Of a stretch of 42,335 nt of DNA, positions 1 through 42,335 are shown piece after piece. Below the pieces are notes generated by a model. That model worked only from the letters and a program-made list of their open reading frames with translations, had not been told where the DNA came from and did no database searches. Origin of the DNA: Candidatus Saccharimonadota bacterium (GTDB lineage: Bacteria; Patescibacteriota; Saccharimonadia; Saccharimonadales; Saccharimonadaceae); the NCBI GenBank assembly GCA_017514105.1, contig JAFWKY010000015.1, forward strand, positions 84,834-127,168, given 5' to 3'. Position 1 is the stretch's first letter; the number at the start of each line of letters is the position of its first letter. The position numbers were made by a program, and so were the translations under genes.

Positions 1-741
1 CTTTACGCTCTCCATCAAAATCCCAGTCGTATCCGAATACTCAATTACTCTATCTTCATGCCCAGACTCACGCATCAAATCGTTGTAATGTTCCAAGAAA
101 TCTAGGAAACGTGTCTTGCCGTCAAAAGAAGTAAAGTATACCGAAATCTGCGTCGGATCATCCAAATCTTGATAGCCCATCTTAGCCAGATTGCCAGTCA
201 GCGTCGCTTTTTCGTTGGTAAACATAGCCGTAATTACGCGTTGCAGTTCCTCCTGAGTATACTTCAGTTGGAAAGCACCGAGCAGTGCCTCCGGATCTAT
301 CCCAAAAGCATTAGCAAAACTATTAGTGAGATAGGTTGCGAGATCACCCACCTTGCTCAAAATCTGCGATTTCATTGTCACTTCAGTTATCATAGCCGCG
401 AATTTTTGCAAAACACCAGTAGTCGCCGCCGAAGTGTTAAATTCGTCACGAATCGGCTCATAAATCATCGGCACGAGTACGGCGACCGGATTTTCTGGGT
501 CAGTAGTAAGCGATGGATCAATCCGATAATAACCCTGAATGTATATTTTAAATAGTTGTTTCAGGAGTCCACTATAGAGCTCAACAAAATTTTCACGCGG
601 CAAATAATACTTCTCCATCAATGCATCAAAGTCAACATTGTCAAGATAATCATTAACCTTTCCATCTACTTCCGAGAGCGAAATCGTCCCAACTATTTTT
701 GCGGCAAAGCCTTCTTCTAGTTCCGTTAATTTTGCCGTTAG
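1..741 (-). pseudogene. C-terminal part of ABC transporter permease, separated by in-frame stop (runs off left edge)
   Basis: Reading on past the TAA at 742-744 in the same frame gives 247 further sense codons with no stop down to base 1. The product continues the extracytoplasmic domain of the upstream ABC protein (it starts LTAKLTELEEG and includes a Tyr/Leu-rich segment and YFTSFDGKTRFLDFLEHYND). The C-terminal FtsX-type membrane helices expected for a MacB-like protein would lie off the left edge. No start codon with a ribosome binding site is evident after the stop, so I treat this as the severed half of one gene rather than a separate gene. It could be translated by readthrough, or the stop could be a sequencing error. 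Confidence 0.75.
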
Positions 742-2712
742 TTAATCATACACTGGACTAGTATCGGCAGTAATGTCGCCAGAGATTTGCTCAATATATT
801 CGTGTGTTTTTGCAGCAATTGCATTTTTGTCAATGTCCACTTTTACGGCACTGGCGATTTTGTTCTGGTCCACTGTCACCAAATCTTGCAAACTAAAATC
901 GTATCCGCTTCCCTCTTCGCCAAATTTTGTATTAGAGAAAACGTCGATTTCTGGGTTTTCTAGTTGTTTTTTGACAATTTCGGTATCTGCAGATTTCTCG
1001 ATAATATGCGTCACCAATTCTGGTAAATACGCCACGCCGCTTAACGACATCAAACTATCTCGCGGCGTAGTCACACCGACGATTTTTAACTGCTCGGCAT
1101 TATCATACAACTCTTGCATATACTTTTCGTTGCTACGCATGTCTTCGTAGATATTGTAATCAGGATTATATTTATAAATATCCGCCGCGTAGAGTAACTT
1201 GAGCTTGATATTCATAATGTCTTCATAAGTCAAAACTAGCGGCTCGTTTTTGACTTCTACGGTTTCACCGGCCATAAGTTTTGAGATAATGGTGTTCAAT
1301 TCGTCTGTGTCATGCAAACCCAATTCATAAGTCAACAAATCACCGATTTTGCCTTCTTGTGACAACACTACAACGACTTCATTATATTGTTCTGGCAACC
1401 TGCCGGCTAGAACCTTGAAATCCTGTTCCATATTCTCGCGTTCGTATTGTTTATAAACGGAAGTATAAGAGCTAATCAATTGCGAACCGCCAAGCACCGA
1501 CGAGAACATATTGTTCGGATTTAGTTGCGCCAGTTTTCCAGTTGCATCAACTGAATAGATAATTGGCTCTACGCTATACTCATCCTCAAGTAATCTCACA
1601 TCATCTTTTATTTCTCCCCAGTGCTCGCGCAAGAAATGCTGAAAATCTTTTATGTCATTTTTTACTACACTGCCAAGCGTAGACGACAAAACCTGATTCT
1701 CGTGCACTTTACCGTCTTTGATGCTGTCTTCATCGGATAAGTTATTTAGTAGCACACTCGTAACGTCGGCAGACTCACGCATAATTGCGAGTGGATACGA
1801 AGTAAGAGTATCTTCTTGGACCTGATCTATATATGCCTGAAAACCAGATGAAACCGCCAGAATTAACGCAATACCTATAATACCAATAGAGCCTGCAAAC
1901 GCCACTAGGATCGTACGCCCTTTCTTTGTTAACAGATTTTTGAGCGACAACCCAAGCGCCGTAAAGAAAGACATGCGAGTTTTGTGTTGTTTGCGTGCGG
2001 CTTCCTCGGTGTTCAGATTCGTTTTGCGTTTGCCATCGTATGGATCAGAATCAGAAGTGATTTTGCCATCCTTCAATGTAATAATACGGGATGCGTATTT
2101 GTCGGCCAAATCCGGATTATGCGTCACCATAATTACTAATTTTTTCTTGGCGATTTCGTGCAACAAATCCATAATCTGAATACTGGTCGCAGAGTCTAGA
2201 GCGCCAGTCGGTTCGTCGGCGAGCAAAATATCTGGATCATTCACCAATGCACGCGCAATAGCGACACGCTGCATTTGTCCACCAGACAACTGTGCTGGTT
2301 TTTTGTCTGTATGCTCTTTTAGACCTACATCTTCTAGCGCTTTTCTCGCACGTCTAGTCGCCTCGCGTTTAGAAATGCCAGATAGCGTCAACGCCAATTT
2401 TACATTTGCAAGCACTGTTTGATGTGGAATCAAATTATAACTCTGAAATACAAAGCCAATCCTGTGATTACGATAGGCATCCCAATCTTTGTCGCGGTAA
2501 CGTTTGGTGCTAACCTCGTTAATCTTTAAGTCACCCGAAGAATAATCGTCCAAGCCACCGATTATATTAAGCAAAGTTGTCTTTCCGGAGCCAGACGGGC
2601 CAAGAATCGCTGCGAATTCTGATTCGCGAAAATTAATGTCAATGCCTTTTAAAATTTTCTGTTTTGCATCACCAACAATATAATTCTTGGTTATCCCACG
2701 TAACTCTAACAT
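742..2712 (-). CDS. MacB-like ABC transporter, ATPase-permease fusion, N-terminal fragment ended by in-frame TAA
   Basis: The first ~225 residues are an ABC ATPase of the LolD/MacB type: Walker A GPSGSGKT at 38-45, signature LSGGQ at 142-146, Walker B ILLADEP at ~162-168 and the switch His in THN at ~198. A cytoplasmic linker and one membrane helix (~268-288) follow, then an extracytoplasmic domain. Fusions of this kind normally end with three more helices, but here a TAA stops the frame at 656 residues although coding sequence continues. Transporters of this family export peptides or lipids, or remove antimicrobial peptides. The gene lies just after a histidine kinase and response regulator, a common arrangement for peptide sensing and resistance. 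It has its own TATAAT box 7 nt before the ATG. Confidence 0.85.
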   Translation of the reverse strand: MLELRGITKNYIVGDAKQKILKGIDINFRESEFAAILGPSGSGKTTLLNIIGGLDDYSSGDLKINEVSTKRYRDKDWDAYRNHRIGFVFQSYNLIPHQTVLANVKLALTLSGISKREATRRARKALEDVGLKEHTDKKPAQLSGGQMQRVAIARALVNDPDILLADEPTGALDSATSIQIMDLLHEIAKKKLVIMVTHNPDLADKYASRIITLKDGKITSDSDPYDGKRKTNLNTEEAARKQHKTRMSFFTALGLSLKNLLTKKGRTILVAFAGSIGIIGIALILAVSSGFQAYIDQVQEDTLTSYPLAIMRESADVTSVLLNNLSDEDSIKDGKVHENQVLSSTLGSVVKNDIKDFQHFLREHWGEIKDDVRLLEDEYSVEPIIYSVDATGKLAQLNPNNMFSSVLGGSQLISSYTSVYKQYERENMEQDFKVLAGRLPEQYNEVVVVLSQEGKIGDLLTYELGLHDTDELNTIISKLMAGETVEVKNEPLVLTYEDIMNIKLKLLYAADIYKYNPDYNIYEDMRSNEKYMQELYDNAEQLKIVGVTTPRDSLMSLSGVAYLPELVTHIIEKSADTEIVKKQLENPEIDVFSNTKFGEEGSGYDFSLQDLVTVDQNKIASAVKVDIDKNAIAAKTHEYIEQISGDITADTSPVYD

Positions 2713-2719
2713 TAATAAT

Positions 2720-2725
2720 ATTATA
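2720..2725 (-). promoter_or_regulatory. -10 box of ABC transporter gene
   Basis: TATAAT on the minus strand, 7 nt before the ATG at 2712. It implies a leaderless or nearly leaderless transcript for the transporter, separate from the two-component genes. Confidence 0.5.
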
Positions 2726-2757
2726 ACAAACTTTTTAAGAAAAACATAACATTAAAG

Positions 2758-3681
2758 TCAAAAACTAAGAATGAAGGTCGTGAGTTTACCAGACTTCACT
2801 TCTATCTTCCAACCATTGCGGTCGGCTAGGGATTTTGCAATTGACAACCCCAACCCCACGCCTTCTGCAGACTTATCAGTCTGGAAAAATCTATCAAATA
2901 TATGCGGCAAATCTTTTGCATCAATTTTTGCGCCATCATTGGATACTTTAAGTTCATGATTTGACAGACTTACACGAATTTTGTCTTCTGAGTATTTGAC
3001 AGCATTGTCAAGCAGAATCGTAAGTATTTGCACAAAATCTTCACGATTTACTTTAGTCTTGCCATGCAACATAATTTTGAGCGAAAAATCTTTGTCTTTC
3101 ATGCGCGGCTCAAAACTCTCAGTCGTTTCGCGCACTAATTCCCCCAGATTTACGTCTACCGCATCAACGTTATGATTAATATCGGTACGAGCGAGACTCA
3201 GCAAATCAGCATTCAGTTTAGTTAGTTTTGCGGTTTCTGTTTCGACATTTTTAATCCATTTGTTACCATGTATGTCAGCCGCTTCTAGATTTGCGGAAAT
3301 TGCCGCGAGCGGAGTTTTTATTTCGTGCGACGCATTTGCGATAAACAACTTCTGGGATTCGTAGGCTTCTTTCACGGGTTTAATTGCTTCCTCCGCAAGA
3401 TAATAAGAAACTAGCGCCACCACAAAATCAATAACGAAGCCCGAAACTACCAACATCACGAGCAGTTCCTTTGCTGCAGTTTCTTTTTCCTGTTTTAAAG
3501 ATATTTCTACATAATCTTCTACGTCATCCGAAAAAATATAGTGCGTTTCAGCCATCATCGGTGGGCGATTATTTGCAGAACGAGTATATATTATATATAT
3601 AGCCGAAAACACGATTAACAACACCACCGTAGTAATCGTGACATTTATAATGATTAATCTGTTGCGAAGATTTTTAAACAT
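2758..3681 (-). CDS. Membrane histidine kinase
   Basis: 307 residues. A first membrane helix (~9-32), a ~40-residue acidic external loop and a second helix (~73-95) are followed by a HisKA domain with phospho-acceptor His119 in ASHEIKTP, and an ATPase domain with an N box (LTILLDNAVKYS), a DGAKID G1-like segment, a DRFF motif and GLGLSIA (G2). There is no HAMP domain. It autophosphorylates and passes phosphate to the response regulator encoded just upstream, whose stop it overlaps by 8 bp. The short external loop and adjacent ABC transporter suggest sensing of envelope stress or peptides; that is inference. Confidence 0.9.
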   Translation of the reverse strand: MFKNLRNRLIIINVTITTVVLLIVFSAIYIIYTRSANNRPPMMAETHYIFSDDVEDYVEISLKQEKETAAKELLVMLVVSGFVIDFVVALVSYYLAEEAIKPVKEAYESQKLFIANASHEIKTPLAAISANLEAADIHGNKWIKNVETETAKLTKLNADLLSLARTDINHNVDAVDVNLGELVRETTESFEPRMKDKDFSLKIMLHGKTKVNREDFVQILTILLDNAVKYSEDKIRVSLSNHELKVSNDGAKIDAKDLPHIFDRFFQTDKSAEGVGLGLSIAKSLADRNGWKIEVKSGKLTTFILSF

Positions 3682-4333
3682 TTACTATCTTGTATCCTAA
3701 ACCACGAATGGTTTTAATTTTTACTCTATCAGAAATTTTTGCGATTTTCTTGCGAATGTAACTAATGTACACTTCTACATAGTTTTCATCATATTCTGAA
3801 TCACTACCCCAAACGTGCGCCAAAATTTGTGCTTTTGTTACTGCGCTTCCCGGAGTTTTCATTAACATTTTTAAAATCTCTGCTTCTTTGTCGGTCAATG
3901 TTTCGCTACCGATGGTCCGATTCGTGAGATCTAATTCCAAATCGCCAAATGACATTTTTTCTACTTCGGCCATTGGTGGACGACGAGTCAATGCGTTAAT
4001 TCGCGCAATCAATTCCGCCGTCTTGAATGGCTTGGCGAGATAATCGTCTGCACCTTGTTCTAATCCGCGAATCTTATCCTCTACTTCGTTTAATGCTGAT
4101 AGCACAATCACTGGAGTTTTTATGCCACGATTTCTGATAGTCTTCAAAATATCCAGTCCGGACAGTTTTGGCAGCATGATATCCAACACTATCACGTCAT
4201 AATTCGGCTTCATGGCGAGCTCTAGTCCCTGTTCGCCGTCTTCGGCCCAGTCGGTCATTATTTTATTTTTCTTTAGCAAATGAATGACAGCCTCCGCCAA
4301 GAACTTTTCGTCTTCTACATATAATATTCTCAT
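3674..4333 (-). CDS. OmpR/PhoB-family response regulator
   Basis: 219 residues: receiver domain (acidic pair E7/D8, phospho-acceptor Asp51 in VLDIMLP, Lys in the AKPF motif near residue 100) and a C-terminal winged-helix DNA-binding domain (~125-219) ending with the usual IRGLGYKI motif. It is the first gene of a minus-strand unit with the kinase, which it overlaps by 8 bp. The likely targets are this operon and the transporter. Its ATG lies 6 nt after a TATAAT box. Confidence 0.93.
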   Translation of the reverse strand: MRILYVEDEKFLAEAVIHLLKKNKIMTDWAEDGEQGLELAMKPNYDVIVLDIMLPKLSGLDILKTIRNRGIKTPVIVLSALNEVEDKIRGLEQGADDYLAKPFKTAELIARINALTRRPPMAEVEKMSFGDLELDLTNRTIGSETLTDKEAEILKMLMKTPGSAVTKAQILAHVWGSDSEYDENYVEVYISYIRKKIAKISDRVKIKTIRGLGYKIVNV

Positions 4334-4339
4334 ACTATA

Positions 4340-4350
4340 ATTATATTATA
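4340..4350 (-). promoter_or_regulatory. Overlapping -10 boxes of response regulator gene
   Basis: Two overlapping TATAAT hexamers (4345-4350 and 4340-4345). The nearer leaves 6 nt to the ATG, so the transcript probably starts at the start codon. Confidence 0.55.
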
Positions 4351-4425
4351 CGATACTTTAACGAACCTTAAAAAGCCTAATTCGCAACAAAAATTATTTT
4401 TAAGTTTCATTTAAAAATTCTATAT

Positions 4426-4431
4426 TATAAT
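4426..4431 (+). promoter_or_regulatory. -10 box of VTC-DUF4956 operon
   Basis: TATAAT followed by 6 nt and the ATG at 4438. It is divergent from the response regulator promoter, with ~75 bp between the two -10 boxes. Confidence 0.55.
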
Positions 4432-4437
4432 AAGGCT

Positions 4438-5163
4438 ATGGATGCAAAAATATTTGACCGTATTGAGAAAAAGTACCTGATTACTCCCGAACAGGAGCGC
4501 AACATGCTCGGTGCCATTCGTGAACATATGGACGAAGATTTATATCACAAGTCAGAAGTATTTAATATATATTTTGATACGCCAAATTATGATTTGATTG
4601 TGAAATCCATTGATAATCCCAAATTCAAACAAAAGTTGCGCGCGCGTTCTTATGGTGGCTACGACAAAGTTTTTCTGGAAATCAAAACCAAGATGCGTGG
4701 ACCAGAATATAACGTGGGTTACAAACGTCGCGTCCTAATAACGCGTGATGACTATAAAAAACTCATTGCGCACAAGAAAACTGCCACCGAACTAGCCGCA
4801 CAAAAAATCGAAACTCCGCGCGACATTCAAATCTCTCGCGAAGTGGACTACATGATTAATCATTTCAATTTAGCACCAAAAATCTTGGTTTATTATAATC
4901 GCAAGAGTTATGCCGGTGAGCAAGGACTGCGCATTACATTTGACCACGATCTCCATTACCGCGACCACGACCTCAAATTTTCCCGCAGCAAAAAAGATCG
5001 TAAATATTTTAGTAACGACCATAGTATCATTATGGAAATCAAAGCACACGGTGTGCTACCTCTCTGGCTAGTCCATGCGTTGGATGCCGAGCAAGTCTAT
5101 CCGTCGCGCTTTTCAAAAATTGGTAAAATATACGAACAACTAAGAAAGGAGCAAAATGTTTAA
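4438..5163 (+). CDS. VTC-domain polyphosphate polymerase
   Basis: 241 residues that fit the bacterial VTC domain (yeast Vtc4 catalytic fold), which makes inorganic polyphosphate from ATP inside a basic tunnel. The expected landmarks are present in order: EKKYL near residue 11, FDTP, KLRARSY, FLEIKTK, YKRRV, RITFD and IMEIK, ending with the conserved SRFSKI. The stop overlaps the start of the DUF4956 gene by 8 bp, so the two are co-translated. VTC, DUF4956 and a beta-helix or CotH protein recur together in Firmicutes genomes. A polyphosphate role is expected from the family; the residues are consistent but activity is not shown. Confidence 0.85.
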   Translation: MDAKIFDRIEKKYLITPEQERNMLGAIREHMDEDLYHKSEVFNIYFDTPNYDLIVKSIDNPKFKQKLRARSYGGYDKVFLEIKTKMRGPEYNVGYKRRVLITRDDYKKLIAHKKTATELAAQKIETPRDIQISREVDYMINHFNLAPKILVYYNRKSYAGEQGLRITFDHDLHYRDHDLKFSRSKKDRKYFSNDHSIIMEIKAHGVLPLWLVHALDAEQVYPSRFSKIGKIYEQLRKEQNV

Positions 5164-5827
5164 CAGTATATTTGACACAACAACTGCAGGCCTAGAAGTA
5201 GGCACTGCATTAATTGCCGCCGGAACAGCGCTCGCGCTTGGCCTGGTACTAGCATTCACGCACAAGGTGACATCGCAGACCACCAAAGGTTTCCTCATCA
5301 CGCTTGCGACTTTACCGCTACTCGTGATGGCAGTCATGATTATGATTAACGGTAACCTCGGCACGTCCATCGCCATCCTCGGCGCGTTCTCGCTAATCCG
5401 TTTCCGTTCTTTGCAAGGTCGTGCGAAAGATTTGCTCAGCGTTTTCTTCGCTATGATGATCGGCCTCGCCTGTGGCATGGGCCACATTCTGTTCGGCGCC
5501 GTCATTACGGTCATCGCAGTGATAGCGATTCTGCTATTTAGTTATACGCATTTCTTGGAACCAAACCAAAAAGAGCGAGTTCTCCGCATTACCATTCCAG
5601 AAGATATGGACTATTCCGAAGTATTTGATGAAGTAATGAAAAAATACACTTCTCGTGCCGACCTTATCACTATGAAAACTATCAATATGGGCAGTCTCTA
5701 CGACCTCACTTATAATGTCCGCCTGAAAGGTGGCATCAAAGAAAAAGATTTCATTGACGAACTTCGTGTTAAGAACTGCAACCTCAAAGTCATGCTTAGT
5801 CAACCAGTCTTGGAAGAGGATATCTAA
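5156..5827 (+). CDS. DUF4956 membrane protein
   Basis: 223 residues with about four membrane helices (roughly 12-36, 45-65, 67-82 and 95-125), the family's conserved GAFSLIRFRS segment, and a soluble C-terminal domain (~130-223) that looks ferredoxin-like in length. The family is repeatedly encoded next to VTC polymerases and probably forms a membrane partner or channel for that activity, but its function is not established. The gene overlaps the VTC gene by 8 bp and its TAA shares one base with the next ATG, so the three genes form one tight operon. Confidence 0.85.
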   Translation: MFNSIFDTTTAGLEVGTALIAAGTALALGLVLAFTHKVTSQTTKGFLITLATLPLLVMAVMIMINGNLGTSIAILGAFSLIRFRSLQGRAKDLLSVFFAMMIGLACGMGHILFGAVITVIAVIAILLFSYTHFLEPNQKERVLRITIPEDMDYSEVFDEVMKKYTSRADLITMKTINMGSLYDLTYNVRLKGGIKEKDFIDELRVKNCNLKVMLSQPVLEEDI

Positions 5828-7320
5828 TGGCAGAAAAAGAGCACCAAGAGCCCGAGACGCAAATTTCAACATCACCCGAAAAAACCACCAAAGGTGGTAC
5901 GTGGGCATGGGTCCTAGCATCATTGGCGTTAGTAGTGCTATTGACCGTTGCTATTATCATTAACCAGAATCACACTGGCAGCAATACTGGTAACGAAGTT
6001 GCTAGCGCTATGGACATAGACAATGGCGACCTAAAAATCAACTGGAATCGCTACGCGACTTATGACGTAGAATTGAACAGCACTTATACAATTACAACGC
6101 CAGGCACTTATCATTTCACTGGTACGCTGGATGATGGAGCGATTATTGTTAAAGTCAGCAGCGAAGATGCGGTAAAAATCATACTGGATAACGTCACTAT
6201 CAAAAATTCATCCGGTCCAGCCATTGCCTGCTTGTCTGGCGATGATTTGGTGATAGAACTAGTCGGAGAAAATAACCTCAGTGACGCCTCATCATACTCT
6301 GCCGATTACGACGAAGATGTAACTGGCACCATTTACTCCAAAGCCGACCTCACTTTTCAAGGCGAAGGCAGCCTAAATCTCGCCGCCAACTATCAGGATG
6401 GCATTATCGGTAAGGATGATTTAAAATTTATAAACGGTACATACAACATATCCGCTGCAGATGATGCAATTCGCGGCAAAGATTCAGTTTATATCGTAGA
6501 CGGCATCTTTAATGTCACCGCCAAAGAAGACGCGATCAAGTCCACCAATTATTCCACTGCAGGCAAAGGTTTTGTTTTGATTGAAAACGGTAATCTCACA
6601 ATTGCAGCTGGTGACGATGCAATCCACGCCGAAACTATCTTGATGATTCAGGATGGCAAAATCAACATTACCAAAAGTTACGAAGGCTTGGAGGCGCCAA
6701 AGATTATTATCAACGGTGGTGACGTTTCCGTTGTGGCCAATGATGACGGTATCAACGCCGGCAGCAGTTCTGACAATACTACAACTACTCAGGCCAACAC
6801 GATGGTCGCAGACACCAATTGCGAAATTATCGTCAACGGTGGCAATCTTTATGTCAACGCAGCCGGTGACGGTATAGATAGTAATGGTTACATATATTTC
6901 AACGGCGGCACAGTTGTAGTAGATGGACCAGTCAACAACGGCAACGGTGCACTTGATGCTGGAGCAGGCATCACGATGAATGGCGGCAAAGTCATAACGG
7001 TCGGCTCATCTGGTATGGCCGAAACCCTAGGCTCCACATCTGCTATTAATAACATCAGTGTCTATTTCTCTACGTCGCAAAAAGCCGGCACCACTATCAC
7101 TATTAAAGATACTACGGGCGAAGTTGTCCTAGAACACACTTCCGCCAAGGCGTTCAACCACATGGCGGCCGGTACAGAAGCATTTGTGCTTGGCGGAACA
7201 TATACTATATATATTGACGGCAGCGAGTATCAGTCATTCACGGTTGATAGCGTAACTACTACTATCGGCAACAGTAATGCTAATTACAACAATGCTGGCG
7301 GCGGCCAAATGCGTCGCTAA
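5827..7320 (+). CDS. Cthe_2159-like carbohydrate-binding beta-helix protein, membrane-anchored
   Basis: 497 residues: a ~26-residue charged cytoplasmic tail, one membrane helix (~27-48) and a long extracellular region. From ~150 to ~380 it shows repeating coils of a parallel beta-helix (GDDAIHAE, NDDGINAG and GDGIDSNG type turns, each with a G-G-x-hydrophobic strand), typical of the Cthe_2159 family that binds cellulose and acidic sugars. A small C-terminal beta domain follows. It is the last gene of the VTC operon and ends at a clear terminator. In Firmicutes this gene trio often includes a CotH kinase, which is missing here. Surface polymer binding is the likely role. Confidence 0.82.
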   Translation: MAEKEHQEPETQISTSPEKTTKGGTWAWVLASLALVVLLTVAIIINQNHTGSNTGNEVASAMDIDNGDLKINWNRYATYDVELNSTYTITTPGTYHFTGTLDDGAIIVKVSSEDAVKIILDNVTIKNSSGPAIACLSGDDLVIELVGENNLSDASSYSADYDEDVTGTIYSKADLTFQGEGSLNLAANYQDGIIGKDDLKFINGTYNISAADDAIRGKDSVYIVDGIFNVTAKEDAIKSTNYSTAGKGFVLIENGNLTIAAGDDAIHAETILMIQDGKINITKSYEGLEAPKIIINGGDVSVVANDDGINAGSSSDNTTTTQANTMVADTNCEIIVNGGNLYVNAAGDGIDSNGYIYFNGGTVVVDGPVNNGNGALDAGAGITMNGGKVITVGSSGMAETLGSTSAINNISVYFSTSQKAGTTITIKDTTGEVVLEHTSAKAFNHMAAGTEAFVLGGTYTIYIDGSEYQSFTVDSVTTTIGNSNANYNNAGGGQMRR

Positions 7321-7327
7321 TTATTGA

Positions 7328-7357
7328 AAAATCTCGTCATTGTGGCGAGATTTTTTG
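7328..7357 (+). terminator. Intrinsic terminator of VTC operon
   Basis: Nine-bp stem AAAATCTCG / CGAGATTTT with a 9-nt loop, followed by T residues, immediately after the beta-helix gene. Confidence 0.85.
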
Positions 7358-7376
7358 ATTTTTATGTATATTTTTC

Positions 7377-7405
7377 TTGCACACAACAAAAAACTCGTGT
7401 ATAAT
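7377..7405 (+). promoter_or_regulatory. Sigma70 promoter of the FISUMP gene leader
   Basis: TTGCAC (7377-7382), a 17-nt spacer and TATAAT (7400-7405). The predicted start, ~7411-7412, falls on the first base of the outer stem of the folded leader. Confidence 0.8.
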
Positions 7406-7410
7406 AATAA

Positions 7411-7558
7411 GTGCTATACGTTAATTACATTACAATTAAACAGTCGGAGTATATTTTGTATACGAAAGACAATAGTAATGGCATCACGAGGCCGTTAGTT
7501 GTCTTTCGGAGACAAAATCCCGACTGGTAATTAATGTATAGCACCCTCGTGGTGCCAT
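7411..7558 (+). promoter_or_regulatory. Highly structured leader RNA, possible cis-regulator
   Basis: About 148 nt between the promoter and the surface-protein gene. Helices visible by complementarity: P1 7411-7427 with 7528-7544 (17 bp, one G-U); P2 7441-7447 with 7520-7526 (CAGTCGG/CCGACTG); P3 hairpin 7449-7463; P4 GAAAGACAA 7464-7472 with 7499-7507. The P4 loop (7478-7491) is also complementary over 14 bp, with one G-U, to 7545-7558, which begins at the base after P1, giving a pseudoknot or an alternative fold. No terminator follows; a GAGGT ribosome binding site and ATG come 45 nt later. I recognise no known riboswitch class. Confidence 0.7.
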
Positions 7559-7603
7559 TTCTGTATATGACCCATGAGAAATAATAAATAAGTGAGGTAA
7601 GTC

Positions 7604-9592
7604 ATGCAGGTCATACAAAGAACTAATAAACTAAATCATAAAAAGCGCTCTTCCTTTGCGTCTGGGTTTTTTCTACACCTGTTCGCCATTGCATTACGCT
7701 TACCAAATAGCAATGGCGAACAGGAGACACAAAGTGGACGGGTCCTGCCGGCTGCCGTCCTCCCCCTCCGCGACATGTTAGCCTTTCTGCCGTTTGCAGT
7801 GCTTTCTTTTGGTCTGTTCGGTTCCGTTCCAGTATTTGCTGCCTCATCTACTCTCAACCTAGACCTCGCCTCAGACACTATTTCTGTAGACATTGGCTCT
7901 GCTAATGCTAACGGTACGTTCAAGAAGTCAGCTAATAATACCATTTCTGTTACTACTGATCATTATACAGGGTATACACTTAGTATTAAATCTACAGACA
8001 CTTCTGCATCTACTATTTCTCCAGCACTGAAGAATGGTAGTGATACTATGCCATCTATTACATCATCACTCACTGAAGAACAATTCTCATCCATTAGTGC
8101 TACTAACTACAATAATAAGTATGGTTATCTACCAAGTAGGATATGTACTAATACCAATGGTTGTACTTCTAACACCTCATTCCTCCCAGCGCCAACACTA
8201 ACTGGTGATATACTAGACAAGACCAGTTCTGCTAACCCTACCGCCAATACTTATACTATGGCCATTGGCGCTAGGATAGACCAGACTATTCCATTTGGAT
8301 CTTATTCTAATACATTTGAAGTATTACTAGTAGCAAATGCTATACCATATACAATAATCTACAATGATAGTGTAATTGGTAATATGCCGGTAGATGTAGA
8401 TACTACATCTGCTACAAGTAACATTAATCTATCTGACAAAGTTCCAACCAGACAAGGCTATACTTTCAATGGTTGGTGTACTACGGCAGTGGGCAATAAT
8501 GGCACAGGCTCTTGTAGCGGTACGACTTATTCTGCTGGTCAGCAGATTACACTAAGTAGTACTACGCCAAACAACCTTACGCTCTATGCTATGTGGACAG
8601 CAGACCCAATGGGTGGCCTAGAATATATGCAGGATATCGCAAAACTAAGTGACTCGGAGAGATATGCTTTAATAAAATCTATGCCAATTGGCGAAGATTA
8701 TACTCTATTAGATCAACGCGACAACAAGAAATATCATTTCTCTCGTCTCTGCACGCAGTATGTAGGTACTACCTGTGTGGAATCACAAATTTGGATGACA
8801 CAGAACCTAGACTTCGTCATAGATACAACCAAAACTTATACTCATGCAGATACAGACCTAGGCTGGTCACCGGCGACGTTTGACGCAAATGCAACTTGGG
8901 CGCCGAATAGTACCTTGACCAATCCAGCAAGGCTCAGTTCGCATAATGCTGGCGACAACACGATTACAGGCTGGACAAATGATAATAATGTACCTTATCA
9001 GAGCGAAGGTGATGACTATTACGTGTATACTTCTGGCAATAACAATGCTGATACTATCCTGTCTTCGCTTTCTGCATGTACTGCTGCACATTCTGAAACT
9101 GAGTGCGAGCACTACCACGTAGGTAACTACTACAATTTCTCGGCGACTGTAGCGTCAAACAATACCTCCGGCGACACAACAGACCTTACTGTAATGCCGA
9201 ATTCTATCTGCCCGGCGGGCTGGAGGCTACCGAATGGCCTCACGAAGAACTCAGGTCTTACCACGGTTACTGAATTCAATAAACTTGCGGCAGCGAACGG
9301 AATTACTAATGGCACAACTATCGCCCATAGCAGCGAGAGTGATCGCTGGGTGAACGTAGGTTGGGCTACGAATGGCTTTAATAACTTCCGAGCGAATTCA
9401 CTGTACTTTGTCCGCTCAGGCTTCCTGAATGGCTCTACGCTCTACCTTTACGGTACGTATGGCCGCTTATGGTCTAGTACTGTCCGTAGTGCTTCATGGG
9501 GTTACTACCTAGAATTCAATTACGGCGCATTGTACCCAGCGGCTCAGGAAGCTCGCTTCCTCGGGTTTCCGGTCCGGTGTGTCGTGCGGTAG
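7604..9592 (+). CDS. FISUMP-domain surface protein with InlB-type repeat
   Basis: 662 residues. A basic N-terminal stretch leads to a hydrophobic export segment (~63-82, ending PVFAASS). A beta-rich Thr/Ser/Asn-rich region (~85-245) follows, then one Listeria-Bacteroides InlB repeat (~247-333, QGYTFNGWCT and LTLYAMWTA). The C-terminal ~320 residues are a FISUMP domain: IWMTQNLDF, ICPAGWRLPN, RLWSSTVRS and the final FPVRCVVR. Such proteins are secreted or surface-attached in Saccharibacteria and may bind the host cell; that is inference. The start uses a GAGGT site 6 nt upstream. The region before the export segment (residues ~25-55) holds a 15-bp inverted repeat and GC-rich sequence unlike the rest of the gene. 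No LPxTG motif is seen. Confidence 0.85.
   Translation: MQVIQRTNKLNHKKRSSFASGFFLHLFAIALRLPNSNGEQETQSGRVLPAAVLPLRDMLAFLPFAVLSFGLFGSVPVFAASSTLNLDLASDTISVDIGSANANGTFKKSANNTISVTTDHYTGYTLSIKSTDTSASTISPALKNGSDTMPSITSSLTEEQFSSISATNYNNKYGYLPSRICTNTNGCTSNTSFLPAPTLTGDILDKTSSANPTANTYTMAIGARIDQTIPFGSYSNTFEVLLVANAIPYTIIYNDSVIGNMPVDVDTTSATSNINLSDKVPTRQGYTFNGWCTTAVGNNGTGSCSGTTYSAGQQITLSSTTPNNLTLYAMWTADPMGGLEYMQDIAKLSDSERYALIKSMPIGEDYTLLDQRDNKKYHFSRLCTQYVGTTCVESQIWMTQNLDFVIDTTKTYTHADTDLGWSPATFDANATWAPNSTLTNPARLSSHNAGDNTITGWTNDNNVPYQSEGDDYYVYTSGNNNADTILSSLSACTAAHSETECEHYHVGNYYNFSATVASNNTSGDTTDLTVMPNSICPAGWRLPNGLTKNSGLTTVTEFNKLAAANGITNGTTIAHSSESDRWVNVGWATNGFNNFRANSLYFVRSGFLNGSTLYLYGTYGRLWSSTVRSASWGYYLEFNYGALYPAAQEARFLGFPVRCVVR
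7678..7724. repeat. Perfect 15-bp inverted repeat inside the coding sequence
   Basis: CCTGTTCGCCATTGC (7678-7692) and its exact complement (7710-7724) flank a 17-nt loop, in the part of the surface-protein gene coding for residues ~26-40. A further GGACGG/CCGTCC pair lies at 7736-7741 and 7755-7760. Together they look like a palindromic insertion ahead of the export segment. Confidence 0.85.
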
Positions 9593-9625
9593 ACATTTTA
9601 AAATCTAAGTTAAGACCAGATACTA

Positions 9626-10627
9626 TCATAACACGATTTCTTCCACCATCCCCCCCAAATCACGAATACTCTGATACGGCACGCGATTCGTCATCACGAC
9701 GACTACGAAATGCCTGTTCTCCTCTGGGAACTCTACTATCGCCGCATCATGGTAAATATTCCAGTATCCACCATCAGGGTTGTAATCCCACCCGACCTTA
9801 TTATACACATTAACCTTTTCAGAAAACCCACTCGGCAGACCTTGACGCCAGTTGTAGGTCGTAACCGGCTGATTGAGGAAAGAATCTTTCATGCGCGCCA
9901 CCAAAGTCTCGTCGCTAAAATGCGGATGCTCATAAAACAACTTCATAATCTTCAAGATATCGCGCGGATTTGACACGAGATGTGAAATGCCAGAATTCGT
10001 AATGCCAAAATCCTCGGCAATTATTCTATCCAATTCTTCGTGGCCAATATAACTCCATAATGTCTCGGCGCACGGCGAATAAGATTCTCGTACGGCCAAG
10101 TCCAAGCACTCAAGTATCGTGTTCCCCGTTGCGCCTGCCGGGTCTTCAGCATTCCATTCCCCAGACTGCAACCTACGATAGCCTTCATAGACCACGAATA
10201 GCTTATAAAGTGACGCCGTATTATAATCCTCATCTGCATTATATTCGCCGGCCATTTCGTTGCGTTCCAAATCGTAGATAATCACACTACGATTCCCACC
10301 TACTGACGCTGCCCATTCGTCTATAATCGGCTGGAAATTAACCGCATCAGGCAGGACTGGTTCTGGTTCCGGCTCTGGCTCAACTGGCTCCACAGGTTCT
10401 ACAGGCTCCACTGGCACCTCTGGCTCTGTAGGCGCACTATTGAGTGCTCGCAAAGCAAAGAATGTCCCAAAACCAACGGCTACCAGCAACAACACAATTA
10501 CGATAATTATCAAGGTATTTCGGAACGCAGCAGGACTAGAGATATCACCGTCCGCCTGTGGCCCTGATAACTCTTGTGCCTTGTTGTTCTTTACGGTCTT
10601 ACGTTTTGTAGTCTTTCTAGGAACCAT
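9626..10627 (-). CDS. Membrane-anchored serine beta-lactamase-like protein
   Basis: 333 residues: a basic cytoplasmic tail, a membrane helix (~38-60), an acidic Pro/Glu-rich spacer of VEP units (~70-93) and a class A beta-lactamase/PBP-like domain. The nucleophile motif S-x-x-K is present as SLYK. The usual SDN triad is replaced by SPC in YSPCAETLW and the K-T-G triad by KVG, so true beta-lactamase activity is doubtful; a peptidoglycan-interacting role is an alternative. Residues 22-38 are encoded by the 49-bp repeat shared with nrdG. The ATG has an AGGAG site 7-8 nt upstream and lies 37 bp inside the end of capA, so the pair is an operon. It ends tail-to-tail with the FISUMP gene. Confidence 0.75.
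   Translation of the reverse strand: MVPRKTTKRKTVKNNKAQELSGPQADGDISSPAAFRNTLIIIVIVLLLVAVGFGTFFALRALNSAPTEPEVPVEPVEPVEPVEPEPEPEPVLPDAVNFQPIIDEWAASVGGNRSVIIYDLERNEMAGEYNADEDYNTASLYKLFVVYEGYRRLQSGEWNAEDPAGATGNTILECLDLAVRESYSPCAETLWSYIGHEELDRIIAEDFGITNSGISHLVSNPRDILKIMKLFYEHPHFSDETLVARMKDSFLNQPVTTYNWRQGLPSGFSEKVNVYNKVGWDYNPDGGYWNIYHDAAIVEFPEENRHFVVVVMTNRVPYQSIRDLGGMVEEIVL
10514..10562 (-). repeat. In-frame coding repeat, copy A (in beta-lactamase-like gene)
   Basis: 49 bp, read on the minus strand from GCCAC to AATACC, matching 24318-24366 at 41 of 49 positions by my count. It is translated in the same frame in both genes, here as PQADGDISSPAAFRNT, just before the membrane helix. Confidence 0.85.
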
Positions 10628-12060
10628 TTTGTTGTCTCCTCATCAAGCAGACGTGTCTGCATACTATTATCGTAAACTGTTGGTGTGATTCTAGTTTGTA
10701 ATAATTTTCCATCATAGAAATAATGTTCCAAAATCAAACTTCTCGTCGTCCCAGGCCACCAAACTTGATCAAAGAACAGGTTTCCTAGGCCATAATATAT
10801 CGCACCATTCCCATACAATTCATAAGTTTGCGGTTGATGTGCGCTGGTGCCCACCACGATGTCCGCACCGAGATCTATCAAATGGCGGAAGAAACCTATT
10901 TGGTCGCCCGCTGCCGAATCTGCTCTATCGCAAATCGGGTCTTCATATTCCGAAGCGTATGCATTACACTCATAGTACTGAATATCTACGATTACAAAAT
11001 CCCCGCGTTCCTTTGCTTCGCGAATTTGCTGTGCTGCAACTTCTTCGTAGTACTGGTTCGCTCCCGGACGCTCACCATAAGTCGCACCGCCAGTAGACTC
11101 ATTGAACGCTAACATCGTAATCTTAGTCTCTTTCTCGTCAATTTGGAGCGGTACGGCTGCCTCGGTCGCATTCCTGCCACCACCCACCATACGGATGCCT
11201 TTTTCGACATAAGTATCAATCGTCTCATTTGCTGCCGCTGCACCGCAATCTACGTTATGATTCCCTGTAAGTTCTACGATATCCAGCCCAATTGCCGTCA
11301 ATGTGTCAATAAAACGTTTGTCAGAGCAAATATTGCTAGCAGACGCATAATCGGTAAAAGATGACTCATTAGAAGTATGTGTCAAATCAAATGACGACAA
11401 ATATTCGCGTATATTCTCGGCAAAATAATTAGCATCGCCGACCTGATACAACTTTGCATTCATGCCGCGCGACAAAGCCGTCACGCCAGTCTGCGCAAAC
11501 GTCAATGTGGTTTCTTTGGTCGGAAAAGTCCTCGCAAAAGTATTTCCGATTAACGGTACTATTTCTTCATCGTACTTTTCTGAAGTAAACTTCAGCACAC
11601 GATATATTGCGCCCTTGTCGAACTCCGTCAAATAATAATGTCCGTTCAGCGACAATAATTTTTTTGTGTGATCCAAATCGCCAATTTCAATAAAATTCTC
11701 AGCAGTAGTTATCGCGTCGGCATTTTCTAAGTCATAGTTCGTATCCAAACTATAAAAATCTGCCACCGGCACGCGCACAGAAATCAAGAATTCGCCGTTC
11801 GTCAAACTCGGATATTCCAAATAATTCGCCGCCGAAATCGTCACATCCTTGTCTAGGTCTACTTCCTCAGTAAAAATCTTATGAAGTTCCGCGAGTTCTT
11901 TGTCGTTCAGACTTTCGTCATAATACACTACACCAGGAATCCGGAAAATTCCAGTTTTCGTAAAAAATTGTATTCCAAAAAAAGCACCCAGCGCAACAAC
12001 CACGAAAACTAAAATCGTTACTACTGCTTGGGTTGCTTTACCCTCTCTACGTTTCGCCAT
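10591..12060 (-). CDS. CapA-family (PGA_cap) metallophosphatase-like protein
   Basis: 489 residues with one N-terminal membrane helix (~12-32) and an outside domain. The C-terminal ~300 residues match the CapA/poly-gamma-glutamate biosynthesis family, a calcineurin-like fold: NESSF, the metal-binding ELTGNHNVD, and GTSAHQPQ followed by GAIYYGLGN. The first GD-x-M-type motif is altered to SRGMNA, so metal binding may differ. In Saccharibacteria this family is probably involved in an envelope polymer; no capB or capC is present here. It overlaps the beta-lactamase-like gene by 37 bp. The promoter is 6 nt from the ATG, with no room for a ribosome binding site. Confidence 0.82.
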   Translation of the reverse strand: MAKRREGKATQAVVTILVFVVVALGAFFGIQFFTKTGIFRIPGVVYYDESLNDKELAELHKIFTEEVDLDKDVTISAANYLEYPSLTNGEFLISVRVPVADFYSLDTNYDLENADAITTAENFIEIGDLDHTKKLLSLNGHYYLTEFDKGAIYRVLKFTSEKYDEEIVPLIGNTFARTFPTKETTLTFAQTGVTALSRGMNAKLYQVGDANYFAENIREYLSSFDLTHTSNESSFTDYASASNICSDKRFIDTLTAIGLDIVELTGNHNVDCGAAAANETIDTYVEKGIRMVGGGRNATEAAVPLQIDEKETKITMLAFNESTGGATYGERPGANQYYEEVAAQQIREAKERGDFVIVDIQYYECNAYASEYEDPICDRADSAAGDQIGFFRHLIDLGADIVVGTSAHQPQTYELYGNGAIYYGLGNLFFDQVWWPGTTRSLILEHYFYDGKLLQTRITPTVYDNSMQTRLLDEETTKWFLERLQNVRP

Positions 12061-12066
12061 AACTAT

Positions 12067-12072
12067 ATTATA
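12067..12072 (-). promoter_or_regulatory. -10 box of capA-like gene
   Basis: TATAAT, with an upstream TGC (extended -10), 6 nt before the ATG at 12060. It is divergent from the GH97 promoter; the two -10 boxes are only 10 bp apart. Confidence 0.6.
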
Positions 12073-12082
12073 GCATATGTGA

Positions 12083-12088
12083 TATAAT
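12083..12088 (+). promoter_or_regulatory. -10 box of GH97 gene
   Basis: TATAAT followed by 6 nt and the ATG at 12095. Any -35 element would lie inside the capA promoter region. Confidence 0.6.
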
Positions 12089-12094
12089 TATTTT

Positions 12095-14059
12095 ATGTTT
12101 AAGTGGGCAAACTTTTTCAAAAAAGACGAACTCAGCAAAGAGATTTTGTCACCGAACGGCCGCATTCATTGTCTTTTTGAATTAAAAAATAGCGCACTAT
12201 ACTACAGTGTTACTGTAGACGAAAAACGTATTGTGTCGCGTTCCAAACTCGGGATCCTAATCTGCGGAGAAGACCCTCTATGCAATAATCTAAAAGTCGT
12301 CCGCACCAACAGCCATAGTCACGAAGAGACCGTCGAATTACCGTGGGGAGAAAACCAGTTTATCGTTAGCAACTATAACGAGTCTTGTTTTTATCTAGCA
12401 GAATCTGACGCGCCGTATCGTATTTTTACCATCAGGTTTCGTGTGTTTGACAATGGCGTGGCATTTCGTTATGAGATTCCGCCGCAGCCAAAGTTTCAAC
12501 GCATCACCATCTCCAACGAATTGACAGAGTTCAATATAGACCTCAACTCCACGGTTTGGAAAATTCCAGCCTATCAGCCAGATCGTTACGAATATAATTA
12601 TGAGAAGATTAATTTACATAGTCTCTCCGGCAGTGCGCACACGCCATTCACACTCAAAACACCGAATGGTTTTTACTTGTCACTGCACGAAGCCGCATTA
12701 TATGATTACGGCTCTATGAATGTCACCCTAAACAATGACCATGTAGCTTGTGCGGACATCACGCCACTGTCAGATGGCACCAAAGCACATGTCTCTCTAC
12801 CTTTTCAAACTCCTTGGCGTGTAATTATGATCGCAAATTCCGCAATAGAACTCACCACTAACCATATTATATACTGCTTAAATGATCCACCAAAAGGCGA
12901 CTTTTCTTGGGTGAATACACTCAAATTTATCGGCATTTGGTGGGCAATGTATGTCGGTGAATGGACATGGGCACCAGGAGAACGCCACGGTGCTACCACT
13001 AAGCACGCCAAAGAATATATTGATGCCGCCGTTCGTCTCGGCGTACAAGGAGTGCTCATTGAAGGTTGGAATGAGGGCTGGGAAGGCGATTGGCTGGAAA
13101 ATGGTATCAATAACAAATTCACCATTGCCGAAAATGATTTTGACCTGCCAGAAGTTGCTCGCTATGCCGCCGCCAAAAATATTGAGATAGTCGGTCATCA
13201 CGAAACAGTTGGTTTTATTGACAATTACGAAAGTCAACTAGAAGACGCCTACAATTATTATGCTGCGAATGGTGTACATTATGTCAAAACTGGCTATGCT
13301 GGTAGCAAAATGACTATCAATGGGCGTCGCGAATGGCATCATTCACAAGTCGGTGTTAATCACTACCAAAAAACCGTTGAACTTGCCGCCAAAAAACATA
13401 TTTGTTTGGACATTCACGAACCCATCAAAGGCACTGGTACGGAACGTACTTGGCCAAACCTTCTCACGCGTGAAGGCGCCCGCGGCCAGGAATACGAAGG
13501 CGGCGCACTCAGCCCATCACACGCCTGTTTCTTACCGTATACACGTCTATTGTCCGGCGGTATGGATTATACCAATGGTATTTTTGATATTACGAACAAT
13601 GTCAAACGCATTTCCACTACACTCGCGCGTCAACTAGCGTATTTCGTTACGATTTATTCGGGCATGGCGATGGCGGCTGATCGTCCATACATCTACGAGG
13701 AACGTTTTGCTAATGTCTTCAAATTTATTCGTGATGTACCAACTAGTTTTGCAAAAACTATACCGCTCGCTGGCGAAATTGGCGAATATTATATCGTTGC
13801 GCGCCAGGACCGCAATAGCGGAGATTGGTATATCGGCGGCGTCACCGACGAAAACGAACGCCGTGTGCATATCGGCTTGGACTTTCTCGATAGTTCTGTC
13901 TATGAAGCAGAAATCTACTGCGATACCGAAGATGCGCATTATCGTGACAACCCATTCGGCATCAGCATCACCAAAAAACACGTCGGCAAGACCGACGCGC
14001 TAGATATCTTCATGGCGGCCGGCGGCGGCTTTGCTATCCGTCTCAGACAAACAAAATAA
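12095..14059 (+). CDS. Glycoside hydrolase family 97 (alpha-glucosidase-like)
   Basis: 654 residues with the three-part GH97 plan: an N-terminal beta-sandwich (SPNGRIHCLFEL, the family's opening segment), a central TIM barrel (~280-540) and a C-terminal beta domain. The barrel carries GVQGVLIEGWNEGW, VGHHETVGF, DIHEPIKGTGTERTWPN and EGARGQEYEGG, close to the motifs of the SusB-like branch. The family hydrolyses alpha-glucosidic or alpha-galactosidic bonds with calcium. I see no signal peptide, so it probably acts on internal glycogen-like glucans, in keeping with the GT and GH57 genes nearby. Its stop directly abuts the stop of the opposing sortase gene. Confidence 0.9.
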   Translation: MFKWANFFKKDELSKEILSPNGRIHCLFELKNSALYYSVTVDEKRIVSRSKLGILICGEDPLCNNLKVVRTNSHSHEETVELPWGENQFIVSNYNESCFYLAESDAPYRIFTIRFRVFDNGVAFRYEIPPQPKFQRITISNELTEFNIDLNSTVWKIPAYQPDRYEYNYEKINLHSLSGSAHTPFTLKTPNGFYLSLHEAALYDYGSMNVTLNNDHVACADITPLSDGTKAHVSLPFQTPWRVIMIANSAIELTTNHIIYCLNDPPKGDFSWVNTLKFIGIWWAMYVGEWTWAPGERHGATTKHAKEYIDAAVRLGVQGVLIEGWNEGWEGDWLENGINNKFTIAENDFDLPEVARYAAAKNIEIVGHHETVGFIDNYESQLEDAYNYYAANGVHYVKTGYAGSKMTINGRREWHHSQVGVNHYQKTVELAAKKHICLDIHEPIKGTGTERTWPNLLTREGARGQEYEGGALSPSHACFLPYTRLLSGGMDYTNGIFDITNNVKRISTTLARQLAYFVTIYSGMAMAADRPYIYEERFANVFKFIRDVPTSFAKTIPLAGEIGEYYIVARQDRNSGDWYIGGVTDENERRVHIGLDFLDSSVYEAEIYCDTEDAHYRDNPFGISITKKHVGKTDALDIFMAAGGGFAIRLRQTK

Positions 14060-14548
14060 TTATTTTTCTACTGCTGTAACCAAGAGTCTGTGCGATGCGT
14101 CACCATTTCCATACAATTCGCCAGCACAAGTCATCAGAATAATAGTATCGCGTTCCCTACCCGACAATAGTCCATTCATTCTAACGTCGTCTTTCTCCTG
14201 TACAACTATGCGAGTTACATAATAATCCTTGTTGTTATAATTAATCACGTCGCCGACTTTTAACAAATCTAATTTTTCAAAAATACGAGCAGAATGTCCA
14301 TATATTAATGCCTTGTTAGGATTCGTGGAATAAATTGCCGGAATATCGTCCGGAGTTATCAGTCCTTCATCATCAGTCTCTGCGGCGGCGACATCAGTAC
14401 TCAGTCCAATCGTGCCAATAGTCAAGTGCCCTTTTATCGTCTCAGCGGCTCGTGCAGGCTGCAAACCATATATAATATATACGACAAAAATCAGCACATA
14501 TGAAATTATTAAGAATTTTCGTACGTCAAAACGTTTCTTTAATTCCAC
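14060..14548 (-). CDS. Sortase
   Basis: 162 residues starting at GTG, with an AAGGAG site 4 nt upstream. An N-terminal membrane helix (~12-29) is followed by a compact sortase domain with all three catalytic residues: His85 in YGHS, Cys141 in LMTCAG and Arg154 in SHRLLVTA. It is shorter than class A or B enzymes and closer to class D/E. Sortases attach surface proteins to the wall or link pilin subunits; no LPxTG substrate is evident in this window. A TGC-TATAAT extended -10 lies upstream at ~14566-14571. Confidence 0.88.
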   Translation of the reverse strand: MELKKRFDVRKFLIISYVLIFVVYIIYGLQPARAAETIKGHLTIGTIGLSTDVAAAETDDEGLITPDDIPAIYSTNPNKALIYGHSARIFEKLDLLKVGDVINYNNKDYYVTRIVVQEKDDVRMNGLLSGRERDTIILMTCAGELYGNGDASHRLLVTAVEK

Positions 14549-14565
14549 ACCACTCCTTTTCTACA

Positions 14566-14571
14566 ATTATA
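14566..14571 (-). promoter_or_regulatory. -10 box of sortase gene
   Basis: TATAAT preceded by TGTGC. Here a ribosome binding site lies between promoter and start, unlike the leaderless genes. Confidence 0.55.
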
Positions 14572-14609
14572 GCACAAGAATTATAAAACAAACAAGTTTT
14601 ACCAAGAAA

Positions 14610-15155
14610 CTAAACGCCAGGGTTAAACATCTTTAATCGTTTTTCGTGTAACTTGTAGTTTTTGTCATGGGATGCAACCTCCGCCCAAAATGCTTTTGAA
14701 TGGTCCATGTGATTAAGATGTGCAAGTTCGTGCAAAATAACATAATCGCGTAAGGGTTCCGGCACCTTCATCAACCCGATATTCAGCGAAATTGTACGAT
14801 TAGAAGAACAACTTCCCCAACGCGTGTTCGCGTGGCTCATCCTACACTTATCGAAAGAATAACCATACAACTTCGCATAGTATTCCAAACGATAAGGTAA
14901 ATATTCCTTGGCTTTTTTCATCAAAACTTTTTTCTGGTAATCACGTGCACGCTGTTCGCTAGGGTCTTTTACTGGAAGTTTTTCTCTAATCATCTTGCGA
15001 TTAGAGTTCAAGAATCTTTTTGCGAGAAAAGCAGAAGTATAGGCCGGCACAGACATTTGCAGTCTGCCCGAAGTAGAAATAGAAAACTTAATATTTTTGG
15101 CTAAAGAACTCTTTTTAACAATTACTTCGCCAAACTCATCATCATTTATTCGCAT
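14610..15155 (-). CDS. YgjP/DUF45-type metallopeptidase
   Basis: 181 residues of the DUF45 (UTP pyrophosphatase/WLM-like zincin) family. The zinc site HELAHLNHMDHSKAFW supplies the HExxH motif and a third His. SHANTRWGSCSSNRTISLN just before it is the family's conserved segment. The N-terminal ~60 residues are basic and beta-rich. The protein is probably a cytoplasmic metal-dependent hydrolase of unknown substrate. Its start overlaps the end of the P-loop kinase gene by 14 bp, so they are co-expressed. Confidence 0.85.
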   Translation of the reverse strand: MRINDDEFGEVIVKKSSLAKNIKFSISTSGRLQMSVPAYTSAFLAKRFLNSNRKMIREKLPVKDPSEQRARDYQKKVLMKKAKEYLPYRLEYYAKLYGYSFDKCRMSHANTRWGSCSSNRTISLNIGLMKVPEPLRDYVILHELAHLNHMDHSKAFWAEVASHDKNYKLHEKRLKMFNPGV

Positions 15156-15636
15156 CTGCCAAACCTTTTAGCACGTGTCGGCACTGTGTCTCAAAGGTGT
15201 GCTTGCCAGAAAGAATAATTGGCTTTTCATGATCAGACGGCGCCTCAAGATTTTCAACGGAAGTATCATAAACATCTCGCGCTTTAGAAACTGAACGATA
15301 ACGCAATTTCAACCTAGTACGAATAGTATTAATGTCTGTCTGTATCCAAATCAAAGTAGGCGAATACCCTGCACTACGCAAAATATTCCTAATCTCTGTG
15401 CGCTCCTTCTCCGTACCCAGTCCACCTTCAAAAATTAGAGTCTTGCCAGTGCGTGCCACCAACTCAACGATTAATAATAGATTTTTTCGCGACAAACGGT
15501 TGGAATCCCTAATCTCATCAAGATCGTAAAAAGCCAAATCATACTTCTTTGCGAAATTAGTGGAGAAACTAGTTTTGCCGCTGCAGGGCGCACCGAATAC
15601 CAACAACGCTCGCGGATTAGATTTATTACCTTCCAT
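15142..15636 (-). CDS. P-loop AAA/zeta-like small kinase
   Basis: 164 residues. Walker A GAPCSGKTS at ~15-23, an acidic FYDLDEIRD segment, an EGGLGTEKER loop and a basic lid-like region (RTRLKLRYRSVSKARD) place it in the AAA_33/zeta-toxin/shikimate-kinase-like group of small phosphotransferases. The substrate cannot be told from sequence. It is the first gene of a pair with the DUF45 peptidase. A TACAAT box lies 9 nt before the ATG. No antitoxin-like gene is adjacent, so a toxin role is unlikely. Confidence 0.75.
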   Translation of the reverse strand: MEGNKSNPRALLVFGAPCSGKTSFSTNFAKKYDLAFYDLDEIRDSNRLSRKNLLLIVELVARTGKTLIFEGGLGTEKERTEIRNILRSAGYSPTLIWIQTDINTIRTRLKLRYRSVSKARDVYDTSVENLEAPSDHEKPIILSGKHTFETQCRHVLKGLADANK

Positions 15637-15677
15637 AATAGTTCAATTGTATCACACTTTTGTCGTAAGGTGCAAGT

Positions 15678-16478
15678 TTAATTATTGACACCGTGGTGCG
15701 CAGTGAAGGACTTGTTTGTTAGTTTTTCAAACTTATAACCATTATTTTTACCAAATTTAATAATTTCCTCCACTGCTGCTACGGAATAATCTTTCACGTC
15801 ATGTTGCAAAACTACATTTTCGCCAGGATGGAGTGCACTTGTTACTCGCGCGACAATTTCGCCAGTGTCTGTAGTTTCACCTGCGTCACCCGACAATATA
15901 TCCCAGTCAAAATAAGTAAAACCACGGTTTTCTACTTCCCATGTCAGCGCGCTCATAATATGTTTGCCGCCATCGTATCGGCGACTCACAGTATTAGAAC
16001 TACCACCCGGAAATCTCATTAGCATTGAGGTTTCGCCGGTTATTGCGCGCACTCTATCTTGTACCGCATACAAATCGTCAAAGAAGTTGTCAACGTTACG
16101 ATAAATATATGAATAATTATGCGACAAAGTGTGTAGACCAATTGCATGACCTTCCCTATACTCGCGCGCGATCGTCGCATCGTCGCCATTACCCGTCACA
16201 AAAAACGTAGCAGAGACGTTATACATTTTCAGAATATCAAGCAACCAATTAGTATGGTCCCCCGGCCCATCATCAAAAGTAAGATATATCGTGCCAGTAT
16301 ATTCTATTTCCCGCTCAATTAATTCGCTAGGAATACATCCAGTGAGTTCCGGCTCGTACACTTTCGCATCATAAATCCACTTCAACACCAGTACACCACA
16401 GATGCTCGCCAGCAAACCAACAAAAATCACGCTCAATATACACCTTGTCACCAAAAATCTTCTATGTATATTTGTCAC
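15678..16478 (-). CDS. NodB-type polysaccharide deacetylase, membrane-anchored
   Basis: 266 residues starting at GTG. A membrane helix at ~13-33 anchors an outside NodB domain: YLTFDDGP (metal Asp and base Asp at ~69-70), GLHTLSHNYS with the two metal-binding His residues, and RFPGGSSN. These are all the canonical motifs of carbohydrate esterase family 4, which removes acetyl groups from peptidoglycan or related sugars. A late conserved His appears in VVLQHD. The GTG is 6 nt after TATAAT, so the transcript appears leaderless even with a GTG start. Confidence 0.88.
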   Translation of the reverse strand: MTNIHRRFLVTRCILSVIFVGLLASICGVLVLKWIYDAKVYEPELTGCIPSELIEREIEYTGTIYLTFDDGPGDHTNWLLDILKMYNVSATFFVTGNGDDATIAREYREGHAIGLHTLSHNYSYIYRNVDNFFDDLYAVQDRVRAITGETSMLMRFPGGSSNTVSRRYDGGKHIMSALTWEVENRGFTYFDWDILSGDAGETTDTGEIVARVTSALHPGENVVLQHDVKDYSVAAVEEIIKFGKNNGYKFEKLTNKSFTAHHGVNN

Positions 16479-16484
16479 ACTTAC

Positions 16485-16490
16485 ATTATA
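16485..16490 (-). promoter_or_regulatory. -10 box of NodB deacetylase gene
   Basis: TATAAT with 6 nt to the GTG start codon at 16478. Confidence 0.55.
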
Positions 16491-16545
16491 ACAAAAAACA
16501 AAACGTAATTCACCTTCGTTTTGCTCTTCAAACTGAATTCTTTTC

Positions 16546-16620
16546 TGGCAGGGGTGACAGGAATTGAACCCATATCTACGGTTTTGGAGACCGCTATACT
16601 AACCGTTGTACTACACCCCT
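16546..16620 (-). tRNA. tRNA-Trp (CCA anticodon)
   Basis: Cloverleaf with 7-bp acceptor AGGGGTG/CACCCCT, anticodon loop CTCCAAA between GCGGT and ACCGT, T-loop TTCAATT, discriminator G and an encoded CCA tail. Confidence 0.95.
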
Positions 16621-16669
16621 TTGTTAATTATTCTTCCATTTTACCACAAATAGTGATAAAATAAAATAG

Positions 16670-17893
16670 ATGAAAATACTTATGTTAGGCTGGGAACTTC
16701 CGCCTCACAATAGTGGAGGCTTGGGTGTTGCCTGTCTGAATATGGCCCATGCGCTTTCCAGACAACATGTAGATATTGATTTTGTGGTTCCCTACGAGTC
16801 CGACAACGAGGAATACGATTTCATGAATGTGCTTTCCGCTACGCATTTAGATCCGATTTATCGTTACGGCGGTGGCTCCTACGCGTCCCTGCAACTCGAA
16901 GAAAAAGTCATCCCGACCAAAGAAGACGATCACTTTATTTCCATTCGTGACGTCCAACATTCATATTGCGAATTCGTCAATAAGTATCTCATGGATTTCA
17001 AACCTGCGGCGGTTCACGCACACGACTGGCTTACTTACGAAGCCGCCATTCTTGCCAAAAAGAATTATGGCATCCCTTTTGTCGCCCACGTCCACGCTAC
17101 CGAATACGATCGCGCCGGTATGCATAATGGTAATCCCCTCATTCACGAAATTGAATACGAAGGCCTAATGATGGCAGACGAAATTATCGCAGTATCCGAA
17201 GCCACCAAACGCATTATCCACGAAAAATATCACATCCCGCTCAGCAAAATCACAGTTATTTATAACTCGTTAGATGAATCATACTACACCAAAAAATACC
17301 AATACAACAACGACGCTTATAACTACGTTTCCAGTCTCAAGCGGGACGGTTGGACTATCGTTTCCACAGTCGGACGCTTTACTATCCAAAAAGGTCTTTC
17401 GTTCTTGATGGATGCTGCCGCCATGGTTATCCAAAAGAACCCAAAAGTACTTTTTGTTTTTGCCGGTGACGGCGAAGAACGAAACGACCTTATCGCCCTC
17501 GCGGCGAGACTAGGAATCGCCAAAAACGTCATTTTTACCGGATTCGTACGCGGACGCAAACTACGCGATATTTATACAATTTCTGATATTTTTGTAATGA
17601 GTTCTATTTCTGAGCCATTTGGACTAACCGCACTAGAAGCCGCCCATCACGGCGACGCCCTGATTCTTACCAAACAGTCAGGCGTCTCAGAAGTTATCTG
17701 GTCTGCTCTCAAATACGATTTTTGGGACGAACGAAAACTCGCTGACGAGATTCTCGCGATCGCGAACAGCCCAGCCCTCCAGGATACTCTAACTAGCAAC
17801 GTCAAAAAAGAATACAACAAAATTTCATGGGACAAAGTTGCGAAAAAATGTCTAAACGTGTATAATAAAACGATAAAGCATAAGAGGAATTGA
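16670..17893 (+). CDS. Glycogen-synthase-like glycosyltransferase (GT4/GT5 type)
   Basis: 407 residues with the two-domain GT-B fold. The N-terminal half opens MKILMLGWELPPHNSGGLG, the nucleotide-sugar loop, and has VHAHDWLT and VAHVHATEYDRAG. The C-terminal half has TVGRFTIQKG, FAGDGEER and the donor-binding SSISEPFGLTALEA (E-x7-E type). It is probably a synthase adding glucose to an alpha-glucan or making a related polymer. The stop TGA overlaps the ATG of the GH57 gene, so synthesis and trimming of the glucan are coupled. The ATG follows a weak TAAAAT box at ~7 nt. Confidence 0.87.
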   Translation: MKILMLGWELPPHNSGGLGVACLNMAHALSRQHVDIDFVVPYESDNEEYDFMNVLSATHLDPIYRYGGGSYASLQLEEKVIPTKEDDHFISIRDVQHSYCEFVNKYLMDFKPAAVHAHDWLTYEAAILAKKNYGIPFVAHVHATEYDRAGMHNGNPLIHEIEYEGLMMADEIIAVSEATKRIIHEKYHIPLSKITVIYNSLDESYYTKKYQYNNDAYNYVSSLKRDGWTIVSTVGRFTIQKGLSFLMDAAAMVIQKNPKVLFVFAGDGEERNDLIALAARLGIAKNVIFTGFVRGRKLRDIYTISDIFVMSSISEPFGLTALEAAHHGDALILTKQSGVSEVIWSALKYDFWDERKLADEILAIANSPALQDTLTSNVKKEYNKISWDKVAKKCLNVYNKTIKHKRN

Positions 17894-19095
17894 TGCGAGC
17901 AATCTGTCTATACTTACACATGCACCAGCCAATTCGTTATCGCGAATATTCCATTTTTGATGTCTCAAACAAATCTGATTATTTCAAAGACAAATACGAC
18001 GGTCGCCAGAGCAACGAACGTATTTTCCGCAAAGTCACCGAAAAAAGTTATCGCCCAATGCTGGCCCTATTAGAACACAATATCAAGTTACTTCCAGATT
18101 TCAGATTTTCATTGTCTATCACTGGCACTTGGCTAGAGCAAGCCGAAAAATGGGCTCCAGAACTCATCGAGCAAATCGCTCGTATGGTAAAGACTGGCCA
18201 AGTAGAGATCGTTGGTGAAACATATTATCATTCCCTAGCCTTTTTCTACAACCGCGAGGAATTTGACGCCCAAGTAAAACTCCACGCAGATTCCATTAAA
18301 CGACTTTTTGGCGTCACGCCAGTCACTTTCCGTAACACAGAATTAGCCTACAATGACGAACTCGCCAAATGGGCAGACGAACATGGCTACAAAGCCATCT
18401 TGGCCGAAGGATGGGATAAAGTTCTCGGCTGGCGCAGCCCAAATTATGTTTATCGCCCAACCGACACAAAAAATATCAAATTACTACTTAAGAACTACCG
18501 TTTGTCGGACGATATCGCCTTTCGTTTTTCCAACCGCAGTTGGAAAGAATGGCCCCTCACCGTTCCAAAATACCAAAGATGGATCGACGACGACTGTTTG
18601 CGCGGCCCACTTATTAATTTATTCATGGATTTTGAGACTTTCGGCGAACATCAATGGGAAGATACCGGAATATTTGCCTTCATGAACGAATTTATTAGCT
18701 CATGGCTATCTGAATATGACAACAAATTCGTCACTACATCAGAAGCCGCAGATCTCACCGTGCCAGTAGACGAGATTTCTATGCCGCAGACGGTTACCTG
18801 GGCCGACACCGAACGTGATTTATCCGCCTGGCTCTCCAACGCCATGCAGGAAACTGCCATGAAAGAGATTTATGCACTTCGTGAGAGAGTCCTCGCATCC
18901 AAAAATGACAAACTAATCTCTGAGTGGCGTTATATGACCACCTCGGACCACCCTTATTCTATGTGCACCAAATACTGGAATGATGGTGATGTTCACGCCT
19001 ATTTTTCTGCCTATGCCTCGCCTTATGAGTCGTTTATGTATTATATGAATGTCCTGCGCGACATTGAATACCGCTTAAATACCACAAAAAAATAA
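17893..19095 (+). CDS. Glycoside hydrolase family 57 (alpha-amylase/branching type)
   Basis: 400 residues. YLHMHQPIRY is the GH57 opening motif, GETYYHSLAFFY the second, FRNTELAYND holds the nucleophile Glu and MDFETFGEHQ the acid Asp, all in the expected order and spacing. The reading frame opens at a TTG at 17890, but the ATG at 17893 is the likely start because AGAGG lies 5-6 nt upstream and it overlaps the GT stop as TGATG. It probably trims or rearranges the glucan made by the neighbouring transferase, in the cytoplasm (no signal peptide). Confidence 0.9.
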   Translation: MRAICLYLHMHQPIRYREYSIFDVSNKSDYFKDKYDGRQSNERIFRKVTEKSYRPMLALLEHNIKLLPDFRFSLSITGTWLEQAEKWAPELIEQIARMVKTGQVEIVGETYYHSLAFFYNREEFDAQVKLHADSIKRLFGVTPVTFRNTELAYNDELAKWADEHGYKAILAEGWDKVLGWRSPNYVYRPTDTKNIKLLLKNYRLSDDIAFRFSNRSWKEWPLTVPKYQRWIDDDCLRGPLINLFMDFETFGEHQWEDTGIFAFMNEFISSWLSEYDNKFVTTSEAADLTVPVDEISMPQTVTWADTERDLSAWLSNAMQETAMKEIYALRERVLASKNDKLISEWRYMTTSDHPYSMCTKYWNDGDVHAYFSAYASPYESFMYYMNVLRDIEYRLNTTKK

Positions 19096-19115
19096 TCCCA
19101 TTCGGGATTATTTTT
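19088..19115. terminator. Bidirectional terminator between GH57 and rpmG
   Basis: Stem AAAAATAATCCC / GGGATTATTTTT around a 4-nt loop. It has T-runs in both directions and serves the two converging genes, touching both stop codons. Confidence 0.85.
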
Positions 19116-19323
19116 AACGCTTTTTCTCTTTGACTTCGTTACGTCCGAGATTCTTCTTGGTCTCCGTGAAAACTACATGTTTGCGAAGCACCGGATCATA
19201 CTTCTTGAGACTGAGTTTGTCAGGAGTATTCATGGTGTTTTTCTTAGTGTAATACGCACGAACGCCAGATTCTTCGGACACGAGTCCTACGAGTTTTCTT
19301 TTAGTATTATTCTTCTTTGCCAT
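19114..19323 (-). CDS. rpmG: 50S ribosomal protein L33
   Basis: 69 residues, strongly basic. It carries the L33 pattern: [19 protein letters not shown], then [20 protein letters not shown]. No CxxC pairs are present, so it is the zinc-free type. The C-terminal tail (~15 residues, [12 protein letters not shown]) is a lineage extension. It is a single gene between two terminators. Confidence 0.92.
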
Positions 19324-19351
19324 AATTATCTACCATAATATCACAAGATAA

Positions 19352-19383
19352 GAAAAAAGGCAAGACCCATCTGGTTCTTGCCT
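19352..19383 (-). terminator. Terminator after small zinc-ribbon gene
   Basis: Stem AGGCAAGA/TCTTGCCT (19376-19383 with 19358-19365), 10-nt loop, then a T-run on the minus strand. Confidence 0.85.
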
Positions 19384-19402
19384 AAAACGAGACGACCAAG
19401 GA

Positions 19403-19555
19403 CTATTCGAGTCCCAGAATGCTGCAAGCAGCGAGCGCGTCTTCCTGAAAGAAAGACTTACCACAAGAGAGATAATGAATCTGCATCTGTGTTTCGGTCA
19501 GAAACGGCTTTCCGCAGCGCGGACAACTCCAAGTAATAGAGTAAATACGCTTCAT
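19403..19555 (-). CDS. Small zinc-finger-like protein, unannotated
   Basis: A 50-residue reading frame starting MKRIYSITWSCPRCGKPF, with a second cysteine and histidine cluster (MQIHYLSCGKSFF) and a C-terminal AACSILGLE. The spacing CxxC-x(15)-H-x(3)-C is consistent with a single zinc-binding knuckle. It is supported by an unusually strong ribosome binding site (AAGGGGGTGAGG just before the ATG), by a dedicated terminator, and by an otherwise empty 310-bp gap. A TTGACA lies ~19589-19594 upstream. I recognise no family; a nucleic-acid-binding or regulatory role is a guess. Confidence 0.75.
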   Translation of the reverse strand: MKRIYSITWSCPRCGKPFLTETQMQIHYLSCGKSFFQEDALAACSILGLE

Positions 19556-19636
19556 CGCCTCACCCCCTTTCTAAGTTACTAGCATTACAGCTTTGTCAAA
19601 CGGCTATTACCAAAACCAATTGACAAGCAAATTATA

Positions 19637-22600
19637 CTAGAAATTAGGATTCTTTGCAAGCATGAGTTCAATAAACGCCTTGATGTCCTTGATGCCCAAA
19701 GAATTATCCGGGGATTTCATTAGTTCCTCGTCATCCATAAAGTTGAGCGTAGAAATTTCATTATATACAACCTTAATCAAGCGTATTAGTTCTTTTTCAT
19801 CCTCATCATTAAATTCGTATAGTTTATCGTAGACTTCGCCGTCTTTATCCGGAGAAACAAACAAAATATGCGCCTTCTCGACTTTGTATTTTGCGTAATT
19901 TGGCGAATTGTTGAGTAATAATTTATAAAAACCGAGTTGTAGCATATATTTGTAGAGCGTTGCGTGCGACTTCCACTTTTCCTTGTGATACCCACCGGTC
20001 TTATAATCATAAATCTCAATAGTTTTGTTTTGCTCGTCGATTATCAAGTGGTCAATTTTGCCAGTCACTGGCACGCCTTCAACCGACAGTTTTTCCTTGG
20101 CGAAGTCCACCTCTGCCTTGCCTTGTCGCAAAACACCCCCAAATGCTGCGAGCGAAATGGCAAGATCCCCCGGGCCCTTTTCGCGAATCTTCTGAGATAC
20201 CTCTGGCGACAAATCATGTTTCTCTAATTCGCTCAAGAAAAACTCGACGGCCATCTCATCGGACAACTTTGTATTTGTAACTGCCTCAAAAGTTTTGTGA
20301 ATAAGGTTGCCCATTGCGAGCGATTCGTCTTCTGGCTCGCTGTCTGCATGCAAAATTTGGCGTTTAACGAACTCAGCCGGACCAGCATATACCACATCAA
20401 TAAAACTCGTGAGCGAAGTTGGTGACAAACGATAATTTCTCAGGCGCTCTTTATATAATGCTCGCATATCTGGCGAAGCCTTAATATATGGCGTCAACCA
20501 GAGCCTCAGCCCGTCCGCAGACCTCTGTTTTGCGGAAGAATCAGACGCGCCCTCATTATAATCCAAAATCACATATTTATCTGGCAAAAATGGCGAGACC
20601 ACCACCTCTCCAGCCGCGGTCTTCTCCACTTTTTCATCAAAATACTCTAGTCGTTCCGGCGACTTGCCATTAAAGTCGTGTAATGAATTAGTGATGTACA
20701 GATGACTCTTCGCCCTAGTCAAAGCCACATAAAGAATACGCAATTTTTCACCATCAGTAGTACCAGTGTGACGAATCTGCATCAAATTCTTCGGCAATGC
20801 CAACAAGTTGTTATTGCCTTTTCCTTTGCCCCAAGCCGTGTGGTCAGCAGATATAATAAATACATATTCAAATTCCAAACCCTTTGACTTGTGTGCCGAA
20901 AGCACCTGTACCGCTTCATCTGCGTCACGATACGGACTGGTGGTATTGAGCGGCATATCGGCCTCATTATAATCATCAAGTAGTTCAATCAAGTCCGCAA
21001 GGCGTAACTTTTTCTCGCCAAAATGTTTGTTGAGTTTTCCGCGCAGTGAAGCCAAATTCTCATAAAGCGTAAACGCACTATACTCTGAAGACTTTTCGGA
21101 ATCTGCATTGTTTGGATCTGTATAATACTGCACAAATGGGCAACGATAGCCATTTAACTCTGCGGTACCAATTAGATAATCTAACACCATTTCCAACGGC
21201 TCGCCGAATGACTTGGCAATCAAATCTGTGAAAAATTGTGCCACTCTATGAATTTTTTCGTTTTCTACATCAAGCAAAGCCTCGAACAAGGGTCTGTGGT
21301 CTGCCCTGGCCTTGTTCGCCATCTTTACGACATCAAACATCGGCAAATCAAAGAACGGATATGAAAGGACCTCAAGCACCGAAACAGTCGGTCGCATCTG
21401 ATTTGCTAGTTCATGTACGAATCTCGCCATCGTAAAGAGTTCGTGCATTTTTTCATCTTCCAACAAGTTATCACGCTTTTCATAAGCGATCTTAATTTCT
21501 GGATGTGCTTTTAGATATGGCAAAAGCGGCATAAAATACTTAGTTTTGTAGGAAATAATCGCAATATCATTCTGTTTTACGCCAGACTTCACGAGTTCGG
21601 CGATTTTATTTGCCACAAAAGCGTACTCTTGGTCGGACGACAAAAACTCGCGGCGTTCGATTTGTGACTTTGCCGGGTTAGGCTTATGGGCCTCCAGCAT
21701 CTTGTCAGCGAACCTATCTGACGCCTGGTTGATAATCTCGCGTGAAAAATCCAAAATCTCCTGTGTGCTGCGATAATTTTCAACTAGCGGAATTACGTGC
21801 GCAGAATAATGCTTCTGAAAATCACTCAGATTTGTCGCCAATGCGCCTTGAAATTCGTAAATTGCCTGGTCGTCATCTCCTACCGCCATAATTAATGGCT
21901 TCTCGTAATCAGTAATTTGCTTTACTATCATAAACTGCGAAGGATTCGTATCCTGAAACTCATCCAGCATGATGAACTGATATCGCTCTTGCAATGTCAT
22001 GCGAAAGCCATCATCTTCGCGCAGTATTCGCACCGCCTCTTCTATCATATCGTCAAAATCATATAGTCCATTGTCGGCCAAATAGTTTTGATAACTGCGC
22101 ATCAAATGGGCAATACTGAGCAATTTCTTGTTTGCCACCCTGTCACGCAAGCGGTAGTTGCCTTTACCATCCTTTTCAAAGTACTTGTCTTTCCAGTCCG
22201 ACAAAGGCTTAATTTTCTCGGTACTCTCGGCCTCTACGATGGCGGTTTTCAAATCACGCGCCAGCCCACCAATCGAACGCTCAACGTTCTTGGTGATAGG
22301 CGACAAATTTTCATAATTGCTGAGAAAACTATAAATCGGCGCATAGGCATTCTCGTACGAAGCCTTGAATACTCTCGGTACAATTTTTAATAGAAACGGC
22401 GAAATCGCCTGCGAAAGCACCTCCGAATCTTCTATATTTTGTTTGGCAATTAACTCCAAATCGTCTGCGTTTAATCCCGCAGATTTTGCTTCAGAAATCA
22501 CACTAATAATATCCTTGACATTATCGCCACGCAAAATATCATTCCCAGGTAACTTATCCTGAAAACTATTTATTATTTTGTATTGGGTCACCTCATCAAT

Positions 22601-22924
22601 AGACGCATCCAAGTGGCGATCGTAGTTTTCGGCGTAATTTTTATACTGTGCCAAAATATCAGACCCAAAAGCGTGATAAGTCCCGATATTGACCTTCAAG
22701 CCATCTTTACCGATAATAGACTTTAGACGCTCACGCATATTCATCGCGCCAGTTTCGGTAAAAGTAAGACACAGAATATTCTCAGGATTAGTGTCGGTAT
22801 GCTGCAAAATATAAGTCACTTTTTCAGAAAGCAGTTGGGTTTTGCCGGTGCCAGGTCCAGCCAAAACCAAAAGTGGCCCCTCAAGATATTCAACCGCCTC
22901 TTTTTGCTTTGCATTTAGGCCCAT
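19637..22924 (-). CDS. UvrD/PcrA-family helicase with C-terminal PD-(D/E)XK nuclease
   Basis: 1095 residues. An SF1A helicase: AGPGTGKTQ (Walker A, 22-30), CLTFTETGAMNMRERL (Ia), MLDEFQDTNPSQF (II), VGDDDQAIYEFQGA (III), VENYRSTQEILDF (IV), VQVLSAHKSKGLEFEYVF (V) and LYVALTRAKSHLYI (VI). The last ~230 residues are a RecB-like nuclease, with GKIDHLIID giving the Asp and EIYDYKTGGY the D-x-K. This resembles AddA or the single-chain helicase-nucleases of other small-genome bacteria, and probably resects DNA ends for recombination. Its start overlaps gpsA by 10 bp; AAAGGAG lies 6 nt before the ATG. Confidence 0.92.
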   Translation of the reverse strand: MGLNAKQKEAVEYLEGPLLVLAGPGTGKTQLLSEKVTYILQHTDTNPENILCLTFTETGAMNMRERLKSIIGKDGLKVNIGTYHAFGSDILAQYKNYAENYDRHLDASIDEVTQYKIINSFQDKLPGNDILRGDNVKDIISVISEAKSAGLNADDLELIAKQNIEDSEVLSQAISPFLLKIVPRVFKASYENAYAPIYSFLSNYENLSPITKNVERSIGGLARDLKTAIVEAESTEKIKPLSDWKDKYFEKDGKGNYRLRDRVANKKLLSIAHLMRSYQNYLADNGLYDFDDMIEEAVRILREDDGFRMTLQERYQFIMLDEFQDTNPSQFMIVKQITDYEKPLIMAVGDDDQAIYEFQGALATNLSDFQKHYSAHVIPLVENYRSTQEILDFSREIINQASDRFADKMLEAHKPNPAKSQIERREFLSSDQEYAFVANKIAELVKSGVKQNDIAIISYKTKYFMPLLPYLKAHPEIKIAYEKRDNLLEDEKMHELFTMARFVHELANQMRPTVSVLEVLSYPFFDLPMFDVVKMANKARADHRPLFEALLDVENEKIHRVAQFFTDLIAKSFGEPLEMVLDYLIGTAELNGYRCPFVQYYTDPNNADSEKSSEYSAFTLYENLASLRGKLNKHFGEKKLRLADLIELLDDYNEADMPLNTTSPYRDADEAVQVLSAHKSKGLEFEYVFIISADHTAWGKGKGNNNLLALPKNLMQIRHTGTTDGEKLRILYVALTRAKSHLYITNSLHDFNGKSPERLEYFDEKVEKTAAGEVVVSPFLPDKYVILDYNEGASDSSAKQRSADGLRLWLTPYIKASPDMRALYKERLRNYRLSPTSLTSFIDVVYAGPAEFVKRQILHADSEPEDESLAMGNLIHKTFEAVTNTKLSDEMAVEFFLSELEKHDLSPEVSQKIREKGPGDLAISLAAFGGVLRQGKAEVDFAKEKLSVEGVPVTGKIDHLIIDEQNKTIEIYDYKTGGYHKEKWKSHATLYKYMLQLGFYKLLLNNSPNYAKYKVEKAHILFVSPDKDGEVYDKLYEFNDEDEKELIRLIKVVYNEISTLNFMDDEELMKSPDNSLGIKDIKAFIELMLAKNPNF

Positions 22925-23691
22925 TCTTTACTCCTTTCAATTAATTCTCTCAGTCTTAGCGCTGTATCAGGTACTACAATTGCCCCCTCCGCTATTTTTC
23001 GCAATGCACTTAATCCCTCTACGGTTTTTTCTGGTTTTTCGTGTGGATTATCAGCCAAAACAAAACCAAATTCATAATTACGAGACGGCAAACCACAAGT
23101 CAACCGCAAATCGCCTACACCACAAGCCAAATTCACGGTGTTTGCGTCTCCCCCATTTGCCGCAAGAAGCGCCCTCATTTCTTCCGCAAAAATTGCCAAA
23201 TTTTCTTCGTATTCCGGAGTATCGCGCTCCAGTTTCATTAATCCCGCCAAGAGCGCATAGACATTCTTTAGCGCGCCACAGAGCAATACTCCCTTCACAT
23301 CGTCAGTAAAATCAAAATTCAGGTAATCAGTACCAAACAACTTCCCAATTCGTTCATCTGTGGCAGTCAAAGTGGCTGATTTATGCGCCTTCAAATCTTC
23401 CGCAAAAGCAGGGCCAGAAAGCACCATTACATCATCAAAACCTTCAAACATCGAAGTGTCAAGTATTCCTTTCGTTGCCACAACCAGCGGCAAATCACGC
23501 GGTAACTTCGGCAATAAATCTGGCAAACAGAACGACGGTGCGACCAGAACCAAAATCTCCGCTCCATCCAAACATTCTTCTAGCGAAACACCCAAAATCG
23601 GGTCGTAATACTTTACCTCGTGACCATTCTCGGTCAAAATCTGGCCAAGCGCAGTACCAAAAGCGCCAGCACCTAACACTAAAATCTTCAT
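22915..23691 (-). CDS. gpsA: Glycerol-3-phosphate dehydrogenase (NAD(P)+), short form
   Basis: 258 residues from the ATG at 23691, preceded closely by GGAGG; an upstream in-frame TTG at 23703 is less likely. The Rossmann motif GAGAFGTALG is at ~8-17. VLSGPAFAEDL, the catalytic-Lys motif GALKNVYAL and GVGDLRLTCGLPSRNYEFG fit GpsA, which makes glycerol-3-phosphate for phospholipids. Typical GpsA is ~330 residues, so this is a compact version with loops trimmed in the first half. It is the first gene of a pair with the helicase. Confidence 0.87.
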   Translation of the reverse strand: MKILVLGAGAFGTALGQILTENGHEVKYYDPILGVSLEECLDGAEILVLVAPSFCLPDLLPKLPRDLPLVVATKGILDTSMFEGFDDVMVLSGPAFAEDLKAHKSATLTATDERIGKLFGTDYLNFDFTDDVKGVLLCGALKNVYALLAGLMKLERDTPEYEENLAIFAEEMRALLAANGGDANTVNLACGVGDLRLTCGLPSRNYEFGFVLADNPHEKPEKTVEGLSALRKIAEGAIVVPDTALRLRELIERSKEWA

Positions 23692-23750
23692 AGACCTCCG
23701 CAAATAAGTTACACTACCATTGTAACATAAAACTGCCCATTGGACGGTTA

Positions 23751-24413
23751 TTATTCAACAGAAATAATCTTTCCCGTCCCATATTCCAAATGGAGCAAGC
23801 GCTGGTTGCGGGAGCCACGATATTTGAGACCAAGATCCAGTTGGCTTCTGATGAATGGCCCGTCAATTAATGCATCAAGAGATTTCAAAAACTCCCAGGC
23901 GTCTCCGCCCGCTGCTTTAATTTGTTCGTAAGTAAACCCAGAGAAGCTCCAGACGTTCCAGCCAAGTTCTTTGCGCACGTAATCGGCAATTTGTTTACAA
24001 GCCTTGGGCTGCACCATGGGCTCACCACCGCAAAATGTCAGCCCTGCCTGACCAGGAAAAGTCGCCAACTTCTTGCAGACGTCATCAATGTCCATCAAAA
24101 CACCTGCATCAAAGCCCCACGTTTCTGGATTTTGGCATCCAGGACAGTGATTCGGGCAACCTTGCGTCCAAACCACAGCTCTAAGACCATCACCATTTAC
24201 AATATTGTCATGCTCACACGGTCCCGACAGACGAATCTTCCCTGCGGGTGGCTGCGGCGCTGAAAGAATACGTTGAACGGCCTCGTTATCGTAAGGGCTA
24301 AGCGAAGTCTGTTTTGTGGTATTTCGGAGCGCGGCAGCGCGAGAGATAGCGCCGTCCGCCCGTGGCGACGGGCCGGACGGACGCGGCCACACAACAGACT
24401 TTGCCTTACCCAT
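23751..24413 (-). CDS. nrdG: Anaerobic RNR activase, radical SAM, with repeat-derived N-terminal extension
   Basis: 220 residues. The core from ~residue 58 has NGDGLRAVVWTQGC, the radical-SAM cluster motif CPNHCPGC (C-x3-C-x2-C) and NPETWGF, then TFCGGEPM (SAM-binding GGE), typical of NrdG. It makes the glycyl radical on NrdD. The first ~55 residues are not NrdG-like: they include the translated 49-bp repeat (SPRADGAISRAAALRNT) and a 12-bp palindrome. No in-frame ATG, GTG or TTG start is obvious nearer the core. The ATG is 2 bp after the nrdD stop, with only a weak AAGG upstream. Confidence 0.87.
   Translation of the reverse strand: MGKAKSVVWPRPSGPSPRADGAISRAAALRNTTKQTSLSPYDNEAVQRILSAPQPPAGKIRLSGPCEHDNIVNGDGLRAVVWTQGCPNHCPGCQNPETWGFDAGVLMDIDDVCKKLATFPGQAGLTFCGGEPMVQPKACKQIADYVRKELGWNVWSFSGFTYEQIKAAGGDAWEFLKSLDALIDGPFIRSQLDLGLKYRGSRNQRLLHLEYGTGKIISVE
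24318..24366 (-). repeat. In-frame coding repeat, copy B (in nrdG)
   Basis: 49 bp matching 10514-10562 at 41 of 49 positions, translated in the same frame as SPRADGAISRAAALRNT. It overlaps a strong hairpin at 24352-24380 (CCGTCCGCCCGT with its near-complement around GGCG). Confidence 0.85.
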
Positions 24414-24415
24414 AA

Positions 24416-26593
24416 CTATGCAAGCCTTTCAAACTTTACATCGCCTTCTAGCCGTCCGCAGTGTGGGCACCTGTCACCTGTGATGATGCCAGAAAATCCA
24501 CAAATCGGATCACGGTCTACCGGATGGTTTACCGAACCATAGCCAATGCCACAGTCATGCATCTTGCGAATGACGGCCTCAAACGCCGGCAAGTTTTGCG
24601 ACGGATCACCATCCAACTCAATGTATGTAATGTGTCCGGCATTGCAAAGATTATGATACGGTGCCTCAATTTCAATCTTTTCAAATGCTGAAATCGAATA
24701 ATATACTGGTACATGGAACGAGTTAGTATAAAAGTCCCTATCAGTTACGCCCTTAATCTTACCGTATTCCTTGCGATCAATTTTGGTAAATCTACCAGCA
24801 ATGCCTTCTGCAGGAGTGGCAAGTAGAGAGAAGTTCAACTTGTATTTCTTGCAGTATTCGTCGCACTTTTCGCGCATATGAGTAATAATATCTAGACCGA
24901 GTTCGCGCGCATCTGCATCTTCGCCGTGATGTTTGCCTACCATTGCGACCAAAGTTTCGGCAAGACCGATAAAACCAATAGATAATGTTCCGTGTTTAAT
25001 TACATCACGCAAAGTATCATTCCAGCCAAGTTTCTCGCTACCAAACCAGTTGCCCTGACCCATCAAGAATGGGAAGTTGCGCACGTGTTGATTCGCCTGG
25101 AATTCAAAACGCTCCAAGAGTTCATCCTTCACGAGGTCCATTTTTTCATCCAAATCAGTGTAAAATGCATCCCAGTCCGCTTCTTTGCGTTCGCCTAGTG
25201 CGATACCGTGTTTGATACCAAGGCGTACTAGATTTACCGTAGTGAACGAAAGATTACCACGCCCAGTCACGATACCGTCCGACTCTGGAAACACTGACGC
25301 GAACACGCGCGTACGACAACCCATCGTTGCAATTTCAGTACGATAATCGCCTTTCTTGTAGTATTTTAGGTTGTATGGCGCATCGATGAAGCAGAAATTC
25401 GGGAACAAACGTTTTGCTGAAACTTCCATAGACTTCTTGAACAAATCGTAGTTCGGGTCTTCTGGATTGTAGTTGACGCCTTCCTTTACCTTAAAGATAG
25501 AAATTGGGAAAATCGGTGTTTCGCCTTTGCCAAGACCATTTTCCGTCGCTTCCAACAAATATCGCGACACAAGGCGTCCAGCCTCTGAAGTATCCGTACC
25601 AAAGTTAATAGAAGTAAACGGCACCTGCGCACCTGCACGCGAATGCATCGTATTTAGATTATGTACAAAGCCTTCCATTGCTTGCAATGTTTCGCGATTA
25701 ACATCCTCGTTCGAAGCCTCAATTACTTCTTTTGGCCACTTTGCTTTCTTTAGTTTATCGTCATCGCCGTATTCGTAGGAATCTTTCACCTCCAAATCCA
25801 GTTTCTTGCCAGCAAACTTATTGTACTTTTCCAAATTGCGCTTCAGTGCCTTACGGAACGATTTATTCACGCCCGGCGCCATCGCGTAGTCAAAGTTCGG
25901 AATGGACTGCCCGCCATGTTGTTCATTCTGGTTCGCCTGAAGCAAAATAGCAGCAAGCGCACCATAAGAACTGATCGAGTTCGGCGTACGCAGATGTCCG
26001 TGTCCAGTGTTAAATCCGCCATTTTCAAACAGTACAAACGGGTCACTCTGACAACAAGTGAGTGTACCAGTCGCATAAAAATCCAAGTCATGAATGTGAA
26101 TATCGCCATTATCATGCGCCGCCGCGATGTCAGGACGGAGTAACAGTGTTTTGGCGAAAACCTTAGAACCTTCTGCGCCGAACTGAAGCATCTTACCCAT
26201 CGCAGAGTTACCATCAACGTTCGCATTGGAGCGTTTTACATCAGAATCTTCTGACGCGTCCGCATGCGAAATCGTCTTGTAAATGTTCATAAGGTCAGAT
26301 TTCGCTTCACGAATACGAGAACGCTCTTGGCGATACTGAATATATTCGCGCGCAGTGCGCTTAAACGATGATTCCAGCAAAACTTCTTCAACAATATCCT
26401 GAATCTGCTCCACATGTGGAGTGCGAGTCTTCAATGTTTCTTCGGCTCTCTTTACAACCTTCTCCGCGAGAGCCCTTGCCCTATCAGCCTTAAACTCCTC
26501 TGTCTTTAGCCCAGCCTTTGCGATCGCATCAGCGATTTTTTCTGGGTTGAAATTCACGATTTTACCGTCGCGCTTCTTGATTTTTTTGAACAT
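24416..26593 (-). CDS. nrdD: Class III anaerobic ribonucleoside-triphosphate reductase, C-terminus apparently truncated
   Basis: 725 residues from the ATG at 26593, which has AAGGAGG 8 nt upstream; the frame itself opens at TTG 26611. An N-terminal ATP-cone (~1-90, KKIKKRDGKIVNFNPEKI) precedes the barrel: CCQSDPFVLFENG, NFDYAMAPGVNKSF, FTSINFGTDTSEAGR and GRGNLSFTTVNLVRLG. The C-terminal zinc site is present (DPICGFSG and CPHCGRLEG). Homologues continue after the FER motif with an RRITGYLVG-like glycyl-radical segment; here the protein stops at FERLA. It needs NrdG, encoded 2 bp downstream. A palindromic site overlaps the promoter. Confidence 0.9.
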   Translation of the reverse strand: MFKKIKKRDGKIVNFNPEKIADAIAKAGLKTEEFKADRARALAEKVVKRAEETLKTRTPHVEQIQDIVEEVLLESSFKRTAREYIQYRQERSRIREAKSDLMNIYKTISHADASEDSDVKRSNANVDGNSAMGKMLQFGAEGSKVFAKTLLLRPDIAAAHDNGDIHIHDLDFYATGTLTCCQSDPFVLFENGGFNTGHGHLRTPNSISSYGALAAILLQANQNEQHGGQSIPNFDYAMAPGVNKSFRKALKRNLEKYNKFAGKKLDLEVKDSYEYGDDDKLKKAKWPKEVIEASNEDVNRETLQAMEGFVHNLNTMHSRAGAQVPFTSINFGTDTSEAGRLVSRYLLEATENGLGKGETPIFPISIFKVKEGVNYNPEDPNYDLFKKSMEVSAKRLFPNFCFIDAPYNLKYYKKGDYRTEIATMGCRTRVFASVFPESDGIVTGRGNLSFTTVNLVRLGIKHGIALGERKEADWDAFYTDLDEKMDLVKDELLERFEFQANQHVRNFPFLMGQGNWFGSEKLGWNDTLRDVIKHGTLSIGFIGLAETLVAMVGKHHGEDADARELGLDIITHMREKCDEYCKKYKLNFSLLATPAEGIAGRFTKIDRKEYGKIKGVTDRDFYTNSFHVPVYYSISAFEKIEIEAPYHNLCNAGHITYIELDGDPSQNLPAFEAVIRKMHDCGIGYGSVNHPVDRDPICGFSGIITGDRCPHCGRLEGDVKFERLA

Positions 26594-26706
26594 GAAATAT
26601 ACCTCCTTCAATGTATTCCAGTTTCAATTTGTTATATCTATGACCTATTGATTGTAGACAGTGATGGTAATGCTAATTTCTCCGCTACATTTAGTGTCTT
26701 ACAACG

Positions 26707-26735
26707 AGTATACACCACCATATGTGGATTTACAA
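26707..26735 (-). promoter_or_regulatory. nrdDG promoter with palindromic operator in the spacer
   Basis: On the minus strand TTGTAA (26730-26735), 17 nt, and TATACT (26707-26712). The spacer is filled by ATCCACATATGGTGGTG, an imperfect inverted repeat similar to an NrdR box. A second inverted repeat, TTTTACGTT-AAAA-AACGTAAAA, lies just upstream at 26739-26760. The leader is ~105 nt and otherwise shows nothing I recognise. Confidence 0.5.
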
Positions 26736-26815
26736 TACTTTTACGTTAAAAAACGTAAAAATTACAACACTGACAGAAAGCATAAGCGCCGCTTTACTTT
26801 TTATCTAAACTGTGG

Positions 26816-26821
26816 TATAAT
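26816..26821 (+). promoter_or_regulatory. -10 box of VanY-like gene
   Basis: TATAAT, with a weak TTTACT 17 nt upstream (26793-26798). AGGGGG lies ~7 nt before the ATG at 26854. Confidence 0.5.
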
Positions 26822-26853
26822 TATAAGATAGATATTGGTACAGGGGGTAAAAT

Positions 26854-27528
26854 ATGAAAAAAATACTAAATATCTTTATGGTTCTTTTCATTTCGTTCGC
26901 AAGCGGCTGTCAAGGAAATTTAAGAGGTTCAGACGTCACCGCAGATTATGCGCGAGACTATCTAATTATAGTCAACGACCAAAATCCTTACGATTTTAAC
27001 GGTGAATACGCTGCAAATCTCCAGGACGACCTAGCCAGGACATACCAGGCCGACTCAGGCGATGATGAGCTTCTAGAATACAAAACTCTAGAATATTTTC
27101 ATCAACTAAAAATTGCCGCCAGAAAACAAGGCATTGAAATCGGTCTAATCAGTGGTTATCGCACCAAGGAAAACCAACAATGGCTATACGACAACTACAA
27201 ACTGACTCCGCAGGTAAAGCCTGGTTATTCCGAACACCATACTGGACTCAACATCAGTATAGCGATTAATGGATATTTGCCTAACGGCGAAGGTCCGTAC
27301 TGGCTCAGTGAAGGCGACAAAATACCAGAAAACGCGGAACTCACCAAACTTTTACCCGACTACGGTTTCATCCGCCGTTATCCAGCCGGCAAAGAAGATT
27401 TAACTGGCCATGATGCGGCTCCGTACGAGATTCGTTTCGTTGGATCGCCAGAAATAGCGCACACTATTATGGACAATGGGCTCTGCCTTGAAGAATACGT
27501 CAGTAAACACAGCCACGCTTACGAATAA
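26854..27528 (+). CDS. VanY-like D-Ala-D-Ala carboxypeptidase lipoprotein, probably catalytically inactive
   Basis: 224 residues. The lipoprotein signal ends FASGC with Cys19. The rest follows the VanY/DacB (peptidase M15B) pattern: LISGYRTKENQQWLY, PGYSEHHTGLNISIA, LLPDYGFIRRYP and APYEIRFVG. In active enzymes the second motif is SxHxxGxAxD and the last is EPWHxRYVG. Here the Asp zinc ligand is Ser, the catalytic Glu is Ala and the His zinc ligand is Glu; only the first His remains. It may bind peptidoglycan stem peptides without cutting them. It is a single gene with its own terminator. Confidence 0.85.
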   Translation: MKKILNIFMVLFISFASGCQGNLRGSDVTADYARDYLIIVNDQNPYDFNGEYAANLQDDLARTYQADSGDDELLEYKTLEYFHQLKIAARKQGIEIGLISGYRTKENQQWLYDNYKLTPQVKPGYSEHHTGLNISIAINGYLPNGEGPYWLSEGDKIPENAELTKLLPDYGFIRRYPAGKEDLTGHDAAPYEIRFVGSPEIAHTIMDNGLCLEEYVSKHSHAYE

Positions 27529-27564
27529 GCACCAAGGAGCAATGCAGACAATGCGTCGCGCCTC

Positions 27565-27592
27565 AAGGACGGTATTATTACCGTCCTTTTTC
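27565..27592 (+). terminator. Terminator of VanY-like gene
   Basis: Stem AAGGACGGTA/TACCGTCCTT with a 4-nt loop and a T-run. Confidence 0.85.
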
Positions 27593-28598
27593 AACTCAAA
27601 AAGCCATTAACAATTTGTGACTCAGCCTCCTGCCTAGTCAGTCCCAAACTCATCAGTTTTACAATTTGCTCGCCAGCGATTTTACCAATCGCTGCCTCAT
27701 GAATCAACTCCGCCTCCACCGATTCCGCATCAAGAGAAGGTATGGCAACCACCTTTGCCTGATCCATAATTATCGCATCGCACTCCGAATGGCCACGGCA
27801 ATTATTTTTTCCCACTATCTTGGAACTAAACTTCTGCTCGGACAAATCTTGCGCCACAGCACGCGACACAATGTCCACAGATGAATTTTTGCCAACAAGA
27901 ATCGCCTCTATCTCACTATTCGCAAATTGTCGTCCATGAGTTAATAGTTTTTCACGAATTATTAGTTTTGCATTCTCGCCCACCTCGGCCTTAGTTACAC
28001 GATTTGTAGAAGTGACACCTTTGAGTTGTTCCAATTCCATTATCACTTCGCTACCCTCTTTTTGCCAAAACTCAGTAGTCGGGTTCAAAATCTTCGCTCC
28101 ACTGCCTTGACCAAAACCATAATGTTTTTCCAGATAGCGTACTTTTGCGCCTTTTCCTACAAATAATCTATGCACTCCGTTATGAATTGAATCTTGCCCG
28201 CCACAATTATAAATACCGCAACCAGCGATCAGAGTCACATTAGCACCTTCGCCAATATAAAAATCATTCTCCACTACTTCCTCTAGGCCACTGTAACTGA
28301 TCACCACCGGGATATGCACGCTCTGATTTTTTGTTCCAGGTTTAACACGAATCTCCAGCCCACGACCATTTTTCTTTGAAAGCACCTCTATCGTGGCAGT
28401 AGAATTGCGTTTTACGGCCTTACCATTAATGCGAAAATTATACGCTCCTTCCGGTATTTCGTATAATCCAGCCACTGCTGCGAGCGCCTTTTTCTCAATT
28501 TCGCCAAAATCGAACTCGTCGTATGCTTGTGCGTTGCCGTTTTTGCCGCCCAAATCTGATGCATTCTCTATAACGGCTTTGCTACTCATATTAGTCAT
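27591..28598 (-). CDS. SufB/SufD-family iron-sulfur scaffold (SmsB-like)
   Basis: 335 residues of the SufBD family: a right-handed beta-helix region (~95-290) with GAGCGIYNCGG-like and VRYLEKHYGFG segments, RGHSECDAIIMD and the C-terminal helical EAAIGKIAGEQIVKLMSLGL. It is shorter than E. coli SufB (~495) and lacks the long N-terminal domain. With the SufC ATPase encoded just upstream (8-bp overlap) it forms a two-gene set resembling the minimal SMS (SmsCB) system. No cysteine desulfurase, SufU or second SufBD paralogue is adjacent. AAGGGGG lies 4 nt before the ATG. Confidence 0.87.
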   Translation of the reverse strand: MTNMSSKAVIENASDLGGKNGNAQAYDEFDFGEIEKKALAAVAGLYEIPEGAYNFRINGKAVKRNSTATIEVLSKKNGRGLEIRVKPGTKNQSVHIPVVISYSGLEEVVENDFYIGEGANVTLIAGCGIYNCGGQDSIHNGVHRLFVGKGAKVRYLEKHYGFGQGSGAKILNPTTEFWQKEGSEVIMELEQLKGVTSTNRVTKAEVGENAKLIIREKLLTHGRQFANSEIEAILVGKNSSVDIVSRAVAQDLSEQKFSSKIVGKNNCRGHSECDAIIMDQAKVVAIPSLDAESVEAELIHEAAIGKIAGEQIVKLMSLGLTRQEAESQIVNGFLS

Positions 28599-29265
28599 TT
28601 TCCCCCTTCAATTCTTGCAAAATTATTTCGCTTTTACCAACTTTCTCTACACGCCCATCTACAATTAGCATAATTCTATCAGCAATTTTCATCAAACGTT
28701 CTTGGTGTGTTACAACAATAATAGTCTTACCTTGTCGTTTTAATCGTCTAAAAACCTGCAAAAGATTATCAAAACTCCAAATATCAATTCCCGCTTCCGG
28801 TTCGTCAAAGATCATCAAGTCCGCATTACGCGCCAAGATTGATGCAATTTCTATTCGCTTCAATTCTCCTCCAGAGAGTTCGCTACTTAATTCGCGCTCT
28901 AGATATTCATCCGCGTTTAATCCCACCATTTCCAAGTATTCCGAAACGTCATTTTTGCCACACGCGACCTCAAGCAAGCGTCGCACCGTCACTCCCTTAA
29001 TCTTTACAGGCGTCTGAAAAGCAAACGCCACCCCACGCTTCGCACGTTCCGTCAAATCATATTGCAATAAGTTTTCATTTCCCCAAAAAATCTTACTCGC
29101 CTCATCGGCGGGCAAAATACCCATTATTACTTTTGCGAGCGTAGATTTTCCACTCCCGTTCGGACCAGTAATCGCAAGAAATTCACCATCATCAACATCA
29201 AAAGAAATATCCCGTAGAATTTTTTTCTTTCCCACCGCAAAACTAACCTTCGCTAAACTGAGCAT
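28591..29265 (-). CDS. SufC-like ATPase (SmsC-like)
   Basis: 224 residues, an ABC ATPase without membrane domains: Walker A GPNGSGKS (34-41), Q-loop FAFQTPVKIKGV, signature ELSGGELKRIEIA (~137-149), Walker B LMIFDEPEAGIDI and switch His in VTHQ. The SGGELKR signature and the DEPEAGID variant are typical of SufC. It powers assembly of clusters on the SufBD partner, whose gene it overlaps by 8 bp. Its ATG is 6 nt after TATAAT. Confidence 0.9.
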   Translation of the reverse strand: MLSLAKVSFAVGKKKILRDISFDVDDGEFLAITGPNGSGKSTLAKVIMGILPADEASKIFWGNENLLQYDLTERAKRGVAFAFQTPVKIKGVTVRRLLEVACGKNDVSEYLEMVGLNADEYLERELSSELSGGELKRIEIASILARNADLMIFDEPEAGIDIWSFDNLLQVFRRLKRQGKTIIVVTHQERLMKIADRIMLIVDGRVEKVGKSEIILQELKGEND

Positions 29266-29271
29266 AGTGTT

Positions 29272-29277
29272 ATTATA
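29272..29277 (-). promoter_or_regulatory. -10 box of sufCB-like operon
   Basis: TATAAT with 6 nt to the ATG at 29265. It abuts the stop codon of the upstream ADP-ribosylglycohydrolase gene. Confidence 0.55.
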
Positions 29278-30381
29278 CTACATTTCATCCACAAAATACT
29301 TGCTGTCCTCAAAGCGCGCTTTCAAAATTGGACATTTTGGCATCTCAAGCAAACTATCGGCGACTTCTACCAACTCATTGGCGAGATATACTTCATTGCG
29401 CCATTCTTCTGGAATATTTTCGTAACCATAATACGCTCCAGCGAGTTGCCCATAGCAAGCCGCATTCGTATCGGTATCCCCGCCCAGACGTATGACTGCC
29501 ATCATGCCATCCTTGAAATTGTCAAAATTGAGCAACCCCCAAAGTGAAATAGCAAAAGTATCAACAACATATCCGCCTAAATTACGAAGGTTATCCCCAT
29601 TTTTCTCCAAAGCGCGTCCGACCAAACTATCAAAGTTATCAAGATAAAAACTATCGTACGCATCTTCCATAATCCAACGCGAACAGTAAGAAACAATGTG
29701 ATTTTTCGGAAGACCATGCAGTGCCAGATAGAGCATAGTCGCAAACATTGCAGTAGTTGCCTCCGCAGCAATGGAATTATGCGTTTCCCTAGCCGACAAA
29801 ACGGCCATATCTATAGTCGGCTCAATGTCTTTTAGTTCAATAAGCTCACTCTTTTCGTCATCCGGCCGAAGTGCGAGAGCGCCCTTTGCAAAACCATCTC
29901 CTAGAGTAGGATACTTCTTGTTCGGAAAAGTGTTCGCGATGATAACTGGCGCAAGTCGCATAATCGCACCGTTGCCAGCAGACTCAGTCTTGGGATAATC
30001 ACGCAGAATCACAGGGTGCAGCGCAAAATCTTCTATAGCGCGGGCAGTCTGTCTACCAACGTCGCACGCTGGTTTTCCATCATAAGTCCTGTAGCCTTCT
30101 TCGCTCCAAGCCTTAAATCTTCTCATAATATCGTACGAGTCATAACCACCGTTTACTATGAGACTATCAGCGATGCAGAGTGCCATTTCTGTATCATCAG
30201 TCCAAACTCCTTTTGGTGCGCGATAATTCTGATGGAAATGCTCGATTTTCTCTCCCATCTCTTTAATATAAACATCAGACGGCTCCGGCAAAAACTCAAC
30301 CGGAGCACCCAACGCATCACCAACAGCCAGCCCAACCATCATCCCACGAGCCTTATCTTGATATTTTGATGGCTTATTCAT
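29278..30381 (-). CDS. ADP-ribosylglycohydrolase (DraG/ARH family)
   Basis: 367 residues from the ATG at 30381, 7 nt after a TATAAT; an in-frame ATG at 30402 lies upstream of that box. The magnesium-binding motifs are clear: GLAVGDALGAPVEF, WTDDTEMALCIADSL and near the end RLGGDTDTNAACYGQLAGAYYG. The family removes ADP-ribose from proteins or small molecules. No ADP-ribosyltransferase is visible in the window, so the substrate is unknown. It is a single gene between tRNA-Val and the iron-sulfur operon. Confidence 0.9.
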   Translation of the reverse strand: MNKPSKYQDKARGMMVGLAVGDALGAPVEFLPEPSDVYIKEMGEKIEHFHQNYRAPKGVWTDDTEMALCIADSLIVNGGYDSYDIMRRFKAWSEEGYRTYDGKPACDVGRQTARAIEDFALHPVILRDYPKTESAGNGAIMRLAPVIIANTFPNKKYPTLGDGFAKGALALRPDDEKSELIELKDIEPTIDMAVLSARETHNSIAAEATTAMFATMLYLALHGLPKNHIVSYCSRWIMEDAYDSFYLDNFDSLVGRALEKNGDNLRNLGGYVVDTFAISLWGLLNFDNFKDGMMAVIRLGGDTDTNAACYGQLAGAYYGYENIPEEWRNEVYLANELVEVADSLLEMPKCPILKARFEDSKYFVDEM

Positions 30382-30388
30382 ACTGATA

Positions 30389-30394
30389 ATTATA
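30389..30394 (-). promoter_or_regulatory. -10 box of ADP-ribosylglycohydrolase gene
   Basis: TATAAT with 7 nt to the ATG at 30381. This decides the start, because the upstream ATG would not be transcribed. Confidence 0.5.
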
Positions 30395-30406
30395 TCATAC
30401 AAAAAA

Positions 30407-30483
30407 TGGTGGGGATTACAGGGCTTGAACCTGTGACCTTACGAATGTGAATCGTACGCTCTAGCCAACTGAGCTAAATCCCC
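30407..30483 (-). tRNA. tRNA-Val (CAC anticodon)
   Basis: Acceptor GGGGATT/AATCCCC, D-arm GCTCAGTTGGCTAGAGC, anticodon loop TTCACAT between TACGA and TCGTA, T-loop TTCAAGC, discriminator A and encoded CCA. Confidence 0.95.
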
Positions 30484-30500
30484 ATAGTTATAAACTATGA

Positions 30501-30506
30501 TATAAT
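30501..30506 (+). promoter_or_regulatory. -10 box of prfA-prmC
   Basis: TATAAT followed by 6 nt and the ATG at 30513. Confidence 0.55.
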
Positions 30507-30512
30507 TATACC

Positions 30513-31550
30513 ATGGATTTAGAAAAGTTTAAAGCAGAGCTTGATGAAATAGAGTCGTTTCTCGCTACGCCAGATGCGTATTCGAGCCCAGATTTTGCCA
30601 CCAAGGCCAAGCGAGCCAATCTACTACGCGAAATTATTAACCTCGCTACCGAAATAGAAAAAGACGAAAAGGATTTAGCCGAAGCCGAAGCATTGGTTAG
30701 CGACCCAGAGCTCGGTGAAATCGCAAAGGAAGACGTCGAAAGATTAAAATCCGAAATTCCAAACAAAAAAGCCCAATTAGAAGAATTGCTAATTCCCCGC
30801 GACCCAGAAGACGACAAGCCTGCCATCTTTGAAATTCGCGCTGGCGCTGGCGGCGACGAAGCCTCCTTATTCGCCGGCGAACTATACCGCATGTATATAA
30901 AATACGCCGAGTCGCACGGCCTCAAATACGAACTCATTTCCGAAAACCAAAACGAAGCCGGTGGTATGAAAGAAGTTATTTTCAAAATCAGCGGCGACAA
31001 TGCCTATGGCCAACTAAAATTTGAAGGCGGGGTTCACCGCGTTCAGCGTGTTCCGGTTACCGAATCGCAAGGCCGCATTCATACTTCCACCGCAACAGTT
31101 GCTGTGCTTCCAGAAGCCTCCGAACAAGACCTCGAGATTAAACCAGAAGATCTTCGCATTGATATTTATCGCTCTGGCGGACACGGCGGCCAAGGCGTCA
31201 ATACTACCGACTCTGCCGTCCGTATCACTCACCTCCCGACTGGTATTATGGTCGCGATGCAAGACGAACGCTCCCAGCAGCAAAATCGTGTCAAAGCCAT
31301 GGCCATTTTGCGCTCACGTCTCCTAGAAAAGAAAAAGGCCGAGGAGATGGCGGCAGCATCTGACGCTCGCAAATCTCTCATCGGCACAGGTGACCGCTCA
31401 GAGAAAATTCGCACTTACAACTTCCCACAGGATCGCGTCACCGACCACCGCATCCATTATTCTCGCTCTAACATCCCAGCCGTCATGGATGGTGACATAG
31501 AAGACATCATACACGAACTAATCAAACATGAACGAGAACTCAAAAATTAA
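30513..31550 (+). CDS. prfA: Peptide chain release factor 1
   Basis: 345 residues. The catalytic GGQ lies at ~225-227 ([10 protein letters not shown]). The tripeptide PVT at ~181-183 is the RF1-type P-x-T that reads UAA and UAG, and [18 protein letters not shown] is RF1-like rather than RF2-like. An N-terminal coiled domain covers ~1-100. It is followed at once by the methyltransferase that modifies the GGQ glutamine, with a 23-bp overlap. It is apparently transcribed without a leader. Confidence 0.96.
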
Positions 31551-32184
31551 TTTTTACGGCTACGATTTGAATATTACAAAAGATGTGCTCATTCCTCGTC
31601 CAGAAACCGAGCAGGCCGTTGACGCCATTCTTAATCTAGTCGGAGTATCGTATCTCCCTGGCGTAAAACCAAGCAAACCGCAAATCGCAAAAAACATTAC
31701 AATACTGGATGTCGGTACAGGCTCTGGGTGTATTGCTATCGCCTTATCTAAAAAACTGCCCGAAGCAAAAATCTACGCCTCAGATATTTCAGAAAATGCC
31801 CTCAAAGTAGCACAAAAAAACGCCAAAACACTTGGCGTACATCCTACTTTCATTATATCATACTTACTCGAAAATGTCAATTTTACCCCTGATTTAATAG
31901 TCGCAAATCTCCCCTACGTAGATCCTGAGTGGGACTGGATCGACAAAAACGCCCTAGCTAAAGAACCCGCTATCGCGCTCTACGCCGACGACCACGGTCT
32001 AAAACTCATCAAGGAATTAATTAGCGATGCCGCAAAACAAATAGTCCCGTATCTAGTTTTGGAAGCCGACCCCTGCCAACATAAAAAAATCATAGCCTTT
32101 GCCAAAGACTATGATTTATACGAGACGCGCGGTTTTATTTTGACCCTTCGCCACAAAGTGACGGCCAAAGTCGCAAACGATTAA
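31528..32184 (+). CDS. prmC: Release factor glutamine methyltransferase, lacking N-terminal domain
   Basis: 218 residues. Class I methyltransferase: LIPRPETE just before the domain, SAM motif DVGTGSG (~61-67) and NLPYV (~127-131) where PrmC usually has NPPY. The family is ~280 residues; the N-terminal helical substrate-binding domain of ~70 residues is missing and the frame cannot extend, since it begins inside prfA. The prfA overlap and the IPRPETE motif support the PrmC assignment over other N5-glutamine methyltransferases. The stop overlaps the opposing htrA stop by 4 bp. Confidence 0.9.
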
Positions 32185-33311
32185 TCTGAATACGCTCCCA
32201 GTGTTACATTAACCGCGATTTCATTACCGTCACGAATTACAGTCAACTGTACGGTATCACCAGGTTTGTATTCGCCGATTAGCGAAGACAACGAGCCGGC
32301 CGCACCCACCTTGACGCCATTAACTGCCGTAATGATATCTTTATCCTTGATTCCAGCTTTGGCTGCAGGACTGTCCTTAATAATAGCAGAATAATTAGAA
32401 CTACTATAAATATACGCACCAGAACTGACTGGCAAGTTGTATTCTTTTGCAGCAGCCGGAGTAATCTGAACACCATAAACGCCCAAGTACGCCCTATCCG
32501 CAGAACCCTTTTCAGTTAACTGAGCCAACATTCCCTTAATGCTAGAAATTGGAATGGCAAAGCCCATATTCTCGGCAGTAGAAGAAGTCGCAGTATTTAT
32601 GCCAATCACTTCGCCCGCAGCATTCACTAATGGTCCACCAGAGTTGCCAGAATTAATTGCTGCATCAGTCTGAATCATGTCGCTCAAAGTCTCATAAGAA
32701 GAACCCGTACTGTCAGACGCGGTCAAAGTACGCCCGGTACCAGAAATCACACCCGAAGTGACAGAGTTCTGATAAACGCCTAGCGCATTGCCAATCGCGA
32801 TTACTTGCTGACCCACCGAGATAGTCTTGGAGTCGCCGAGTTTCGCTGCAGAAAGCCCACTGGCATCCTTGATTTTCAGAAAGGCGATGTCATTGAGCGG
32901 ATCAACTTCCACCACTTCTACATCTTCGTATGCAGTGCCATCATCAAGCACTACAGTGATTTTTGATGCGCCCTCAATTACATGTTTATTGGTTAGAATA
33001 TATCCATCCTCAGACACGATTACGCCAGTTCCTGCCGCCGAGCCGGCCACGCTCTGTCCACCATAATAACTATTTGACTTCGTAGTGGTCACAATCGACA
33101 CCACACTATCAGATACCTTGTCGACCACCTCGGCAATAGAGCCTTCAACAAACTCCGCCACATTGCCGTCAGTACCATTGTTTAGTATCGTGAGCGGCGT
33201 AGAACTTTTTTGATAACTCAGTACCGAAAACACGCAGCCCGTACCAGCCAAGACCAATGCAACACTTGCCAACACAACAGCAGCGGAATTTTTACCTTCT
33301 TTTTTTTCCAT
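32181..33311 (-). CDS. HtrA/DegP-type serine protease with PDZ domain
   Basis: 376 residues. One N-terminal membrane helix (~11-33) is followed by a trypsin-like domain with the triad His110 (NKHV), Asp141 (LNDIAFL) and Ser224 (GNSGGPL), and a single PDZ domain (~270-370; AYIYSSSNYSAIIKDSPAAKAG). It is probably a membrane-anchored protease that degrades misfolded exported proteins. AAGGAGG precedes the ATG and lies in the 8-bp gap to the upstream membrane-protein gene, so the two are one operon. Confidence 0.93.
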   Translation of the reverse strand: MEKKEGKNSAAVVLASVALVLAGTGCVFSVLSYQKSSTPLTILNNGTDGNVAEFVEGSIAEVVDKVSDSVVSIVTTTKSNSYYGGQSVAGSAAGTGVIVSEDGYILTNKHVIEGASKITVVLDDGTAYEDVEVVEVDPLNDIAFLKIKDASGLSAAKLGDSKTISVGQQVIAIGNALGVYQNSVTSGVISGTGRTLTASDSTGSSYETLSDMIQTDAAINSGNSGGPLVNAAGEVIGINTATSSTAENMGFAIPISSIKGMLAQLTEKGSADRAYLGVYGVQITPAAAKEYNLPVSSGAYIYSSSNYSAIIKDSPAAKAGIKDKDIITAVNGVKVGAAGSLSSLIGEYKPGDTVQLTVIRDGNEIAVNVTLGAYSD

Positions 33312-33319
33312 TTTCCTCC

Positions 33320-34111
33320 TTATATATTAAAAATTGGATTACTAAACCATATCACGATAATACCCACCAGCACCGCACTAAACAATACAGGGCCCAGAAT
33401 ATCCTTAAAACGAAAATCTTCCTGATAGCGTATCATCACCTGACGAGCATAATTATACGCGTAAGCAAAAACTGTTAGAATTATCGCACACTGCGGGATG
33501 CGAATACCAGTTTCAATTGGGAAATTGATATCGTAAAAGATTCCCCAAGAATGGCAAAGCCAAGCCACTTCCGCGAATATCAGCCCACAAACCAAAGTCG
33601 CCAAAGTAAAACTTTTGCTGGTAGTCTGAGACAAAACGTGACGGCTGCCAGCATAACCCACCAAGAACGAAAGAATTACCGCCCAAACCGCATCAGAAGT
33701 CGCAGTCATCAACGAAATAGCCGATATCCCCAAGAAAACCGCGATTAGAGACTGGACCAATGTAGCGTTTTCTGAGTTCAGTGGTTTTATAAACAAGAGC
33801 CAGATTACATATATAGCAATCAGCAAAAAGTGCACCGGCATTAAAGAAATACCCGAAAAATACGAAAGCAACACTATGCTAAGGCCAACGATAAAATCAA
33901 CCAGGTTTGACTTTATATTAATCCAAAGATAACGACTTCGCACCGCAAAAACACGCCATTTTGATACCACTACAAGCAGGATACCAAGTACTGGGCTGCC
34001 GCTGAAAACCGTAGACAAAACCGCTGCGAAGCCGAGCAAAATGTTCAGTAGCACATGAACTACGCCCGACGCGATATTTCTAGACTTCCTTGCTAATACG
34101 TAATCAACCAT
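33320..34111 (-). CDS. Polytopic membrane protein of unknown function
   Basis: 263 residues with about eight hydrophobic helices (for example VVHVLLNILLGFAAVLSTVF near 18-37, FIVGLSIVLLSYFSGISLM near 73-91, and a final VLFSAVLVGIIVIWF). Short basic loops lie on the probable cytoplasmic side (RVFAVRSRYLW, MIRYQEDFRFKD). No enzyme or transporter motif is recognised. It shares a unit with htrA (8 bp apart), which points to an envelope role but nothing more specific. The ATG is 6 nt after a TGC-TATAAT box. Confidence 0.75.
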   Translation of the reverse strand: MVDYVLARKSRNIASGVVHVLLNILLGFAAVLSTVFSGSPVLGILLVVVSKWRVFAVRSRYLWINIKSNLVDFIVGLSIVLLSYFSGISLMPVHFLLIAIYVIWLLFIKPLNSENATLVQSLIAVFLGISAISLMTATSDAVWAVILSFLVGYAGSRHVLSQTTSKSFTLATLVCGLIFAEVAWLCHSWGIFYDINFPIETGIRIPQCAIILTVFAYAYNYARQVMIRYQEDFRFKDILGPVLFSAVLVGIIVIWFSNPIFNI

Positions 34112-34117
34112 ACACCT

Positions 34118-34123
34118 ATTATA
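34118..34123 (-). promoter_or_regulatory. -10 box of membrane protein-htrA operon
   Basis: Extended -10 (TGC-TATAAT) with 6 nt to the ATG at 34111. Confidence 0.6.
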
Positions 34124-34190
34124 GCAGATAATAGTTTAATATAAACTTAAAATCTTTAAGCAAAAACGAATATCCATTATCGCAGTGTGC

Positions 34191-34196
34191 TATAAT
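34191..34196 (+). promoter_or_regulatory. -10 box of signal peptidase gene
   Basis: TGTGC-TATAAT with 6 nt to the ATG at 34203. This rules out the in-frame ORF start at 34185. Confidence 0.6.
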
Positions 34197-34202
34197 AAAA
34201 TA

Positions 34203-34871
34203 ATGACACCAACATTTTTTCAAAAACATCCATTGCTCAAAGACATCTTGAGTTTAGCATCTTTTATTTTAGTAATTGTTCTTTGTACTGTTTTTTTGAA
34301 TACTTATATATATCGTTCTTACAACGTAGTCGGCAGCAGTATGGAGAATACTCTCCAAAATAACGACCGCGTAGTAGTAAATCGTGCGGCAGTTTCCTGG
34401 GCGCATTTTACCGGCGAAGAATATATTCCAGAACGTGGCCAGATTATCGTATTTCTAAACGAGGACGAGAAAAAAGTAGAGGAATACAAAGCCGCCGGCG
34501 TCAATAACCCTATGACTTGTACCGTCCCGAGCAACGTCAACGATCAATACATCATCAAACGCGTTATTGCCTTCCCAGGCGAACGTGTCACCGTCAAGGA
34601 CGGCATCATGAAAGTTTATAACGACGAGCATCCAGACGGCTTTATTTATGACGAAGAATGGCGCAAGTCCGACACCGATGGTCCGAAGAATCACACTTCT
34701 GGCGAAGTTGACGTCACAGTACCAAACGGCGAATTATTCGTTTCTGGCGACAACCGCGAAGGCTCCAACTCTTGGGACTCTCGCAACGGTCTCGGCACGA
34801 TTCCATTCTGCCGCATCATCGGTCCAGTCGCATTTAGATTATTTCCGTTTGATAGTATCCGAACATTTTAG
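34203..34871 (+). CDS. lepB: Signal peptidase I
   Basis: 222 residues. One membrane helix (~14-34) is followed by the catalytic Ser46 in VGSSMENTL and Lys119 in YIIKRVIAFPGE, then FVSGDNREGSNSWDSRNGLG, box E of the family. It removes signal peptides from exported proteins, several of which are encoded in this window. The stop overlaps the stop of the opposing gene by 4 bp. Confidence 0.95.
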   Translation: MTPTFFQKHPLLKDILSLASFILVIVLCTVFLNTYIYRSYNVVGSSMENTLQNNDRVVVNRAAVSWAHFTGEEYIPERGQIIVFLNEDEKKVEEYKAAGVNNPMTCTVPSNVNDQYIIKRVIAFPGERVTVKDGIMKVYNDEHPDGFIYDEEWRKSDTDGPKNHTSGEVDVTVPNGELFVSGDNREGSNSWDSRNGLGTIPFCRIIGPVAFRLFPFDSIRTF

Positions 34872-36358
34872 TCGTGGTAGCTTGTTTTTACCAAACTATC
34901 TACCGGACAATAATCATCCGTTAGCACAATATCTTTATCGGTAGTCTCAATAGTAATTTTGTCTGCTGGAGTATAATCATTATCAGTAGCGATCAGCATC
35001 CAGTTAGTGAACAACGTCTCAGGAACATTCTTATGAATCGGCACCACATAGACATTATCGAACACTTCCGCGAGAGTCTTTACCTCTGAGCGTAGGAATC
35101 GCGATTTTTCACCTTCGAGCGAAGTCAAGACATTTGACATATATACTCCACCATCAGTCAATCTAGATTTGATTATTTTTGCAGCCTCTTTGGTCGCCAA
35201 GGTTCCTACCGGCACTTCTCCGGCAAATGCATCATTCAAAATCACATCATATTTCTTGTCTGTCTCGTCTAGAAATACTCGGCCGTCAGCGTTATATAAT
35301 CCCAATCTATCATCACCGTAATCATTAATCAGGTCATCCAGGAAGAAGTATTTCTTCGCGATTTCTGTCGACACTGGATCAATCTCTATAACATCCAAGT
35401 TCTTATCTTCAAAATGCGAAATAAAATACTTTGGATACTGATATGCCGCACCGCCTATCATCGCTACATTCTTGACATTCAGATAATTGAACATCTGGTC
35501 GTACTTTTTTAGATAATCAAATACTAGCTCGTATTTCTTGTTCTGGTCAAGAAATGTCGCCGAAGAATACGCCCCACTCTGCTTATAAAAGCGAACAGGC
35601 TGACCATTATAATTATCGTTTTCTACGATAATCCTGCCGTACTCTGTATCGATACTAATTGTCTCATCGGGCTTGTTAATATGCACAAATGACGTAATCG
35701 ATAGCACAAGTGCCACAATAAACATTACTATAGATAGAAGTTTCGGGGCTTCACGCCTGATCTTCCACCAAAGCATGTTAGCGACCACCAAGGACACGAC
35801 GCCGAGTAGTGCAAAGATTAAATTTGTTCCAAGTGCTGGGATTAGCCAAAAACCTCCAGCAAAAGTACCAACCAAACTACCAATCGCAATAATTGCGGTA
35901 ATTTTACCAGATTCGACACCACGTTCCTTAATCGCATCTAATCTATCCTTCATTATTACTGGTGTCACAATACCAAAAATAGTCGACGGTAGCAAGAATA
36001 GCACAACACTTCCAATCACCGCAGAAGTCTGAGTGCCAAAGTTCAAAGCTTTTATTGATTCCAAGACACCGTTCCCTACCATTGGGATTACCGAAAGACA
36101 CATAGATGCAACTACCAACAAATATGCGATAACTAATCTATCATGTTTCTTCACCGATATTTTACCACCAAGAATATTACCAAGACTACCCGCCAACAAA
36201 ATAATGCCGATAATAGCAGTCCAAACAAAATTACTGTTTCCAAAGTATGGCGACAAGAGTCTCGAGGCGACGAGCTCCATTATCATTCCAGCCGCATTCA
36301 AAACGAATAAGACGATATAGTCGGCATTGATAACATTATTGAACTTGTTCTTTTTCAT
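34868..36358 (-). CDS. Membrane-fused spermidine synthase-like protein
   Basis: 496 residues. The first ~225 are seven or more membrane helices of the type seen in fused MFS/spermidine synthases (MELVASRLLSPYFGNSNFVW opens the family). The C-terminal ~260 form an aminopropyltransferase/methyltransferase fold: VAMIGGAAYQYP (nucleotide loop), DVIEIDPVSTEIA, YDVILNDAFAGEVPVG and GGVYMSNVL. Whether it makes polyamines is uncertain, because fused members often lack polyamine genes nearby. The ATG overlaps the rmuC stop (TAATG), so they are co-translated. Confidence 0.87.
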   Translation of the reverse strand: MKKNKFNNVINADYIVLFVLNAAGMIMELVASRLLSPYFGNSNFVWTAIIGIILLAGSLGNILGGKISVKKHDRLVIAYLLVVASMCLSVIPMVGNGVLESIKALNFGTQTSAVIGSVVLFLLPSTIFGIVTPVIMKDRLDAIKERGVESGKITAIIAIGSLVGTFAGGFWLIPALGTNLIFALLGVVSLVVANMLWWKIRREAPKLLSIVMFIVALVLSITSFVHINKPDETISIDTEYGRIIVENDNYNGQPVRFYKQSGAYSSATFLDQNKKYELVFDYLKKYDQMFNYLNVKNVAMIGGAAYQYPKYFISHFEDKNLDVIEIDPVSTEIAKKYFFLDDLINDYGDDRLGLYNADGRVFLDETDKKYDVILNDAFAGEVPVGTLATKEAAKIIKSRLTDGGVYMSNVLTSLEGEKSRFLRSEVKTLAEVFDNVYVVPIHKNVPETLFTNWMLIATDNDYTPADKITIETTDKDIVLTDDYCPVDSLVKTSYHD

Positions 36359-37542
36359 TATATTTCACCTATCAATTTTACCGATTCCGATTCTGGCAAT
36401 TCCTCAACGTTCTTAAGTTTACGTTCGATCTGGCGAGAAGTAGTCTTGGCCGATTCAATCTTGTTTGCAGACTCCTGCAGTTTTTTCTGGACGCCTTCCA
36501 ACAAGTCGCCAAACTTGCCAAACTGCGTCTTCACAGCACCCAACGTTTGCCAGACTTCCGCCGAACGTTTCTCTATCGCCACAGTTCTAAAGCCCATCAA
36601 AAGCCCAGACAACATCACAGGCAAAGTAGAAGGTGACGCAATAGTGATATTATATTTTTGACGAATCTCATCCGACAGACCAGGCACCCTAATAATCTCA
36701 GCGTACAAAGATTCCGTCGGAACAAACATCAAACCAAAATCTGTAGTTTTCGGTGGGTCAATATATTTTGTTGCAATTTTCTTTGCTTGCTCTTTTACGT
36801 CATTGGCCAAAGCCTTTTGGAATGCGGCAATTTCAGCCTTATTGCCAGAATCATACGCAGCGATTAATCGCGAGTAATTCTCTACTGGGAATTTTGAATC
36901 AATTGGCAAAAAGACGTTCTCGTCTTTCCCTGGCATTTTCACTGCAAACTCTACCCTATCGTTGGAACCGGCTTTCGTGATAATATTTTCTTCATACTGA
37001 GTTTTATTCAACACGTCTTCAATGATAGCGCCGAGTTGAACTTCCCCGTAGATGCCACGCGTTTTCACGCCCTCCATTACCTTTTTTAAATCTCCAACCT
37101 CATTCGCCATTGATTTCATTTCACCTAAACCTTGGTAAACCTGTGTTAACTGTGTAGAGATCGACTTAAAACTCTCATTAAAACGCTTCTCCACCGATGC
37201 TTTCAACTTTTCGTCAACGGTTTCGCGCATTTGTTCCAAACTTTTTTCGTTGCTGGTTCGCATCTGCTCTAGTTTCTTTTCGTTACCACTACGCATCAAC
37301 TCCAAGTTTTTCTCATTACTTAGTTGCATACGTTCCAAATTTTCAGAAATCTCCTTACGATTCTCACGAAAATTACGATCAATCGCTGGATTAATCTCTT
37401 TCACTTGACCTTCCATCCGAATCAAGCGTTCCTGCATCATCTTAAAATCTTCAGACTTTTCCGCCTGCGCTGGTTTCTTAAAAATCAAAACCAAAAGCAA
37501 AATAATTACAACTCCCCCAATAACCATTAAAACTATATCCAT
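36358..37542 (-). CDS. rmuC: DNA recombination protein RmuC
   Basis: 394 residues from the ATG at 37542; an earlier in-frame start at 37566 would lie upstream of the promoter. One membrane helix (~2-22) precedes a long coiled coil (~30-130) containing heptad-like ERMQLSNEKNLELMRSGNEK repeats, and the RmuC domain: RGIYGEVQLGAIIEDVL, FLPIDSKFPVE, LMFVPTESLYAEI and SPSTLPVML. The family limits inversions at short repeats and has an endonuclease-like fold. TATAAT lies 6 nt before the ATG. Confidence 0.93.
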   Translation of the reverse strand: MDIVLMVIGGVVIILLLVLIFKKPAQAEKSEDFKMMQERLIRMEGQVKEINPAIDRNFRENRKEISENLERMQLSNEKNLELMRSGNEKKLEQMRTSNEKSLEQMRETVDEKLKASVEKRFNESFKSISTQLTQVYQGLGEMKSMANEVGDLKKVMEGVKTRGIYGEVQLGAIIEDVLNKTQYEENIITKAGSNDRVEFAVKMPGKDENVFLPIDSKFPVENYSRLIAAYDSGNKAEIAAFQKALANDVKEQAKKIATKYIDPPKTTDFGLMFVPTESLYAEIIRVPGLSDEIRQKYNITIASPSTLPVMLSGLLMGFRTVAIEKRSAEVWQTLGAVKTQFGKFGDLLEGVQKKLQESANKIESAKTTSRQIERKLKNVEELPESESVKLIGEI

Positions 37543-37548
37543 AAAAAA

Positions 37549-37554
37549 ATTATA
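37549..37554 (-). promoter_or_regulatory. -10 box of rmuC operon
   Basis: TGTGC-TATAAT with 6 nt to the ATG at 37542. It is divergent from the tRNA-Thr promoter, 22 bp away. Confidence 0.6.
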
Positions 37555-37576
37555 GCACATTTGCAAGAAAGTGTGC

Positions 37577-37582
37577 TATAAT
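37577..37582 (+). promoter_or_regulatory. -10 box of tRNA-Thr
   Basis: TGTGC-TATAAT, the same extended -10 seen before leaderless genes, 8 nt before the mature tRNA 5' end at 37591. Confidence 0.6.
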
Positions 37583-37590
37583 AATCACAT

Positions 37591-37666
37591 GCCGACTTAG
37601 CTCAGCTGGTAGAGCAACGGTTTTGTAAACCGTAGGTCGTCAGTTCAAACCTGACAGTCGGCTCCA
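37591..37666 (+). tRNA. tRNA-Thr (TGT anticodon)
   Basis: Acceptor GCCGACT/AGTCGGC, D-arm GCTCAGCTGGTAGAGC, anticodon loop TTTGTAA between ACGGT and ACCGT, T-loop TTCAAAC, discriminator T and encoded CCA. Confidence 0.95.
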
Positions 37667-37670
37667 TTTT

Positions 37671-37751
37671 TTTGCAAAAATGTCGCCGGTACTACGTGGG
37701 CGGCTCTTTTCTTTGCAAAAATGTCGCCGGTACTTCGTGGGCGGCTCTTTT
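37671..37751. repeat. Tandemly duplicated terminator (two 40-bp units)
   Basis: Units 37671-37710 and 37712-37751 differ at one base (A/T in the loop). Each has stem GTCGCC/GGCGGC with an 11-nt loop, a T-run on the plus side and ATTTTT on the minus side, so each can act both for tRNA-Thr and for the converging rubrerythrin gene. The second unit ends at the rubrerythrin stop codon. Confidence 0.85.
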
Positions 37752-38296
37752 TAATAATTTTCCGCCTTGATTTCAAAATACGCTCTTGGATGTGCGCAGA
37801 CCGGACAAATCTCCGGCGCTTCTTTACCGATCACTACATGTCCGCAGTTGCGACATACCCAAATTGCATCACCATCTCTCGAGAATACCTTTTTGTCGCG
37901 CACGTTCTTTAATAATTTGCGGTAGCGTTCCTCATGCGTCTTTTCAATTGCCGCCACACCGTCAAACTTTGCCGCTAGTTCTTCAAATCCTTCTTCGCGC
38001 GCAACCCTAGCGAACTCTGCATACATATCCGTCCACTCATAGTTCTCGCCGTCCGCAGCCGCTTCGAGATTAATTTCTGTGTCTTCTACGGCACCGCCGT
38101 GAAGTTCTTTGTACCACAATTTCGCGTGTTCTTTCTCATTTGCAGCAGTTTCCGCAAGAATTGCTGCGATTTGTTCGTAACCGTCCTTCTTCGCTTTTGA
38201 CGCAAAGAAATCGTATTTATTACGCGCTTCGCTTTCCCCAGCGAATGCTTTCTTCAAATTCTCGTAAGTTTTAGTTCCATCATACTTAGTTTTCAT
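37751..38296 (-). CDS. rbr: Rubrerythrin
   Basis: 181 residues from the ATG at 38296, which has AAGGAGG at the correct spacing; the frame opens further upstream but lacks a site. An N-terminal ferritin-like diiron domain ([38 protein letters not shown]) is joined to a C-terminal rubredoxin domain with two Cys pairs (CRNCG, CPVCAHP). It reduces hydrogen peroxide in anaerobes, which fits the anaerobic RNR in this window. It lies 10 bp after the SDR gene on the same strand, so they form an operon. Confidence 0.95.
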
Positions 38297-38306
38297 AATA
38301 ACCTCC

Positions 38307-39068
38307 TTAAATTGCTGTATATCCGCCATCTACTGGCATAATTAAACCCGTCACATAAGACGCTTCATCTGAAGCCAAGAACACCGCCGCCGCATCTAGT
38401 TCACCCGGCCTTCCATATCTTTGCATCGGTACGTGAGTCTTGGCAAATTCTTGAAATGATGGAGTGTCAAGCACCGGCTTTGTTAACTCCGTCTCGAAAT
38501 ACCCAGGACAAATCGCATTACAGGTGATACCTTTTGTCGCAAGTTCTGCCGCTACTGCTCGTGTGAAGTTGACCACCGCACCTTTTGATGTATGGTACGC
38601 TATCGTATGGATCTCAGTATTCCCCACCAAACCATACATTGACGCAACATTAATTATGCGACCATAATTATTCTTTGCCATAATATTCGCAAAAGCCCGC
38701 GTCATCTTAAAGACCGAGGTTTCATCTGTTGCGATCGTAAAGTCCCACTCCTCATCAGACATTTCTAACACGCCTTTATCCTTTGAAGAACCTGCGCAAT
38801 TCAAGAGAATATCGACACGCCCGAATTTTTCTTCTACCATTTGCGCGGCGGCGTTGATTTCATCCGTTGATGTCACGTCGCATTTAATGGCAAGGACATC
38901 TTCCGCACCAGCCTTCATTAGCTCCGGCTTGAACTCTTCCAAACGCTCCACGCGTCGCGCCAAAATCGCCAACTTTGCACCTTGTCTTGCAAACGCCAAG
39001 GCCATCTGTTGCCCAAGCCCAGACGATGCACCAGTCACTACCGCTACACGCCCCTTTAAGTTAAACAT
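38307..39068 (-). CDS. Short-chain dehydrogenase/reductase (FabG-like)
   Basis: 253 residues from the ATG at 39068, with AAAGGAG upstream. Classical [11 protein letters not shown] (12-19), [10 protein letters not shown], catalytic Ser in NVASMYG, YHTSK (Y-x3-K) and the C-terminal [12 protein letters not shown]. It is NAD(P)H-dependent. It resembles 3-oxoacyl-ACP reductase and sugar-alcohol dehydrogenases, so the substrate is undecided. No other fatty-acid genes are nearby. Confidence 0.92.
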
Positions 39069-39200
39069 AATAACTCCTTTCTTATTCAAAGTATACCAAA
39101 AATATACATAAATGAAAACAAAAGTTTTTAAGGAAATCTAACATGTTGAACAAAACCTTAAAATAGTGTAAAATAAGTATAAGTAAACGAAAGGATTTTA

Positions 39201-39761
39201 ATGGAAACAACAACAACATTAATCGCGACAAATCCAGACGATGCTGCCGCCGGTGGGTTCATTGTAGGCGGAATACTCGGCTCGATGACTATCATTGCTC
39301 TCGTGGTTTGTATTTTGACGATCATTGCCGGCTGGCGCATTCTTAAGAAAGCCGGAGAGCCAGGCTGGAAGATTCTTATTCCATTTTATAATACTTACAT
39401 CATTCTCAAAATTGTCGGTCTCAAAACTTGGTTCTGGTTTATGCTCGCGCTTAATATCCTAACTCCTATCGTCTTCTCAATGTGCAGACTAGACACTTAT
39501 CTAATTATGACTGGCACCCAACAACAAGTTCAGGCTTACGTTTCTACCTACAACTTTGCCCAGAACCCAATGGTTATCGTAATGATGGTTTTGTGTATCC
39601 TCTACGGCGTAACACTTACTATTCTTTTCTCGCACCGTCTCAGCAAAGTCTTCGGCCATGGCATCGGCTTTACGCTCGGCCTAATCTTCCTCCAGCCAAT
39701 CTTCTGGATGATTCTTGGCTTTGATTCTTCCAAATACAATAAGAAAAATCTCAAAGCCTAA
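39201..39761 (+). CDS. DUF5684 membrane protein
   Basis: 186 residues with four or five helices. The family signature is present: GWRILKKAGEPGWKILIPFY followed by NTYIILKIVG and, at the end, FSHRLSKVFGHGIGF with GFDSSKY. The function of the family is unknown. AAAGGA lies 6-7 nt before the ATG. Single gene followed by a terminator. Confidence 0.85.
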   Translation: METTTTLIATNPDDAAAGGFIVGGILGSMTIIALVVCILTIIAGWRILKKAGEPGWKILIPFYNTYIILKIVGLKTWFWFMLALNILTPIVFSMCRLDTYLIMTGTQQQVQAYVSTYNFAQNPMVIVMMVLCILYGVTLTILFSHRLSKVFGHGIGFTLGLIFLQPIFWMILGFDSSKYNKKNLKA

Positions 39762-39774
39762 CAAGACCGACTTC

Positions 39775-39805
39775 AAAAATACCCAGCGCGTCTGGGTATT
39801 TTTTA
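39775..39805 (+). terminator. Terminator of DUF5684 gene
   Basis: Stem AAAAATACCCAG/CTGGGTATTTTT with a 5-nt loop; a T-run on the plus side and a matching A-run could serve the opposing gene. Confidence 0.85.
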
Positions 39806-39808
39806 AAA

Positions 39809-40024
39809 TCACACAAAATCTTCCGGAAACTCTTCCTGCGAATCTGAATAATCAATCACTTCATTCCCACCAGCCAGAATGTCTTCTGATTTTTCTTCTA
39901 TTAATTGTTCATACCCAACCAACGATTTGTACGGCGCAAACTGTGCCGCTCTATCGTGATTAGACATATATGCGCGACCTGGCGCATGAAAATGCGGCAG
40001 ATTTATAATTTCATCATACTTCAT
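39809..40024 (-). CDS. YolD-like small protein, partner of Y-family polymerase
   Basis: 71 residues. The segment MSNHDRAAQFAPYKSLVGYEQLIEEK (read as NHDRAAQFAP and GYEQLIEE) is the hallmark of small proteins that follow UmuC-like polymerases in Firmicutes. The C-terminal third is acidic. The ATG overlaps the polymerase stop as ATGA, so translation is coupled. It is probably an accessory or regulatory subunit in translesion synthesis. Confidence 0.8.
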   Translation of the reverse strand: MKYDEIINLPHFHAPGRAYMSNHDRAAQFAPYKSLVGYEQLIEEKSEDILAGGNEVIDYSDSQEEFPEDFV

Positions 40025-41385
40025 GCTTTATGCCCTCCCACTTGGCTGTTTCGCATCCGCATAGTCGCAGACTCTTCATAATTCGCTGCCTTTAAGAGCG
40101 AATTCTTGCCATATTTCTTCTTGATTTCCAGCGTTGCGCGTTGCAAACGTTTTTCTTTTCTGCGTTCTTCGTTTTGTTTCGCATAATTGGTGAAAAAATC
40201 AAGTTGTCTTAATTTGTCATTGCCATCATCATTTTTAACCTCCGCCGCCACTACATATATTGCACGAACCCTTAAATCAGGATTGACGATTTCATCATAC
40301 AATTCCAGCGCTTTTCCAGCAAAAATCTTGGACAAATTAGTATAGCCATCAAGATTTATTGTTCCATGTGCACACTTCGGCACTGTTCTACCATAAAAAT
40401 CCACTTGCATTGGCCCATCATAATTAGTAACGTCTTTATCGTAATTTATCGTCAAAACGATTTTGTCAGTCACGATGTTCTTGGCAAACAAATCTAGCGC
40501 CAACGCATCGGCCATTTCCCACGTCACCAATCGCGCCTCATCGTAATCATACGGTCGCGACAGAACTTGTCCAGAACTCACACTGTGATTATCGGATGAA
40601 TAATTTTTAATATCTGGCATCGTGACCGGCTCCCATCCCCACGCATGATCGATCAAAAGTTCTGCATTAACACCAAAAACTTTATAAAGTTTTTCATACC
40701 CGGTCAGAGAATAATTCGCCAAATCTCCCATCGTATATATACCCAAGTTTTTTAATCTTCGCGCATAGCCACGCCCTACTCGCCAAAAATCCGTAATTGG
40801 CGTATGCTCCCAGAGTTTCTGGCGATATGAAATTTCGTCAAGTTCAGCAATTCGCACCCCGTGCTTATCCGCTGGAATATGTTTTGCTACGATATCCATC
40901 GCCACTTTAGCGAGATACATATTCGTACCTATACCAGCCGTCGCGGTAATGCCGGTTTCATCCAGCACCTTATGAATCATTCGTTCCGCCAATTCATGCG
41001 CAGTAACATTATATAATTTTACATAATCAGTCGCATCAATAAATACCTCGTCAATAGAATAGACATGGATATCATTCGGTGATACAAACGAAGCATATAT
41101 TCCAAAAATCTTGCGGCTAACCTCCATGTATTTTCGCATCCGCGGCGGCGCAGCCACAAAATCTACCTTATTCGCCCGCGCCACACGCAAGACTTCGTAT
41201 AATCGCTCACGCCCAGACAACCCAAAAGCCTTCAGCGCTGGCGAAACCGCAAGACAAATCGTTTTTTCTGTACGCGAAAAATCCGCCACCACCAGGCGCG
41301 CCCTTAACGGATCCAGCCCTCTCTCCACGCATTCCACCGATGCATAAAAAGATTTCAAGTCTATCGCAATATATACCTTCCCCAT
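40021..41385 (-). CDS. Y-family DNA polymerase (UmuC/UvrX-like)
   Basis: 454 residues from the ATG at 41385, 6 nt after TATAAT; an in-frame ATG at 41400 lies before that box. Palm motifs: the Asp in YIAIDLKSFYASVE (~6-19) and YSIDEVFIDATDY. Helix-hairpin-helix region TDFWRVGRGYARRLKNLG, then a little-finger domain (~245-360) and a basic C-terminal tail. It resembles Bacillus YqjW/UvrX and related UmuC-like proteins. It carries out error-prone bypass of damaged DNA, with the YolD-like protein encoded next. Confidence 0.9.
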   Translation of the reverse strand: MGKVYIAIDLKSFYASVECVERGLDPLRARLVVADFSRTEKTICLAVSPALKAFGLSGRERLYEVLRVARANKVDFVAAPPRMRKYMEVSRKIFGIYASFVSPNDIHVYSIDEVFIDATDYVKLYNVTAHELAERMIHKVLDETGITATAGIGTNMYLAKVAMDIVAKHIPADKHGVRIAELDEISYRQKLWEHTPITDFWRVGRGYARRLKNLGIYTMGDLANYSLTGYEKLYKVFGVNAELLIDHAWGWEPVTMPDIKNYSSDNHSVSSGQVLSRPYDYDEARLVTWEMADALALDLFAKNIVTDKIVLTINYDKDVTNYDGPMQVDFYGRTVPKCAHGTINLDGYTNLSKIFAGKALELYDEIVNPDLRVRAIYVVAAEVKNDDGNDKLRQLDFFTNYAKQNEERRKEKRLQRATLEIKKKYGKNSLLKAANYEESATMRMRNSQVGGHKA

Positions 41386-41391
41386 ACATAT

Positions 41392-41397
41392 ATTATA
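41392..41397 (-). promoter_or_regulatory. -10 box of Y-family polymerase gene
   Basis: TATAAT with 6 nt to the ATG at 41385. No LexA-type palindrome is evident next to it. Confidence 0.55.
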
Positions 41398-41454
41398 CAT
41401 CAGCCAAAAAAATGAAACGTCTATGATATAATAAGTTTATAAATTAGGAGGAAA

Positions 41455-41943
41455 ATGAAAAAGAAAGTTATCGTCGGAATTATCATTGCAGGCGTAGTAG
41501 CCATTGGCGCAGCCGCCACAGCCATCATCATCTCAAAAGTCAACCAAAACAACTCTGCAGAACCAAAGGATATTGCCACCATCACCATGAACGCCATTGC
41601 TGGAACACCATATTTTTGGTCATACAAAACCGAAGATAACAACGTTGTAGAATTAGTAGAAGAAAAATCAACCGCCGAAGAATCTGGGCTGGTTGGCGCT
41701 CCATATCAACTAATTTACAAATTCAAAGGTATCAACCCAGGCGAAACCAAAATAACCTATGACTACGCTAGCGTAGCAGATGGTTATATTTCCGAAAGAG
41801 TTATTTACAAAATCACCGTCGCTGAAGATCACACAACTACCGCAGAAGTCATTGACCGCGCTTATGGACTTGACCCTAGCGATGCGAGCGAGATAGAGCC
41901 GGCTCAAGAAGCCCAAGATATCGAACCAGGTATAGAAGAATAG
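41455..41943 (+). CDS. Membrane-anchored protein with chagasin-like (I42) fold
   Basis: 162 residues: an N-terminal membrane helix (~5-27), one beta domain (~38-125) and an acidic tail of EP-rich residues. The domain has TPYFWSYKTEDNNVVELV, GAPYQLIYKFKGINPGETKI and a final VIYKITVA, an arrangement like I42 cysteine-protease inhibitors, although the canonical NPTTG loop is not clear. A plain immunoglobulin-like domain is an alternative. TTAGGAGG lies ~6 nt before the ATG, and TATAAT lies further upstream near 41427. Single gene. Confidence 0.6.
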   Translation: MKKKVIVGIIIAGVVAIGAAATAIIISKVNQNNSAEPKDIATITMNAIAGTPYFWSYKTEDNNVVELVEEKSTAEESGLVGAPYQLIYKFKGINPGETKITYDYASVADGYISERVIYKITVAEDHTTTAEVIDRAYGLDPSDASEIEPAQEAQDIEPGIEE

Positions 41944-41963
41944 GAATTATATTTTAATTTATT

Positions 41964-41994
41964 AAAAAACTACCTAGTTTTCATCTAGGTAGTT
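41964..41994 (-). terminator. Terminator after tRNA-ended structured RNA
   Basis: Stem AACTACCTAG/CTAGGTAGTT (41985-41994 with 41968-41977) followed by a T-run on the minus strand only. It therefore ends transcription from the RNA gene rather than from the 41455 gene. Confidence 0.8.
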
Positions 41995-42011
41995 CCTTAG
42001 TAATCCGATTA

Positions 42012-42171
42012 TGGAGCCGCGAACGAGATTTGAACTCGTGACCCCATCCTTATCATGATTATCACTGACTCCCCGACAATAAATAATAAGGACATGAACA
42101 CTTAACCCTAAGAACCGCAATTGATTTCTTAGATACTAAGTGACAGGTCACGAACTCAAATGAGTCGCGGC
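42012..42171 (-). ncRNA. Novel ~160-nt structured RNA with a tRNA-like 3' end
   Basis: The ends form a perfect 7-bp acceptor (GCCGCGA at 42171-42165 with TCGCGGC at 42022-42016), with discriminator T and encoded CCA. A canonical T-arm (ACGAG-TTCAAAT-CTCGT) precedes it. No D-arm or anticodon arm fits. The interior has a 13-bp hairpin (42137-42142 with 42099-42104, and 42126-42132 with 42108-42114) and a 9-bp hairpin (42083-42091 with 42048-42056). The two ends also form a 26-28-nt imperfect inverted repeat that would compete with the T-arm. It has its own promoter and terminator. A tmRNA is the nearest class, but it is too short, has no tag frame and has no G3-U70 pair. Confidence 0.75.
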
Positions 42172-42183
42172 TTCCTACAATCT

Positions 42184-42189
42184 ATTATA
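42184..42189 (-). promoter_or_regulatory. -10 box of structured RNA gene
   Basis: TATAAT on the minus strand. The predicted start at ~42176-42177 is 5-6 nt before the acceptor stem. No clear -35 box. Confidence 0.65.
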
Positions 42190-42230
42190 ACATATTCGGA
42201 TAGATTAAGCCGGATGACCATACGCTCCGT

Positions 42231-42262
42231 AAAAAAAGCCTCTCCGAAAAACGAGAGGCTTG
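42231..42262 (-). terminator. Terminator of the gene entering from the right
   Basis: Stem AAGCCTCTC/GAGAGGCTT with a short loop and a run of seven T on the minus strand, directly after the partial CDS. Confidence 0.85.
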
Positions 42263-42266
42263 AGAA

Positions 42267-42335
42267 TTAACCTTTGACTCCGAAAAGGCGCTGCCAATCA
42301 AATTCGGAATCGTCAAGGTATGAGTTAGGGACGTA
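42267..42335 (-). CDS. C-terminal end of an unidentified protein (partial)
   Basis: Twenty-two residues and a TAA, reading YVPNSYLDDSEFDWQRLFGV then KG. The frame is open to the right edge and is followed closely by a terminator, which supports a real gene end. It is too short to identify. Confidence 0.6.
   Translation of the reverse strand, partial: YVPNSYLDDSEFDWQRLFGVKG

Follow-up and report, generated by a model that had tools for sequence, protein, structure and literature searches.

A hairpin-rich element end joined to a displaced tRNA-Thr(GGT) half in gut Saccharibacteria: a probable attR junction with a candidate promoter exchange

A locus that resembles an RNA with a tRNA-like tail, located near a contig end of a Saccharibacterial genome, is very probably (roughly nine chances in ten) the attR junction of an integrative element with a XerC/D-like tyrosine integrase, with crossover in the anticodon loop of a tRNA-Thr(GGT) gene. 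As judged by genome comparison, the insertion split the host tRNA gene, leaving its 3′ half on the far side and an intact tRNA-Thr(GGT) on the other, and the right end of the element carries an outward-facing extended −10 motif together with a stretch rich in hairpins, part of which is the tRNA end copied in inverted orientation. An earlier note on this DNA had described a free-standing RNA with a tRNA-like end; the 3′-terminal 46 nt are instead the displaced half of the host tRNA gene. The window, meaning the whole 42,335-nt stretch of DNA that was analysed, is the end of contig C10 of genome G000, and its features at the junction are as follows.

42267–42335, minus strand: 3′ end of an element cargo gene (product ending in YVPNSYLDDSEFDWQRLFGVKG before the stop), cut by the contig end
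42184–42192, minus strand: candidate extended −10 promoter TGTTATAAT, read from 42192 to 42184 and directed outward from the element; found at the equivalent position in all six end types
42058–42192, minus strand: hairpin-rich right end of the type A integrative element; 88% identical in G005 and also present at L036, L059, L061, L065, L096 and L004
42146–42175, minus strand: inverted and diverged copy of the T-arm and acceptor of tRNA-Thr, forming the 5′ arm of a long stem; complementary to the half (p < 0.002 against shuffled sequences)
42099–42142, minus strand: internal hairpin 1 (CACTTAG...TTAAGTG), predicted by folding, with an invariant loop and nearly invariant sequence
42048–42091, minus strand: predicted core hairpin, in which element-borne CCTTATTAT pairs with ATGATAAGG at the crossover (core complement p = 0.004 for the window copy)
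42048–42057, minus strand: crossover region, CATGATAAGG here and CCATGGTAAGG in most relatives; the boundary between element and host tRNA in all halves
42012–42057, minus strand: displaced 3′ half of the host tRNA-Thr(GGT), from anticodon loop to CCA (CATGATAAGG...GGCTCCA)
41964–41994 (approximately), minus strand: intrinsic terminator in the host flank, 3′ of the tRNA half, recognized from sequence
41455–41943, plus strand: host gene of 162 aa adjoining the tRNA locus

Parent gene and empty site

The features that had suggested an RNA are all present on the minus strand (window 42176–42012): a perfect 7-bp acceptor (GCCGCGA/TCGCGGC), a canonical T-arm (ACGAG-TTCAAAT-CTCGT) followed by T and CCA with its end at 42012, two internal hairpins, an extended −10 and a terminator. 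When the window's own genome was searched, the last 47 nt proved 96% identical to part of an intact tRNA-Thr(GGT) on a separate contig (G000:C12:79-154). The tail had previously been likened to the Thr tRNA of the window, but the tRNA-Thr carried there has the anticodon TGT and differs from this parent.

An empty site occurs in the congener G347 (contig C7), which has a single intact tRNA-Thr(GGT). A homologue of the 162-aa gene lies within about 50 nt directly 3′ of this tRNA and is followed, as in the window, by a gene reading as DNA polymerase IV, while the tRNA is preceded by a TPR-like gene whose homologue adjoins the intact tRNA on C12, as read from sequence. G347 joins the C12-side and window-side genes around one tRNA-Thr, and an insertion into tRNA-Thr(GGT) therefore separated C12 from C10. 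The sequence signs of a genomic island that were observed here are a displaced tRNA fragment, an intact copy beside the expected host gene (here on the other contig) and an uninterrupted target in a relative. Counted against this picture are the 75% completeness of the window genome, whose assembly lacks the element between C12 and C10, and the atypical left-end sequence that follows the tRNA on C12, which differs from other type A left ends and, when compared as a candidate known left end, gave a single 57-nt match, in G261. Of the possibilities raised in the earlier note, the one in which an element has rearranged a tRNA gene is borne out by the parent gene on C12, the empty site in G347 and the recurrence of the element end described below.

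It is scarcely credible that the locus represents a reduced tmRNA, an intron-split tRNA or another RNA of a known family. Perfect acceptor pairing and a T-arm do flank a long insert, and a tRNA acceptor and T-arm end on a non-tRNA body is also what tmRNA (RF00023) possesses; against this, ARAGORN called neither a tRNA nor a tmRNA at the locus, and no Rfam family, tmRNA included, matched it at the gathering threshold. The locus is moreover too short for a tmRNA, and its 3′ part is a displaced host tRNA fragment with an intact copy on C12. The remark in the note that the locus does not fit tmRNA thus holds, and its proposal of a reduced tmRNA is unsupported, the tRNA-like end being explained by the host tRNA. 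ARAGORN and Rfam yielded ordinary tRNAs and no other RNAs, and in the window's own genome (75% complete) matches to tmRNA were found below the cut-off only. An intron-containing tRNA was considered and rejected, as the locus is without a D-arm or the 5′ anticodon strand and its upstream part is element sequence that includes the inverted tRNA copy.

Element ends across the genus

A homologue search, one of the checks named in the earlier note, found the module end again in genomes of the same genus. About 120 nt 5′ of the half recur in these Saccharibacteria, which are mostly from goat and roe deer gut, and each recurrence is joined to its own host's tRNA-Thr 3′ half. Where assembled, the module lies behind an integrase gene, as in G032, L061, L062 and others. 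In G032 the gene immediately before it encodes a tyrosine recombinase (Phage_integrase, E = 3e-32), and at L061 and L062 a gene for a Fic-like protein stands between integrase and module, with a protein of ~116 aa encoded 5′ of the integrase at L061. A host tRNA-Tyr follows the half at L036, L061 and L075. The type A integrase was not found in the window genome, which is 75% complete. A scan of IMG/VR for an exact stretch of the module returned none, and an order-wide DNA search gave nothing convincing beyond the genus, its weak matches being at the chance level for about 300 genomes.

Extra 3′ halves of tRNA-Thr(GGT) with the identical boundary were found in many of the 174 genomes of the genus, and at least six distinct upstream sequences adjoin them: type A, to which the window belongs, type B (L005, L075 and L100), type C (L006, L022, L134, L142, L163 and L178) and the single cases L127, L118 and L128. 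All six types have a common order, consisting of an integrase stop, usually a terminator, an extended −10, a hairpin-rich stretch of ~100–190 nt, CATGG and the tRNA half. In tRNA-Thr elements with the integrase as last gene, the −10 sits 51–79 nt 3′ of the integrase stop; the TGNTATAAT motif has a background density of 0.2–0.3 per kb per strand.

Left ends add a further feature. In G331, G001, G389 and G032, a second tRNA-Thr(GGT), this one complete, lies 3′ of the host's tRNA-Thr 5′ half with other sequence in between, and a tRNA-Tyr comes after it in G032 and G389. The search found no further intact tRNA-Thr(GGT) in these four genomes, whose assemblies are gapped. The one attP-like junction seen is at L182, where an integrase end is joined straight to a left end of the tRNA-carrying kind, a junction that could be expected of attP or of tandem copies.

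Several other observations were made at these and related loci. Window positions 42183–42335 are 99% identical to the element interiors of G005 and G335, as against 88% for the adjacent module (G005), and the window copy meets the module at TATGTTATAATA, which is common to both sequences; recent transfer, an internal deletion at TATGTTATAATA or an assembly join at the contig end are possible sources of this step. At L062:298-345, a type A end is joined at the palindromic CCATGG to a tRNA-Thr 5′ half in reverse, where an assembly error is possible, and at L135 an inverted tRNA 5′ half lies near a 3′ half. Both reversed joins suggest inversion at the palindromic CCATGG core, whose symmetry would permit the reverse joining in L062. 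A non-coding segment that is conserved and contains both a GCTCCGGCTCA...GAGCCGGAAC hairpin and a very small ORF (ATGCATATTGAAGTAGAATAG) was seen at L194 and L195 (G331:C16 and G001:C1) and at L032:2440-2680; it is positioned beyond the element-borne tRNA-Thr or, in G005, beyond the intact tRNA-Thr, and is perhaps a regulatory leader of the element. More distant integrase relatives adjoin genes, or halves of genes, for other tRNAs (Ala, Gly and Pro, and Thr in reverse) at L179, L180, L183, L184, L186 and L187, several of these loci having a promoter-like motif 3′ of the integrase stop. At L069, L073 and L078 (G415, G381 and G380), an intact tRNA-Thr(GGT) is separated from a second 3′ half by a mini-insertion of ~40 nt that contains a hairpin (e.g., CATCCTTTCCGC...GCGGTAAGGATG); these insertions are possibly non-autonomous relatives. 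Finally, L013 and L148 contain tandem degenerate tRNA-Thr copies with a small hairpin in place of the anticodon loop.

Fold, strand bias and possible roles of the module

The minus strand of the window module has a predicted fold of −67.1 kcal/mol (z = −7.4 versus dinucleotide shuffles), and this minimum-free-energy structure is a long stem joining both ends of the module; a fold forced to keep the acceptor and T-arm reaches −57.9 kcal/mol, ~9 kcal/mol worse. The 26–28 nt of complementarity between the two ends, reported earlier as a property of one RNA, is present, with the difference that the arm is the element's and the tRNA-like end the host gene's; the arm is a copy of the tRNA half, inverted and diverged, and L127 shows signs of a similar one. 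The arm is stable across hosts and shows no co-evolution with the host T-arm. It ignores T-arm differences among hosts, its upkeep for pairing with the host half is therefore unlikely, and it is probably not maintained for that purpose. Likewise, the internal hairpins exist as described and belong to the mobile element, not to the design of a tRNA-like RNA.

Full modules have fold z-scores from −3.6 to −9.6, to which the tRNA half contributes part. When the element part and core are compared, the promoter strand outfolds its complement in 17 of 18 modules, a set that includes many close relatives and represents about six independent types; the window copy is the lone exception, by a small margin. 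An 8-bp hairpin of type C retains all of its pairs across five variable positions (G–U changes and one A–U to G–C). Covariation in the internal stems, which the earlier note had looked to, leaves the type A hairpins unsupported: there is too little variation within this type, and the substitutions within the main internal hairpin disrupt pairs and do not compensate. Covariation in the T-stem was rejected as evidence for RNA, its changes coming from each host's functional tRNA-Thr. In each end type the element also carries, 5′ of the crossover, a sequence complementary to the core ATGGTAAGG (p between 0.004 and 0.18 for the single cases), and in L118 about 14 bp of pairing extend across the core.

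The favored role for this arrangement, although it falls somewhat short of even odds, is an exchange of promoters between the element and the host tRNA locus. In the excised circle, the right-end promoter would read across attP into the left end and, in several relatives, would thereby read the complete tRNA-Thr (and tRNA-Tyr) that the left end carries. Following integration, the host tRNA promoter would drive the element-borne tRNAs, and the element promoter would drive genes formerly 3′ of the host tRNA, such as tRNA-Tyr. Integration would then amount to a promoter swap in which the tRNA locus stays expressed, and the hairpins would serve as a leader, as part of the att site or as both, with the stray tRNA end buried in the long stem. 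In the window, the downstream gene is convergent, and the outward promoter is therefore without an obvious target there. Production of a transcribed structured RNA is possible, given that promoter, hairpins and terminator are present and that the architecture recurs; the structured end may function as an RNA, as att DNA folded in single-stranded form or simply as a leader.

The module could also be an ordinary att arm region, in which proteins bind the hairpins as inverted repeats in double-stranded DNA and the promoter simply belongs to read-out of the element, although this is somewhat unlikely. Inverted arm and core sites are common among tyrosine integrases, and the upstream copies do resemble the core, but this explanation predicts equal folding of both strands, whereas a one-strand bias was observed, and the G–U substitutions of type C fit single-strand folding better. 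Integron attC sites and the CTX-phage attP(+) are precedents in which one strand folds into the recombination site. The modules resemble these systems (see PMC4792948 for context) in their inverted core copies, their potential one-strand duplex site and their structural strand bias, and differ in the tRNA-gene target and the XerC/D-like integrase, single-strand recombination being a candidate here. It is tempting to suggest that the hairpin-rich end works as single-stranded DNA, with one folded strand as the recombination site, perhaps after single-strand uptake, and the inverted core copy in each end type, the better folding of the promoter strand, the pairing in L118 and the reverse joining in L062 would all agree with this. 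Such a role is nonetheless unlikely: the p-values of the core complements are modest singly, a double-stranded tRNA site with a canonical integrase suffices for the junctions, the conserved promoter would be unneeded, and the fold evidence is equal for RNA and single-stranded DNA.

The odds are similarly poor for a dedicated non-coding RNA of the element, acting as a regulator, decoy or sink and taking its 3′ end from the host tRNA. The module's own promoter and terminator, the z-scores of the full modules and the preserved type C pairs, one of them through a compensatory change, speak in its favor, yet the 5′ arm does not change with the host T-arm and type A offers little covariation. Furthermore, the 3′ end is host sequence that varies with each host's tRNA-Thr, and the dedicated tRNA-like decoy or regulator of the earlier note finds no support as proposed, this end being a fragment of a host gene.

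Relation to known islands and biological meaning

Splitting and restoration of a tRNA gene, in which the crossover is centred on the anticodon and a 3′ fragment is displaced, is already known from the Islander-type islands (PMC4383910). Those tyrosine-integrase islands likewise split their target, with an intact copy on one side and the 3′ fragment on the other, cross over in the anticodon loop and carry the integrase by the junction. Unlike them, the elements described here have an outward promoter and a strand-biased hairpin module with an inverted copy of the tRNA end, and several relatives bring a whole tRNA-Thr (and tRNA-Tyr) and not just a 3′ fragment. Tycheposons, in the available part of their treatment in PMC10872708, are also cargo islands bordered by a tRNA gene and equipped with a XerD-like tyrosine recombinase; a structured module spanning the att site, present here, is not among the features described in that part. 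Literature on Saccharibacterial islands, tycheposons and tRNA-replacing elements yielded nothing matching in the papers that were searchable, a faint indication of novelty for the combination of an outward promoter and a strand-biased fold, for the inverted copy of the tRNA and for the complete tRNAs brought in as replacements.

Taken as a whole, and only tentatively, these ends may define a Saccharibacterial element family that has a transcribed structured module across its att site and exchanges promoters with the tRNA locus, several of whose members replace the host's only intact tRNA-Thr(GGT), and whose fold may be a single-stranded recombination site. The junction itself puts a hot spot for integration in the place of a false class of tRNA-like RNA, and its hosts, the Saccharibacteria of the gut, are ultra-small epibionts with few descriptions of mobile elements so far. 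How an island may keep a split tRNA operon expressed is an intriguing question, raised by elements that end in a conserved outward promoter with a strand-biased fold and supply the one intact tRNA-Thr(GGT) found in a genome.
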